A stretch of DNA of 53,058 nt from Erythrobacter sp. (GTDB taxonomy: Bacteria; Pseudomonadota; Alphaproteobacteria; Sphingomonadales; Sphingomonadaceae): NCBI GenBank assembly GCA_024642335.1, contig JAHEBH010000015.1, forward strand, positions 1 to 53,058. Direction: 5' to 3'. Shown here in pieces: positions 1-53,058 of this stretch (within the stretch, counting starts at the first letter, position 1; each line of letters starts with the position of its first letter). A program made the translations under genes and the position numbers. Below the pieces are notes generated by a model that was not told where the DNA came from, made no database searches, and saw nothing but the letters and a program-made list of their open reading frames with translations.

Positions 1-129
1 GCCAGGCCGTCAGGGCAAATGCGGCCATTCAGCGCCGCTTCCGTCCTTCTCCGTCATTGCGGCTGACCAGATGCATCGCCAAGACGCTGCCGTCATTCGA
101 AATGCAAGGCAGAATGCGCTTCACAAGAA
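1..129. other. left edge, no assignable gene
   Basis: This short stretch lies downstream of the receptor gene that ends at 196 on the minus strand. An ATG on the minus strand at 28 begins MAAFALTAW and runs off the edge, with a weak GGAAG about nine bases upstream. It could be the first codons of a further minus-strand gene, but nine residues cannot identify it. Confidence 0.2.
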
Positions 130-161
130 AATGGGGTGGACCCTGATGAAGTCCACCCCAT
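122..161 (-). terminator. Rho-independent terminator of the 196-2622 receptor gene
   Basis: An 11-bp perfect stem pairs 131-141 with 151-161 around a 9-base loop. Read on the minus strand it is followed by TTTTCTTG. It lies 35 bp past the stop codon of the receptor gene. The stem plus T-tract geometry is that of an intrinsic terminator. Confidence 0.8.
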
Positions 162-195
162 ACCCGCACTGGTCACCCATTACGGGAGGATGCCT

Positions 196-2622
196 CTAGA
201 ATTGATAGCCGACCGTCACACCATAGGAACGTGGCGGCAAGTATGTGCCGGTGATCGTGCGGCTGGTCGAGACCGCAAAGGCCCCGGAAACCACCAGCTC
301 GTTGGTCAGGTTCTTGCCCCAGATATTCACGCTCAGGCCGCTATCGGGGAAGCTGTACTTGATGTTGGCATCAAGGATGCCATAATCATCTGCCGCCATG
401 CGCGGATCGTTGAACTCGGTGAAGAACTGATCGCCGGTATAGGCATAGGCGAGCGAGGCCAGGATGTTGCCGCCATTGGACAAGTCCTTGTCGTAGTTGG
501 CCCGCAGGCTGAACGAGTATTCCGGCGTGTTGCGTGTCCGGTTGCCGGCCAGGTCGACCGTGCGCGGCACGAAGCCGGCCAAGCCTTCCAGCGCCCCAAG
601 CGGATCCAGCGGATCGTCAGTCACGAAGGTGTCGAAGTCCACGTCATACCATGAGCCGCTGAAATCGATGCTGAACTCATCGGTCAGGAAGGCCGTGCCT
701 TCAATCTCGATGCCCTTGCCATCGGTCGCGGCAGCATTCTCCACACTAGTGACAAAGCGAGGGCCACCGGCGATCAGGCGAGTGCGGTCGAACTGCGCAT
801 CATCAACCTTGTAGAGGAAGGCAGCGAGAGCCAGGTTCAATCCGCCATCGAGGAACGTCCCCTTCAGACCGACTTCCCAGTTCTCGATCGTTTCCGGGTT
901 GGTGATCAGCGGCGTGCCGTCAACCAAGGCCGCTGAGCCGGACTTGAAGCCTTCGGAATAGGTTGCGTAGAGCAGTGTATTCCCAACATCGAGTTCAAGG
1001 CCGACTTCCGGCGTGAAATCGGAGAAGCTGCGCGAATCCGTGCCCGTCGCCAGCTGCAGGCCGGGACCGGCTCCTGGCAGGAACGTGTCTGCCTGTGTGT
1101 CACGACTTTCGTCAGAGTAGCGAGCACCCGCCTTGATGCGGAAGGTGTCCGTCACATCGAATGTGAAGTTGGCGAACAGAGCCCAGGCTTCGACGTCCAT
1201 CGATCCGGGAATGAACACCCGGGCATCCGGGAACAAGGCTGCAACGGGCGGAACAGCCGCAGGTGCCGGGCCGGGATTCGTGCCGGTAATAAACGGGTCG
1301 AGAATGCCCCTGTTGTTGTAGGCAACGGCTGGGTTGGTTCCGATCGGAACATTCGCGCTGACATCGTCTGTAAAGTAGAAGCCGCCCACCAGGCCCCGGA
1401 TGCGGCTGCCATCGACGAGGAACTGCACTTCCTGCGAGAACTGCTCGTTATCGACCTGTTGGACCTGCACGGTCGATGGGAGTGCGTCATCAACTCCGTG
1501 ACGGACATTGGAAACGTCAAAGTCCTGCAAGAGATAGCTCTCGCCTTCACGGAAATTGCTGATTGAACGGAAGGTCAGCAGATCGTTGAGCTCGGCTTCG
1601 AAAGTATTGGTGACGCTTACCGTCTCGAGCCTGCCGATCGGCGGAAGATCGCCGCCGACATCGCGCGAATTGACCAGGGCATCCGGCCCGGCCAAGGTCA
1701 CAAGATTGGGAATCTGCGCAAGCAAAGCGGCTCGATAGTCGGCGTCGCTGACACCGGGCTGATTGGATGAGAGCGTCGCGATAGTTGCCGGCAATCCGGA
1801 AATCACGGAACTCGAGAAGCTGGGCGCAAGGAACTTCACCGCCCGCGAACGCTCATCTTCCTTGTAGTATTCGACGGAAACCAGGTTGCTGACCCTATCC
1901 GAGAAATCGAAATTCAGCTGGGCCCGAAAACCTACCTTGTTGGCGTTGTCGACATCTTCGCCTGTAAGCGTGTGGGTGCCGAAGCCGTCCCGGTTCTGAT
2001 AGCGAAAGGCGACGCGAGCCTGGACATTGTCTGCAAGCGGCCCGGAAAGTGCCCCTTCGCCAATGATGTTGAGGTCACCGCCGCCGATGGTCAGCCTGGT
2101 GTAGCCTTCCATGAAATCTGTGGGCTTGGCCGTGATCAGATTGATCGAGCCACCGGTCGCGTTGCGCCCGTAGAGGGTGCCTTGCGGGCCGCGCAGGACT
2201 TCGACGCGCTCAAGGTCGTAGAGAGACGCGAATTGCTGGGAAGCCTGGGCCACCACGGCGCCATCGACATGCAGCGCGACGGATGGATCGAGGCCCGGCA
2301 GCGACGAATTCAGGCCGATGCCGCGCACATATATCTTGGCAAAGGCGAAGTCGTTGCCGATCTTGAGAGATGGTACTGCGACCTGCAAGTCCTCAAGCGT
2401 ATCGATCTGCCTGTTGGCAAGGGACTCTGCGCTGACCGCACTGATGGCCAGCGAGACGTCTTCGAGATTTTGTTCGCGCTTGTTGGCGGTAACAATGATC
2501 CTCGAATCGTCCTCATCCGCTGCTTCCTGTGCAACCACAGAAGTGCCAGTGAAAACGAGGCCAAGGGCCACCGCAATGGCTGCCCCATTCAAGAGATGCG
2601 CCTTGCGGCAATTCGTGACCAT
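196..2622 (-). CDS. TonB-dependent outer-membrane receptor
   Basis: An 808-residue TonB-dependent receptor, a ligand-gated outer-membrane barrel driven by TonB/ExbBD. Residues 1-31 form a signal peptide ending in VVA before QEA. A TonB-box-like RIIVTA follows at about 41-46, then a plug domain (VRGIGLNSS, LRGPQGTLYGRNATGG) and a barrel ending in the aromatic GVTVGYQF, as barrel-assembly targets do. The ATG at 2622 is chosen because a strong GGGAGGAAG lies just upstream and the signal peptide starts there; the frame stays open a further 55 codons upstream. The substrate is not visible. The gene is divergent from an AraC regulator and pobA, so an aromatic or plant-derived ligand is possible but unproven. 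Confidence 0.93.
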   Translation of the reverse strand: MVTNCRKAHLLNGAAIAVALGLVFTGTSVVAQEAADEDDSRIIVTANKREQNLEDVSLAISAVSAESLANRQIDTLEDLQVAVPSLKIGNDFAFAKIYVRGIGLNSSLPGLDPSVALHVDGAVVAQASQQFASLYDLERVEVLRGPQGTLYGRNATGGSINLITAKPTDFMEGYTRLTIGGGDLNIIGEGALSGPLADNVQARVAFRYQNRDGFGTHTLTGEDVDNANKVGFRAQLNFDFSDRVSNLVSVEYYKEDERSRAVKFLAPSFSSSVISGLPATIATLSSNQPGVSDADYRAALLAQIPNLVTLAGPDALVNSRDVGGDLPPIGRLETVSVTNTFEAELNDLLTFRSISNFREGESYLLQDFDVSNVRHGVDDALPSTVQVQQVDNEQFSQEVQFLVDGSRIRGLVGGFYFTDDVSANVPIGTNPAVAYNNRGILDPFITGTNPGPAPAAVPPVAALFPDARVFIPGSMDVEAWALFANFTFDVTDTFRIKAGARYSDESRDTQADTFLPGAGPGLQLATGTDSRSFSDFTPEVGLELDVGNTLLYATYSEGFKSGSAALVDGTPLITNPETIENWEVGLKGTFLDGGLNLALAAFLYKVDDAQFDRTRLIAGGPRFVTSVENAAATDGKGIEIEGTAFLTDEFSIDFSGSWYDVDFDTFVTDDPLDPLGALEGLAGFVPRTVDLAGNRTRNTPEYSFSLRANYDKDLSNGGNILASLAYAYTGDQFFTEFNDPRMAADDYGILDANIKYSFPDSGLSVNIWGKNLTNELVVSGAFAVSTSRTITGTYLPPRSYGVTVGYQF

Positions 2623-2909
2623 AACTTCCTCCCAATAATTTCCGGCCTCTTGGCCGGCGAAACTTGTAATGCTTCCATTTTCCATCGAGGCGCAGCCAAT
2701 GAGCCACGCCGCAAGTTGAGCCGCCTGGGAGGGGCAATGGCCATGACAGGCAAATCTGGCACGCGCACGCCAGATGCGCGTCAGCACAAACCCCCCTCCC
2801 AGGAGCTTCGGATCTGACCCTGCTTAAAGCATGTTATCCGTGTCAATACCCACGCAGTATTCGCACAAAGACTTGTATTTTTCGATCATAGACGCAAAGA
2901 CGCGGACTT
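2623..2909. promoter_or_regulatory. divergent intergenic region, receptor / AraC regulator
   Basis: These 287 bp separate the minus-strand receptor from the plus-strand AraC-type regulator and must hold both promoters. The half next to the regulator is clearly more AT-rich than the surrounding genes. I could not pick out a convincing -35/-10 pair or operator by eye. Confidence 0.4.
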
Positions 2910-3806
2910 ATGAGCATGGGACGAGAGATCAGGAAATTCGGTTTATATGGCGAAGGAAATTCGGCCAGCAGCCCCGAATTTGTCCATATCGAGACGATTT
3001 CGGCGCGATCGCGCTTGCACAACTGGAGCATATCTCCCCACGTGCACCCGAACATCTTCCAGCTCCTGCATCTCATTGATGGTGGAGGAGTCTTGGCTGT
3101 CGATGGAGCAGAGATCCTGCTGCAGCCGCCGGTCCTGGTGATCGTCCCTTGCGGATGCGTTCATGCATTCCGGTTCGAAACCGATACGAAGGGATGGGTA
3201 TTGAGCGTAGCCGACGCTCTCGTGGCTGACGGAAGGCTTGGGCCCATTGATGTCGCATCGACGGCGCAAGGCTCGCAGGTCTTGCACATTCCCCTCGATG
3301 ACGCGCGTGGATCGAGCGACCTGATGGCCCACGCACTATCCGAATTGACCGTTCGGCACGAGTCTGCACCAGGAGTGCTTTCCCATGCGGTCATCTCAAT
3401 TGTCGGCCTTGTCCTGAGCCTGGCGGAAGAGCTGGCACAGGAGAGAGTTGCCCGACTCGAAGGCGGACAGGATCGGCGCGTTTCGCTGGTGAGAAGGTTC
3501 GGCAAGCTTGTCGAGGTGCATATGCGCGAACAATGGTCGGTCGAACGTTATGCGGAGGAATTGGGCACAACTGCTCCTACGTTGACCCGCGCGTGCCGGG
3601 AAGTGTTGAACAGGGCGCCGGCCCAGATAGTGCAGGATCGCCGTTTGCGGGAAGCCAAGCGCGCCCTTTCCTACACCGATGCCAGTGTCAGCATGATCTC
3701 CGATGATCTTGGCTTTTCGGACCCGGCCTATTTCGCGCGCGTGTTCAAGCAGCAGATTGGCGTTACGGCCAGTGCCTTTCGCAAGGAACGCTTCTGGGCA
3801 GCCTGA
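2910..3806 (+). CDS. AraC-family regulator, probably PobR-like activator of pobA
   Basis: A 298-residue regulator. The N-terminal half has a cupin-like sensor segment (HVHPNIFQLLHLIDGGG, about residues 40-56). The C-terminal 100 residues hold the two helix-turn-helix units of the AraC family, with the second one ending LGFSDPAYFARVFKQQIG. The gene lies 161 bp upstream of pobA on the same strand. In several proteobacteria an AraC-type PobR activates pobA in response to 4-hydroxybenzoate, so that role is inferred from position and family. A second ATG two codons downstream is an alternative start. Confidence 0.85.
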   Translation: MSMGREIRKFGLYGEGNSASSPEFVHIETISARSRLHNWSISPHVHPNIFQLLHLIDGGGVLAVDGAEILLQPPVLVIVPCGCVHAFRFETDTKGWVLSVADALVADGRLGPIDVASTAQGSQVLHIPLDDARGSSDLMAHALSELTVRHESAPGVLSHAVISIVGLVLSLAEELAQERVARLEGGQDRRVSLVRRFGKLVEVHMREQWSVERYAEELGTTAPTLTRACREVLNRAPAQIVQDRRLREAKRALSYTDASVSMISDDLGFSDPAYFARVFKQQIGVTASAFRKERFWAA

Positions 3807-3865
3807 GACCGCTCGCCCACTGCACGAATCATGCATGAAGATGAGCGATCCTAGGTGCATTACCC

Positions 3866-3891
3866 AATACACTTGATCGAAAAATACATTT
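3866..3891 (+). promoter_or_regulatory. candidate AraC-type direct-repeat operator upstream of pobA
   Basis: Two near-identical 9-mers, AATACACTT (3866-3874) and AATACATTT (3883-3891), lie in direct orientation 17 bp apart in the AT-rich stretch upstream of pobA. AraC-family proteins bind direct repeats. The spacing is shorter than the roughly two helical turns often seen, so this is only a candidate site for the regulator encoded just upstream. Confidence 0.3.
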
Positions 3892-3967
3892 TATTGATGG
3901 ATTGCTGCATTCAAATCGATCTCGGAATCGACCAACAGGAGGGCAGCAAATTCAGGGAGAGAACGTG

Positions 3968-5140
3968 ATGAAGACCAAAGTCGGTATCGTTGGCGGTGGT
4001 CCGTCTGGCCTGATGTTGAGCCAGTTACTGGACTTGAAGGGCATCGATAATGTGGTCCTCGAAAAGCACAGCCGCGAATATGTACTTGGTCGCATTCGCG
4101 CCGGCGTGCTGGAGCACGGCTTTGCCGAGCTGATGCGCGAGGCCCATTGCGGTGAGCGCATGGATGCCGAAGGAGAGATCCACGAAGGCTTCTACATTGC
4201 CGACGGGGCAGCCCTGCGCCGTGTCGACCTGGCCGGACATACGGGTGGCAATTCGGTGGTGGTTTACGGCCAGACCGAACTCACCCGCGACCTTTACGAA
4301 GCGCGCGACAAGATGGGCGGCAAGGTCATTCATAATGCCGAGGATGTGGCCTTGCACGATCTGACCACCGACGCTCCTTACCTCACCTATCGCGATGGTG
4401 ACGAGGTGATCAGGATCGACTGCGATTTCATCATTGGTGCGGACGGTTTCCACGGCCCCTCCCGCAAGTCGATCCCCAGGGATGTGCTGACCGAATATGA
4501 AAAGATCTATCCCTTCGGCTGGCTGGGCGTGCTCAGCCGCACCAAGCCGGTCTCGCCCGAACTGATCTATTCGAAGAGCGAGCGCGGTTTTGCCCTGTGC
4601 TCGCTGCGCAGCCAGGTGCTGAGCCGCTATTACATCCAGGTTCCGCTGAGCGACAATGTCGAGGACTGGTCCGACGACGCGTTCTGGGCAGAGCTGAAAT
4701 CCCGCTTGCCGGAAGATGTGGCGGCCAGGCTGGAAACCGGCCCGTCGATCGAGAAATCGATTGCCCCCTTGCGCAGTTTCGTGGCCGAACCGATGCGCTA
4801 CGGCAATCTCTTCCTTGCCGGGGACGCGGCCCATATCGTTCCGCCAACGGGCGCCAGGGGACTCAATTCGGCTGCGAGCGACATCTATTACCTCTACCAC
4901 GCCATGGTTGCCCATTATCGGGATGGCGATGACAGCGGGCTCGAGCAATATAGCGAAAAGGCGCTCGCACGCGTGTGGAAGGCCCAGCGCTTCAGCTGGT
5001 GGATGACCACGCTGCTGCACGAATTCCCGGACAATATTCCCTATGACAACCGGCTGCAGGACACCGATCTGGCCTATCTCTTCTCTTCCGAAGCGGCAAT
5101 GACCTCTCTGGCCGAGAACTATGTCGGGCTGCCGTTCTGA
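3968..5140 (+). CDS. pobA: 4-hydroxybenzoate 3-monooxygenase
   Basis: A 390-residue flavoprotein that hydroxylates 4-hydroxybenzoate to protocatechuate using FAD, NADPH and O2 in the cytoplasm. Visible motifs are the FAD-binding GGGPSG near the N-terminus, the IIGADGFHGPSR segment (DG motif), and LAGDAAHIVPPTGARGLN (GD motif) in the C-terminal half. The LIY and CSLRS segments match the substrate-binding tyrosine, serine and arginine of Pseudomonas PobA, and the end SLAENYVGLPF is nearly identical to that enzyme. Length matches the family (about 390-394). ATG 3968 is preceded by GGGAGAG; the upstream 22 in-frame codons look non-coding. Protocatechuate ring-cleavage genes are not in this window. 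Confidence 0.97.
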   Translation: MKTKVGIVGGGPSGLMLSQLLDLKGIDNVVLEKHSREYVLGRIRAGVLEHGFAELMREAHCGERMDAEGEIHEGFYIADGAALRRVDLAGHTGGNSVVVYGQTELTRDLYEARDKMGGKVIHNAEDVALHDLTTDAPYLTYRDGDEVIRIDCDFIIGADGFHGPSRKSIPRDVLTEYEKIYPFGWLGVLSRTKPVSPELIYSKSERGFALCSLRSQVLSRYYIQVPLSDNVEDWSDDAFWAELKSRLPEDVAARLETGPSIEKSIAPLRSFVAEPMRYGNLFLAGDAAHIVPPTGARGLNSAASDIYYLYHAMVAHYRDGDDSGLEQYSEKALARVWKAQRFSWWMTTLLHEFPDNIPYDNRLQDTDLAYLFSSEAAMTSLAENYVGLPF

Positions 5141-5321
5141 AGGTCCCAATGACAGGGGGAGTTGAAAGGCCGAAATGGCCGGCCTGCCGCCCTGACATCC
5201 CCTCGCCCTGCCTCACACCGCTCATGCGTCAGCAAGGTGCATCTATTCTGGTATTCTGACGGCACTCTCCGCAATCTGAGTGTTTGGAGTTGCATGCTGG
5301 GGATATTGCCCATAGCCTGAC

Positions 5322-6974
5322 ATGATGCTGTTTCGAAGATTGCGCCGGACATGTGGCCTCCTGCTTGTGGCGCTTCTTGGGATGACGTTGGTCTCGTGTG
5401 GAGATCGGATTGCCGAGACGGAGAAGGCGGCGAAGGAAGGCATCCTGCTCATCGGCAACGGTTCGGAGCCCAAGGGCTTAGACCCGCATCTCGTGACTGG
5501 CGTTCCCGAAAGCTCAATCATCGGCGCTCTACTCGAAGGCCTTATCGCCCGCCACCCGACAAATGATCTTGAACCCGAGCCTGGCATGGCCGAGCGCTGG
5601 GAGCATAACGAAGACTATTCCGTCTGGGCCTTCCATCTTCGCGATGCCCGGTGGAGCAATGGCGATCCGGTCCTTGCTTCGGACTTCGTCTACAGCTGGC
5701 AACGCATCCTCAGTCCCGCTCTCGGCGCCGAGTATGCCCCGATGCTCTACGTCATCCAGAATGCCGAAGCGTACAATCTCGGCGAAATCGACGATTTCAG
5801 CCAGGTCGGCGTGAAGGCGCTGGACGACAAGACGCTGCAAGTTACCTTGCAGGGTTCAACCCCGCATTTCCTCTCGATGATCAAACACACCAGCTATTTC
5901 CCGGTCAATCCGCGGGTAGTGGAGGAGCATGGCGGCATGACCGATCGCCAGAGCGGCTGGTCCACATTGGAAAACTATGTCGGCAACGGTCCGTTTCGCC
6001 TCAAGCAATGGGTCACCAACCAGGTGATCGAGGTGGAGCGTAATCCGTCTTATTGGGATGCTGGCACTGTCCGCCTGAACGGCATCCGTTTTTACCCGAT
6101 CGACAATGCCAACACCGAAGAGACGATGTTCCGCAACGATCGGCTGCACATGACCAACACGGTCAACCCGGACAAGATCGCCTATTTCCAGGAGATCATG
6201 CCTGACAAGATGACGATCTCGCCCTATCTGGGCACATATTTCTACCGCCTCAATGTGACACGCGAGCCCTTCACCGATGTGCGCGTGCGCCGAGCGCTGG
6301 CGCTGGCGCTGGACAGGCAGCTGATCGTCGAGAGGGTAACAAAGGGCGGACAGGCACCGGCAACCGGCTTCGTGCCCGATGGCGTGCCTGGTTATGGAGC
6401 GTCTACCGCCGTGCAATATGATCCGGATGAGGCGCGCCGCCTGCTGGCAGAAGCCGGCTATCCGGGCGGCGAGGGTTTCCCGCGCGCCGAGATCATGATC
6501 AATACGAGTGAGGCCCACCGCAAGATTGCCGAAGCGATTCAGGCTCTGTGGCGGGAAGAGCTGGGAATTGACGTCGGCATCTACAACCAGGAATGGAAGG
6601 TCTATCTCGATAGCCAGACCAACCTCGATTACGACATTTCGCGCTCGGCCTGGATCGGAGACTTCGTCTATCCCTCGACCTTCACCGACATGTTCACCAC
6701 CGGGAATGGCAACAACGATACAGGCTGGAGCAATCCTCGGTACGACCAGCTCGTGGCGCGTTCTCGGGTGGCTGAGAGTGAGGCAGATCGCATGGCGATC
6801 TTCCACGAAGCCGAAGACATACTGCTGGATGAAATGCCGGTCATTCCGATTTACTGGTATACTCGCGTCTACCTGAAAGATCCGCGGGTAAAGGGCTGGT
6901 ATCCAAAGCTGCTCGATGCCCATCCCTACAAATATGTCTGGCTGGAGCCGAATGACGACACAGGCGAAGAATGA
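5322..6974 (+). CDS. oppA: peptide ABC transporter substrate-binding lipoprotein (OppA family)
   Basis: A 550-residue extracytoplasmic solute-binding protein of family 5. The first 26 residues are a lipoprotein signal: arginines, a hydrophobic core, then LVSC with Cys26 as the lipidation site. The family motif is clear: GSEPKGLDPHLVTGVPES, then the WSNGDPVLASDFVYSWQR segment typical of OppA, and the QEWKVYLDSQ and YWYTRVYLKDPRVKGW regions near the C-terminus. It is the first gene of a five-gene operon with two permeases and two ATPases. Oligopeptide uptake is the likely role; opines, murein peptides or other ligands cannot be excluded. It starts 181 bp after pobA and is probably separately transcribed. 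Confidence 0.92.
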   Translation: MMLFRRLRRTCGLLLVALLGMTLVSCGDRIAETEKAAKEGILLIGNGSEPKGLDPHLVTGVPESSIIGALLEGLIARHPTNDLEPEPGMAERWEHNEDYSVWAFHLRDARWSNGDPVLASDFVYSWQRILSPALGAEYAPMLYVIQNAEAYNLGEIDDFSQVGVKALDDKTLQVTLQGSTPHFLSMIKHTSYFPVNPRVVEEHGGMTDRQSGWSTLENYVGNGPFRLKQWVTNQVIEVERNPSYWDAGTVRLNGIRFYPIDNANTEETMFRNDRLHMTNTVNPDKIAYFQEIMPDKMTISPYLGTYFYRLNVTREPFTDVRVRRALALALDRQLIVERVTKGGQAPATGFVPDGVPGYGASTAVQYDPDEARRLLAEAGYPGGEGFPRAEIMINTSEAHRKIAEAIQALWREELGIDVGIYNQEWKVYLDSQTNLDYDISRSAWIGDFVYPSTFTDMFTTGNGNNDTGWSNPRYDQLVARSRVAESEADRMAIFHEAEDILLDEMPVIPIYWYTRVYLKDPRVKGWYPKLLDAHPYKYVWLEPNDDTGEE

Positions 6975-7013
6975 CAACGAAGCGAGGATCGCAACAGGAG
7001 AGGTGACCAGGCC

Positions 7014-7931
7014 ATGCTGAAGTTCATAGCCTTGCGCCTGCTGCAGGGTGTGCTCGTTCTGCTGGGCATCTACGCCGTGACCTTCGTACTGGTCGCCGCA
7101 ACCCCGGGCAGCCCGTTCAGCTCCGAACGCGCGATTGCGCCTGAGATCCTCGCGCAGATCGAAGCCTTCTATGGCTATGACAAGCCGCTGGGCGAACGCT
7201 TCATCACTTCGCTGGGCAATGTCCTGCAGGGAGAGTTCGGCCCGTCTGCGGTCTATGCCAATCGCACGGTGACGCAGATCATCGGAGAGAGCTTTCCCAT
7301 TTCTCTGACACTCGGGTCGATCTCACTGCTGCTGGCGCTGCTGCTCGGCATTCCCGCGGGGATACTGGCTGCGGTGAAGCGCAATACGTGGCTCGACTAC
7401 GTACCCATGTCGGTTTCGATGGCGGGCATCTGCCTGCCGACCTTCGTCATGGGGCCGCTGTTGGCGCTGGTGTTCGGCCTTATCCTGCAATGGCTGCCTG
7501 TTGCCGGCTGGTACGGCCCGGAATTCATGATCCTGCCAGCGACAACGCTTGGCCTCTATTATGCCGCATATTTCGCCCGCCTGACGCGCGGCGGCATGCT
7601 GGAAATGCTCAACCAGGACTGGGTCCGCACGGCACGCGCCAAGGGAGTGAAGGAAAGCACCATTATCTGGAAGCACTGCCTGAAAGGCGGCCTGATCCCC
7701 GCGATCACTTTCCTCGGCCCGGCACTGGCCGGCATCATCTCAGGGTCATTCGTGGTCGAGACGATCTTCCAGATTCCCGGCCTGGGCCAATGGTTCGTCC
7801 GTGCCGCCCTTAACCGCGACGATTTCCTGGTGCTGGGCCTGACGGTCCTGTTCGCCGCGATGATCGTCCTGATGAACCTGCTGGTCGATATCGTGCAGGT
7901 GGCCCTCAACCCACGGCTTAAATATGACTGA
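7014..7931 (+). CDS. oppB: oligopeptide ABC transporter permease, OppB type
   Basis: A 305-residue inner-membrane permease with an N-terminal hydrophobic helix followed by a long periplasmic loop and then five further hydrophobic segments, as in OppB/DppB. The coupling loop contains the EAA-type sequence DWVRTARAKGVKESTIIWKH, which docks on the ATPases. The end VDIVQVALNPRLKYD is the usual end of this subfamily. An AGGAGAGG lies just upstream of the start. Its last 8 bp overlap the next permease gene, indicating translational coupling. Confidence 0.94.
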   Translation: MLKFIALRLLQGVLVLLGIYAVTFVLVAATPGSPFSSERAIAPEILAQIEAFYGYDKPLGERFITSLGNVLQGEFGPSAVYANRTVTQIIGESFPISLTLGSISLLLALLLGIPAGILAAVKRNTWLDYVPMSVSMAGICLPTFVMGPLLALVFGLILQWLPVAGWYGPEFMILPATTLGLYYAAYFARLTRGGMLEMLNQDWVRTARAKGVKESTIIWKHCLKGGLIPAITFLGPALAGIISGSFVVETIFQIPGLGQWFVRAALNRDDFLVLGLTVLFAAMIVLMNLLVDIVQVALNPRLKYD

Positions 7932-8826
7932 TCTGCCTGGAAGTGCAGCCCCGGGCATCGCCGAGGAGGAGCTGGTCGAGGGTTCCTCTCTCTGGAAGGA
8001 CGCCTGGGCACGGCTGAAGAAGAACAAGGTCGCTGTCGGCAGCCTGGTCGTCTTCACCTTCATCTGCCTGTTCTGCGTCCTCGGCCCCTTCCTTTCCCCC
8101 TACGATTCCAATGCACAGAATTTGTTTGCCGGTGCGGAGGGCCCGTCTGCCGATCACTGGTTCGGCACCGACACGCTGGGCCGCGACCTGATGGTCCGCG
8201 TTATGGTAGGTGGTCGCATCTCGTTGATGGTCGGCCTTGTCGCCACCGTGGTCGCCCTGGCCATCGGCGTAATCTATGGTGCCACGGCAGGATATATCGG
8301 CGGCAAGGTCGACGCCTCGATGATGCGTTTCGTGGACCTGCTCTACGCCCTGCCCTTCACCATATTCGTGATCCTGCTGATGGTCGCCTTCGGCCGCTCC
8401 ATGTGGTTGATGTTTGTCGCCATTGGCTGCGTCGAATGGCTGTCGATGGCCCGCATTGTGCGCTCGGGCGTGCTCGGCCTGAAGAAACAGGAATTCGTCG
8501 AGGCAGCTGTATCGCTTGGCTATTCGCACAGCCGCATCATCCTGCGGCACCTCATCCCCAATGTTTTGGGCCCGGTTATCGTTATTGCCACGCTGACCGT
8601 TCCTGCCGTCATGCTGCTCGAGGCATTCCTCAGCTTCCTCGGCCTGGGCGTGCAGCCTCCCAACGCCTCATGGGGCGTCCTCATCAACGAGGGGCAGGCC
8701 AATATGGAAATCTACCCGTGGCTGCTGCTGTTTCCGGCCGGCTTCTTCGCAGTGACGCTGTTCTGCCTCAATTTCATCGGCGACGGGCTGCGCGATGCGC
8801 TCGACCCCAAGAGCGCCAAGGACTGA
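7924..8826 (+). CDS. oppC: oligopeptide ABC transporter permease, OppC type
   Basis: A 300-residue second permease. The N-terminus has the OppC_N segment (SLWKDAWARLKKNKVAVGSL followed by the first membrane helix) and the family signature HWFGTDTLGRDLMVRVMVGG. The EAA loop reads EFVEAAVSLGYSHSRIILRH. About six membrane segments are visible. The C-terminus GDGLRDALDPKSAKD is typical. The start overlaps the end of oppB by 8 bp and the ATPase gene follows after 4 bp, so the permease pair is co-translated. Confidence 0.94.
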   Translation: MTDLPGSAAPGIAEEELVEGSSLWKDAWARLKKNKVAVGSLVVFTFICLFCVLGPFLSPYDSNAQNLFAGAEGPSADHWFGTDTLGRDLMVRVMVGGRISLMVGLVATVVALAIGVIYGATAGYIGGKVDASMMRFVDLLYALPFTIFVILLMVAFGRSMWLMFVAIGCVEWLSMARIVRSGVLGLKKQEFVEAAVSLGYSHSRIILRHLIPNVLGPVIVIATLTVPAVMLLEAFLSFLGLGVQPPNASWGVLINEGQANMEIYPWLLLFPAGFFAVTLFCLNFIGDGLRDALDPKSAKD

Positions 8827-8830
8827 TCAG

Positions 8831-9883
8831 ATGCCCCTGCTCGAAGTCAACGACCTGACCACCTATTTCCATACACGGGACGGCGTGGTGCGTGCCGTCG
8901 AGGGCGTGAGCTTTTCGCTCGAACGCGGGGAGACGCTTGGCATTGTCGGCGAATCCGGCTCGGGCAAGTCGGTAACCTGCTATTCATTGATGCGCCTGAT
9001 TCCCGAACCGCCGGGACGGATCGAGCGCGGCACGGCCATGTTTGAAGGTCATGATCTGCTGCAGATGTCGCAGAAGGAACTGCGCAAGGTTCGCGGAAAC
9101 GGAATTGGAATGATTTTCCAGGACCCGATGACGTCGCTCAATCCCTATCTGCGGATATCGACCCAGCTGATCGAGGCGCTGCAGACGCACCGCGACATCG
9201 ACAAGAAGGCCGCGCTGCACAAGGCGATCGAGGCGCTGGAGGAAGTCGGCATTCCGGGCGCCAGCAAGCGCGTCTTCAGCTATCCGCACGAATTTTCCGG
9301 CGGCATGCGTCAGCGCGTGATGATTGCCATGGCGCTGATCACCGAACCCGCCCTGTTGATCGCTGACGAGCCCACCACCGCGCTCGACGTGACGGTGCAG
9401 GCCCAGATCATGGATATCATCAAGCAGCGCCAGAACGACCTTGGCACGGCGGTGATACTGGTGACGCATGACCTTGGCGTGGTCGCCGGATCCTGTGACA
9501 AGGTGCTGGTCATGTACGGTGGGCGCGAGATGGAAAGTGGGTCGGTAGAGCAGATTTTCTACCGCCCGCGCCACCCCTATACGCGGAGCCTGCAGAAAAC
9601 GATTCCTTCGCTGCAAACGAAAGGTCAGGAGCTCTACACCATCCCCGGCCTGCCGCCGGACGTATCCAAGCCGATCCATGGCTGTGCCTTTTTCCCGCGC
9701 TGCCCCTACCCCAAGACGGACAAGGCGGAAGGTGCCAGTCCCGAGCTGGAGGAAATCGAGCCCGGCCATTGCTGGTCCGCCTGTGGGTTCTGCGATTCCA
9801 GCACGCCGATCGAAAGCGTGCTGGCCAAGGCTGGCGAGGTCGCGGAAGATGGTGTGCCCGCAAGCGCAGGTGAACCGGCATGA
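8831..9883 (+). CDS. oppD: oligopeptide ABC transporter ATP-binding protein, OppD type
   Basis: A 350-residue ABC ATPase with Walker [10 protein letters not shown]-loop [10 protein letters not shown], signature FSGGMRQRV, Walker [14 protein letters not shown] and the switch histidine in VTHDLGVV. The C-terminal extension has [11 protein letters not shown] and later GHCWSAC, four cysteines in the arrangement of the oligopeptide/dipeptide ATPase C-terminal domain. ATG 8831 is chosen because [12 protein letters not shown] is the normal family N-terminus; the frame is open 12 codons further upstream. The gene overlaps oppF by an ATGA. Confidence 0.94.
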
Positions 9884-10905
9884 GCGCGACCACCGGCAAC
9901 CCGCAGGAAGACTTCCTCGTGCTCGACGATGTGAAGACACATTTCGATATGGGGACGACGCTGTTCACGCGCGAAAGCAAGGGTGTGGTGAAGGCGGTCG
10001 ATGGCGTCACCCTGACGATCCAAAAGGGCGAGATCCTGGGGCTTGTAGGTGAATCGGGCTGCGGCAAGTCAACCCTCAGCCGCACGATCATGCAGCTGCT
10101 GCGCCCGACCTCGGGACATATCTGGCTCAAGGGCCGCGAGCTGAGCGCTATTTCCGACAAGGACATCCGCAGCGAGCGGATCAACTTCCAGATGATCTTC
10201 CAGGATCCCTATGCCTCGCTCAATCCGCGAATGACCGTGCTCGATACGCTCGGTGAAGCGGTGAGGACGCGCCATCCGGAACTCAAGGGCGATGCGTTGC
10301 GCGCGCGGGTGGCCGAGCTGCTGCGCACGGTCGGCATGAATCCGTTCCAGATGAAGCGCTATCCGCACGAATTTTCCGGCGGCCAGCGTCAGCGCGTGGC
10401 CATCGCCCGCGCGCTTGCTCCCGAACCCGAATTGATCATCGCGGACGAGCCCGTCTCCGCGCTAGACGTGTCGATCCAGTCGCAAATCCTCAACCTTCTC
10501 AAGCGGCTGACCCGCGAGCTGGGGCTGACCATGATCTTTATCTCGCATGACCTTTCGGTGGTGCGCTACATCTCGGACCGGATCGCGGTGATGTATCTCG
10601 GCAAGATTGTCGAGTTGGGCGATGCCGAAACCATCGTAGATCACCCGCTGCATATCTATACAAAGGCGCTGATGAGCGCGATCCCGGAGCCGGACCCGAA
10701 CTTGGAGCGCAATCGCCACCGCATCGTGCTGGAAGGTGATCCACCTTCCCCCATGGAGCCGCCCGAAGGTTGCAAGTTCTGGCCTCGAAGCCCTGCAGGA
10801 CACGATGAGCGCATGCGAAGGGAAGAGCCCCCGTTCGAGGAAATCAGCCCTGGGCACTGGGTATCAAATTGTCCCTTTTGTGTCGCAGACAACGGCGCAT
10901 CCTGA
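9880..10905 (+). CDS. oppF: oligopeptide ABC transporter ATP-binding protein, OppF type
   Basis: A 341-residue ABC ATPase: Walker A GESGCGKST, Q-loop FQDPYASLNP, signature FSGGQRQRV, Walker B LIIADEPVSALDV, switch histidine in ISHDLSVV. It pairs with OppD to drive the permeases. The C-terminal extension is unusual: where the family normally has a GC..RCP cysteine pair, this protein has GCKFWPRSP, so the second cysteine is a serine; it still ends in a CPFC. The start overlaps the oppD stop (ATGA). It is the last gene of the operon; a 130-bp inverted-repeat element follows about 100 bp downstream. Confidence 0.94.
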   Translation: MSATTGNPQEDFLVLDDVKTHFDMGTTLFTRESKGVVKAVDGVTLTIQKGEILGLVGESGCGKSTLSRTIMQLLRPTSGHIWLKGRELSAISDKDIRSERINFQMIFQDPYASLNPRMTVLDTLGEAVRTRHPELKGDALRARVAELLRTVGMNPFQMKRYPHEFSGGQRQRVAIARALAPEPELIIADEPVSALDVSIQSQILNLLKRLTRELGLTMIFISHDLSVVRYISDRIAVMYLGKIVELGDAETIVDHPLHIYTKALMSAIPEPDPNLERNRHRIVLEGDPPSPMEPPEGCKFWPRSPAGHDERMRREEPPFEEISPGHWVSNCPFCVADNGAS

Positions 10906-11003
10906 TGCCCGAACCGGAAGCATGTACCACCAGCGCTGCTGATGGCTGGGCCTAGGTCTGGGTCTGTGTCTGGGGCGGCCTTATTACACATCAACAAGAT
11001 GGA
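10906..11003. other. oppF 3' flank with short CT/G-rich tandem repeat
   Basis: The first part of the gap between oppF and the marR gene. It contains a low-complexity run of TCTGGG-like units at about 10954-10975 and nothing that looks coding. Confidence 0.3.
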
Positions 11004-11133
11004 CTAGAGCGCTTTCCGATCTTTCCGGGTCGCCTTGCTTGTCCGGGCAACCAGCCCGGTCTGCGCAAGGCTCCTTGCCGAACGGCTTCCTGGCGCAATC
11101 ACGGCGACCCGGAAAGATCGGAAAGCGCTCTAG
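11004..11133. repeat. 130-bp inverted-repeat element with perfect 31-bp arms
   Basis: The arms 11004-11034 and 11103-11133 are perfect reverse complements over 31 bp; the outer ends read CTAGAGCGCTTTCCGATC and its complement. The 68-bp centre contains two smaller hairpins: CCGGGC (11043-11048) with GCCCGG (11054-11059), and GCAAG (11065-11069) with CTTGC (11074-11078). The transcript could fold into a long stem with a branched head. The right arm includes the TAG stop of the convergent marR gene (11130-11132). It may act as a bidirectional terminator for oppF and marR, or be a non-autonomous palindromic mobile repeat. I see no second copy in the window. Confidence 0.8.
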
Positions 11134-11609
11134 CGGACGCCGAAGTTTCCGCTATCGATCGAATCGCTGTCGATATCGCCGACCCGCGCACGAACGCGGT
11201 CGAGCAATTCGCGGAACTGCTCCACTTCTGGCGTGCTCAATCCTTCAAACACACGCTTTTCCATTTCCAGCGCCAACGGCATGATTTCGCCATGCATGGC
11301 TTTGCCATCCGCGGTGAGTTCGAGGTGGTGCGAACGGCCATCCTGCTCGTTTGGCGTGCGCGCGGCAAGGCCGCGTTCTTCCAATACCTTGCAGGCGCGA
11401 TTGACCGCGACCTTGTCCATCAAGGTGCGCTGGGTCAGGTCCCTCTGGGTGAGCGTTCCAGCATCACCAAGAACGGCCATGACGCGCCATTCGGGCACGC
11501 TGAGACCGAAGCGTGTGCGGTACTCCTGCGCTATCCGTCCGCTCACCGCATTGGAGGTGATGGACAGGACATAGGGCAGAAACCTGGCGAGTGGTGTTGT
11601 AGGTTGCAT
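11130..11609 (-). CDS. MarR-family transcriptional regulator
   Basis: A 159-residue winged-helix repressor-type protein. Residues about 30-110 fit the MarR fold: SVPEWRVMAVLGDAGTLTQR, then the recognition helix region TLMDKVAVNRACKVLEERGL, then the wing NEQDGRSHHLELTADGK. The flanking helices would form the dimer interface. ATG 11609 is preceded by AAGGTAG; a TTG two codons upstream is less likely. It lies 47 bp downstream of the mtnP gene on the same strand. Ligand and target are not visible. The stop codon lies inside the right arm of the 130-bp inverted repeat. Confidence 0.9.
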   Translation of the reverse strand: MQPTTPLARFLPYVLSITSNAVSGRIAQEYRTRFGLSVPEWRVMAVLGDAGTLTQRDLTQRTLMDKVAVNRACKVLEERGLAARTPNEQDGRSHHLELTADGKAMHGEIMPLALEMEKRVFEGLSTPEVEQFRELLDRVRARVGDIDSDSIDSGNFGVR

Positions 11610-11656
11610 AGGCAACTACCTTGTTCGAATGAATGAAATTTTGCAAGCGGATCGGG

Positions 11657-12532
11657 TTACCCCAGCTTGTGAAATATGCGACCGGCAACAGCATCGAGGC
11701 GGGCAACCGCCCGGCTGTCCCAATGATCAGACGCCGTGATGATTGAAGAGTCAAGGACCGTATCGATCGGGCTGGGCTTGCGCTTGGCCGGCAAAACCTC
11801 CGCCAGCTGTCGCAGGCTTTCGCGGGCCGTTTCCGCATTGGTGCGCATGACCGCGAGAATATCGCTGACGTCCACATCGGCCTGATCGTCCCGCCAGCAA
11901 TCGTAATCGGTCACCATGCCGAGCAAGGCATAGGGCAGCTCGGCTTCGCGGGCGAGGCGCGCCTCGGGCATGGCCGTCATGCCGATGACATGCGCGCCCC
12001 ACTGGCGAAAGAGATGGCTTTCCGCGCGGGTCGAAAATTGCGGCCCTTCGATCGCGACATAGGTCCCCGCGGCGTGGACCTTGGCACCCGCCTTCCTTGC
12101 TGCCTTGGCGACCAGTTCCGACATTCGAGGGCAAACGGGATCGGCCAAGGGCACATGGGCAACGAGCCCGCTTTCGAAGAAGCTGCGCTCCCTGCCATGC
12201 GTCCTGTCGATCAACTGGTCGACCACCACGAATTCGCCCGGCGCCATGTCCTCCCGCAAGGAGCCAATGGCGGAAACGGCAAGGATATCGGTAACCCCGC
12301 AACGTTTGAGCACGTCGATGTTGGCACGATAGTTCACATGGCCTGGCGACAATGCGTGGCCTGCGCCGTGCCGGGGGATGAAGGTAAAGCGTACCTTTCC
12401 GATCTTTCCCATAATGACCGGGCCGGACGGCTCGCCAAAGGCACTTTCAACAGGAATTTCCTGCACCTCTTCCAGTGCCCCCGGTTCATAAAGGCCGGAA
12501 CCGCCAATCACGCCAATGTGCCATTCGGACAT
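11657..12532 (-). CDS. mtnP: S-methyl-5'-thioadenosine phosphorylase
   Basis: A 291-residue purine-nucleoside-phosphorylase-family enzyme that converts methylthioadenosine plus phosphate to adenine and methylthioribose-1-phosphate, for polyamine and methionine salvage. Supporting motifs are the N-terminal VIGGSGLYEPGAL, the phosphate-binding PRHGAGHALSPGHVNYRANI, the SAIGSLREDMAPGEFVVVDQ block, and the substrate-site segment EGPQFSTRAESHLFRQWG. The ATG at 12532 has GAGGAGG seven bases upstream; a TTG two codons earlier sits too close to that site. The stop of the upstream dehydrogenase gene lies 24 bp away, so the two are probably co-transcribed. Confidence 0.93.
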   Translation of the reverse strand: MSEWHIGVIGGSGLYEPGALEEVQEIPVESAFGEPSGPVIMGKIGKVRFTFIPRHGAGHALSPGHVNYRANIDVLKRCGVTDILAVSAIGSLREDMAPGEFVVVDQLIDRTHGRERSFFESGLVAHVPLADPVCPRMSELVAKAARKAGAKVHAAGTYVAIEGPQFSTRAESHLFRQWGAHVIGMTAMPEARLAREAELPYALLGMVTDYDCWRDDQADVDVSDILAVMRTNAETARESLRQLAEVLPAKRKPSPIDTVLDSSIITASDHWDSRAVARLDAVAGRIFHKLG

Positions 12533-12555
12533 GCCCAATCCTCCTCAACAAGCCG

Positions 12556-13338
12556 TCAGCGAGGCGGCATACGGATGGCACCGTCCAGCCGCACCGTCTC
12601 GCCGTTGAAATAGCCATTCTCGACCATTGTCATTACCAGATTGGCATATTCCTCCGGCTTGCCCAGCCGCTTGGGGAAAGGCACCGCTGCCGCCAGCACA
12701 TCCTGCACGTTTTGCGGCAGGCCCGCGAGCAATGGCGTGTTGAAGATGCCCGGCAGGATGGTGTTGATACGAATGCCCTCGCTCATGAAATCGCGCGCGA
12801 TCGGCAGCGTCATGCCCACCACGCCGCCCTTGGATGCGGAATAGGCGACCTGCCCGATCTGGCCGTCCACGGCTGCCACGCTGGCGGTGCAGACCATGGC
12901 GCCGCGCTCGCCATCTTCCAGCCCGTCGAGCGTCATCATCCCTGCTGCGGACTTGGCCACGCACTGGAATGTGCCCACCAGATTGACCTTGAGCGTCTTG
13001 GCAAAAAGCTCCACCGGCATATGGCTGACGGCACCGCTCTCCTTGTCGCGGCGAACCGTTTTGCCGATAGTGCCGATCCCCGCACAGCAGACCAGCACGC
13101 GTTCCTGGCCATGCGCTGCACGCGCGGCGGCAAAGCCTGCATCCACCGAAGCCTCGTCCGACACATCGACCTTGCAGAAGGTTCCGCCGATGTCGGCAGC
13201 TACTTGCAGCCCTCGCTCTTCATTGAGATCGAACAGCGCAACCTTTGAGCCCTTGGCCGCGAGCGCGCGGGCACTGGCTTCTCCCAGCCCCGACGCCCCA
13301 CCCGTTACAACGGCGGAAATGGATTGATCTACTCTCAT
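12556..13338 (-). CDS. short-chain dehydrogenase/reductase, 3-hydroxyacyl-CoA dehydrogenase-like
   Basis: A 260-residue NAD(P)-dependent Rossmann-fold oxidoreductase. The cofactor motif TGGASGLG is at residues 12-19, the acidic FDLN that suggests NAD preference follows the second strand, the usual NNAG is replaced by CCAGIG, and the catalytic serine, tyrosine and lysine lie in TASVAAVDGQIGQVAYSASKGG. Overall it resembles the HSD17B10/type II 3-hydroxyacyl-CoA dehydrogenase subgroup, with the long insertion before the serine (LDGLEDGERGAMV). A role in fatty-acid or branched-chain degradation is inferred. A GGGGAGA lies upstream of the ATG. Divergent from the large receptor gene. Confidence 0.88.
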   Translation of the reverse strand: MRVDQSISAVVTGGASGLGEASARALAAKGSKVALFDLNEERGLQVAADIGGTFCKVDVSDEASVDAGFAAARAAHGQERVLVCCAGIGTIGKTVRRDKESGAVSHMPVELFAKTLKVNLVGTFQCVAKSAAGMMTLDGLEDGERGAMVCTASVAAVDGQIGQVAYSASKGGVVGMTLPIARDFMSEGIRINTILPGIFNTPLLAGLPQNVQDVLAAAVPFPKRLGKPEEYANLVMTMVENGYFNGETVRLDGAIRMPPR

Positions 13339-13644
13339 GAACCGGACTCTCCCCTTTTGTGGCGCATTGCCACAACATTACGTGAATGCTCCTACCCCCC
13401 CTCCGCAAAGGGTCAAGAAGCTGCCTGTAAGGAACCGGATTCATTATGTGGTGAATGTGCAACAGAACTGAAGCAATTCCCGAAAGAAGTATAATTGGAA
13501 TTGAAACTAGTTCGGGGTTCAAGCACGTCAGCACATAACGTCGTGCTATCTCTGCGAAGACCGCTCTGCAGGGAATATAGAAGCGGTCTGAGCAGAAGAA
13601 CAATTCACATGGCCGGATACGGTCAAAAAGTGAGGTACAAGCCT
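13339..13644. promoter_or_regulatory. divergent region, dehydrogenase / large receptor
   Basis: About 300 bp separate the two divergent genes and should hold both promoters. The part at 13440-13520 is notably AT-rich (CAATTCCCGAAAGAAG and following). I see no palindrome strong enough to call an operator. An upstream in-frame ATG of the receptor at 13609 lies within it. Confidence 0.35.
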
Positions 13645-16600
13645 GTGAAACTAAGATCCGCTCTGAAGGGTGCAACCGCCCCAATCGCTCTTTCCGTCGT
13701 GCTGGCAGCCAATCCTGTGCTGGCGCAGGATGCGGAAGACGTCATGATCACCGATGCCGATGAAGAGGAAACGTCCCCCGTTTCCGCCGATGGCAGTTCG
13801 GGCACGACCATCTTCGTCACCGGTTCGCGCATTCGCCGCGACGAGTTTACTGCACCCGCCCCGCTGACGGTCATCGATCCGACGACTGCGGCGCGTCAGG
13901 GCCTTAACAGCACGGCTGACATGATCCAGGGCTCGCCGATCGCATCGGGTTCAAGCCAGATCACCGATTCGATCTCGGCCAACTTTTTGACCAACGGCGG
14001 CACCGGTTCGCAGACGATTTCGCTGCGCGGCCTGGGTGCAGAGCGTACGCTGGTCCTGCTCAACGGCCGCCGCGCCGGCCCTGCCGGTACACGCGGCGGT
14101 GTGTCCTCCTTCGACCTTAACGTGCTGCCGCAATCCATCGTGGCGCAGGTCGATCTGCTGAAGGACGGTGCATCCTCGATCTACGGTTCCGACGCTGTTG
14201 CCGGTGTGGTCAACCTGATCACCAAGCGAGACACTGACGGCATCGAATTCGACTTCTTCGGCTCGGTTCCGTTCGAGACGGGCGGCGAACAATGGTCTGC
14301 TGCTGCGACTTGGGGCAAGACCTTCGATCGCGGCCACATCATGATTTCGGGAAGTTACCAGCGCCGCAACGAGCTGGCCCGCGGCGATCGTGATTATATC
14401 GGCTGCCCGCAGCTCTATGGCTTCACCGACGAAAACTTCCAGACCCGGGCCGACCTGATTGACCCACGCACTGGTGACACCGCTTGTACAAGCGAGGACG
14501 GATCGACCTGGGGTCACGTGTGGACCTATGACTACAGCTATTATTATGGCGTTCCGAGCAATTTGCCCGAGCAATCGCCCGGCAACCAGACCGGCGACGG
14601 CGACGTTTACCTGATCCAGTATGACTATGATGGGTCGCTGGCCAAATATCTGGATCCCATCCCGCCGGCGACCCAGACAGGTCAGTTCTATGCACCTCCT
14701 GGCTGGTACATCACCGGCATCGATCCGCTGACGGAATCGCTGCAGAACCAGTACCATCCGCGTCGTGATTTCGACACGGTGATTCCGCAAACCGATCTCT
14801 ACACGGTCTATCTCGACGCAGCCTATGAGCTGACCGACTTTGCCGAATTCTATGTCGAAGGCCTGTACAACAAGCGCAAGAACTATGTGAATGCGTCCGC
14901 GCAAGTCTACATGTTTGGCTTTGGTGAATCCTATTTCGGTGTCGAAGACGGTATATCCAATTTTCAATTCTGTGGCGATGCGGACTGCACCTTCACTTAC
15001 AGCTACCCGGTCGGAACTGACGTAGACGCAGCGGAGGGAATGCCCGTTGATCCCCTGGCCGTTGGCTGGGGCGGCCTCGTTGTCCCCAGCCCGACCGGCT
15101 TCAGCGATTTCGTCGATAGCTCGGTCGAGGTCGACTATTACCGCGCCGTAGCAGGCTTCCGCGGGGATATCACCTCCAGCTGGTCCTATGACATCTATGG
15201 CCAGTATTCGAAGTCCGAAGGCACATATCGCAACCAGACACCGCTCAACGACGCGCTGGATTATGGCACCTTCCGGACCGAGTCCTGCGTCGGTCAGACG
15301 GTCAGCCCGGGCACACAACTCGAACGGCCTTGTGTCGACATCGACTGGTACAGCCCGCGCATCATGTATGGTGACTATAACCAGGCCGAAGCCGACTTCC
15401 TGTTCGGCTGGGACGAGGGCCAGACCGACTACACCCAGAAGTACCTCGAAGCCATCGTGACCGGCGATCTGATCGACCTGCCGTGGAGCGGCCCTGTCGG
15501 GCTTGCCGTGGGTGCCACGATCCGTGAGGACGAGATCAACGACGTGCCGGGATATCTGAGGCAGAATGATCTTGGCTTCAGCCTCGGCAGTGCCGGTATC
15601 ACCGCCGGTAAGTCGGTGACCAAGGAGGCATTCGGCGAAATCAACATCCCGCTGCTTGAAGACCTTCCCATGATCCAGTCGCTGAGCTTCACCGGCGCCG
15701 CCCGCGTCACCAATGTGAAAGCGACGCGTGCATCTGACAGCTTCGCCTTCGCCGACAATGGCAACTGGACGTACAAACTTGGGTTGGACTGGGAAGTGAC
15801 CGACTTCCTCCGCCTGCGCAGCACCTACGGCACGTCCTATCGTGCCCCGGCACTGTTCGAGCAGTTCCTGGCCGATCAGGTCGGTTCGCTGCGCAGCTGG
15901 CGTGATCCATGCGCCAACCTCAGCGCCAACCTTGCCAATGGTGACATCACCCAGCAGCGTTATGACAACTGCGTGGCCGATGGCATCGGGCTGAATCTGA
16001 CAAGTTCGGGTATCCAGCCGGCAACCGTCACAGGTGGCGGTATCGGCGTACTCTCGCCTGAAACCTCGAAGGCATTCACCGTTTCGGGCGTGCTGACGCC
16101 GAACCTGTCATTCCTGCCGAACACCGACATCAGCATCGCTGTCGATTACTTCGAGATCGAGGTGAACGGTGAGATTGCACAGCTCAACCCGACCGGGATC
16201 GTCTACGGTTGCTACGATTCGGAATTCTTCCCGAACGAGCCGCTGTGCGCCCAGTTCGACCGTGTGCGTGACCTCGATCCGAGCGATCCGTTCTGGAATG
16301 CCGGTGTTCCGGAAAACGTTGCCGTGATCCGCAACAGCTTCCTCAACATCAACAGCCAGAAGAACAGCGGCATCGACGTGACGACCCGTATCGTCCACGA
16401 TTTCCCCGGTGACGCTACGTTGACGTTCCAGTCGCTGATGACCTGGCAGACCAAGGACGAGGTTGCGCTGTTTGAAGGCAACTTTGAAGACAACAACGGC
16501 CTTGCCGGCCAGCCGAAGTGGGTGGGTGACTTCAACCTCTCGCTCGACACCGGTCCGTGGAATGTCTTTTACGGCCTTGATGTGATCGGCGGAACGGACA

Positions 16601-16899
16601 ATACCGAATACTTCCTCGAGCGTTCCGGCGCGCTGTGCCAGGACTTCACGACCTATGCCACGCCGGTTTGCGCCAAGCTGGATATTGGCGCGAAGTTCTA
16701 CCACAGCCTTGCCGTCACCCGGGAGATCAACGACAACTTCCTCCTGACGGTCGGCATGACGAACCTTACCGATGCCAAGCCGCCGCGCGTGACCGACGTA
16801 TCGGGTAGCGGCGTGGACCAGCTCGGCCAGGGCGTGATCTACTCGCAGTATGACCTGCGCGGTCGCCGTGCCTTCGTGAGCCTCAACGTCAAGTACTGA
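13645..16899 (+). CDS. large TonB-dependent outer-membrane receptor
   Basis: A receptor of about 1084 residues, among the longer of its family. Starting at GTG 13645, which has GAGGT eight bases upstream, the N-terminus is a clean signal peptide ending NPVLAQ. An ATG at 13609 would add 12 residues and is the main alternative. A TonB-box-like TIFVTGSRIRR follows, then the plug (ISLRGLGAERTLVLLNGRRAG, KDGASSIYGSDAVAGVVN) and a long barrel ending RRAFVSLNVKY. The plug sequence belongs to the sphingomonad/xanthomonad receptors often tied to plant or polymer nutrients; the ligand is unknown. A strong terminator follows directly. Confidence 0.93.
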   Translation: MKLRSALKGATAPIALSVVLAANPVLAQDAEDVMITDADEEETSPVSADGSSGTTIFVTGSRIRRDEFTAPAPLTVIDPTTAARQGLNSTADMIQGSPIASGSSQITDSISANFLTNGGTGSQTISLRGLGAERTLVLLNGRRAGPAGTRGGVSSFDLNVLPQSIVAQVDLLKDGASSIYGSDAVAGVVNLITKRDTDGIEFDFFGSVPFETGGEQWSAAATWGKTFDRGHIMISGSYQRRNELARGDRDYIGCPQLYGFTDENFQTRADLIDPRTGDTACTSEDGSTWGHVWTYDYSYYYGVPSNLPEQSPGNQTGDGDVYLIQYDYDGSLAKYLDPIPPATQTGQFYAPPGWYITGIDPLTESLQNQYHPRRDFDTVIPQTDLYTVYLDAAYELTDFAEFYVEGLYNKRKNYVNASAQVYMFGFGESYFGVEDGISNFQFCGDADCTFTYSYPVGTDVDAAEGMPVDPLAVGWGGLVVPSPTGFSDFVDSSVEVDYYRAVAGFRGDITSSWSYDIYGQYSKSEGTYRNQTPLNDALDYGTFRTESCVGQTVSPGTQLERPCVDIDWYSPRIMYGDYNQAEADFLFGWDEGQTDYTQKYLEAIVTGDLIDLPWSGPVGLAVGATIREDEINDVPGYLRQNDLGFSLGSAGITAGKSVTKEAFGEINIPLLEDLPMIQSLSFTGAARVTNVKATRASDSFAFADNGNWTYKLGLDWEVTDFLRLRSTYGTSYRAPALFEQFLADQVGSLRSWRDPCANLSANLANGDITQQRYDNCVADGIGLNLTSSGIQPATVTGGGIGVLSPETSKAFTVSGVLTPNLSFLPNTDISIAVDYFEIEVNGEIAQLNPTGIVYGCYDSEFFPNEPLCAQFDRVRDLDPSDPFWNAGVPENVAVIRNSFLNINSQKNSGIDVTTRIVHDFPGDATLTFQSLMTWQTKDEVALFEGNFEDNNGLAGQPKWVGDFNLSLDTGPWNVFYGLDVIGGTDNTEYFLERSGALCQDFTTYATPVCAKLDIGAKFYHSLAVTREINDNFLLTVGMTNLTDAKPPRVTDVSGSGVDQLGQGVIYSQYDLRGRRAFVSLNVKY

Positions 16900-16927
16900 T
16901 CTTCTTCGATCGGTTCCGAAACTTGCG

Positions 16928-16962
16928 GGGCGGCGGGTGACAAACCCGCCGCCCTTCGTTTA
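16928..16962 (+). terminator. Rho-independent terminator after the large receptor
   Basis: An 11-bp perfect GC-rich stem (16928-16938 with 16944-16954) closes a GACAA loop and is followed by TTCGTTT. It begins 29 bp after the receptor stop codon and separates it from the sulfotransferase-like gene. Confidence 0.85.
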
Positions 16963-17000
16963 TCTCCAGACCATCACACAAGAAATTTCAGGGACACCCT

Positions 17001-17792
17001 ATGACCCGCGTCCGCCTGCAGCCCGATACGCTCGATGAAGAGAACCGGAAGTTCAGCCATGAAAGGCTGCCGCGCCCGCTGTTCCTCAATTCCGTGCCCA
17101 AATCGGGGTCGCACCTGCTCAAGAACATCATGCGGATGTTCGTGCCGGTGGAGGATCACTTCAAGGACCAGTTCATCCAGTGGGGGAACCTGCAGCAATA
17201 CAAGCATGCCTTTCGCGCCGAAACGCGGATGCTTAGCTGGGGGCACCTGCTTTTCTCCGATGCCAGCGCGGTCGAAGCAGCACCGGCGCGCAAGATCGTG
17301 CTCGTGCGTGACCCTTTCACCTGGGTGCTCGCCCGCGCCCGCTTCTTCCTGTCGGATGAATTCGGTGACAATTCGGTGCTGGTCAAGAATGGCGAGCTGA
17401 CCGTGGATTCGCTGATCAACCTCATGATCTTCGGCATCCAGGGCAAGGCCATGAGCATGCGCGAGCTCTTTACCTACAACGCAGTGGCATGGGCGGGCAG
17501 AGACTGCACGACGCTGCGCTATGAAGACCTGCTGAAGGCGGTCAAGACCCTCGGCAGCGCTGAATCGGATGCCTATTTCATGCAGGTCTTCGATGCGGCG
17601 GGCCTGTCGAAGGTTCCCGATGACTGGCAGGAACGCGTACGGATCGGTTCCGACCGCAAGCAATCCGGCACTGCGCGCGAGAACCTGCACACGATGGACG
17701 AAATCCGCATTCCCGATGATCTGACCGATGAACAGAAGGCGCTGGTCGAATTCAGCGCGCCGGGCCTGCGCAGGATTTTGGGCTACGAATGA
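17001..17792 (+). CDS. sulfotransferase-like protein
   Basis: A 263-residue protein with the two sulfotransferase signatures: a P-loop-like 5'-phosphosulfate-binding segment NSVPKSGSHLLKN (residues 30-42) and a 3'-phosphate-binding segment KIVLVRDPFTWVLARARFF (about 96-114). Such enzymes move sulfate from PAPS to a carbohydrate, lipid or small molecule. Sulfated carotenoids and glycolipids are known in marine sphingomonads, but the acceptor cannot be read here. There is no signal peptide. Its promoter must lie in the 40 bp after the preceding terminator, or it is reached by read-through. A strong terminator follows. Confidence 0.75.
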   Translation: MTRVRLQPDTLDEENRKFSHERLPRPLFLNSVPKSGSHLLKNIMRMFVPVEDHFKDQFIQWGNLQQYKHAFRAETRMLSWGHLLFSDASAVEAAPARKIVLVRDPFTWVLARARFFLSDEFGDNSVLVKNGELTVDSLINLMIFGIQGKAMSMRELFTYNAVAWAGRDCTTLRYEDLLKAVKTLGSAESDAYFMQVFDAAGLSKVPDDWQERVRIGSDRKQSGTARENLHTMDEIRIPDDLTDEQKALVEFSAPGLRRILGYE

Positions 17793-17798
17793 CGCAAG

Positions 17799-17829
17799 AA
17801 GGGCCGGGGCATTACTCCCGGCCCTTTTT
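17799..17829. terminator. bidirectional terminator between sulfotransferase and clpB
   Basis: A 10-bp perfect stem (17799-17808 with 17817-17826) is followed on the plus strand by a run of T. It lies 6 bp after the sulfotransferase stop and 5 bp before the clpB stop on the other strand, so it can serve both convergent transcripts; the minus-strand tail is less T-rich. Confidence 0.85.
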
Positions 17830-17831
17830 CC

Positions 17832-20411
<2,580 letters not shown>

Positions 20412-20500
20412 AGATGTCCCTCAAATCCTTTCCCCGCAGAGATAGTGTGACAAAATCGCAACACAACCCCCTCAGATAAACTCCGGTGTATTAGCCACCT

Positions 20501-20528
20501 AAATCGGCGTTTCCCTCGAGGTTGCAAG
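20501..20528 (-). promoter_or_regulatory. candidate RpoH (heat-shock sigma) promoter of clpB
   Basis: Read on the minus strand, CTTGCAA (20528-20522) is followed after 13 bases by GCCGATTT (20508-20501). This compares with the sigma-32-type pattern CTTGAAA and CCCCATnT: the -35 differs at one base and the -10 at two. It lies about 90 bp upstream of the clpB ATG. clpB is a classic RpoH target, which supports the call. Confidence 0.45.
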
Positions 20529-20653
20529 CCCTTGACTGAATTTTCCTGACACCCGGGTGAAGCAAAGGCACTGATCGGCGTCAAATAGGGCCACGACGCG
20601 CCTTTCGGTCTGCTGGATGGCAAGCAGGCCTCAACGGCGCTAGAGAGCGTCAC

Positions 20654-21202
20654 ATGTCGCGCCTGATCGCCTTCAACAAGCCCTTCGGGGTGCTCTCGCA
20701 ATTCACCGATGCGAAGTCCCCGACGGAGCGGCCTACCCTCTCAGGCTATATCGACGTGCCGCGTGTCTATCCCGCCGGGAGGCTTGATCGGGACAGCGAA
20801 GGACTGCTGCTTCTGACCGACGACGGGCGGCTGCAGGCGCGCATTGCCGATCCGAGATTCAAGCTGCCCAAGACCTATCTGGTGCAGGTGGAAGGCGTGC
20901 CCGACGAGGCAGCGCTGCAGGCCCTGCGCAACGGCGTGATGCTGAACGATGGCATAACGCGCCCCGCCAAAGTTGAGGCCATCGATCCGCCCGCTCTATG
21001 GGATCGCGACCCACCCGTCCGTTTCCGCAAGAGCGTGCCCGACAGCTGGCTGCGTCTGACCATCAGCGAAGGCCGCAACCGCCAGGTTCGCCGGATGACG
21101 GCTGCCGTGGGTTACCCCACATTGCGGCTGGTGCGCTGGAGCATTGGCGACTGGTCGCTCGACGGTCTCCAACCGGGAGAGTGGCGCGATATCAATCGCT
21201 GA
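20654..21202 (+). CDS. rluE: 23S rRNA pseudouridine synthase RluE
   Basis: A 182-residue RsuA/RluE-family pseudouridine synthase that would modify a single uridine (U2457 in E. coli numbering) in 23S rRNA. It lacks the S4 domain, as RluE does. The start [18 protein letters not shown], the catalytic block [15 protein letters not shown] (Asp45) and the end [18 protein letters not shown] match E. coli RluE closely. It converges on trmL and the two reading frames overlap by 11 bp at their 3' ends. Confidence 0.95.
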
Positions 21203-21653
21203 ACTGGCCCCGCACTGCCTGATAGGCCGCCGCAGCCACCGAATTGGCCAGATTGAGCGAGCGGACCTTGTCGCTGCGCATGGGCAGGCGGAACAGCCGG
21301 CCAGCATGAGCATCGAGGATCGCCTGCGGCAGTCCCTTCGTCTCGCGCCCGAAGACGAGATAGGCATCGTCGGGATAGTCCGGCTCGTAAAAACTGCTCG
21401 CACCGAATTCCTCGAACAGGAACAGCTGATCCGGCCGCGGCGCACGCTCCTCGATAAAGGCATCCCAGCTACGGAACTCGACCAGGCGGACATATTGCCA
21501 ATAGTCGAGCCCGGAACGCTTCAATTTCTTGTCTGAAATCTCGAACCCGAGCGGGTGGATCAGCACCAGCTCCATATCCAGCGCCACACAAGTGCGCCCC
21601 ACCGCGCCGGTATTGCCGGGTATCTCGGGCTGGACGAGGACGATTGAGGTCAT
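21192..21653 (-). CDS. trmL: tRNA (cytidine(34)-2'-O)-methyltransferase
   Basis: A 153-residue SPOUT-class methyltransferase that 2'-O-methylates the wobble base of certain tRNA-Leu species. The N-terminus [19 protein letters not shown] and the C-terminal knot sequence [12 protein letters not shown] followed by [18 protein letters not shown] are the TrmL/TrmH-family hallmarks. It is the last gene of the gatCAB run, 18 bp after gatB. The window also carries a tRNA-Leu(UAG) at 51.2 kb, but TrmL substrates in E. coli are the CAA and UAA isoacceptors. Confidence 0.95.
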
Positions 21654-21671
21654 GCCTGCCCCCTCGACCGA

Positions 21672-23171
21672 TCAGCCCAGCCTGTCCTTCAGGATCTGGT
21701 TCACCACCGCCGGGTTGGCCTTGCCCTGCATCGCCTTCATCGTCTGGCCGACGAAGAAGCCGAACAGCTTGTCCTTGCCGCTGCGATATTCTTCGACCTT
21801 GTCGGTATTGGCGGCCATGATCGCGTCGATCGCTTCTTCGATGGCGCCGGTATCGCTGACCTGCTTCAGGCCCTCGCTGTCGGCAATCTCCTCCGGATCG
21901 CGGCCGGTCTTGAGCACGATCTCGAAGATTTCCTTGGCCTGCCCGCCGGAAATCTCTCCCTTGGCCTGCATGTCGAGGATCGACGCCTGCCGTTCTGCCG
22001 TGGCGTTCGCAACGTCCGCCTCGTCACCAAGAGCCTTGATCACGCCCGGTGCGACCGAGAGCGACCAGTTGGCAACCTGCGTGGCAACGTCCTTTTCGGG
22101 CTTGCCGATGCCCTTGGCGGTGGCCGCCAGCAGCGTCTCAAAGCGCGCGAAAGTCTCCACCTCGGCGGTCAGTTCGCGGGCGTTGTAGTCGCTCAGTCCC
22201 AGATCGCCCGTGTAGCGCGCACGCTTGGCATCGGGCAGTTCGGGCAGGCTGGCGCGGCAAGCCTCCAGAAAGGCATCGTCCAGTTCCAGCGGCAGCAGGT
22301 CCGGATCGGGGAAATAGCGATAATCATGCGCGTCCTCTTTTGAGCGCATGGACCGCGTGGTGCCCGTGTTCGGATCGAACAGGCGGGTTTCCTGCACGAT
22401 CTTGCCGCCATCCTCGATCACGTCGATCTGGCGCTGCACCTCATGCTCGATCGCCTGCATGACGAAGCGGACAGAGTTGACGTTCTTCGTCTCCGTCCGC
22501 GTACCGAGTTCGGTATCGCCAACCTTGCGCACCGAAACGTTGACGTCCGCGCGCATGGAGCCTTCCTCCATGTTGCCGTCGCACGATCCGACATAGCGCA
22601 GGATGGAGCGCAGCTTGCGGATATAGGCACCGGCTTCTGCGGGAGAGGTCATGTCCGGGCGGCTGACGATTTCCATCAGCGCCACGCCGGTGCGGTTGAG
22701 ATCGACATAGGACATGGTCGGATGCTGGTCATGCATCAGCTTGCCCGCATCCTGCTCCACATGGATGCGTTCGATGCGGATCACCTTGTCTTCGGGAATG
22801 CCGGCCTTCTCGTCAGCCTCGATCACCAGCTGCCCCTCACCCACAAGTGGATGATATAGCTGGGAAATCTGGTAACCCTGCGGCAAATCGGCGTAGAAAT
22901 AGTTCTTGCGGTCGAAGCGCGACCATTTGTTGACCTCGGCCTCGATCGCCATGCCGGTGCGCACCGCCTGGCGGATGCATTCGCGATTGGGAACCGGGAG
23001 CATGCCGGGCATGGCCGCGTCGATCAGCGAAACCTGCGCATTGGGCTCCGCCCCGAATTCGGTGGAGGCGCTGGAAAACAGCTTGGCCTTGGAGGTGACC
23101 TGCGCGTGGACTTCGAGGCCGATCACGACCTCCCACTCGCCCGTAGCGCCGTGGATGCGATAATTGCTCAT
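21672..23171 (-). CDS. gatB: Asp-tRNA(Asn)/Glu-tRNA(Gln) amidotransferase subunit B
   Basis: A 499-residue subunit of the GatCAB amidotransferase, which converts misacylated Glu-tRNA-Gln or Asp-tRNA-Asn to the correct amide. GatB binds the tRNA and performs the kinase and transamidation steps. The start [12 protein letters not shown], the block [13 protein letters not shown], the [17 protein letters not shown] segment and the C-terminal YqeY-like tail ([37 protein letters not shown], two pieces) are diagnostic. The ATG at 23171 gives the normal family N-terminus; the frame is open well upstream. gatA lies 1.5 kb upstream with two other genes between. Confidence 0.97.
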
Positions 23172-23232
23172 GCCGCTGGCGATAGGAGCAAACAGGGCCT
23201 GTGAACAAGACCAATTTTGCGGATCGGGCGGG

Positions 23233-24045
23233 CTAGCCTGGCGATGATCCGCCGGGTTCGGAACCATAGCCCGCGAGCCGGGCGAGTTCGGCAGCGTCGC
23301 TGGCGGGCTTGCCGGTCCTTTTGGCGACCTTGCGCACACGCCATTTGGCGCGCAGCAAGTGTAGCGGGTTGGCTGACAGGTCGCAGATCGTGGTCGGGAT
23401 CGGCAGGCGCGCGCGCCATTTGTCACGCGCATAGCGATAGGCAAGCGTGTAGCCGCCGGAGAGCGTATCCACGCGCTGGCTGTTGTGGACCAGCGGCAAT
23501 TCGACGGCAAAGGCCCCTCGCCCGGCAGTCAGCGCGCTCTGGACCAGGTCGGTGCCGTAGAGATGGAATTGCGGCAATTGGGGATCAAATGCGAAACCCC
23601 CCTCGTCGCGAACGATCAGCAGCAGTTCGTCAAGCGAGACCACCGGGGCATGTCCGAAGCCCTTCATGCCAAGCTCTCGCCCCAGCCCGCCATCCCAGAC
23701 CAGCCCGACATGGCTGCCATCCGCACGCACCCCATAGGGGCCCGCCACCATCCAGTCCGACTCTGCCCTGGTGAGGGCGGCAAGGCGCTGTTTCGCCAGA
23801 TCGAGCCATCCTTCCGGAAGGTAGACGTCCTGATGCGCAAACAGCACGATCAGCGGCACATCGCCTCTCTGCTCGCGCACTTTGGCCAGCCCGCCATTAT
23901 AGGCCTCTGCCATGTTGCACGCGCCGCGCATGGCGGTGATGGTCAGGCGCCCCGCAACCACATCGGGCGAGGCGGCAAGGCAGCTGGCGAGAATCCCGTC
24001 ATCGTTGACAGCCGCAACCAGTGCGAACCGGGCGTCACCCATCAA
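23233..24045 (-). CDS. glycosyltransferase-like protein (StrF-domain type)
   Basis: A 270-residue protein resembling the family-2-like glycosyltransferases of the StrF type. Visible features are an N-terminal alpha/beta segment ([20 protein letters not shown]), [15 protein letters not shown], then [20 protein letters not shown], in which HQD would be the metal-site equivalent of DXD. The C-terminal 60 residues are basic. It overlaps the upstream methyltransferase gene by 11 bp, so the two are translated together, perhaps to modify a surface glycan. This assignment rests on motif recognition; the donor and acceptor are unknown. Confidence 0.65.
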
Positions 24046-24667
24046 CGCGGCGCGCCACGACGAAATAGTGCATGGTCACGAATTCGCGCAGCAGCCCAAG
24101 GGTCAGCCCGTTGAGAAGGCGCGCGCGCGGTGTAGCAATGTCCGACCGCACCACATTTTCGATCGCCAGGCCGGGCCGGTCCATCAGTTCCACGACCGTG
24201 TCCTTGACGAAGAAGCGCAGATGCGTCCGGTCAAGAATACCGGAATCGCCATAATTCCACCGCCCGCGAAGCACGAGATCTTTGACAACAGAGATGTGGC
24301 GCACGTTGGGCAGGCTTGCCACCAGCACCCCGCCGGGCTTCACCGCGCGGGAGAGCCGGTCCACGGCGGCCCAGGGATCGACCAGGTGCTCAAGCACATC
24401 GAGCATCAGCACGGCATCGAACGGCCCTGCATCGGCAAGAAAACCTTCAATCTCTGCCGGATTTTCCAGATTTGCATCGGACCAGAAATCGAGGCCCTCG
24501 GCATGGCTGGCGACGACCGCATCGAGAACGCCAGCCTCGCGAACGCGGCCGATCTCCTTCAGATGCCGCGCCGTCGCTCCCGTGCCGCCGCCGACATCGA
24601 GCAATCTTGCGCATTCCGGCACCAGCGGCACGATGTCGTGACGGATGTTGGAGTGATAGGATTGCAT
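24035..24667 (-). CDS. class I SAM-dependent methyltransferase
   Basis: A 210-residue methyltransferase with SAM motif I LLDVGGGTGATARHL (residues 22-36) and the motif II/III region FDAVLMLDVLEHLVDPWAAV followed by LKPGG-like VKPGGVLVASLPN. The RTHLRFF segment is common in glycan-associated methyltransferases. It sits between gatA and a glycosyltransferase gene that overlaps it by 11 bp. The likely role is methylation in glycan or lipid assembly; this is inference from context. Confidence 0.8.
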   Translation of the reverse strand: MQSYHSNIRHDIVPLVPECARLLDVGGGTGATARHLKEIGRVREAGVLDAVVASHAEGLDFWSDANLENPAEIEGFLADAGPFDAVLMLDVLEHLVDPWAAVDRLSRAVKPGGVLVASLPNVRHISVVKDLVLRGRWNYGDSGILDRTHLRFFVKDTVVELMDRPGLAIENVVRSDIATPRARLLNGLTLGLLREFVTMHYFVVARRVDG

Positions 24668-24738
24668 CGCTGCCGGTGGTTAGCGTAGCGGCAGGGCAAC
24701 GGCAAGCGGAGGGCGGAGGCTACTCACCTCCGACCGGC

Positions 24739-26223
24739 TCACCACCACTTCTCCGGCTTGGCGGTGAAGCCGGCGCGCTGTTCGATGGCAAGGCCGGCGT
24801 TGAGCACACCCTGTTCGTCGAAGGCAGGGCCCACGATCTGCAGGCCGAGCGGGAGCCCATCCTTGTTGAGGCCGGCAGGCACGCTCATCGCCGGAAGGCC
24901 GGCAAGCGAAGCGGGCACGGAGAACACGTCGTTCAGATACATCGCCAGCGGATCGTCCAGCTTGTCGCCCAGCGCGAAGGCGGCCGTGGGCGTGGTCGGG
25001 GCAAGGATCACGTCGCACTTGGCAAAGGCTTCGGTAAAGTCACGCTGGATCAGCGTGCGCACCTTCATCGCCTGCGTGTAATACGCATCATAGAAACCGG
25101 CGCTGAGCACATAGGTGCCGATCAGGATGCGGCGCTTCACCTCGTCACCGAAACCGGCAGCGCGGGTGGCGGCATACATGTCCTGCAGGCCAGCCTTTTC
25201 GGGCAGGTCGCGCAGGCCATAGCGCACGCCGTCATAACGCGCGAGGTTGGAGGAGGCCTCTGCGGGTGCCACGATGTAATAGGCGGGCAGCGCATATTTT
25301 GTGTGCGGCAGGCTGATATCGACGACATCGGCGCCCGCATCCTTCAGCCAGGCGATACCGTCATCCCAGCTCTTGAGGATCTCCTCGTCAGTCCCGTCCA
25401 TGCGGTATTCGCGCGGGATGCCGACTTTCTTTCCCTTGAGGTCCGCGTTGAGGTTTGCCGCCCATGCAGGAACGTCCAACTGCAGGCTGGTCGAATCCTT
25501 GGGATCGAAGCCAGCCATGGCCTCCAGCATGATTGCGCAGTCTTCCACGCTGCGGGCCATCGGGCCCGCCTGGTCGAGGCTGCTGGCGAAGGCGACGATG
25601 CCCCAGCGGCTGCAACGGCCATAAGTCGGCTTGATGCCGGAGATGCCGGTGAAGGCGGCGGGCTGGCGGATCGATCCGCCGGTATCGGTGCCGGTGGCGG
25701 CAGGCGCGATGCGCGCGGCCACGGCTGCGGAGGAGCCGCCCGAAGACCCACCGGGCGCCAGCTTGGCATTCCCGCCATCATTGCGACGCCAGGGGTTGGC
25801 GACATCGCCAAAGTAGGACGTCTCATTGGAAGAGCCCATCGCGAACTGGTCAAGGTTCAGCTTGCCCAGCATGCCCGCGCCTGCGTCCCACAGCTTCTGG
25901 CTGACGGTGCTTTCATATTCGGGCTTGAAGCCTTCCAGGATATGGCTCGCGGCTGTGGTCTGCACACCCTTGGTAGCAAACAGGTCCTTCATGCCGATCG
26001 GCACGCCGGCCATCTTGCCCGGTTCCTTGCCAGCTGCGCGGTCGGCATCGACCTTTTTCGCCGCTTCCAGCGCATGGTCGGGAGTGGTGACGATGAAGGC
26101 GTTCAGCCCTGCCGCTTCAGCCACGGCCGCGTTGAAGGCTTCCGCCACTTCGACGGCGGAAAAGTCGCCAGCGGCCACGCCATCGCGGATCGCCTTGACG
26201 CCGAGTTCAGTCAGTTCAGTCAC
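24739..26223 (-). CDS. gatA: Asp-tRNA(Asn)/Glu-tRNA(Gln) amidotransferase subunit A
   Basis: A 494-residue amidase-signature enzyme that releases ammonia from glutamine for GatB. The catalytic Lys lies in [14 protein letters not shown] and the two catalytic serines in [17 protein letters not shown] and [13 protein letters not shown]. The C-terminus ending [13 protein letters not shown] is typical. Length is normal. A roughly 90-bp paired repeat lies between gatC and this gene, just upstream of the start codon. Confidence 0.97.
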
Positions 26224-26231
26224 AAAAAACT

Positions 26232-26321
26232 CCGCTCGTGCTGAGCTTGTCGAAGCACCGCTTTTTCTTCTGCGGCGCTAGAAAGGAAAGACGACCCTTC
26301 GACAAGCTCAGGGTGAACGGG
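26232..26321. repeat. paired palindromic repeat (copy 1), gatC-gatA gap
   Basis: Left arm CTGAGCTTGTCGAAGCACCG at about 26241-26260 and right arm CTTCGACAAGCTCAGG at about 26298-26313 are inverted relative to each other. The centre (TTTTTCTTCT ... GAAAGGAAAGA) is itself partly self-complementary and is shared with the copy at 39218. The unit could fold into one long hairpin. It lies between two genes of the GatCAB enzyme and could affect their relative expression. Confidence 0.8.
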
Positions 26322-26343
26322 GACGGGAACGAGGCAACGGCCA

Positions 26344-26646
26344 TCACTCAATCACCTTCGGCACACCGAAGAAGCCGTGTTCGGCCACGGGCGCATTGGC
26401 GAGTATGGCATCACGCTTGCCGCCGCCGGTCAGCGGATCGGCATCGACCACGTCATCGCGCAGGCGCAGCTTTTGCTCGATCACCGCAGTCATGGGCTCG
26501 ACCGAAGACGTATCGACCTCCCCCAATTGCTCGACCCAGGCGAGGATATTGTTGAATTCGGGCACCATGTGGTCGAGGTCCTTCTCGTCCACATTGATGC
26601 GCGCTAGCTGCGCGATCTTGGCAACTTCTTCTCGGGTGACTGACAT
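26344..26646 (-). CDS. gatC: Asp-tRNA(Asn)/Glu-tRNA(Gln) amidotransferase subunit C
   Basis: A 100-residue stabilising subunit of GatCAB that wraps around GatA and GatB. The N-terminus [16 protein letters not shown] and the motif [22 protein letters not shown] are typical of GatC. The ATG at 26646 gives the family N-terminus. Upstream is the DUF4153 gene, 48 bp away; downstream a paired repeat and gatA follow. Confidence 0.95.
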
Positions 26647-26694
26647 GCGCGCTGCACTAGCGGCGCAGGCGAGGCGCTTCAAGCAGTGAAAGCG

Positions 26695-28398
26695 CTATTC
26701 GAAGGGCACACCCACCGGCACATCATCGGAATAGACCTGCCGCATTTCCACCTTGCGAACTTCGACAACCGGCGGAACCGGCTCTGCGTCCGGGTCAACC
26801 TCTTGCGAGGTAACTGTGCTGCCCGGAAATTGCGGGTAATATTCCTCCAACTTTCCTTCGCCATCGAGCAGGAAATGCGTCAGGCCGCGCAATTCGGCCA
26901 GGCCAAGATGCCGCTTGCCATTGGGCCCGACGCCCAGGTCGAGCGCGGTGCAGAATTCGGTGCAGCGGTAGGTCTGTTCCCGCAGCAGACGTTCGAAAGA
27001 TTCTGCCAGTGCCGGATCGTCGAATGCGAAAGCCAGATTGGGCAGCCGTTCTGCCATGGGTTGCACCTCTTCCGAGGCGAAAACATAGGGGCGGGATTCG
27101 GCATCGCGCGCCTCTGAGGCCAGTTCGGCCACCTCGCCACCACGCGCGACCAGATCATCCAGCACCGCCCTCCCTGCGTCGCCGAAATCCCAGCGCAGCG
27201 CGGCGTAGTCGAAATCCTCCGGCGACACCGTGCCCGCGTCGAGCCGGGCAACCTGGCTGCGCGCGGAGATACCGCCGAAATCGAGGATCGGCAGGGCGAG
27301 GAACAGTGCGACCACACAGGTCGCGATCGCCAGATGCAGGTTAGCCCGGCGCAGCTTGTCCGCCCAGCCTTGCCAGCGGCCACGCGCCAACCCGGCCCAA
27401 TAGGCAACACCATAAGCAACCGCCACAGCAATGGCGACCAGCCCCCATATCCGCTCGGGCGTCAGGCCATACTGGTCGATGCGAATGCCCATCGAAATCG
27501 CGGCAAATATTGCCAGCGGCAGGATACCCGCGGCCAGCACCAGCGCGGCCACTTGCATGACCTTGTTCGCACTGCGCGCCTCGTCATCGTCGCGGAACAC
27601 GGCGTTGGAGAGGACAAAGCTGCCCAGCGCACAGGCGAGCAGGATCGGCGTCGCCGCCTCCGTCGCGTCCCACAATGCCTGCCCGCCCGATGCCAGCAGG
27701 GCGACAAGGAACACCACCAGCGCTGCCGCGAGCGGGATGGCAAGCATGGACAGCACGATCAGCACCAGCTTCTGCAGCGCGCCGATCACCTTGAGATTGT
27801 TGCGCAACACACCCAAAGCCGCGCCAAAGGCACCGCCACTCCACGCCCAGCCGAACCATGCCTCGTCGATCAGCATCTCGATGAAATTGATGCCAACAAG
27901 GTCGAACAAGGCGTCGAGCAGGAACAGCATCAGCCAGCTCAGGCCGAGGAATGCGAAGGCCCCCGCTGCGCTGACCGCATCGGTCCAGACATGGAAATGC
28001 GTGAGTTTGTAATCGGTCGCCAGCCGCGTGCGGTGGAAATCCGCCTGGAACAGCGGCAGGGTGATCACCGTGGCAAATACGCCCGCGGCAAAGGCGAATT
28101 CCTCGCCCGCCAGCGCATCGTCCATCGCCACGGTATTATAGGCGAGCCCGCCCATGACGAGACCGGCAATGACGGCGAATATCGCAGGGGCGACGACATT
28201 CTTTGGCCCCAGAGAAAATGCCGCGCAAAGCGATCCGAAAAAGAGAAAGGCCGTGCCCGCCGCTTCCGGCGGGCTAGGATCGCTGCCATCCCACAGGAAG
28301 TGGATCAGGAAACCGGCAAGGGCAAGGATACCGGCAAGCACCCAAGGGCGCAGCGGCCAGTCTTCGATGAGTGGCTCTGCGCTTGCCTGGTTGTCCAT
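26695..28398 (-). CDS. DUF4153 multi-spanning membrane protein
   Basis: A 567-residue inner-membrane protein. Residues 20-420 hold about eleven hydrophobic segments, and the C-terminal 150 residues are soluble and acidic with no catalytic motif that I recognise. The pattern and sequence (WTDAVSAAGAFAFLGLSWLM, LRRANLHLAIATCVVALFL) fit the DUF4153 family, whose function is unknown. GGGGAGAGG lies directly before the ATG at 28398. It is followed by gatC and preceded by an FKBP gene in the same minus-strand run. Confidence 0.8.
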   Translation of the reverse strand: MDNQASAEPLIEDWPLRPWVLAGILALAGFLIHFLWDGSDPSPPEAAGTAFLFFGSLCAAFSLGPKNVVAPAIFAVIAGLVMGGLAYNTVAMDDALAGEEFAFAAGVFATVITLPLFQADFHRTRLATDYKLTHFHVWTDAVSAAGAFAFLGLSWLMLFLLDALFDLVGINFIEMLIDEAWFGWAWSGGAFGAALGVLRNNLKVIGALQKLVLIVLSMLAIPLAAALVVFLVALLASGGQALWDATEAATPILLACALGSFVLSNAVFRDDDEARSANKVMQVAALVLAAGILPLAIFAAISMGIRIDQYGLTPERIWGLVAIAVAVAYGVAYWAGLARGRWQGWADKLRRANLHLAIATCVVALFLALPILDFGGISARSQVARLDAGTVSPEDFDYAALRWDFGDAGRAVLDDLVARGGEVAELASEARDAESRPYVFASEEVQPMAERLPNLAFAFDDPALAESFERLLREQTYRCTEFCTALDLGVGPNGKRHLGLAELRGLTHFLLDGEGKLEEYYPQFPGSTVTSQEVDPDAEPVPPVVEVRKVEMRQVYSDDVPVGVPFE

Positions 28399-28417
28399 AT
28401 CCTCTCCCCTCTTGGGC

Positions 28418-28999
28418 TTACTCCGCCGGTGCTTGCTCCGCCGGGGCTTCCGCCTCCACAGCCATGACTTGTGCCATGACCGCATTGATCTGGTTGGACC
28501 GTGCTTCCAGTTCCTCGGTCGTCATGATTTCATGCAGCGTGACGTTGAAGGTCAGGTCGGCGTTGGCCGGAATGGGCGATCCTGGCGGAGGCGTTGCGCC
28601 ATATGCCAGCTCGGCCGGAATTTCGACGATGTAGCGGCCACCCTCCTGCATCTGCAGCAAGGCCTCGCGGAAGCCGGGGACCACGCCCTCGAGCTGCATG
28701 TAGGAGCCTTGCGGAATGAGGTCGGCAATCGCTTCGGGAATGTCGGGCGAACGCGGGGGCGATTCGTCAAACACCGTGCCGTCCTCCAGCATGCCGACAT
28801 AATCGACGAAGACCGCATCGCTTTCCTGCGGGTTGGCACCTTCGCCGGCGACCACCGTCTCCACCGAAACCGAAGGCGGGCGCGACGTGAACCAGGCCAC
28901 CGCGCTGGCCACAGCCGCGCCGACAAGCACGCCGAGCCAGAATTTCATGAGGGAGCCCTTGGCAATGGACTGCAGGGGTACGCGGGTGACTTCGGCCAT
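28418..28999 (-). CDS. membrane-anchored FKBP-type peptidyl-prolyl isomerase
   Basis: A 193-residue protein with an N-terminal anchor (KFWLGVLVGAAVASAVAWF, residues 19-37) and a periplasmic FKBP domain at about 60-165: VFVDYVGMLEDGTVFDES, VPGFREALLQMQEGGRY, IPAELAYGATPPPGSPIP and the closing strand LTFNVTLHEI. It should catalyse proline isomerisation in secreted proteins. A short alanine/glutamate/proline tail ends it. The start at 28999 (MAEVTRVPLQSIAKGS) is preferred because this N-terminus is what I recall for sphingomonad homologues; ATG 28948 is an alternative. Confidence 0.88.
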   Translation of the reverse strand: MAEVTRVPLQSIAKGSLMKFWLGVLVGAAVASAVAWFTSRPPSVSVETVVAGEGANPQESDAVFVDYVGMLEDGTVFDESPPRSPDIPEAIADLIPQGSYMQLEGVVPGFREALLQMQEGGRYIVEIPAELAYGATPPPGSPIPANADLTFNVTLHEIMTTEELEARSNQINAVMAQVMAVEAEAPAEQAPAE

Positions 29000-29017
29000 G
29001 GAGAATCGATCCTGAAA

Positions 29018-29051
29018 TGAAAAGGGCGCCGAGAGTTTCCTCTCCGCGCCC
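29018..29051 (-). terminator. Rho-independent terminator of rpsU
   Basis: Read on the minus strand, GGGCGC and GAGA pair with TCTC and GCGCCC (one G-G mismatch) around GGAAAC, followed by TTTT. It lies 42 bp past the rpsU stop and before the FKBP gene. Confidence 0.8.
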
Positions 29052-29092
29052 GTTTGGCTTAGCTTTGTAAAAGGTGCAAGCGCCGTTCCGCC

Positions 29093-29299
29093 TTAGCGGA
29101 CGCCGTCACGTTCCATACGCTTGCGATCCATCTTGCGGGCGCGGCGCACGGCGGCAGCCTTCTCGCGAGCGCGCTTTTCGCTCGGCTTTTCATAGTGGCG
29201 GCGCAGCTTCATTTCGCGATACACCCCCTCGCGCTGCAACTTCTTCTTGAGCGCGCGGAGAGCCTGTTCGACGTTGTTATCGCGGACGATGATCTGCAT
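29093..29299 (-). CDS. rpsU: 30S ribosomal protein S21
   Basis: A 68-residue basic ribosomal protein of the small subunit, located near the anti-Shine-Dalgarno end of 16S rRNA. The start [20 protein letters not shown] and the [20 protein letters not shown] block are those of S21, and the arginine/lysine-rich end matches alphaproteobacterial forms. It has its own terminator at 29018-29051. Confidence 0.97.
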
Positions 29300-29502
29300 A
29301 AACCTAAGCCACCTTATCTAATTTCGAAAATGGTCAGAGCCCGCGAGCGATCGGCGCGGGAAGCACCATTAGCTATACCGATGAAAAACGCGCCGAATCC
29401 GTAATGGACCGGCCATATGGCGCGCCCACTAAGTGAAAATGGTCACAAAGGCAAGCCTGAGATGGGTTTCGCAAGTGCGCGCTTGCGTCTAAGGCGCTTG
29501 CT
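29300..29502. promoter_or_regulatory. divergent region, rpsU / fluC
   Basis: These 203 bp must hold the rpsU promoter (minus) and the promoter of the fluC operon (plus). An 11-base direct repeat GAAAATGGTCA occurs at 29326-29336 and 29435-29445. I see no fluoride-riboswitch consensus. Confidence 0.35.
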
Positions 29503-29910
29503 ATGTCAGCCACACCACAACTCTATGCTTCGCTTTCCGTTGCCCTGGGCGGCGGGATTGGTGCGCTTGCGCGCTACCAGCTCGGCCGTTTGATGACGCA
29601 CTGGATGGGCGTGCAGGCGGTCACCACCTTTCCCTGGGCAACGCTGGCCTGCAACGCCATCGGCAGCCTGCTGATGGGCGTGCTGGCCGGATTTCTTGCC
29701 CGCCACGGACAGGGCGGCGAGCATGTGCGCCTGCTGCTGGGCGTGGGCCTGCTGGGCGGCTTTACCACTTTCTCCGCTTTCAGCCTCGAACTCACGCTGC
29801 TGATGGAGCGCGGCCATTGGACGCTGGTCTTCATCTACGTTGCGCTATCCCTGGCGTTGGGCGTGACCGGGTTGATCTTCGGCCTCACGCTCACGCGCCT
29901 GTTCGGTTGA
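29503..29910 (+). CDS. crcB: fluoride exporter CrcB/FluC
   Basis: A 135-residue four-helix membrane protein that dimerises into an antiparallel fluoride channel. Family motifs are GGGIGALARYQLGR, ATLACNAIGSLLMG (conserved asparagine) and GGFTTFSAFSLE, which carries the phenylalanine and polar track of the pore. It is first in a compact operon with a pseudouridine synthase (7 bp gap), a phosphatase, a small membrane protein and an ATP12 chaperone. Confidence 0.95.
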   Translation: MSATPQLYASLSVALGGGIGALARYQLGRLMTHWMGVQAVTTFPWATLACNAIGSLLMGVLAGFLARHGQGGEHVRLLLGVGLLGGFTTFSAFSLELTLLMERGHWTLVFIYVALSLALGVTGLIFGLTLTRLFG

Positions 29911-29917
29911 GGCAGGC

Positions 29918-31066
29918 ATGAGCGACGAAGTTCGCCAGTTCACCGTCGGGGATGACGATGATGGAGTGCGGCTGGACCGCTGGTTCAAGCGCCATCTGCC
30001 GCAGGTCAGCTTCGGCACCGTCTCGCGCTGGGCGCGCACCGGGCAGATGCGCGTGGACGGCAAGCGCGTGAAGCCGGATGACCGGCTGGCGGCAGGCCAG
30101 CTTGTGCGCGTACCGCCCGGTGGTGAGGACAGCGCCAGGAAACCGCGCAAGCGGCAAGAGCTGACGGCAGAGGAAGAAGCGCAGGCAGAAGCCATGCTGA
30201 TCTGCCGCACCAAGAGCGCGCTGGTGCTCAACAAGCCGCCGGGCCTTGCCACGCAGGGCGGCACCAAGACCACAAAGCATGTCGATGGCCTGCTCGATGC
30301 CTATGCGGGAGAGGACGAACCGCGCCCACGCCTGGTCCACCGGCTGGACAAGGATACATCCGGCGTCTTGCTCGTGGCGCGCACGCCGGGCGCCGCGGCA
30401 TCCTATTCCAAGCGCTTTGCTGGCCGCAGTGCCAAGAAGATATACTGGGCGCTGGTCGTCGGCGTGCCCGATATCAAGGAAGGTGCCGTCGATGCCCCGC
30501 TCGCCAAGCAGCCGGGAACGGGCGGCGAGAAGATGCATGTCGATACAGAGGGCGGACAGCCTGCCAGGACGCTCTATCGCGTGGTCGACCGCGCCGGAGA
30601 CCGCGCAGCATGGGTGGAATTGCAGCCGCTGACGGGCCGCACGCACCAGTTGCGCGTGCATATGGCGGCAATCGGCCATCCCATTGTCGGTGACGGCAAG
30701 TATGGCGGGCCCGATGCCTTCCTGACCGGAACGATCAGCCGCAAGATGCATCTCCATGCGCGCCGCCTGATCATCGATGAGCCGAGCGCCAAGGGCAAGG
30801 AAGGCGGCATTCTCGATGTGACGGCCGAACTGCCCGAACATTTCGCCGCCAGCATGGAAAGCCTTGGCTTTGACGAGAACACCAGCGCTGCCGAGCCAGA
30901 AAGCGGACCTCCGCCAAAATCACGCGAAGTGAAAAAGCAGGAAGCCCGCCAGCACGCCAAGCAATATCGCAAGGCGCGCCGCGGTGAGCGCAAGGCCCGC
31001 TCGCAAGGAGGGGAACGCACCGGCAAGCCCCCGCGTCCCAAGCCGAAGGGCAAAGGCAAGCGTTGA
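29918..31066 (+). CDS. RluC/RluD-family 23S rRNA pseudouridine synthase
   Basis: A 382-residue enzyme. Residues about 14-75 form an S4 RNA-binding domain (VRLDRWFKRHLPQVSFGTVS ...), the catalytic domain spans about 95-310 with HRLDKDTSGVLLVART and catalytic Asp144, and LQPLTGRTHQLRVHM is the conserved C-terminal motif. The last 70 residues are a strongly basic lysine/arginine tail beyond the normal family end, likely unstructured and RNA-binding. It most resembles RluC. The stop codon shares one base with the start of the next gene. Confidence 0.9.
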   Translation: MSDEVRQFTVGDDDDGVRLDRWFKRHLPQVSFGTVSRWARTGQMRVDGKRVKPDDRLAAGQLVRVPPGGEDSARKPRKRQELTAEEEAQAEAMLICRTKSALVLNKPPGLATQGGTKTTKHVDGLLDAYAGEDEPRPRLVHRLDKDTSGVLLVARTPGAAASYSKRFAGRSAKKIYWALVVGVPDIKEGAVDAPLAKQPGTGGEKMHVDTEGGQPARTLYRVVDRAGDRAAWVELQPLTGRTHQLRVHMAAIGHPIVGDGKYGGPDAFLTGTISRKMHLHARRLIIDEPSAKGKEGGILDVTAELPEHFAASMESLGFDENTSAAEPESGPPPKSREVKKQEARQHAKQYRKARRGERKARSQGGERTGKPPRPKPKGKGKR

Positions 31067-31722
31067 TGGGCAATCGCCTGGCGATATTCGATTGCGACGG
31101 AACCCTGTGTGACGGGCAGGCCTTTATCTGCCGCTCGATGGATATCGCCTTTGCCCAATGCGGATTGCCCGAGCCCGACGCGCACGAGGTTCGCCGCATC
31201 GTCGGGCTAAGCCTGCCCGTCGCAGTACGCCGCCTCGCGCCCGACATCGATGACAGCCTGCTGCGCCAGGCGGTTGCCGCCTACAAGGAAGCCTTCTTCG
31301 CATCGCGGCAGGACGGATCGCTGAGCGAGCCGCTCTTTCCGGGCATGGAAGCGCTGGTGCGCTCGCTCCACGGGAAAGGCTGGACGCTCGGCGTCGCCAC
31401 CGGCAAATCCGAGCGCGGGCTGAAGAGCACGCTCGCCATGCACGGCCTGCTCGACTTCTTCTCGACCTTGCAGACTTCCGACCGCCATCCTTCCAAACCG
31501 CACCCGTCGATGCTCGTCACAGCAATGGAAGACGCCCTCGCTTCGCCCGAACAGACGGTAATGATCGGCGATACGATGTTCGACATGGAAGCCGCCAAGG
31601 CGGCGGGGACCGATGCCATAGGCGTCGCCTGGGGCTATCACGGTGTCGAGGAACTGTTCGCCGCCGGCGCGCGTGCGGTTGCGCGCACGGCCGGGGAACT
31701 GGAGGAACTGATCCATGGATAG
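31066..31722 (+). CDS. HAD-family hydrolase (phosphoglycolate-phosphatase-like)
   Basis: A 218-residue haloacid-dehalogenase-type phosphatase. The nucleophile motif is FDCDGTLCDG with Asp9 and the acid/base Asp11; motif II is VATGKSERG, motif III lysine is in SKPHPSM, and motif IV is MIGDTMFDMEAAKAAG. The small alpha-helical cap follows motif I, as in Gph-type enzymes. The ATG at 31066 overlaps the preceding TGA by one base; a TTG one codon earlier is possible. The natural substrate is not readable from sequence. Confidence 0.9.
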   Translation: MGNRLAIFDCDGTLCDGQAFICRSMDIAFAQCGLPEPDAHEVRRIVGLSLPVAVRRLAPDIDDSLLRQAVAAYKEAFFASRQDGSLSEPLFPGMEALVRSLHGKGWTLGVATGKSERGLKSTLAMHGLLDFFSTLQTSDRHPSKPHPSMLVTAMEDALASPEQTVMIGDTMFDMEAAKAAGTDAIGVAWGYHGVEELFAAGARAVARTAGELEELIHG

Positions 31723-31948
31723 GCAAGCAGATGAGGCCAAGGCCAAACGGCGTTTCCTCCTGATCAACCTCATGCGCGTGACCGGCGTGGCCATGATGCT
31801 GTTCGGCATTGCCATTGTCCAGCGCCTGATCGACCTGCCCGCCATCGCGGGTTATGTGCTGATCGTCTTGGGCTTTGGCGAGGCCTTCGTCACGCCGCAG
31901 ATTCTCGCCCGTATGTGGCGAAGCAACAGGCGCGACGACCCGCAATGA
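31715..31948 (+). CDS. small two-helix membrane protein
   Basis: A 77-residue protein with a charged N-terminus, two hydrophobic segments (about 17-36 and 42-58) and a basic end. I do not recognise a characterised family. It overlaps the phosphatase gene by 8 bp and the ATP12 gene by an ATGA, so it is co-translated with both. That tight coupling, rather than any motif, is the reason to treat it as real. Confidence 0.75.
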   Translation: MDRQADEAKAKRRFLLINLMRVTGVAMMLFGIAIVQRLIDLPAIAGYVLIVLGFGEAFVTPQILARMWRSNRRDDPQ

Positions 31949-32640
31949 GGCGCTTCTACAAGGATGTTTCCGCCGAGCCTGTCGATGGCGGCTGGCAGGT
32001 CATGCTGGACGGGAGCGGTATCAAATCGCCGGGCCGGGCAGCGCAGATCGTGCCGACTGAGAGGCTGGCGCTCCTGCTCGCCGAAGAATGGCGTGCGCAG
32101 GGCGAGGAAATCGATCCCAGGAGCTTCGTTTTCCGCGACATGGCGGATTACGCCATCGACGTGGTGCGCAAGGATCGCGCGGATACGATCGCCAAGCTGC
32201 TCAAGTTCTCTCAGACCGATACGCTCTGCTATCGCGGCAACCCCGGGGATCCGCTGTTCCAGCGGCAGGAGGAATTGTGGGAACCTCTGCTGCAACGCTG
32301 CGAGGCACGCCTTGGCATCACTTTCTCGCGCGTCAGCGGGATCATGTATGACCCGCAGGGCGCTGCAACGCTGGAGGGGCTGCGCGAGGCGCTGGAGACA
32401 CTGGACGACTTCGCCCTCGCCGCATTGCAGACGCTCACCTCCATTGCGGCTTCACTGGTCATCGGGCTGGAAGCACTGGAAGATGGCGCCGATGGCGAAG
32501 CCCTCTTTGCTGCCGCCAATGCGGAGGAAGACTGGCAGGCGGAAAAGTGGGGTTGGGACTGGGAGGCCGAAGAACGCCGCAAACTGCGGCTGGAGGCTTT
32601 CACGATGGCGGGGGAATTTGTGAAGGTTTTGAAAGGCTAG
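31945..32640 (+). CDS. ATP12-family F1-ATPase assembly chaperone
   Basis: A 231-residue protein of the ATP12 family, which in mitochondria and alphaproteobacteria chaperones the F1 alpha subunit during ATP synthase assembly. Supporting segments are RRFYKDVSAEPVDGGWQVML at the start, the T-rich SFVFRDMADYAIDVV region, TDTLCYRG and the C-terminal NAEEDWQAEKWGWDWEAE. The ATG overlaps the preceding stop (ATGA). It is the last gene of the crcB operon; a paired repeat follows within 10 bp. Confidence 0.9.
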   Translation: MRRFYKDVSAEPVDGGWQVMLDGSGIKSPGRAAQIVPTERLALLLAEEWRAQGEEIDPRSFVFRDMADYAIDVVRKDRADTIAKLLKFSQTDTLCYRGNPGDPLFQRQEELWEPLLQRCEARLGITFSRVSGIMYDPQGAATLEGLREALETLDDFALAALQTLTSIAASLVIGLEALEDGADGEALFAAANAEEDWQAEKWGWDWEAEERRKLRLEAFTMAGEFVKVLKG

Positions 32641-32649
32641 CTTCCTGCC

Positions 32650-32730
32650 TCCGCTCGTCCTGAGCCTGTCGAAGGACGAGTTGGCGCGACAGACGCTATT
32701 CGTGTCTCGACAAGCTCAGCGCGAACGGCT
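32650..32730. repeat. paired palindromic repeat (copy 2), ATP12 / lipoprotein gap
   Basis: Left arm CGCTCGTCCTGAGCCTGTCG (32652-32671) and right arm TCTCGACAAGCTCAGCGCGA (32705-32724) are inverted, imperfectly matching copies of the same unit found at 26232 and 39218. The centre differs from those copies. It sits between convergent genes, so it could serve as a terminator for either. Confidence 0.75.
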
Positions 32731-32736
32731 CAAAAG

Positions 32737-33324
32737 TCACCCGACCCAGTCAGCCACCTGTGCCGCCACTTCGTTGACTGCCTGGTTGAAAGCCGGTCCG
32801 ACAGACAGTGCATCGGGTGCAACGCCAGAAACCACGCTCTCGAAACGCTGCGTGCGCACATCGCCATCGGGTTGGCGCAGCACGGCGTCATAGCGCACAA
32901 CCACGCTGGAGCTTGGCACGTCATAATCCATCGCCACAAGTTCCCCGCCAAGCTGGGTACGCGCGGCGTAGTCCAGTTCGCCCCCGCCAATCACCAGCCT
33001 GTCGCTGGTAGCGCGGATCGTTTCTGCCAGCACGCGCTGGAAAAGCTGTGATGGCTTCTGCACCCAGAACGCATCCTGCAGGTATGCAAGCGAGCTGTCG
33101 TTCAAGCGCACCGGAATGCGGATTACATTGAGATGTTGCGGTGTGGAAGGCTCGGTCACAGCCAGCGCGCTTGCCATGTCGCCGGTGGCCGCGTCGCCAG
33201 CCGGAGCGATTGCTGCCGGGGTAAGGGTCAACAGTTGATCGGGCGCTTCGTCGCCACTCCCAATGCTGACACAACCGCCAAGCGCCAGTGCCGCCACCGC
33301 GCAGCCAAGCTTTATGAACCTCAT
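32737..33324 (-). CDS. ABC-type transport auxiliary lipoprotein (Mla/Pqi system)
   Basis: A 195-residue lipoprotein. From ATG 33324 (SD AAAGGAG eight bases upstream) the N-terminus RFIKLGCAVAALALGGC is a lipoprotein signal with the acylated cysteine at residue 18. The mature part matches the ABC_trans_aux/PqiC-type outer-membrane partner of MCE transporters (LDYAARTQLGGELVAMDY, DALSVGPAFNQAVNEVAAQV). An in-frame ATG at 33348 overlaps the mlaD stop and would also give coupled translation. It is the fourth gene of an MlaE-MlaF-MlaD operon. Confidence 0.85.
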   Translation of the reverse strand: MRFIKLGCAVAALALGGCVSIGSGDEAPDQLLTLTPAAIAPAGDAATGDMASALAVTEPSTPQHLNVIRIPVRLNDSSLAYLQDAFWVQKPSQLFQRVLAETIRATSDRLVIGGGELDYAARTQLGGELVAMDYDVPSSSVVVRYDAVLRQPDGDVRTQRFESVVSGVAPDALSVGPAFNQAVNEVAAQVADWVG

Positions 33325-33344
33325 TCCCGTGGCTCCTTTCGCGC

Positions 33345-34292
33345 TCATGGCTCGTAATCCGGCAGTGGTTTGCCGGTCAGCAAAGAACCCGCACCTTCGG
33401 TTTCCAGCGTCTCGGTCAGATTGCGCAGCGATTCACTGGTGCGACGCAGGTCACGTATGGTGGCCTGCGCGGCGGGCAAGGTGTCCTGCGCGAGCTGCCG
33501 GGTCATAGGCTGCACATCCTGCATTGTCTGGTTGAGCGAATCTGCCGCCTCACGCGCAGCTTGCAGCGTATTGCGCAATTCTACAGCAGCAGCCTTGCCC
33601 TCGTTCCCCAACAGGTCGTCCGCACTTTCGAGCGTCGATTCGAAAGCCGCCAGTGTTTCGGTCGATTGCGCCAGCGTGCCCTGCAGCTCCTGCATGGTGC
33701 GCTGGAATTCCGGCGAAGCAGCGGCGATCTCCGCGCTGATACGGTCGGTATTGCGCAGGATACCGGCGATCGATGCCTGATTCTCGTCATCCACTAGGCG
33801 TGTCAGCCTGTCGGTCAAGGTCGCGAGCCGCTCGAGCAGCAAAGGCGCGCTGGCGAGAATTTCCTGGATCGGCCCGCCTTCGGGCGGGATCACAGGTACG
33901 CCTTCGGGGCAGGCAGTAGTCTCGCACGTGATCGGTGGCTGACCCTGGCGTGCGCCATCAAGACTGAGCGTGGATACGCCTGTAAAACTGAAAGAGATCG
34001 ACGCCGTGGTCCCTACCAGCACAGGCACGTCACCGTCGATGCGGATACGCACCCGAACGTATTGCGGATCGTCTTCCCACAGCTTGATTTCCGATACCTG
34101 ACCCACAGGAACACCGGCGAAATCGACAGAGGATCCGCGCGCCAGGCCGCCCACCGATTGCTGGAACAGGATGTCATATTCCTTCTGGTCGGCATTGCTG
34201 AGGCGGGCGAGCCAGACAAAGAAGCCCGCCAGCGCCGCCAAGAGCAGCAAGGTAATGGCACCGACCCATACGTGGTTTGCGCGTGTTTCCAT
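33345..34292 (-). CDS. mlaD: MlaD/MCE-family phospholipid transport protein
   Basis: A 315-residue single-pass protein with an N-terminal anchor (VGAITLLLLAALAGFFVWLA, about residues 10-29) and one MCE domain at about 40-115 (VGGLARGSSVDFAGVPVG, VRIRIDGDVPVLVGTTA). The remaining 200 residues are a helical, coiled-coil-prone stretch rich in Q, T, L and E, which is much longer than in E. coli MlaD and may form a shuttle or tunnel across the periplasm. It sits between mlaF and the auxiliary lipoprotein. Confidence 0.92.
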   Translation of the reverse strand: METRANHVWVGAITLLLLAALAGFFVWLARLSNADQKEYDILFQQSVGGLARGSSVDFAGVPVGQVSEIKLWEDDPQYVRVRIRIDGDVPVLVGTTASISFSFTGVSTLSLDGARQGQPPITCETTACPEGVPVIPPEGGPIQEILASAPLLLERLATLTDRLTRLVDDENQASIAGILRNTDRISAEIAAASPEFQRTMQELQGTLAQSTETLAAFESTLESADDLLGNEGKAAAVELRNTLQAAREAADSLNQTMQDVQPMTRQLAQDTLPAAQATIRDLRRTSESLRNLTETLETEGAGSLLTGKPLPDYEP

Positions 34293-34301
34293 CGTGCCTC
34301 G

Positions 34302-35135
34302 CTATGCCTCGCTATCGCCTTGCTTGTCCATGCCCTTGCCGCGTGACTTGGCTGCTGAAGCCGCCCTGGCTCGTGGGCCACCGAAATATTCCTGTATCCA
34401 GGGATGCGGGTTTTCCAGCAGTTCGGGAATGGTTCCGCAGGCGATCACCTTCTTGTCCGCCAGCACCGCCACGCGGTCGCAAATGGCATAGAGCGTATCG
34501 AGATCGTGGGTGATCAGGAACACGGTCAGTCCCAGCGTGTCGGTCAATTCGCGCAGCAATTCGTCGAAACGCGCCGCACCGATCGGATCGAGACCCGCAG
34601 TCGGCTCGTCGAGGAACAGCAGTTCGGGATCGAGCGCCAGAGCGCGCGCCAGGCCGGCGCGCTTCTTCATGCCGCCCGACAGCTCCGAAGGGTATTTGTT
34701 GGTCTCCTCGCGCGGCAGGCCGGACAGCACCGTCTTGTAGCAGGCAATCTCGTCCAGCAATTGCTGCGACAGTTCGGGATAGAACTGCTTGAGCGGAATC
34801 TGCACATTCTCGCCCACGGTCAGCGTCGAAAACAGCGCCCCGCCCTGGAACAGCACGCCCCAGCGATTGCGCACACCCATAACCTCGTCCGGTTCGGCGG
34901 CGGTAATGTCCCTGCCCAGCACTTCGATACGGCCTTCGCGGGGAACCTGCAGTCCGATGATCGCGCGCATCAGCACCGATTTGCCCGACCCTGAACCGCC
35001 GACCACGCCCAGGATCTCTCCCTTGCGGACCTTCAGGCACAGATCCTCATGCACCACGAAATCACCAAAGGCATTCGTCAGGCCTTCGATGACAATCGGG
35101 TATTCCCCTTCGAAATGCAGGTCCTCGGTGTTCAT
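34302..35135 (-). CDS. mlaF: phospholipid transport ATP-binding protein MlaF
   Basis: A 277-residue ABC ATPase with Walker A GGSGSGKS, Q-loop around LFQGGALFSTLTV, signature LSGGMKKRAGLARAL and Walker B LLFLDEPTAGLDPIG. The ALFSTLTVGEN segment and the KKR in the signature are characteristic of the MlaF/Ttg2A subgroup. The ATG at 35135 overlaps the mlaE stop codon (ATGA). It energises phospholipid movement between inner and outer membranes through MlaE. Confidence 0.93.
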   Translation of the reverse strand: MNTEDLHFEGEYPIVIEGLTNAFGDFVVHEDLCLKVRKGEILGVVGGSGSGKSVLMRAIIGLQVPREGRIEVLGRDITAAEPDEVMGVRNRWGVLFQGGALFSTLTVGENVQIPLKQFYPELSQQLLDEIACYKTVLSGLPREETNKYPSELSGGMKKRAGLARALALDPELLFLDEPTAGLDPIGAARFDELLRELTDTLGLTVFLITHDLDTLYAICDRVAVLADKKVIACGTIPELLENPHPWIQEYFGGPRARAASAAKSRGKGMDKQGDSEA

Positions 35136-36241
35136 CCCCAGCCGATCTCCGTGAAGAAGACAGCGAAGAAGGCATCGAGCACGATGACAAGGAAGATCGC
35201 CTGCACCACCGCCTTTGTGGTGCGCAGGCCCACTTCCTCCGCATTCCCCTTCACCTGCATGCCCTGGTAACATCCGGACATCGCCACGATCAGGCCGAAT
35301 ACCGGTGCCTTGGCCATACCGACGTAAAGATCATGCAGCGGCACGACCTCCTGGATGCGGGAAATGAAGGTGAGGAACGGAATACCCAGTTGCACTTGCG
35401 AGATCACCGCGCCGCCGATGATCGCCATGACCGCGGCATAGAAGCCCAGCAAGGGCATCATCAGCATGGACGCCAGCACGCGCGGGATCACCAATGCCTC
35501 CACGGGAGAGACACCGATTGTGCGCATGGCGTCAATCTCTTCGGTCAGTTTCATTGTGCCGATCTGCGCCGCGAAGGCAGAGCCCGAGCGGCCGGCGACC
35601 ATGATCGCGGTCATCAATATGCCGAGTTCGCGCAGCGAGATACGGCCCGTCAAATTGATGGTGTAGATTTCGGCACCGAATTCACGCAGCTGGATCGCGC
35701 CCTGCTGGGCAATCACGATGCCGACGAGGAAACTCATCAAGCCGATGATCGGAAGCGAGGTAACACCCACCAGTTCCATCTGGCGGACCAATGCGCGCCC
35801 GCGGAATCGGCTCGGATGACGGATGATCCCGCCGGCCGCGACCAGCAGCGCGCCGAGGAAACCCAGATTGCGCCGTGTTCCGGCGAGGAGCGCGAACACT
35901 ACCTTTCCCACATGGGCCGGGACACGTGTCAGCAGATGGTCCTTATGCGGGGCAACGGCATGGGTGGTGGCGCTTTCCTCCACCGCCTGAAACAGCACCT
36001 TCGCCTGCTCGCTGGCCCCGGTTATCGTAGCAGCATGATCGCGTGCAAAGCGATATATGATCCATGCCCCCACCGTATCGATCGGTGCCGCCTGCGAAAT
36101 GTCGATAGCCTGGCAGGAGACTGAAAGCGCTCGCAAATCCTTGTCCAGCTGCGCGATGGTAGCCACCAGAAGGGGGCCATTCACCACAACCGTGGTGCGC
36201 CCCGCTTCTTCCCTGATGGTGAATTCCGCCCTGTCGCGCAT
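35132..36241 (-). CDS. mlaE: MlaE-family permease with N-terminal STAS-like domain
   Basis: A 369-residue protein. Residues 1-95 look like a STAS domain (RTTVVVNGPLLVATIAQLD, IDTVGAWIIYRFARDH); from about 120 the MlaE permease follows (VRQMELVGVTSLPIIGLMSF, GRSGSAFAAQIGTMKLTEEIDAMRTIGVSP split, RVLASMLMMPLL). In E. coli the STAS function is a separate protein, MlaB; here it is fused. The start at 36241 lacks a clear ribosome-binding site; ATG 36310 is an alternative that adds a hydrophobic leader. No mlaC or mlaA gene lies nearby. Confidence 0.9.
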   Translation of the reverse strand: MRDRAEFTIREEAGRTTVVVNGPLLVATIAQLDKDLRALSVSCQAIDISQAAPIDTVGAWIIYRFARDHAATITGASEQAKVLFQAVEESATTHAVAPHKDHLLTRVPAHVGKVVFALLAGTRRNLGFLGALLVAAGGIIRHPSRFRGRALVRQMELVGVTSLPIIGLMSFLVGIVIAQQGAIQLREFGAEIYTINLTGRISLRELGILMTAIMVAGRSGSAFAAQIGTMKLTEEIDAMRTIGVSPVEALVIPRVLASMLMMPLLGFYAAVMAIIGGAVISQVQLGIPFLTFISRIQEVVPLHDLYVGMAKAPVFGLIVAMSGCYQGMQVKGNAEEVGLRTTKAVVQAIFLVIVLDAFFAVFFTEIGWG

Positions 36242-36349
36242 GATGGGCCGCGGTATGCGGGCAAATCGCCCAGCCCGCAAGGCAAAGAGGGCCAATGCCC
36301 ACCAGACCATTGCCCTTAAGGAACAGCGCTGGCAAAGGCGCAAGCCAGT
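36242..36349. promoter_or_regulatory. divergent region mlaE / valS
   Basis: These 108 bp separate two divergent genes and should contain both promoters. A TATGACACG stretch lies directly at the valS start. No convincing -35/-10 pair or operator was seen. Confidence 0.3.
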
Positions 36350-39211
36350 ATGACACGCGAACTCGACAAGACTTTCGATCCCGCCGCCATCGAGGCGAAA
36401 TGGTACTCCCATTGGGAGGACAATGGCCTGTTCCGTCCGGAACGCCCCGATGCGGAGCCCTTCACCATCGTCAACCCGCCGCCGAACGTCACCGGCAGCC
36501 TGCATATCGGCCATGCGCTGGACAACACGCTGCAGGACATCGTGATCCGTTACGAGCGGATGCGCGGCAAGGATGCGCTGTGGGTGGTGGGCACCGACCA
36601 TGCCGGTATCGCCACGCAGATGGTGGTCGAACGCCAGATGGAAGCGCGGCAGGACAAGCGCACCAATTATTCGCGTGAAGACTTCGTCGACAAGGTGTGG
36701 GAATGGAAGGCCGAAAGCGGCGGCACCATCACCCGCCAGCTGCGCCGCCTGGGCTGTTCGATGGACTGGAGCCGCGAGCAGTTCACGATGGACCCGCATT
36801 TCACCCGCGCGGTGGTGAAGGTGTTTGTCGATCTCTACAACCAGGGCCTGATCTACCGTGACAAGCGGCTGGTGAACTGGGACCCGAAGCTAAAGACCGC
36901 CATCAGCGATCTCGAGGTCGAGACGCAGAACATCCAGGGCGGATTCTGGCACTTCAAGTACCCGCTCGCCGATGGCGTGACCCTGGATGACGGGCGCGAA
37001 TACATCGAAGTCGCCACCACCCGGCCCGAAACGATGCTGGCCGACATGGCCGTGGCCGTGCACCCCAGCGACGAGCGCTATGCCAGCGTTGTCGGAAAAT
37101 TCGTGACCCTGCCCATCACCGGCCGCCGTATCCCTATCGTGGCCGACGAACATGCCGATCCCGAGCTAGGTTCGGGTGCGGTGAAGATCACGCCGGGGCA
37201 CGATTTCAACGACTTCGAAGTGGGCAAGCGCGCGGGGATTACGCCCGCCGACATGCTCAACATGCTCGATGCCGATGCCGCGGTTTGCCAATGCGCCGAC
37301 GGGCTGATCCCCGAGGCGCTGGTCGGCATGGACCGTTTCGATGCCCGCGCGCGGGTTGTCGAACTGCTCAAGGAGCAGGACCTCCTCATCCCGCACATCA
37401 GCAAGAACAAGCAAGGCGAGGAAGAAGAGCACGACGCCGAACCACGCGTGATCGCAACGCCCTTCGGCGATCGTGGCGGCGTGGTGATCGAACCGTGGCT
37501 GACCGACCAATGGTATGTAAATGCCGCAGAACTGGCCAAGGCGCCGATCGCAGCGGTGAAGAACGGCGATATCGAGATCGTCCCCAAGACGTGGGAAAAG
37601 ACCTTCTTCAACTGGATGGAGAACATCCAGCCGTGGTGCGTCAGCCGCCAGCTATGGTGGGGACACCGAATTCCGGCTTGGTATGACGCCAACGGCAATG
37701 TCTTCGTCGCAGAGACCGAAGCAGAGGCCCAGACGCTCGCAGGCGGCAAGGCGCTGACCCGCGACGAGGACGTCCTCGACACATGGTTCTCCTCCGCCCT
37801 GTGGCCCTTCGCCACGCTAGGGTGGCCTGAAGAAGATAGCAGCCCTTCGACAAGCTCAGGGCGAGCGGTTTCCTTGTATGAGCGCCATTATCCCAACGAC
37901 CTGCTCATCAGCGGCTTCGATATCCTGTTTTTCTGGGATGCGCGGATGATGATGATGGGACAGGCCATGACCGGGCAGAACCCGTGGCCGCGCCTCTACC
38001 TCCACGGCCTCGTGCGCGCGCCGGACGGTCAGAAGATGTCCAAGTCCAAGGGCAATGTGGTCGATCCGCTGGGCCTGATCGACCAGTATGGCGCGGATGC
38101 GCTGCGCTTCTTCATGGCCGCGATGGAAAGCCAGGGCCGCGACATCAAGATGGATGAGAAGCGGGTCGAAGGATACCGCAATTTCGCGACAAAGCTCTGG
38201 AACGCCACGCGTTTCTGCCAGTCCAACGGCATTGGCGCGTCCGGCACCATTGCCGCGCCCGAAGCGAAACTGGCGGCAAACCAGTGGATCATCGGCGAAG
38301 TCCAGCAAACCGTCGAGGAGCTGGACAAGGCGATGGCGGATTTGCGCTTCGATGCCGCTGCCAACACGATCTACCACTTCACCTGGAGCCGCTTCTGCGA
38401 CTGGTACCTGGAACTGATCAAGCCGGTCTTCCAGGGCGATGCGGATAGCGACGCGGCGAAGGAAACGCGCCCTTCGACAAGCTCAGGACAGGCGGCTTTG
38501 GTCGAAGAGACCAAAGCCGTGGCCGGATGGGCGCTCGACCAGATCCTGGTCATGCTGCACCCCTTCATGCCCTTCATCACCGAAGAGCTATGGCACGCGC
38601 AGGGGGATCGTCCCTACGAACTGATCGTGGCCAAGTGGCCCGAACCGCAGGCCAGCGTCTCGAAGGATGCGACCGACGCCAAGGCGGAGATCGAATGGCT
38701 AATTGGGGCAATCTCCGAAATCAGATCGACTCGGGTTGCATTGGATGCTGGTGGCAAACCGATGTCGATCTTTGTTAGTCGCGCAGCTGAGCCCCAACTG
38801 TCTTGGTTCATCAAAAACCTCTCTTCGATTGCGCGCATGACGAGAGCCCAAGAGTGCTATTGCCGAACTCCGGAAGGAAATCAGGCGCTAGAGGCACTTT
38901 CTGGTGACCCAACATCATGGGCCGATATAATCGTTGCCGTCGAAGGCGAAGGTGAAGTGCAGCTGGTCATCGAAGGCATCGATGGGCAATTGGACTTCTT
39001 TGGAGAGGTCGATCTAGAAAGCGCGAGAACTCGCCTGACCAAATCACTCGAAGCTTCGACCAAGGAGGCGAGGTCGCTCGAAGGGCGCCTGAACAACCCG
39101 GCATTCGTGGAAAAGGCCAAGCCCGAAGCGGTCGAGAAGGCGCGCGAGGACCATGCGCACCACTCGGCCGAAATCGCACGGCTGCAGGCTGCGCTGGAGC
39201 GGCTGGGGTGA
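36350..39211 (+). CDS. valS: valyl-tRNA synthetase
   Basis: A 953-residue class I synthetase that charges tRNA-Val and edits threonine. The HIGH motif is in [14 protein letters not shown] (about residues 44-57) and the KMSKS motif in [13 protein letters not shown] (about 560-572); the editing-domain TTRPETML and the C-terminal coiled coil ([22 protein letters not shown], in two parts) are present. Two palindromic repeats lie in frame: residues about 498-507 (PSTSSGRAV, 37843-37868) and about 707-714 (PSTSSGQAA, 38470-38493). The stretch 38697-39060 has clearly lower GC and different codon use (AGA, CTA, ATA) than the rest. Confidence 0.97.
37843..37868. repeat. palindromic repeat arm inserted in valS (first)
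   Basis: CCCTTCGACAAGCTCAGGGC and the following GAGCGG match one arm of the paired intergenic repeats at 26.2 and 39.2 kb. It encodes PSTSSGRA in the valS frame, between the conserved LGWPEE and [16 protein letters not shown] segments where related synthetases have a short loop. Confidence 0.85.
38470..38493. repeat. palindromic repeat arm inserted in valS (second)
   Basis: CCCTTCGACAAGCTCAGGAC is a second single-arm copy in the same orientation and the same reading phase as the first, encoding RPSTSSGQA between [10 protein letters not shown] and [20 protein letters not shown]. Both fall in connecting segments, not in conserved blocks. Confidence 0.8.
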
Positions 39212-39217
39212 ACCTGT

Positions 39218-39312
39218 CCCCGCTCGCCCTGAGCTTGTCGAAGGGCCGTTTTTCTTCTTTAACAAGGTTGAAAGGAAGAGCGGTGCTTCGACAAGCTCAG
39301 CGCGAGCGGGGG
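39218..39312. repeat. paired palindromic repeat (copy 3), valS-queE gap
   Basis: The arms 39218-39243 and 39285-39310 are inverted repeats over 26 bp with one mismatch. The inner 40 bp (TTTTTCTTCTTT ... GAAAGGAAGAGCG) is similar to the centre of the copy at 26232. It lies 6 bp after the valS stop and 7 bp before the queE start, so it contains any terminator or ribosome-binding site between them. Confidence 0.85.
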
Positions 39313-39319
39313 TTATGAC

Positions 39320-40123
39320 ATGCCGCTAACACTCGCAACCCAATCGCCGGGAGAGCCCGAAATCTTCGCCTCCATCCAGGGCGAGGGGCCGAGCGCAGGC
39401 ATGCCGGTGGCCTTCCTGCGCCTGTCGCGTTGCAACCTGGCCTGCGTCTGGTGCGATACCGCCTACACATGGCGTTTCGAGGGCGATAACCGCCCGCATC
39501 GCAGCGGCGAGACTTTCGAACGCAAGGCCAACCAGGTCACGCTGGATGAGAAGGACGTTGCCGAACGCATCGCCGCTTTGGGGCAGGATCGGCTCGTCAT
39601 CACGGGCGGCGAACCGCTGCTGCAGGCAAGCAGACTGGCGGAAATGCTGCAGCACCTCGATACACTCGAGATCTCCCGCGAAGACGGGAGTCTCTCCGCG
39701 GATGCCACCGGTCCCCGCCTGCGCGGGGACTCGATGAGGGTGGAAGTCGAAACCAATGGCACTGTCGATCCGCCCGGCAGCTTCGATATCCTCGTCGACC
39801 AGTACAATGTCAGCCCCAAGCTCTCTCACAGCGGCAACCCTGCTGACCTCGCCCTGCCCGAGAAGATGCTCGACCGCTGGGCGACAGACGAGCGCGCCTT
39901 CTTCAAATTCGTGATCGCGGAGCCGGAGGATGTGGAGGAAGTGCTGGCCATCCAGCGCAAGCACGCCATCCCCTCCCGCCGCATCTTCCTGATGCCCGAA
40001 GGGACGGACAGCGAGACGATCAGCGCAAGGGAAAGAATGCTGATATCTCTATGCATGGAGCACGGTTTCCGGCTAAGCGACCGCCTGCACATTCATCTGT
40101 TCGGCGATACGCGAGGCACCTAG
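39320..40123 (+). CDS. queE: 7-carboxy-7-deazaguanine synthase
   Basis: A 267-residue radical-SAM enzyme that contracts carboxytetrahydropterin to 7-carboxy-7-deazaguanine in queuosine biosynthesis. The iron-sulfur cysteines are C38, C42 and C45 in SRCNLACVWCDTAYTW, with the substrate motif GEGPSAGMPVAFLRL before it and ITGGEPLLQ after. Residues about 118-138 are encoded by a two-hairpin palindromic element (39671-39735) that interrupts the segment before the conserved VEVETNGT. Other que genes are not in this window. The MATE gene follows after 7 bp. Confidence 0.93.
   Translation: MPLTLATQSPGEPEIFASIQGEGPSAGMPVAFLRLSRCNLACVWCDTAYTWRFEGDNRPHRSGETFERKANQVTLDEKDVAERIAALGQDRLVITGGEPLLQASRLAEMLQHLDTLEISREDGSLSADATGPRLRGDSMRVEVETNGTVDPPGSFDILVDQYNVSPKLSHSGNPADLALPEKMLDRWATDERAFFKFVIAEPEDVEEVLAIQRKHAIPSRRIFLMPEGTDSETISARERMLISLCMEHGFRLSDRLHIHLFGDTRGT
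39671..39735. repeat. two-hairpin palindromic element inside queE
   Basis: Hairpin A pairs CTCCCG (39673-39678) with CGGGAG (39685-39690); hairpin B pairs GTCCCCGC (39711-39718) with GCGGGGAC (39723-39730). In the queE frame the element encodes SREDGSLSADATGPRLRGDS. It is a different family from the PSTSSGRA repeats in valS. Comparable CCCGCG/CGCGGGGA two-hairpin repeats are common intergenic elements in alphaproteobacteria, which I recall but cannot verify here. Confidence 0.75.
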
Positions 40124-40130
40124 ACCCCTC

Positions 40131-41606
40131 ATGAGCTCCACACCGGCACCGGAAGGCAAGGGCAAGGCGCCATCGCCCATGCGCGGCGACCTGACGCAGG
40201 GCGCAATCATGCCCACGCTGCTGGCCTTCAGCGTCCCGACCCTTCTGAGCAATGTCCTGCAATCGCTGAACGGCACGATCAATTCGATCTGGGTCGGCAG
40301 GCTGATAGGGGAAGAGGCGCTGGCAGCCACCGCCAATGCCAATATCATCATGTTCCTGATGTCGGCCGCCGCGTTCGGCCTGGGCATGGCGGGAACGGTC
40401 AAGATCGGCCAGCGTTTCGGCGCACGCAACCTGGATGGTGCCCGCCGCACCTTCGGCACAGCGGTAGGCTTCAGCTTTATCGTGATGACCGTGATTGCTG
40501 CCGTCGGCTTTATCTTTACCGGCCCCTTGCTCGACCTGCTGGGAACGCCGGGAGCGGCATGGCAGCTGGCCTATGACTATCTGCGCATGCTCTTCGTTTC
40601 CATGCCTATCGTCATGGCTTCGATCATCCTGCAGATGGGCCTGCGCGGATCGGGCGATGCGAAAACGCCCCTAATATTCATGGGGGTCACAGTGGCTCTC
40701 GACATTGTCCTCAACCCGCTGCTCATCACGGGATGGGGGCCCTTCCCCGAACTGGGCATCACCGGTTCCGCGCTTGCCATGGTCATCGCCGCTCTCACCA
40801 GCTTCGCGCTGATGATCGTCTATGTCTATCTAAAGGACCTTCCTCTGCGACTGCGTGGCCCCGAGCTCGCCTATCTCAAGCCCGATAGCGAGGAACTGAA
40901 GTACATCATCAACAAGGGCGTACCGATGGGCGCGCAAATGCTGCTGATGAGCGCGGCGGGCATCATCGTGGTCGGCCTGGTCAACCGCGAGGGCATGCTG
41001 ATGACCGCTGCCTATGGCGCGGCGATGCAGCTGTTCACCTATATCCAGATGCCGAGCATGGCGATTGGCGGCGCGGTGAGTGCGATTGCCGCGCAATATA
41101 TCGGTGCCGGCAAGTGGGAAGGCCTGGAGAAGGTCACCAGGGCAGGCCTGTGGGTACAGGCGGCGATGACCGGCACCGTCACCCTCCTGCTGCTCGCCTT
41201 CGACCGCCCGGCGCTGGTACTATTCCTCGGCCCAGACAGTCCGGCGGTGGATATGGCGCGCCATATCCAGTTCCTGGCCAGCTGGAACTTCATCATATTC
41301 GGCCTGACCATGATCTGGACCGCAACCATGCGCGCGGGCGGCGCTGTCTGGGTGCCGCTGATCATCCTCGGTATCGCCATGTACCCCGTGCGGCTCGGCT
41401 TCTATTTCCTTACCTATGACTGGCTGGGGTCGGATGCGATCTGGTGGAGCTTCCCCTTCTCGGCCTTTACCGCGCTGGTGATGGCATGGTGGGCCTATAC
41501 CTACCTGCCGTGGCGCGAGAAGGCGCATGCGGAAACCTCTGCCGAGGCACAGGAACAGGCGCAGGCCGACGGTATGCCTACCGGACGCTTCAAGCCTGAG
41601 ATTTAG
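40131..41606 (+). CDS. MATE-family multidrug/drug-cation antiporter
   Basis: A 491-residue inner-membrane exporter with twelve hydrophobic segments arranged in two similar halves. The N-half has the family pattern around LLSNVLQSLNGTINSIWVGR and the ANANIIMFLMSAAAFGLG helix; a second-half counterpart is MPSMAIGGAVSAIAAQYIGAG. The end is charged and cytosolic. Substrates (cationic drugs, flavonoids, metabolites) cannot be told from sequence. It probably shares a transcript with queE. Confidence 0.93.
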   Translation: MSSTPAPEGKGKAPSPMRGDLTQGAIMPTLLAFSVPTLLSNVLQSLNGTINSIWVGRLIGEEALAATANANIIMFLMSAAAFGLGMAGTVKIGQRFGARNLDGARRTFGTAVGFSFIVMTVIAAVGFIFTGPLLDLLGTPGAAWQLAYDYLRMLFVSMPIVMASIILQMGLRGSGDAKTPLIFMGVTVALDIVLNPLLITGWGPFPELGITGSALAMVIAALTSFALMIVYVYLKDLPLRLRGPELAYLKPDSEELKYIINKGVPMGAQMLLMSAAGIIVVGLVNREGMLMTAAYGAAMQLFTYIQMPSMAIGGAVSAIAAQYIGAGKWEGLEKVTRAGLWVQAAMTGTVTLLLLAFDRPALVLFLGPDSPAVDMARHIQFLASWNFIIFGLTMIWTATMRAGGAVWVPLIILGIAMYPVRLGFYFLTYDWLGSDAIWWSFPFSAFTALVMAWWAYTYLPWREKAHAETSAEAQEQAQADGMPTGRFKPEI

Positions 41607-41700
41607 TGTTTCGCTCGTCCATCCGGGCGATCGATCCTCGGTGCAATTCCCTCCGTCCTTCGGACTGCGGGGCACCTGCGGACGGGCGGTCGCCCTTGCG

Positions 41701-41816
41701 GTCGCTATGCGACCGAAATCAGTTCTAGTAATCTAGGCACCACACGGCGCGAAGCGCCGCAAGCGCGACTGCGCGTCGGCCGGTCAGGCCGGAAGCCAAG
41801 CGGGCCGGATGGCCCG
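41701..41816. repeat. cluster of short tetraloop-like hairpins
   Basis: Between the convergent MATE and HerA-type genes, five short hairpins follow one another: 41701-41713 (GTCGC/GCGAC), 41745-41759 (CGGCGC/GCGCCG), 41763-41774 (GCGC/GCGC), 41777-41791 (CGGCC/GGCCG) and 41801-41816 (CGGGCC/GGCCCG), with loops of 3-5 bases. A terminator hairpin follows at 41848. No open frame with a start accounts for it. It could be a repeat element, a structured RNA or part of a termination region. Confidence 0.6.
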
Positions 41817-41836
41817 CGCCCGGCGTTTGAGGGTCT

Positions 41837-41871
41837 AAAGAAAACCACCAAGGCAGCTTTAGCTGCCTTGG
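41837..41871 (-). terminator. terminator of the HerA-type gene with stop codon in its loop
   Basis: A 10-bp perfect stem pairs 41848-41857 with 41862-41871 around the loop 41858-41861. Read on the minus strand it is followed by GGTTTTCTTT. The TAA stop of the upstream gene (41859-41861) lies in the loop, so the last codons form the 5' arm of the terminator. Confidence 0.85.
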
Positions 41872-43679
41872 GTTCTCCAGCGCTGGACGATGCGTTCGAC
41901 CTGCTCTTCCTCACCTCCTTCTTCGCTCCACAATTCCACGAAGCTCGGGTCTTCGGAAGCAGGACGCTTGACCTCTTCGAGATTGTCGAAGGCCACGCGG
42001 ATCGGGATTGAAACACCCTCGCCGCAGATGATGCACTCGCGGTTGCGCAATGCGGGAATGGAATCGAGGAAACCACGCGCGCCTTCGGGCATGGCCGCGC
42101 GCACGAATTCCTGGTCGCGATCGTTGTTGAGGCGCATCGAGATGATCGTGCCGCATTGCGACAGCACGCCTTCGGCAAGGTCAGACGGTCGCTGCGTGAT
42201 CAGGCCGAGTGAGATACCGTATTTACGGCCTTCCTTGGCGATACGCGAGAGGATGCGGCCAACGCTCGAGCCATCGGCGTTCTTCTCGTTGGGGACGTAG
42301 CGGTGTGCCTCTTCGCAGACGAGCAGGATCGGGCGGGTCTTTTCGTTGCGGCCCCAGATCGCAAAGTCAAAGACCATCCGGCTGAGCACCGCCACCACGG
42401 AGCTGGTGATATCGGAGGGCACGCCCGACACGTCGATGATCGAGATCGGCTTGCCCATGCCGGGCATGCGGAAGATCTTGGAAATGAAGTCCGCCATCGT
42501 ATCCGCCACCAGCATGCCCGAGAACATGAACTGGTAGCGCGGATCGGCCTTCAACTCGTCAATCTTGGTCTTGATGCGCATGTAGGGAGCAGTGGTGCTG
42601 GCCTTGTCCAGCTTGCCCATCTCGTCCTGCAGCATGCCGGTCAGGTCGCTGAGCAGGTAGGGAATGGGCGAATCCACCGTGATCTTGCCCATCTGGTTGG
42701 CCAAGCGGTTCTTGGAACGGGCGGCAAGCAGGCACTTGGCCAGAATGTCCTTGTCTTCCTGCAGATCGTTTCCGCTGGATCGCAGGATGACCTCGCAGTG
42801 CTCCTCGAAATTCATCAACCAGTAGGGCATCTGCAGGTTCGAGACGTCAAAGATCATGCCGGTAGTGCGGAAGGCGGCGGAATATTCGCCGTGCGGGTCG
42901 ATCATCACCACGTGGCCCTGCGGCGCGGCCTGGATGATGCGGTGCAGGATCAGCGCCGCACTGGTGGACTTGCCGGTGCCGGTGGAGCCCAACAGGGCGA
43001 AGTGCTTGCCGAGCATCGCATCGATGTAGATGCCCGCGCGAATTTCCTTTGTAGGATAGACAGTGCCGACCTCGATCGCGTTGCGGCCATCGCTGGAATA
43101 GATCTGCCTAAGATCTTCAGTCGTCGCGGGGAAGATCATCGCGCCGGGAATGGGGTAACGCGTCACACCGCGGCGGAAGCTGTGGATCTTGCCGGTCAGC
43201 TTCTCCTCCATGCCTTCGCCCATGAAGTCGATATTGGCGACGACAGATCCGCCATCGCCGCGCCGGTCCTGGCGCTGGTTGCGGACGCTGGCGAGCAGCC
43301 AGCCGTCTCTGGTGCGAATCTTGATCTGGCTGCCGACCTGCCCGGCCTGGGCAATCGAAAGGTCAGTATCCTGCGAGCATTCGTTGATCCGCACCATGTC
43401 GAGCGCGATCTGCGAACCGGAACCGGCAATTTCGAGCACCACGCCGATCGGCTTGGCGGCATTTGCGGACTGTACTTCCTGGCGTTGCTGCTGCGGAACG
43501 GTGGCCGGAGCGGCCTGGGGCTGACCCTGCGGTGCTGGTTGCTGTGCGGGAGGCTGGGCCTGCGAAGGCATCTGGCCGGCTGGCTGGGGCGCCTGCACCG
43601 GTCGCGCCGGTGCCTGTCCGGCACTCGCTTGAGAAGAGGGAGGAGCCGGAATAAACTGCTGCCGGGGAATATCGTTCAT
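41859..43679 (-). CDS. HerA/DUF87-type ATPase with proline/glutamine-rich N-terminus
   Basis: A 606-residue hexameric-motor-type ATPase. The first 75 residues are proline-, glutamine- and alanine-rich and probably disordered. A beta-barrel-like HAS segment follows (about 80-200), then Walker A GSTGTGKST at about 230-238, MIDPHGEYSAAF, and Walker B ILLVCEEAHRYVP; RLNNDRDQEFVRAAMPEG lies near the C-terminus. HerA proteins translocate DNA, usually with the nuclease NurA; no NurA-like gene is adjacent. The stop codon is in a terminator loop. It is the only gene of its transcript as far as I can see. Confidence 0.88.
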   Translation of the reverse strand: MNDIPRQQFIPAPPSSQASAGQAPARPVQAPQPAGQMPSQAQPPAQQPAPQGQPQAAPATVPQQQRQEVQSANAAKPIGVVLEIAGSGSQIALDMVRINECSQDTDLSIAQAGQVGSQIKIRTRDGWLLASVRNQRQDRRGDGGSVVANIDFMGEGMEEKLTGKIHSFRRGVTRYPIPGAMIFPATTEDLRQIYSSDGRNAIEVGTVYPTKEIRAGIYIDAMLGKHFALLGSTGTGKSTSAALILHRIIQAAPQGHVVMIDPHGEYSAAFRTTGMIFDVSNLQMPYWLMNFEEHCEVILRSSGNDLQEDKDILAKCLLAARSKNRLANQMGKITVDSPIPYLLSDLTGMLQDEMGKLDKASTTAPYMRIKTKIDELKADPRYQFMFSGMLVADTMADFISKIFRMPGMGKPISIIDVSGVPSDITSSVVAVLSRMVFDFAIWGRNEKTRPILLVCEEAHRYVPNEKNADGSSVGRILSRIAKEGRKYGISLGLITQRPSDLAEGVLSQCGTIISMRLNNDRDQEFVRAAMPEGARGFLDSIPALRNRECIICGEGVSIPIRVAFDNLEEVKRPASEDPSFVELWSEEGGEEEQVERIVQRWRTQGS

Positions 43680-43778
43680 CTATTTGCTCGCAAGGCTGTT
43701 CAACTTCAGCATTGCGCATAGGGATTCGGGGTTAAAATCGTGTCAATTGTACCGACAAACCACAAAAATTCCCTGCTC

Positions 43779-44552
43779 TCAGACGAGCGCGAAGAGCCTC
43801 CCTGCCGCCCAGCCCATGAATACGGACAGGGCGACAGCTAACAAGCCGTAAGCAAACGAATTTTTCTGCGACTGCTCGGAAACCTCGCGGTCGAACCCTT
43901 CCTTGCGAACCTGCACTTCCGAACTGGCGGCGGCGATCACCCGCCCGTCGCGAATGGCAAAGGTTTCTGCGACATAGCGCCCCACGATCACATTGGACGG
44001 CAAGTTGATACGCGCCTGGTAGAGCACACCACCGCTTATCGTGACCCCTGCTTCCACCTGCTGGTACAGGGCCGAGCGCTGGCGCAAATCCACCAGTCCT
44101 TCGGTAAACCGCGTATGCTTTTCCGGATCGATCGTCCCGGAAGGTGAAAGCTGGAGATATTCGAGGCCAAGCTCATAGATGGCCGCCGTGCGCTCATCGA
44201 CGATTTCGTCGATCGGGCGCGAGCTGACCAGGGCATAGAATGACGGTGCGGAACGGAAGGACGTACTCTCGGCATTGATCCAGACACCGGCGAAGCGCTG
44301 CTTTTCGCGCAGCTGGATCGCCTCGGACGGGCCGCGAAGGACCACCACGATATCGTAATTGCTGCTGGCACGGCGCCCGTCGGGATCAAGGATCGCGCCA
44401 TAAAGCAGCAATTGCGCACCGGTGAAGCCCTGACGCACCAGCACCTCATGCTGGCTGACCTCGGGCACCAGGATTGGATCGCGGTCTTGCGCAGCTGCCA
44501 GCTGCGGCAAGGCCATCAGGGCCAGAAGGGCAAGGCAGATGGCGCGCATCAT
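43779..44552 (-). CDS. TIGR02186-family transmembrane protein
   Basis: A 257-residue protein with a signal peptide (residues 1-21, ending LAAAQD), a periplasmic domain (SQHEVLVRQGFTGAQLLLYG, VVVLRGPSEAIQLREKQR, GVWINAES) and a single C-terminal membrane helix (YGLLAVALSVFMGWAAGRLF). This is the Alph_Pro_TM/TIGR02186 architecture, found next to TauE-type transporters in alphaproteobacteria and without an assigned function. The start overlaps the stop of the TSUP gene (ATGA), so the two products are made together. Confidence 0.85.
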   Translation of the reverse strand: MMRAICLALLALMALPQLAAAQDRDPILVPEVSQHEVLVRQGFTGAQLLLYGAILDPDGRRASSNYDIVVVLRGPSEAIQLREKQRFAGVWINAESTSFRSAPSFYALVSSRPIDEIVDERTAAIYELGLEYLQLSPSGTIDPEKHTRFTEGLVDLRQRSALYQQVEAGVTISGGVLYQARINLPSNVIVGRYVAETFAIRDGRVIAAASSEVQVRKEGFDREVSEQSQKNSFAYGLLAVALSVFMGWAAGRLFALV

Positions 44553-45460
44553 AATGGCGCCACCGTATAGATTTCGTCCGGCGCAACACCGAGGCGGTAA
44601 AGCATGGCCAGCGCGACAACCACGACGATCGTGGCCAGCGCAAGGCGCAGGTATTCCGGCTTGACCGTGACCGCGATACGCGTGCCTATCTGCGCGCCGG
44701 AAACCGAACCCAGCAGCAACAGGCCCGCCAGCACAATGTCCACCGCCTGCGTCGTCAGCGCATGGACCATGGTGGTCATCATGGTCACGAAGAGGATATT
44801 GAACAGCGATGTGCCGACCACGACATTCGCGCTCATGCCCAGGATATAAAGCATGATCGGCACCATGATGAAGCCGCCGCCCACGCCCATCAGCATGGTC
44901 AGGATTCCCACGACAAGACCCATCAGCAAGGGCCCCAGCGGCGAAATGTACAGACCCGAGCGGTAGAAGCGCCAGCGCATCGGCAGGCTGGCAATGACGG
45001 GATGATGGCGACGCTTGGCGACAGGTGCCTTTCCTTGCGGATTGCGGCGCAGCGACCGGATGCTTTCATTGCCCATCATCCCGCCGATTACACCGAGCAG
45101 CAGGACATAGAGGATATTGATCACCACATCGATCTGGCCGAAGGCTTCGAGCAGGTTGAAGATCAGCGCACCGAGCATGGCGCCAAGCAATCCGCCCGCC
45201 ACCGTCACGCCGCCCATGCGGAAATCCACTCCGCCGCTGCGCGAATGGGCGATGACGCCGGACACGCTGGCCCCGGTCACCTGCGTGGCGGCAGATGCAG
45301 CTGCAACCGTGGGCGGAATACCGTAGAATATCAGCAGCGGTGTGGTGAGGAATCCACCGCCGACCCCGAATATGCCTGAAAGGATGCCCGTCATCCCGCC
45401 AAGCAGCACGATCCACAGACCGTTCACCGCTTGATTGGCTATGGGGAGGTAGACATCCAT
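44549..45460 (-). CDS. TSUP-family (TauE/SafE) membrane transporter
   Basis: A 303-residue permease with about eight hydrophobic segments in two homologous halves. Both glycine-rich repeats are present: GILSGIFGVGGGFLTTPLLI in the first half and GILTMLMGVGGGFIMVPIML in the second. TSUP proteins export sulfite, sulfoacetate or similar organosulfur anions. The translationally coupled TIGR02186 partner probably modulates it at the periplasmic face; that is inference. Confidence 0.92.
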   Translation of the reverse strand: MDVYLPIANQAVNGLWIVLLGGMTGILSGIFGVGGGFLTTPLLIFYGIPPTVAAASAATQVTGASVSGVIAHSRSGGVDFRMGGVTVAGGLLGAMLGALIFNLLEAFGQIDVVINILYVLLLGVIGGMMGNESIRSLRRNPQGKAPVAKRRHHPVIASLPMRWRFYRSGLYISPLGPLLMGLVVGILTMLMGVGGGFIMVPIMLYILGMSANVVVGTSLFNILFVTMMTTMVHALTTQAVDIVLAGLLLLGSVSGAQIGTRIAVTVKPEYLRLALATIVVVVALAMLYRLGVAPDEIYTVAPL

Positions 45461-45514
45461 AACTCGCGCCTAACGCATAGACGCGATTGATTGAAGATGA
45501 ATGACGGCTCTCGC

Positions 45515-46711
45515 CTAAAATCCGGCGGATAGTGTGAGCGCAGGGCCACTTGCCGGACGGGCATCGCCAGCCACTCGGAAACGGTAATCTGCCGCCACGC
45601 GGCCACGCGTCTCACCCAGGCGGAACGTCAACGATGCGCTGGGGCCGACATCGAGCCGCCCCGCCCCATCCTGCGCCCCGCCCCACACGCCTGCTCCTGC
45701 ACGCAGGTCGAAATCCTCGTCGGCAGCGATGGTGCGATCGACGCGCGCCTGTCCGTCAACAAAACCGGTGGCGAAATCGCCGCCGACATATCCGGCCTGC
45801 GCATAGGCCTCGCCGCGAAGTCCGCCCGGCAGCGCCAGCGAAGGAAGCTCGGTCACAGCGAAGGCCGCAGGCCGCACCTCCTTGCCGCCTGCGCGCTCGC
45901 TCACACGTGCCTCCGCATGCAGCCTGACGGGGATGCTGGCGAGAGGCCTGGCCGACATGCCTAGCGCAAGGTCACGCTCGCGCGTTCCTTCCAGCGCCGT
46001 CGTCGCGCGCAGGTAAGCCTGCGGCCGATGGCGACTGGAGGGTGCGAGTTCGTAGCGCAGCACTGCACCAGCCTGGCTGCGGCCATAGGAAGGGTTGCCC
46101 GAAACCAGCGGCGAATCGCTTCCCTGACGCCACAACAGCCAGCCATCGGCTGACCAGCGGCTGCGCTCCTGCACGCCTTGCGCAGCAAGGAACGGGAACG
46201 GCGCATTGCCCGATGCGGCAGCACCTTCCTGTGCCTTGCTGGACCCAATCGCCGCACGCATGTGGGCCGCCAGTTGCGGGGGGAGTTCCATCTGCGAGAA
46301 GCCTGCTGCCATCAGCATGGCGTGGCCAGATGCCATCCGCGGCGCAGTCCGCAACGAGCCAGCGGAAAGCTGGCTGATCTCTTGCCCTTGCACGCTCGCG
46401 CCGGGATCGCTCCAGGACGGCGAAACGGGAACGCCCTGCAACATCGGCGCACGCCAGCCGGAAGGATCGCTGTAGGATGGCGCAACGACAGGTGACTGCA
46501 ATCGCAAGGGCTCCTGTGCCCGTTCCTGCTGCGATTGGGCCGCCGCCTGCTGACCCACCGCAGAGCTGAACGTTGCAACAGCTGCCCCACCCATGTCGAA
46601 TGGAGTGGTCCAGGTGACAAAGCGAAAGCCTGTCCAAACAAGAGCAAGCAGCAGCAGGACCTTGACCGGCTGCCCGCGCAGCCTTTGCTTGCTTGCGGCG
46701 TGCATGCTCAT
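45515..46711 (-). CDS. NfrA-like C-terminal outer-membrane beta-barrel protein
   Basis: A 398-residue protein starting at ATG 46711, which overlaps the glycosyltransferase stop (ATGA). A basic N-terminus and one hydrophobic segment (VKVLLLLALVWTGFRFVTW) serve as signal or anchor, followed by a low-complexity Q/S/P linker. The last 230 residues look like a barrel: LRYELAPSSRHRPQAYLRAT, SARPLASIPVRLHAEARVS, DEDFDLRAGAGVWGG and a C-terminal phenylalanine (LTLSAGF). This resembles the C-terminal domain of NfrA, the phage N4 receptor and exopolysaccharide export porin, without its long TPR region. Confidence 0.65.
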   Translation of the reverse strand: MSMHAASKQRLRGQPVKVLLLLALVWTGFRFVTWTTPFDMGGAAVATFSSAVGQQAAAQSQQERAQEPLRLQSPVVAPSYSDPSGWRAPMLQGVPVSPSWSDPGASVQGQEISQLSAGSLRTAPRMASGHAMLMAAGFSQMELPPQLAAHMRAAIGSSKAQEGAAASGNAPFPFLAAQGVQERSRWSADGWLLWRQGSDSPLVSGNPSYGRSQAGAVLRYELAPSSRHRPQAYLRATTALEGTRERDLALGMSARPLASIPVRLHAEARVSERAGGKEVRPAAFAVTELPSLALPGGLRGEAYAQAGYVGGDFATGFVDGQARVDRTIAADEDFDLRAGAGVWGGAQDGAGRLDVGPSASLTFRLGETRGRVAADYRFRVAGDARPASGPALTLSAGF

Positions 46712-48120
46712 GCCACCACCTTGCGCGGCTGTGGCCGGTGCTGGGCCAGTGTTGCCGGATGGGCATCGTGCAACGTCTTGTCCCAACGGGGAACCTCCCC
46801 GCGCAATGTCCGGATGTAGGCAGCCAGCGCTCGCCTGCTGGCCATGATGGCGATGATATTGGCGACCGGGATACGCATTATGGCCCGCGCACCTTCGGCG
46901 AAACCATAATCACGCGCGGTAAAGGCAAAGCGCATCGATGCACGCCAGGCAAAACTGATCATGTTGGCGATGATCAGGAAGCGCAGCAGCGGGTCCGCCT
47001 GCCAAGGACGATTGATCCCCAATTCACCCAGGATGAAGAACAGGCCGGTCAGCAAGAAGAAGGTGTAACCGCAGGCCAACACCAGCGCCGCCAGTGGTCC
47101 CTTGCGGTCGCGCAGGCGCATCCAGCGTTCGGCAATGCCGCCTTCCCAGCCCAGCCGGTCCCAGCCCTGCAGCGCAATGCCATGCACCCAGCGCGCCTTT
47201 TGCCTGACCGAAGCATCGATCCGCGCGGGGAAATAGGCGCGCGTTGCCACCAGCGACCCGTCCTCTCCGCGCACACGCAGGAAGCGCGAGCGCCCCCCAG
47301 CCGCCGCTATGCGCATGCCCAGCTCATAATCCTCGGTCAGGGAATCGACGGAGAAGGGAACCCCGCCCTCCTGCCTGCGCGCCATGTCACCCAGCATGGC
47401 ACGGTCGAAAGCGCAGCCGACACCGGCGGCGGGCATGCAGGTAGAAAGCCAGTCACGCACCACCATGGTCTTGCCATGCGCCTCGGCAAACTCCTCGCAA
47501 TAATGGCTGCCGACCCAACGCGAATTTTCCTGCGGCAGCGGCAGCACGGGTATCTGGACGAACTCCGCCCGGTCCATCGCCTTGTCCATCAGGCCCAACG
47601 CAGCCGGATCAACCATGTCTTCGGCATCGTGCAACAGCACCATGCGCACCGGCTTGCCTGAACGCCGTTCATCCACTTCCAGCGCCTGATACAGGCGGTT
47701 GAGGCAATCGGCCTTGGTTGTCGGACCATCGCAATCGAGCACGACGATCCTCACGCGCGGATCGCACCCTGCACCACGCATGGCCGATTCCAGCGTAGGC
47801 ATGTCGTTGCGATAGCAGCCGACATAAATCCGGTAATCGTTATGCGGCCAGGCCTGCAGCGCATGCGCAATCGTGTGTTCCAGCACCTGTTCTTCATGCC
47901 AGGCGGGAATGAAGACGGCCGCCGTTCCCGACAGCCTGCGCTCGCGCACATCCTGGCGGTCGAATTGCAGGCTGGGAAGGCGACCCGACAGGCGCAGCCA
48001 GCCCCACAATCCGTCTACCAGCAGTTCATCCAATGCCCCGATCAGGAAGAAGATGCCCGCGAACAACAGCAATTCGCGCTCCACAAGCGCGAGCCACTCG
48101 AGTACCGTCCATCCTTCCAT
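46708..48120 (-). CDS. NfrB-like inner-membrane glycosyltransferase
   Basis: A 470-residue family-2 glycosyltransferase. One N-terminal membrane segment is followed by the catalytic domain with VFIPAWHEEQVLEHTI, VLDCDGPTTKADCLN, LLHDAEDMVDP, the SLTEDYELGMRI acceptor motif and RQKARWVHGIALQGWDRLGW (QxxRW). Three or more C-terminal membrane helices follow. The order and wording match E. coli NfrB, but the C-terminal c-di-GMP-binding-type domain of the enterobacterial protein is absent. ATG 48120 gives the family-like start; an in-frame ATG at 48204 adds a hydrophobic leader. It is coupled to the barrel gene. Confidence 0.8.
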   Translation of the reverse strand: MEGWTVLEWLALVERELLLFAGIFFLIGALDELLVDGLWGWLRLSGRLPSLQFDRQDVRERRLSGTAAVFIPAWHEEQVLEHTIAHALQAWPHNDYRIYVGCYRNDMPTLESAMRGAGCDPRVRIVVLDCDGPTTKADCLNRLYQALEVDERRSGKPVRMVLLHDAEDMVDPAALGLMDKAMDRAEFVQIPVLPLPQENSRWVGSHYCEEFAEAHGKTMVVRDWLSTCMPAAGVGCAFDRAMLGDMARRQEGGVPFSVDSLTEDYELGMRIAAAGGRSRFLRVRGEDGSLVATRAYFPARIDASVRQKARWVHGIALQGWDRLGWEGGIAERWMRLRDRKGPLAALVLACGYTFFLLTGLFFILGELGINRPWQADPLLRFLIIANMISFAWRASMRFAFTARDYGFAEGARAIMRIPVANIIAIMASRRALAAYIRTLRGEVPRWDKTLHDAHPATLAQHRPQPRKVVA

Positions 48121-48236
48121 GCGAGAAGCCCCCAAGCCATGCACGTATTTCACCAGAACTATAGGAAGGATCGAAAAACACAACGGCGACAGAAGCCCTT
48201 GCATGTTTGCGACAATTGCGAAAAAGATGCCCTGAC

Positions 48237-49451
48237 ATGGCCTCCCAACCGATAATCAAGACCGTCACTCGCCAGTTCAGGGCGCTGTTTGTCAGCGACG
48301 CCTTTGAAGGCGTCCTGCTCATCGCCGTTGCTGCAGCCGCAATGTTGGTGGCCAATTCGGCAGTGTCGGAAAGCTACCACCACCTGTTCCACGGCGAGCT
48401 GTTCCCGAGCACGACCTTCAAGCTCAACACGCTGCACCTGTGGATCAACGATGCGCTGATGGTGATCTTCTTCTTCGTGGTTGGCCTGGAGGTAAAGCGC
48501 GAGCTGATTTCGGGCAATCTGGCAGACCCCCAGCAGCGCACCCTGCCGGTGCTGGCAGCGATAGCAGGCATGGGTGCACCGGCGCTCGTCTACATGGCGA
48601 TCGCTGGCGGGGAAGCCAATCTTTCGAGCGGCTGGGCCATTCCCGCAGCGACCGATATTGCCTTTGCCATGGGTGTGGTCGGCCTGCTGGGCACACGCGT
48701 GCCTGCGCCCTTGCGGCTGTTCCTGCTGACCGTCGCGATCGTGGACGATATCGGCGCAGTGATGGTCATCGCCATCTTCTACACCGCAAATATCAAACTG
48801 GCCTGGCTGGTCGCTTCGGTACTGGTGCTGGGCGCCATGTTCGCCATGAACCGCCTGCGGATTGACCGTACATGGCCCTACATTCTGGCGGCTGTCGTCC
48901 TGTGGTATTGCGTGCTCAATTCAGGCGTGCACGCCACCATTGCAGGTGTGATGGCCGCATTCACCGTCCCCATGCGGCGGCGCGACGGAACGCCGCTGCT
49001 GGTGAATCTCGAACACGGGCTGGTCGGCTGGAACGCCTATCTGGTGGTCCCCGTCTTCGGCTTCGCCAATGCGGGCGTCGATATCTCCGGACTTGGACTT
49101 GAGGCCTTCCTCGACCCGCTGCCCCTGGCTGTGGCGGCGGGCCTGGTAGTCGGCAAGCAGGTGGGGATCTTCTCCTGCGTCTACATCTCCGACAGGCTGG
49201 GCATCGCGAAAAAGCCTGAAGGGTGCACCTGGCCCGAGGTTTGGGGGGTCACCGTGCTCTGCGGCATCGGCTTCACCATGTCGCTTTTCATCGGCGAACT
49301 GGCCTTCCCGCAATATCGCCTGCTGATAGACGAGGCAAAGATCGGCATTCTGACCGGTTCGCTGATCTCTGCAGTTCTCGGCTATCTGGTTCTGCGCCTG
49401 ACCACCAACCACCCGGACGAAAAGGACGATCCGACCAGCCCGGTGGTGTAA
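48237..49451 (+). CDS. nhaA: Na+/H+ antiporter NhaA
   Basis: A 404-residue inner-membrane antiporter that expels sodium in exchange for protons, for salt and alkaline pH tolerance. Diagnostic sequences are EGVLLIAVAAAAMLVANS near the start, the sodium-binding aspartate pair in AIVDDIGAVMVIAIFY, FGFANAGVDISG and KQVGIFSCVYISDRLG, with about twelve membrane segments. ATG 48237 gives the family-like N-terminus; the frame is open ten codons upstream. It is divergent from the NfrB-like gene, with about 116 bp between. Confidence 0.95.
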   Translation: MASQPIIKTVTRQFRALFVSDAFEGVLLIAVAAAAMLVANSAVSESYHHLFHGELFPSTTFKLNTLHLWINDALMVIFFFVVGLEVKRELISGNLADPQQRTLPVLAAIAGMGAPALVYMAIAGGEANLSSGWAIPAATDIAFAMGVVGLLGTRVPAPLRLFLLTVAIVDDIGAVMVIAIFYTANIKLAWLVASVLVLGAMFAMNRLRIDRTWPYILAAVVLWYCVLNSGVHATIAGVMAAFTVPMRRRDGTPLLVNLEHGLVGWNAYLVVPVFGFANAGVDISGLGLEAFLDPLPLAVAAGLVVGKQVGIFSCVYISDRLGIAKKPEGCTWPEVWGVTVLCGIGFTMSLFIGELAFPQYRLLIDEAKIGILTGSLISAVLGYLVLRLTTNHPDEKDDPTSPVV

Positions 49452-49492
49452 TCCGCCACTGGGACGGAAGGCACTTCCCGCCCGGAGAATGC

Positions 49493-49514
49493 CGGGGTGG
49501 GCGAACCCACCCCG
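49493..49514. terminator. hairpin between nhaA and the OmpA-like gene
   Basis: A 9-bp perfect stem (49493-49501 with 49506-49514) closes a CGAA loop, which is TTCG on the minus strand. It lies 42 bp after nhaA and 6 bp past the OmpA-like stop. No strong T-run follows on either strand, so termination is likely but less certain. Confidence 0.6.
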
Positions 49515-49520
49515 TACAAC

Positions 49521-50465
49521 TCACAGCCCGTCGAGTGCCTTGCTGACGAGGATGTTCACCGACACGCGGCGGTTCTGGGCACGGCCTTCGGCAGTGGAAT
49601 TGTCTGCCAGCGGATCCGATGCAGCCATGCCCGTGGGCGACAGCATGCGGTAGGGCGCCCAGCGGCAGGCCTGCTGCAGATGGTTGACCACGCGGCCGGC
49701 ACGCCGCTCGCTCAACACCTGGTTGGCGTCCGCGTTACCGGTGGAATCGGTATAACCGACCACCAGCAGCAGGGCATTGTCCATTGCTGCGGCTTCCTCG
49801 GCTGCTGCGCACAGATCTGTTTGTGCCTGGCGAGAAAGGTCCCACTTGCCCGTGTCGAAATAGACGTTGGTCACGCCCTTGATATTGTACTGGTCGATAT
49901 CGCCCATCCGGCCACGAAGCGCATTGGCCAAGGCAGTAGTTTCGCCGATCGCAACGGTATTCTCGTCAATGGCGGCACCTTGCTCGGCAAATTGCTGTTC
50001 GGTGGCACCGCGGATCATCGCCGCAGTCTCGAGATCGCGGTTGCGGAAGCGGATGCGGCTGGCGATCAGACCGTCTTCCCAGCGCACCGTCTCAACCTCC
50101 ACCGGCAGGCCATTCAGCAGTGCATCCGCCGTCAAGTTGGCACGGTCGAGGCCGAGGAAGCCTCCGCGGGCACGGATTTCGGTGGCATCGGCCACAACGA
50201 CCGTGGTGCTGCTGCCATCATCGCTGGTAACCTGGATTTCGCGTCCCCTGCGCGCGGAAATGAATCCGGTAATGTCGGGGCCATCAGCCAGACCGGAAAG
50301 GTCCGCAGGGAGTGAGCCATAGACGGTGATCAAGTCGTCGGCCTGCTCGGCAGTCTCTGTTTGCCCGACCGGTTCCAGCTCCTGCGCTGACAAGCTGCCG
50401 GACATCGGCACGGCAAGCGCAGCAGCAAGGACAAGAGCCGTTGGCTTGGTGGAAATGGTTTTCAT
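49521..50465 (-). CDS. OmpA-family outer-membrane protein
   Basis: A 314-residue protein. Residues 1-28 are a signal peptide (ALVLAAALAVPMSGSLSAQE). Residues about 50-150 form a small beta domain (DDGSSTTVVVADATEIRARG, LNGLPVEVETVRWEDG) reminiscent of DUF5666-type OB folds, repeated loosely. The C-terminal 120 residues are an OmpA peptidoglycan-binding domain: YFDTGKWDLS, VVGYTDSTGNADANQVLSERRAGRV cut in two, and NRRVSVNI. ATG 50465 has AAGGGA seven bases upstream; a GTG directly before it is possible. It likely tethers the envelope to peptidoglycan. Confidence 0.88.
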   Translation of the reverse strand: MKTISTKPTALVLAAALAVPMSGSLSAQELEPVGQTETAEQADDLITVYGSLPADLSGLADGPDITGFISARRGREIQVTSDDGSSTTVVVADATEIRARGGFLGLDRANLTADALLNGLPVEVETVRWEDGLIASRIRFRNRDLETAAMIRGATEQQFAEQGAAIDENTVAIGETTALANALRGRMGDIDQYNIKGVTNVYFDTGKWDLSRQAQTDLCAAAEEAAAMDNALLLVVGYTDSTGNADANQVLSERRAGRVVNHLQQACRWAPYRMLSPTGMAASDPLADNSTAEGRAQNRRVSVNILVSKALDGL

Positions 50466-50753
50466 CACGTAGTCCCTTCAATCTGTGACAGCGATCTTGT
50501 CTTTTGTCTGTCCGACCGCCCTTTCATTGGCGCATCTGGCTGCCAAAACCCTTCATCTCGCGAGACAAGGCGTGCAACTTGCAAGCGACACTTGAACGCC
50601 TCGTAAGAGGTCGATTGTTCGGCACGTACTTTCATTCAGATGAACGCGTTTGGTTACACGGCCTGTTCCCGGGGTGGTACGAGGTCATCTTGCGACAAAC
50701 CGTTACAATTGGCAGGGCCCCTCCGTCTATGCGGAAGGCAGCATATCCACAGG
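50466..50753. promoter_or_regulatory. upstream region of the OmpA-like gene
   Basis: This 288-bp gap lies between two minus-strand genes and should contain the promoter of the OmpA-like gene. I see no open frame, tRNA or strong hairpin in it. Confidence 0.3.
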
Positions 50754-51038
50754 TCAGCCAGCCTTGGCGACCGGCGCATCCTCGCCCAGATCGTCGTACC
50801 ACGCCTCGACCGGGCCGTTGAGCTTGATGGTCAGCGGGCGGCCCTTGCGGTCCATGGTCTTGCCCGCCTGCACGCGCACCCAGCCTTCGGAAATGCAATA
50901 TTCCTCGATATCTGTGCGCACCCGGTCCTTGAAGCGGATGCCCACGCCGCGCTGCAGCTTGTCAGCATCGAAAAAGGCGCTGGAAGGGTTGATCGCCAGG
51001 CGATCGGGCGGAAGGTCGTTTGATTTATCGTCACTCAT
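50754..51038 (-). CDS. DUF3297 family protein
   Basis: A 94-residue soluble protein matching the DUF3297 family (LPPDRLAINPSSAFFDADKL, GIRFKDRVRTDIEEYCISEG, and the closing KLNGPVEAWYDDLGEDAP). Its function is unknown. The family is short and conserved in proteobacteria. It is encoded alone on the minus strand beside the tRNA-Leu gene. Confidence 0.85.
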   Translation of the reverse strand: MSDDKSNDLPPDRLAINPSSAFFDADKLQRGVGIRFKDRVRTDIEEYCISEGWVRVQAGKTMDRKGRPLTIKLNGPVEAWYDDLGEDAPVAKAG

Positions 51039-51188
51039 GACGCTGCGCTTAGACCTGCAATGGCGGCAAAATCAATCGCGATGCTGCAATTCTGCTCTTT
51101 GCCGACTCCTTCTCCTTGCCCTTTTTGCCCAGCAATCCTATGGGCGCAGCCTGTTTGTCAGGCGCATGCCTGCACTACTCGTCGGGCC

Positions 51189-51273
51189 GCGGGCGTGGCG
51201 GAACTGGTAGACGCGCTGGTTTTAGGTACCAGTATCGAAAGATGTGGGGGTTCGAGTCCCTTCGCCCGCACCA
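51189..51273 (+). tRNA. tRNA-Leu (anticodon UAG)
   Basis: An 85-nt class II tRNA with encoded CCA. The acceptor stem GCGGGCG pairs with CGCCCGC at 51263-51269. The anticodon stem CTGGT/ACCAG encloses TTTAGGT, giving anticodon TAG at 51223-51225, which reads CUN leucine codons. The long variable arm and the GGTTCGAGTCC T-arm are present. It lies 49 bp upstream of the trigger-factor gene. Confidence 0.95.
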
Positions 51274-51322
51274 GTTTCATCGTGCGACTGGGCCTGGTTT
51301 ACTGTTTGAAGAAGGCAAGAGA

Positions 51323-52861
51323 ATGCAGATCGTCGAAACCACCAATGAAGGGCTCAAGCGTGCCTACACGCTGACCATTGCGGCCAAGGACATCGAAGCG
51401 CGCATCGATTCCGAGGTGAAGAAAATTGCACCGCAAGTGCGTATGCCCGGTTTCCGTCCCGGCAAGGTTCCCGCCAACCTCATCCGCAAGATGCATGGTG
51501 ACGCGATCCATTCCGATGCGCTCAACGCCACGCTGCGCGAATCGATCGAAGGACTGATCAAGGAGAAGGCCCTGCGTCCGGCGCTGCAGCCCAAGGTGGA
51601 CATGGCCGAGGGCTATAAACAGGGCAAGGATGCCGAACTGACCGTGGAAGTCGAAGTGCTTCCCGTGATCGAGGTCCCTTCCATCGATGGCCTGAAGCTC
51701 GAAAAGCTCAACGTGCCCGTTTCGGACAAGGCGCTGGACGAAGCGCTGGCCCGCATTGCCGAAGGACAGAAGAGCTACAAGGACGCCGCCAAGACAAAGA
51801 AAGCTGCTGACGGCGATCAGCTGATCATTGATTTCGTGGGCCGCGTGGACGGCGTCGAGTTCGAAGGCGGCAAGGCGGAAGACACCCCGCTGGTGCTCGG
51901 TTCGGGCCAGTTCATTCCCGGCTTCGAAGAACAGCTCGCCGGCGTGAAGACGGGCGATACCAAGACCATCAAGGTCACCTTCCCTGCCGACTATCCGGCC
52001 GAGAACCTGAAGGGCAAGGATGCCGAGTTCGACATCACCGTGAAGCAGGTGAAGGTTGAGGCCGAGACCAAGATAGACGACGATTTCGCCAAGAACCTCG
52101 GTCTCACCGACCTGGAACAGCTCAAGGGCCTGCTGAAGGGCCAGCTGGAGCAGGAAACCGCCGGCCTCACCCGCACGCAGATGAAGCGCCAACTGCTCGA
52201 CAAGCTGGCCGCCGACCATGATTTCGAAGTTCCGCCGACGATGGTCGAAGCCGAATTCCAGCAGATCTGGAACCAGCTGCAGCAGGAAGCCGCACGCGAG
52301 GACGATCCCGCAGCGGCGATGAAGGAAATCGAAGCCGAGAAGGATGATTACAAGCGCATCGCGGAACGCCGCGTGCGCCTGGGCCTGCTGCTGTCCGAAA
52401 TCGGCCAGGCCAACAAGGTGGAAGTTTCCAGCCAGGAAATGTCCATGCTGATCCAGCGCGCTGCGCAGCAGTACAGCCCGGACGACCGTGAACGCTTCAT
52501 CGAATATGTTCGCAGCGAGCCGATGGCGCAGGCCCAGCTTCGCGCTCCCCTCTATGAGGACAAGGTCGTCGATTTCCTCTTCGACAAGGCAGAGGTGACG
52601 GAACGCGAGGTAACGCGCGAGGAACTGGAAGCTGCAATCGAGGCCGAGGAAGCTCCTGCAGAAGCCAAGAAGGCCCCCGCCCAGAAGAAGGCTGCTGCGA
52701 AGAAGCCAGCCGCCAAGAAGGCTCCGGCCAAGGCGAAGGCGGATGACAAGCCGGCCGCCGAGAAGAAGGCACCTGCCAAGAAAGCTCCGGCGAAGAAGGC
52801 ACCGGCAAAGAAGGCAACCGCCGAGAAAGCCCCTGCCAAGAAGGCTGCTGCCAAGAAGTAA
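51323..52861 (+). CDS. tig: trigger factor
   Basis: A 512-residue ribosome-associated chaperone and prolyl isomerase. The ribosome-binding loop GFRPGKVP is in the N-terminal domain, the FKBP domain lies at about 160-240 (GDQLIIDFVGRVDGVEFEGG), and the C-terminal chaperone arms follow. The end, residues about 443-512, is a 70-residue tail made of repeated AKKAPA/KKAAAKK-type units, resembling histone H1-like tails; normal trigger factors lack it. ATG 51323 is chosen because MQIVETTNEGLKRAYTLTI is the family start. No clp genes follow within the window. Confidence 0.95.
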   Translation: MQIVETTNEGLKRAYTLTIAAKDIEARIDSEVKKIAPQVRMPGFRPGKVPANLIRKMHGDAIHSDALNATLRESIEGLIKEKALRPALQPKVDMAEGYKQGKDAELTVEVEVLPVIEVPSIDGLKLEKLNVPVSDKALDEALARIAEGQKSYKDAAKTKKAADGDQLIIDFVGRVDGVEFEGGKAEDTPLVLGSGQFIPGFEEQLAGVKTGDTKTIKVTFPADYPAENLKGKDAEFDITVKQVKVEAETKIDDDFAKNLGLTDLEQLKGLLKGQLEQETAGLTRTQMKRQLLDKLAADHDFEVPPTMVEAEFQQIWNQLQQEAAREDDPAAAMKEIEAEKDDYKRIAERRVRLGLLLSEIGQANKVEVSSQEMSMLIQRAAQQYSPDDRERFIEYVRSEPMAQAQLRAPLYEDKVVDFLFDKAEVTEREVTREELEAAIEAEEAPAEAKKAPAQKKAAAKKPAAKKAPAKAKADDKPAAEKKAPAKKAPAKKAPAKKATAEKAPAKKAAAKK

Positions 52862-52889
52862 GGCATCAGCCCTTGGCGCAGCAAAGTTT

Positions 52890-52926
52890 GGGGCGGCCCT
52901 GCCAATTGGCAAGGCCGCCCCGTTTC
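52890..52926 (+). terminator. Rho-independent terminator after tig
   Basis: Stem GGGGCGGCC (52890-52898) pairs with GGCCGCCCC (52913-52921); the inside, TGCCAATTGGCA, is itself a palindrome that extends the stem after one mismatch. GTTTCT follows. It also faces the minus-strand gene ending at 52954. Confidence 0.85.
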
Positions 52927-52953
52927 TATCCGGCTATAGGGGGGGGAAGCCGG

Positions 52954-53058
52954 TTAGAAATTTCCTGAAATGTTGAGGTTGACGACGTGACCGACTTCGC
53001 GGCGCCGATCTTCGCTGAACAGGAGGGGCGCACCACTCCCGCGCGGACCAGTGAAGAC
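52954..53058 (-). CDS. 3' end of an outer-membrane barrel protein, partial
   Basis: The last 34 codons of a minus-strand gene that continues beyond the right edge. The peptide VFTGPRGSGAPLLFSEDR is followed by VGHVVNLNISGNF and a stop. Alternating hydrophobic residues and a terminal phenylalanine are typical of outer-membrane beta-barrels such as TonB-dependent receptors. The family cannot be settled from this piece. It converges on tig. Confidence 0.5.
   Translation of the reverse strand, partial: VFTGPRGSGAPLLFSEDRRREVGHVVNLNISGNF

Follow-up and report, generated by a model that had tools for sequence, protein, structure and literature searches.

The valyl-tRNA synthetase gene (valS) of this Erythrobacter genome carries two in-frame peptides, PSTSSGRA and PSTSSGQA, that derive from a dispersed palindromic DNA repeat. 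We consider it likely (a probability of roughly 0.7) that these peptides are translated remnants of mobile REP sequences and of their inverted pairs (REPINs), that the repeats descend from elements encoding a nuclease, and that a small GIY-YIG nuclease mobilises them. The window (the whole 53,058-nucleotide stretch of DNA that was analysed) includes the complete valS open reading frame of 953 amino acids, on contig C102 of a draft genome of 2.66 Mb (G000). The valS feature is genuine: it is an in-frame insertion that derives from a repeat, its kind is already known, and the gene is a recurrent target of multiple repeat families.

The 16-mer CTTCGACAAGCTCAGG has exact copies within valS at 37845-37860 and 38472-38487, both on the forward strand and in one phase, as the original prediction had described. 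With up to three mismatches allowed, the window contains 10 matches to it (0.57 expected; 10 or more in 0 of 100 shuffles). By arithmetic, PSTSSGRA corresponds to residues 499-506 and PSTSSGQA to residues 708-715; the numbers proposed earlier for the second site are off by one. The same DNA unit had also been said to form paired repeats, and we identified three inverted pairs in the window (Table 1), none of them within a gene by codon usage. That the match exceeds chance was borne out genome-wide: the 25-nt arm has 61 matches at up to two mismatches in the 2.66-Mb genome (control 0) and 70 at up to three (1 for a reversed-pattern control).

Table 1. Features of the window associated with the valS repeats (positions are those of the window).
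Feature	Position	Strand	Evidence or remark
REPIN of the valS-arm family (second)	26232..26320		Inverted pair of arms; folding computed
REPIN of the valS-arm family, more diverged (third)	32651..32728		Inverted pair of arms
valS, valyl-tRNA synthetase, with both repeat-derived inserts	36350..39211	+	ORF; Pfam tRNA-synt_1, Anticodon_1, Val_tRNA-synt_C; closest solved sequence 1gax
Remnant of the 3' half of a REPIN spacer, 5' of the site-1 arm with 3-nt overlap	37826..37843	+	Spacer-matrix score
Site-1 arm, translated PSTSSGRA, 5/5 stem pairs intact	37841..37868	+	Adds about 11 aa compared with ValS of genus members
Site-2 solo arm, decayed, translated PSTSSGQA; one stem pair broken, tag changed	38468..38495	+	Without spacer remnant
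Stretch with 12-bp hairpin and 5-nt loop, abutting the 3' end of the site-2 arm	38489..38520	+	Fold -22.0 kcal/mol, z -8.05
Intact REPIN directly past the valS stop codon	39220..39309		Single hairpin, -67.1 kcal/mol, z -10.4

The two sites differ in what is preserved. The half-spacer at site 1 scores 9.4 with a matrix made from 168 half-spacers, a value equalled at 0.00045 of positions in other ValS genes. No spacer remnant was found with this matrix beside the site-2 arm (0.054 of other-ValS positions score as high), and the possibility of a remnant beside both arms was rejected in favour of one at site 1 alone. Because half of a REPIN spacer is kept there, site 1 most likely represents what is left of a REPIN pair, namely its 3' half; the full pairs found at this site in G007, L187, G037 and G021 may resemble its ancestor. 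Both valS copies are single arms, of which the first probably stems from a pair. In the hairpin next to site 2 the 3' half appears native and the 5' half resembles an inverted copy, perhaps produced by template switching. An AlphaFold model of ValS is weak (mean pLDDT 64.5); pLDDT is below 50 at site 1 (within segment 493-507) and over part of site 2 (702-710), the remainder of which is modelled as helix. This is weak support, because many other ValS segments also fall below 50. In a fold search, all of the 50 matches listed were ValRS, IleRS or LeuRS chains, with 1gax first.

Each arm consists of a CCG(C/T)TC tag and a 5-bp stem, the outer three pairs of which covary: they are Watson-Crick in 363, 388 and 407 of 417 distinct arms, compared with shuffled means of 221, 171 and 276. 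Most elements are inverted pairs with a variable spacer: G000 has 27 such (-+) pairs among 38 elements, and G021 has 53 among the 64 surveyed. Pairs fold as hairpins (z -10.4 for one and -5.3 for another). The family thus has the attributes of REPs and REPINs, being a short imperfect palindrome with many copies, inverted pairs that form long hairpins, and a mostly extragenic distribution (16 of 223 surveyed elements are within genes). With its CCG(C/T)TC tag, the main family lacks the terminal CGTC or GTAG that marks the two REP superfamilies of those names. The arm was found in 78 of the 148 genomes searched (including G000 itself), with 1 to 153 copies each. The repeat DNA was absent from the literature text searched, and a search with the insert peptide returned a sole match, an unrelated malware paper.

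We aligned 104 distinct ValS proteins, comprising those of 36 of 40 genus genomes and 80 named loci, less 12 duplicates; the remaining four genus genomes gave partial matches only, and the 80 loci are the best 80 of at least 593 confirmed stretches. By exact valS matches, the genus of G000 takes in Aurantiacibacter suaedae, A. sediminis, A. marinus, A. odishensis, A. luteus and Alteraurantiacibacter aquimixticola. An insert is present at site 1 in 21 of the 104 proteins, at site 2 in 9 (one of them, L218, short and doubtful) and in a third loop in 2. As the comparison with relatives was expected to reveal, ValS proteins without a repeat at these places lack the residues in question. The idea that the peptides are ancestral ValS residues that resemble the repeat by chance is refuted by this alignment, and we accord it virtually no probability: genus members have no such residues unless some repeat family sits there, the Thermus ValRS 1gax is gapped at both sites, and the match to the DNA repeat is beyond chance.

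Families were assigned to the inserts by eye from DNA and protein. At site 1, six ValS carry the window's family, nine carry the CCCTCCCGC..GCGGGAGGG family or its variant, four carry the CCTCCACC..CCCCTCCCC family (one as a fragment) and two carry the CTCGACTTCGCTCGACA family, possibly a cousin of the family found in the window. CGTC-tagged REPs (family F) occupy the third loop. By these assignments, at least three clearly different repeat families are common to the same ValS loops. In the sequences examined, the insert families also occur outside valS, at 17, 2, 4, 7 and 4 places for five patterns (0 for the reversed-sequence control). In two valS genes the 3' arm has its tail in tandem copies that keep the frame, three in G021 (L145) and two in G037 (L141). 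Inserts are scattered on the ValS core tree, where parsimony gives 21 changes for 21 site-1 tips and 9 for 9 site-2 tips, one per tip; transfer of whole valS genes may be an alternative to repeated insertion. The description of both sites as loops agrees with the many insert lengths tolerated there, and we predict that these loops lie at the protein surface. The same loops of an essential enzyme have thus repeatedly acquired peptides from mobile DNA, and since at least three clearly different families are involved, permissive sites in a protein can be read from natural insertions.

Repeat-derived in-frame insertion goes beyond this repeat family and beyond valS. A survey of the window's family covered six genomes, G000 in full and the other five in part, and located elements in valS, truB, glyS, carA, trmD, ribE and a methylmalonyl-CoA mutase gene (Pfam), as well as in genes for a Flavoprotein/DFP protein (coaBC-like) and a Glycos_transf_3 protein (trpD-like) (Pfam). 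Of the 18 in-gene candidates called automatically, two were removed: L347, which has a weak score and a nearby stop, and L350, where the element precedes the DapB domain. valS is over-represented in this survey because G021 and G037 were picked for their ValS repeats and G000 is the finding itself. At 80 ValS-centred loci, which were found by ValS similarity, valS (222 kb) contains 12 elements and the flanks (603 kb) contain 11, of which none was assigned to a gene (p 6e-7 if 85% is taken as coding). Among genus genes, recognised repeats occur in 12 of 36 ValS, 3 of 29 IleS and 4 of 30 TruB (three of these four, from G021, G037 and G027, were added after the inserts had been seen, and ten genus TruB genes were left out); the excess in ValS is marginal (p 0.039 versus IleS, 0.084 versus TruB). 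The IleS genes of G000 (L470) and G027 (L488) share another family, SPLP.GEGPGVGG...PSPTPSL, in frame at one place. The glyS of G088 (L327) has two REPINs at different sites, the first of which appears to be the same site as in the glyS of G021.

Could the inserts be kept for a useful role, for example in translation pausing, as linkers or in regulation? Different families recur in the same ValS loops and at about one TruB loop, and tRNA-related genes recur as hosts, as a role would predict, but tolerance accounts for this recurrence equally well. The inserts are scattered, often absent from the sister tip and varied in length and sequence, and both solo-arm stretches of valS fold no better than shuffled sequence. 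We therefore regard a retained function as quite unlikely and favour tolerance of peptides that are probably neutral.

The original prediction held that only one frame of the repeat is allowed in proteins, which is too strong. By inspection, five of the six frames of the valS-type arm are open (in arm variants ending in ..TGAGCGG the PSTSSG frame is closed by TGA). Frame use is strongly biased, not absolute. Reading frames by eye from translations of 16 surveyed copies plus four ValS inserts (from G007, L187 and L191), we found the 3' arm in the STSSG frame in 18 of 20 in-gene copies; in 16 of 17 the 5' arm is translated as PE(L/P)VEG or something close to it. Nine of 11 gene sites use the STSSG frame only (p 0.0014 for one in three, with sites that are not fully independent). 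The exceptions are ribE of G000 and one glyS of G088, plus, outside the 20 copies, ribE of G002. The riboflavin synthases of G000 (L063) and G002 (L519) have an apparent solo arm in the same loop, in another frame (LRKAQDGR and RRQAQDER). In two of the four nuclease elements described below the nuclease ORF extends into the 3' arm and reads it as STSSG, which might explain the bias; alternatively, it reflects selection for a flexible peptide.

Arms are usually separated by about 40 nt. In G000, in G021 (twice) and in G037, inverted arms lie about 310-330 nt apart and enclose a gene for a GIY-YIG nuclease, forming elements of 357-382 nt. These four family-A elements were found by looking at arms. 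PF01541 was detected in all four arm-enclosed genes scanned, and Y16, R26 and E63, which we take to be the catalytic residues, are invariant among 13 aligned GIY-YIG proteins. REPINs have ends in common with the coding elements of the same genome, the relationship expected of MITE-like derivatives. Type-1 nuclease ends match REPIN class 1 (4/4 ends, p up to 1.1e-4) with no class-2 match, and type-2 ends match class 2 (4/4 ends, p up to 7.5e-4, with a class-2 matrix made from six spacers picked by eye) with no class-1 match. In G027, which has 100 arms, the stretches examined around arms contain no arm-flanked GIY-YIG gene, and in G088 the GIY-YIG gene is bordered by an arm pair at just one of its sides. 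G021 also has a more distantly related GIY-YIG gene (L256, 272-508), flanked by an almost perfect 34-nt inverted repeat that belongs to a different palindrome family (TCACGTCGCCCCGTGCTTGACACGGGGCTTGGCT). Rfam models detected only RNase P at the four nuclease-element loci, in two of them, and no GIY-YIG relative was confirmed in viral contigs.

The association of GIY-YIG genes with REPs is wider than the window's family. Three protein searches of a plasmid collection gave 20, 27 and 33 overlapping records, from which 23 regions were taken. Flanking inverted repeats scoring at least 30 surround 14 of 17 alphaproteobacterial GIY-YIG genes (11 of 14 with near-duplicates collapsed), compared with 2 of 678 control positions; three of the 17 have none. 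An initial repeat scan gave 13 of 17, because one arm lay within the coding end, versus 0 of 442 controls. Among GIY-YIG genes of other groups, one of six is flanked (in a record labelled Aeromonas caviae), and one other-group control position (L548) scored 63. Of the 14 flanked genes, 11 have a CGTC-tagged upstream arm and 8 have the tag on both arms. At E <=10, one of these CGTC arms matches 617 places, spread over 223 plasmid records. In Azospirillum lipoferum a GIY-YIG gene lies between sufB and sufC. A GIY-YIG relative of Sphingomonas paeninsulae (L527), between rnc and era, contains an internal stop codon and is without flanking arms.

These genes might lie between REPs merely because REPs favour intergenic space near small mobile genes. 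REPs are generally intergenic in the available text of PMC3733652, but a preference of this kind leaves unexplained that the repeats are inverted around the gene, that just 2 of 678 control windows of the same loci reach the score, and that the subterminal sequences match the cognate REPIN class. We consider it unlikely. The GIY-YIG genes could also be hitch-hikers of the REPs instead of encoding their enzyme.

A second enzyme deserves consideration, the RAYT (a Y1 HUH transposase), by which ordinary REPINs would be mobilised. The arms are REP-like in tag, hairpin and inverted pairing, and G000 encodes one Y1_Tnp protein. However, a Y1_Tnp gene is present in just 3 of 40 genus genomes (29 of 148 genomes overall) and absent from 28 of the 36 genomes with at least 20 arms, and arm count is independent of it, both across all 148 genomes (Mann-Whitney p 0.79) and among genus members (p 0.23). 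The contig that carries the Y1 gene of G000 (L097) has no arm among those listed, although a run of N adjoins the 5' flank of the gene. With arm number unrelated to Y1_Tnp presence, RAYT as the driver is not supported and appears very unlikely.

Movement of the repeats by a GIY-YIG nuclease is predicted from sequence as follows. A REPIN (arm, spacer of about 40 nt, inverted arm) would insert as one unit, and copies that land in a permissive loop with an open reading frame encoding a flexible peptide would survive within essential genes. The inserted REPINs would then shrink by in-frame deletion to single arms, as may have happened in this valS, insertion preceding deletion. REPINs themselves would be miniature derivatives of elements in which the same inverted arms enclose the gene of a small GIY-YIG endonuclease, and the nuclease of the one such element in G000 is the most likely mobilising enzyme. 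We lean slightly towards a broader proposal, that REP-associated GIY-YIG nucleases, equivalent to RAYTs in role and unrelated to them in fold, mobilise alphaproteobacterial REPs and REPINs, including the CGTC type, and are the source of peptides in ValRS and other essential proteins. The nuclease is a testable candidate for how CGTC-type REPs spread and such a route, if true, would mean that the problem of moving palindromic repeats has been solved a second time, independently.

Earlier papers have reported intragenic REPs, including those in tRNA synthetases and TruB, but we found neither this family nor the ValS hotspot in print. The likeness to Rickettsia palindromic elements noted at the outset is apt. 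Those elements are palindromic repeats that interrupt conserved genes without shifting the frame, among them genes for tRNA synthetases (PMC3767692) and truB (PMC3733652). They differ in host and, as far as the repeats are named, in the repeats themselves. Orthologues are described there as sharing the insert at one locus (PMC3767692), whereas the ValS proteins with inserts are scattered and several families enter one loop. CGTC and GTAG REPs have been found inside ORFs, including those of tRNA synthetases and truB in E. lithoralis and S. alaskensis (PMC3733652). Family F in ValS is likewise intragenic and CGTC-tagged, whereas the tag of the main family is neither CGTC nor GTAG. The available text of the same paper describes CGTC repeats as without association to transposase genes, and its main text does not mention 'GIY', whereas the CGTC REPs described here flank GIY-YIG genes. 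By sequence, the nucleases belong to the same family as UPF0213 and stand-alone GIY-YIG nucleases (PDB 1zg2, 1ywl), for which a literature search revealed no link to mobile repeats: GIY-YIG is absent from the 15 papers listed out of 86 that contain three or more of the terms. In its many inverted REP pairs and a nuclease-type gene close to REPs, the system resembles REPIN/RAYT as outlined in the available part of PMC3116915, but the gene encodes a GIY-YIG nuclease in place of a Y1 HUH transposase.
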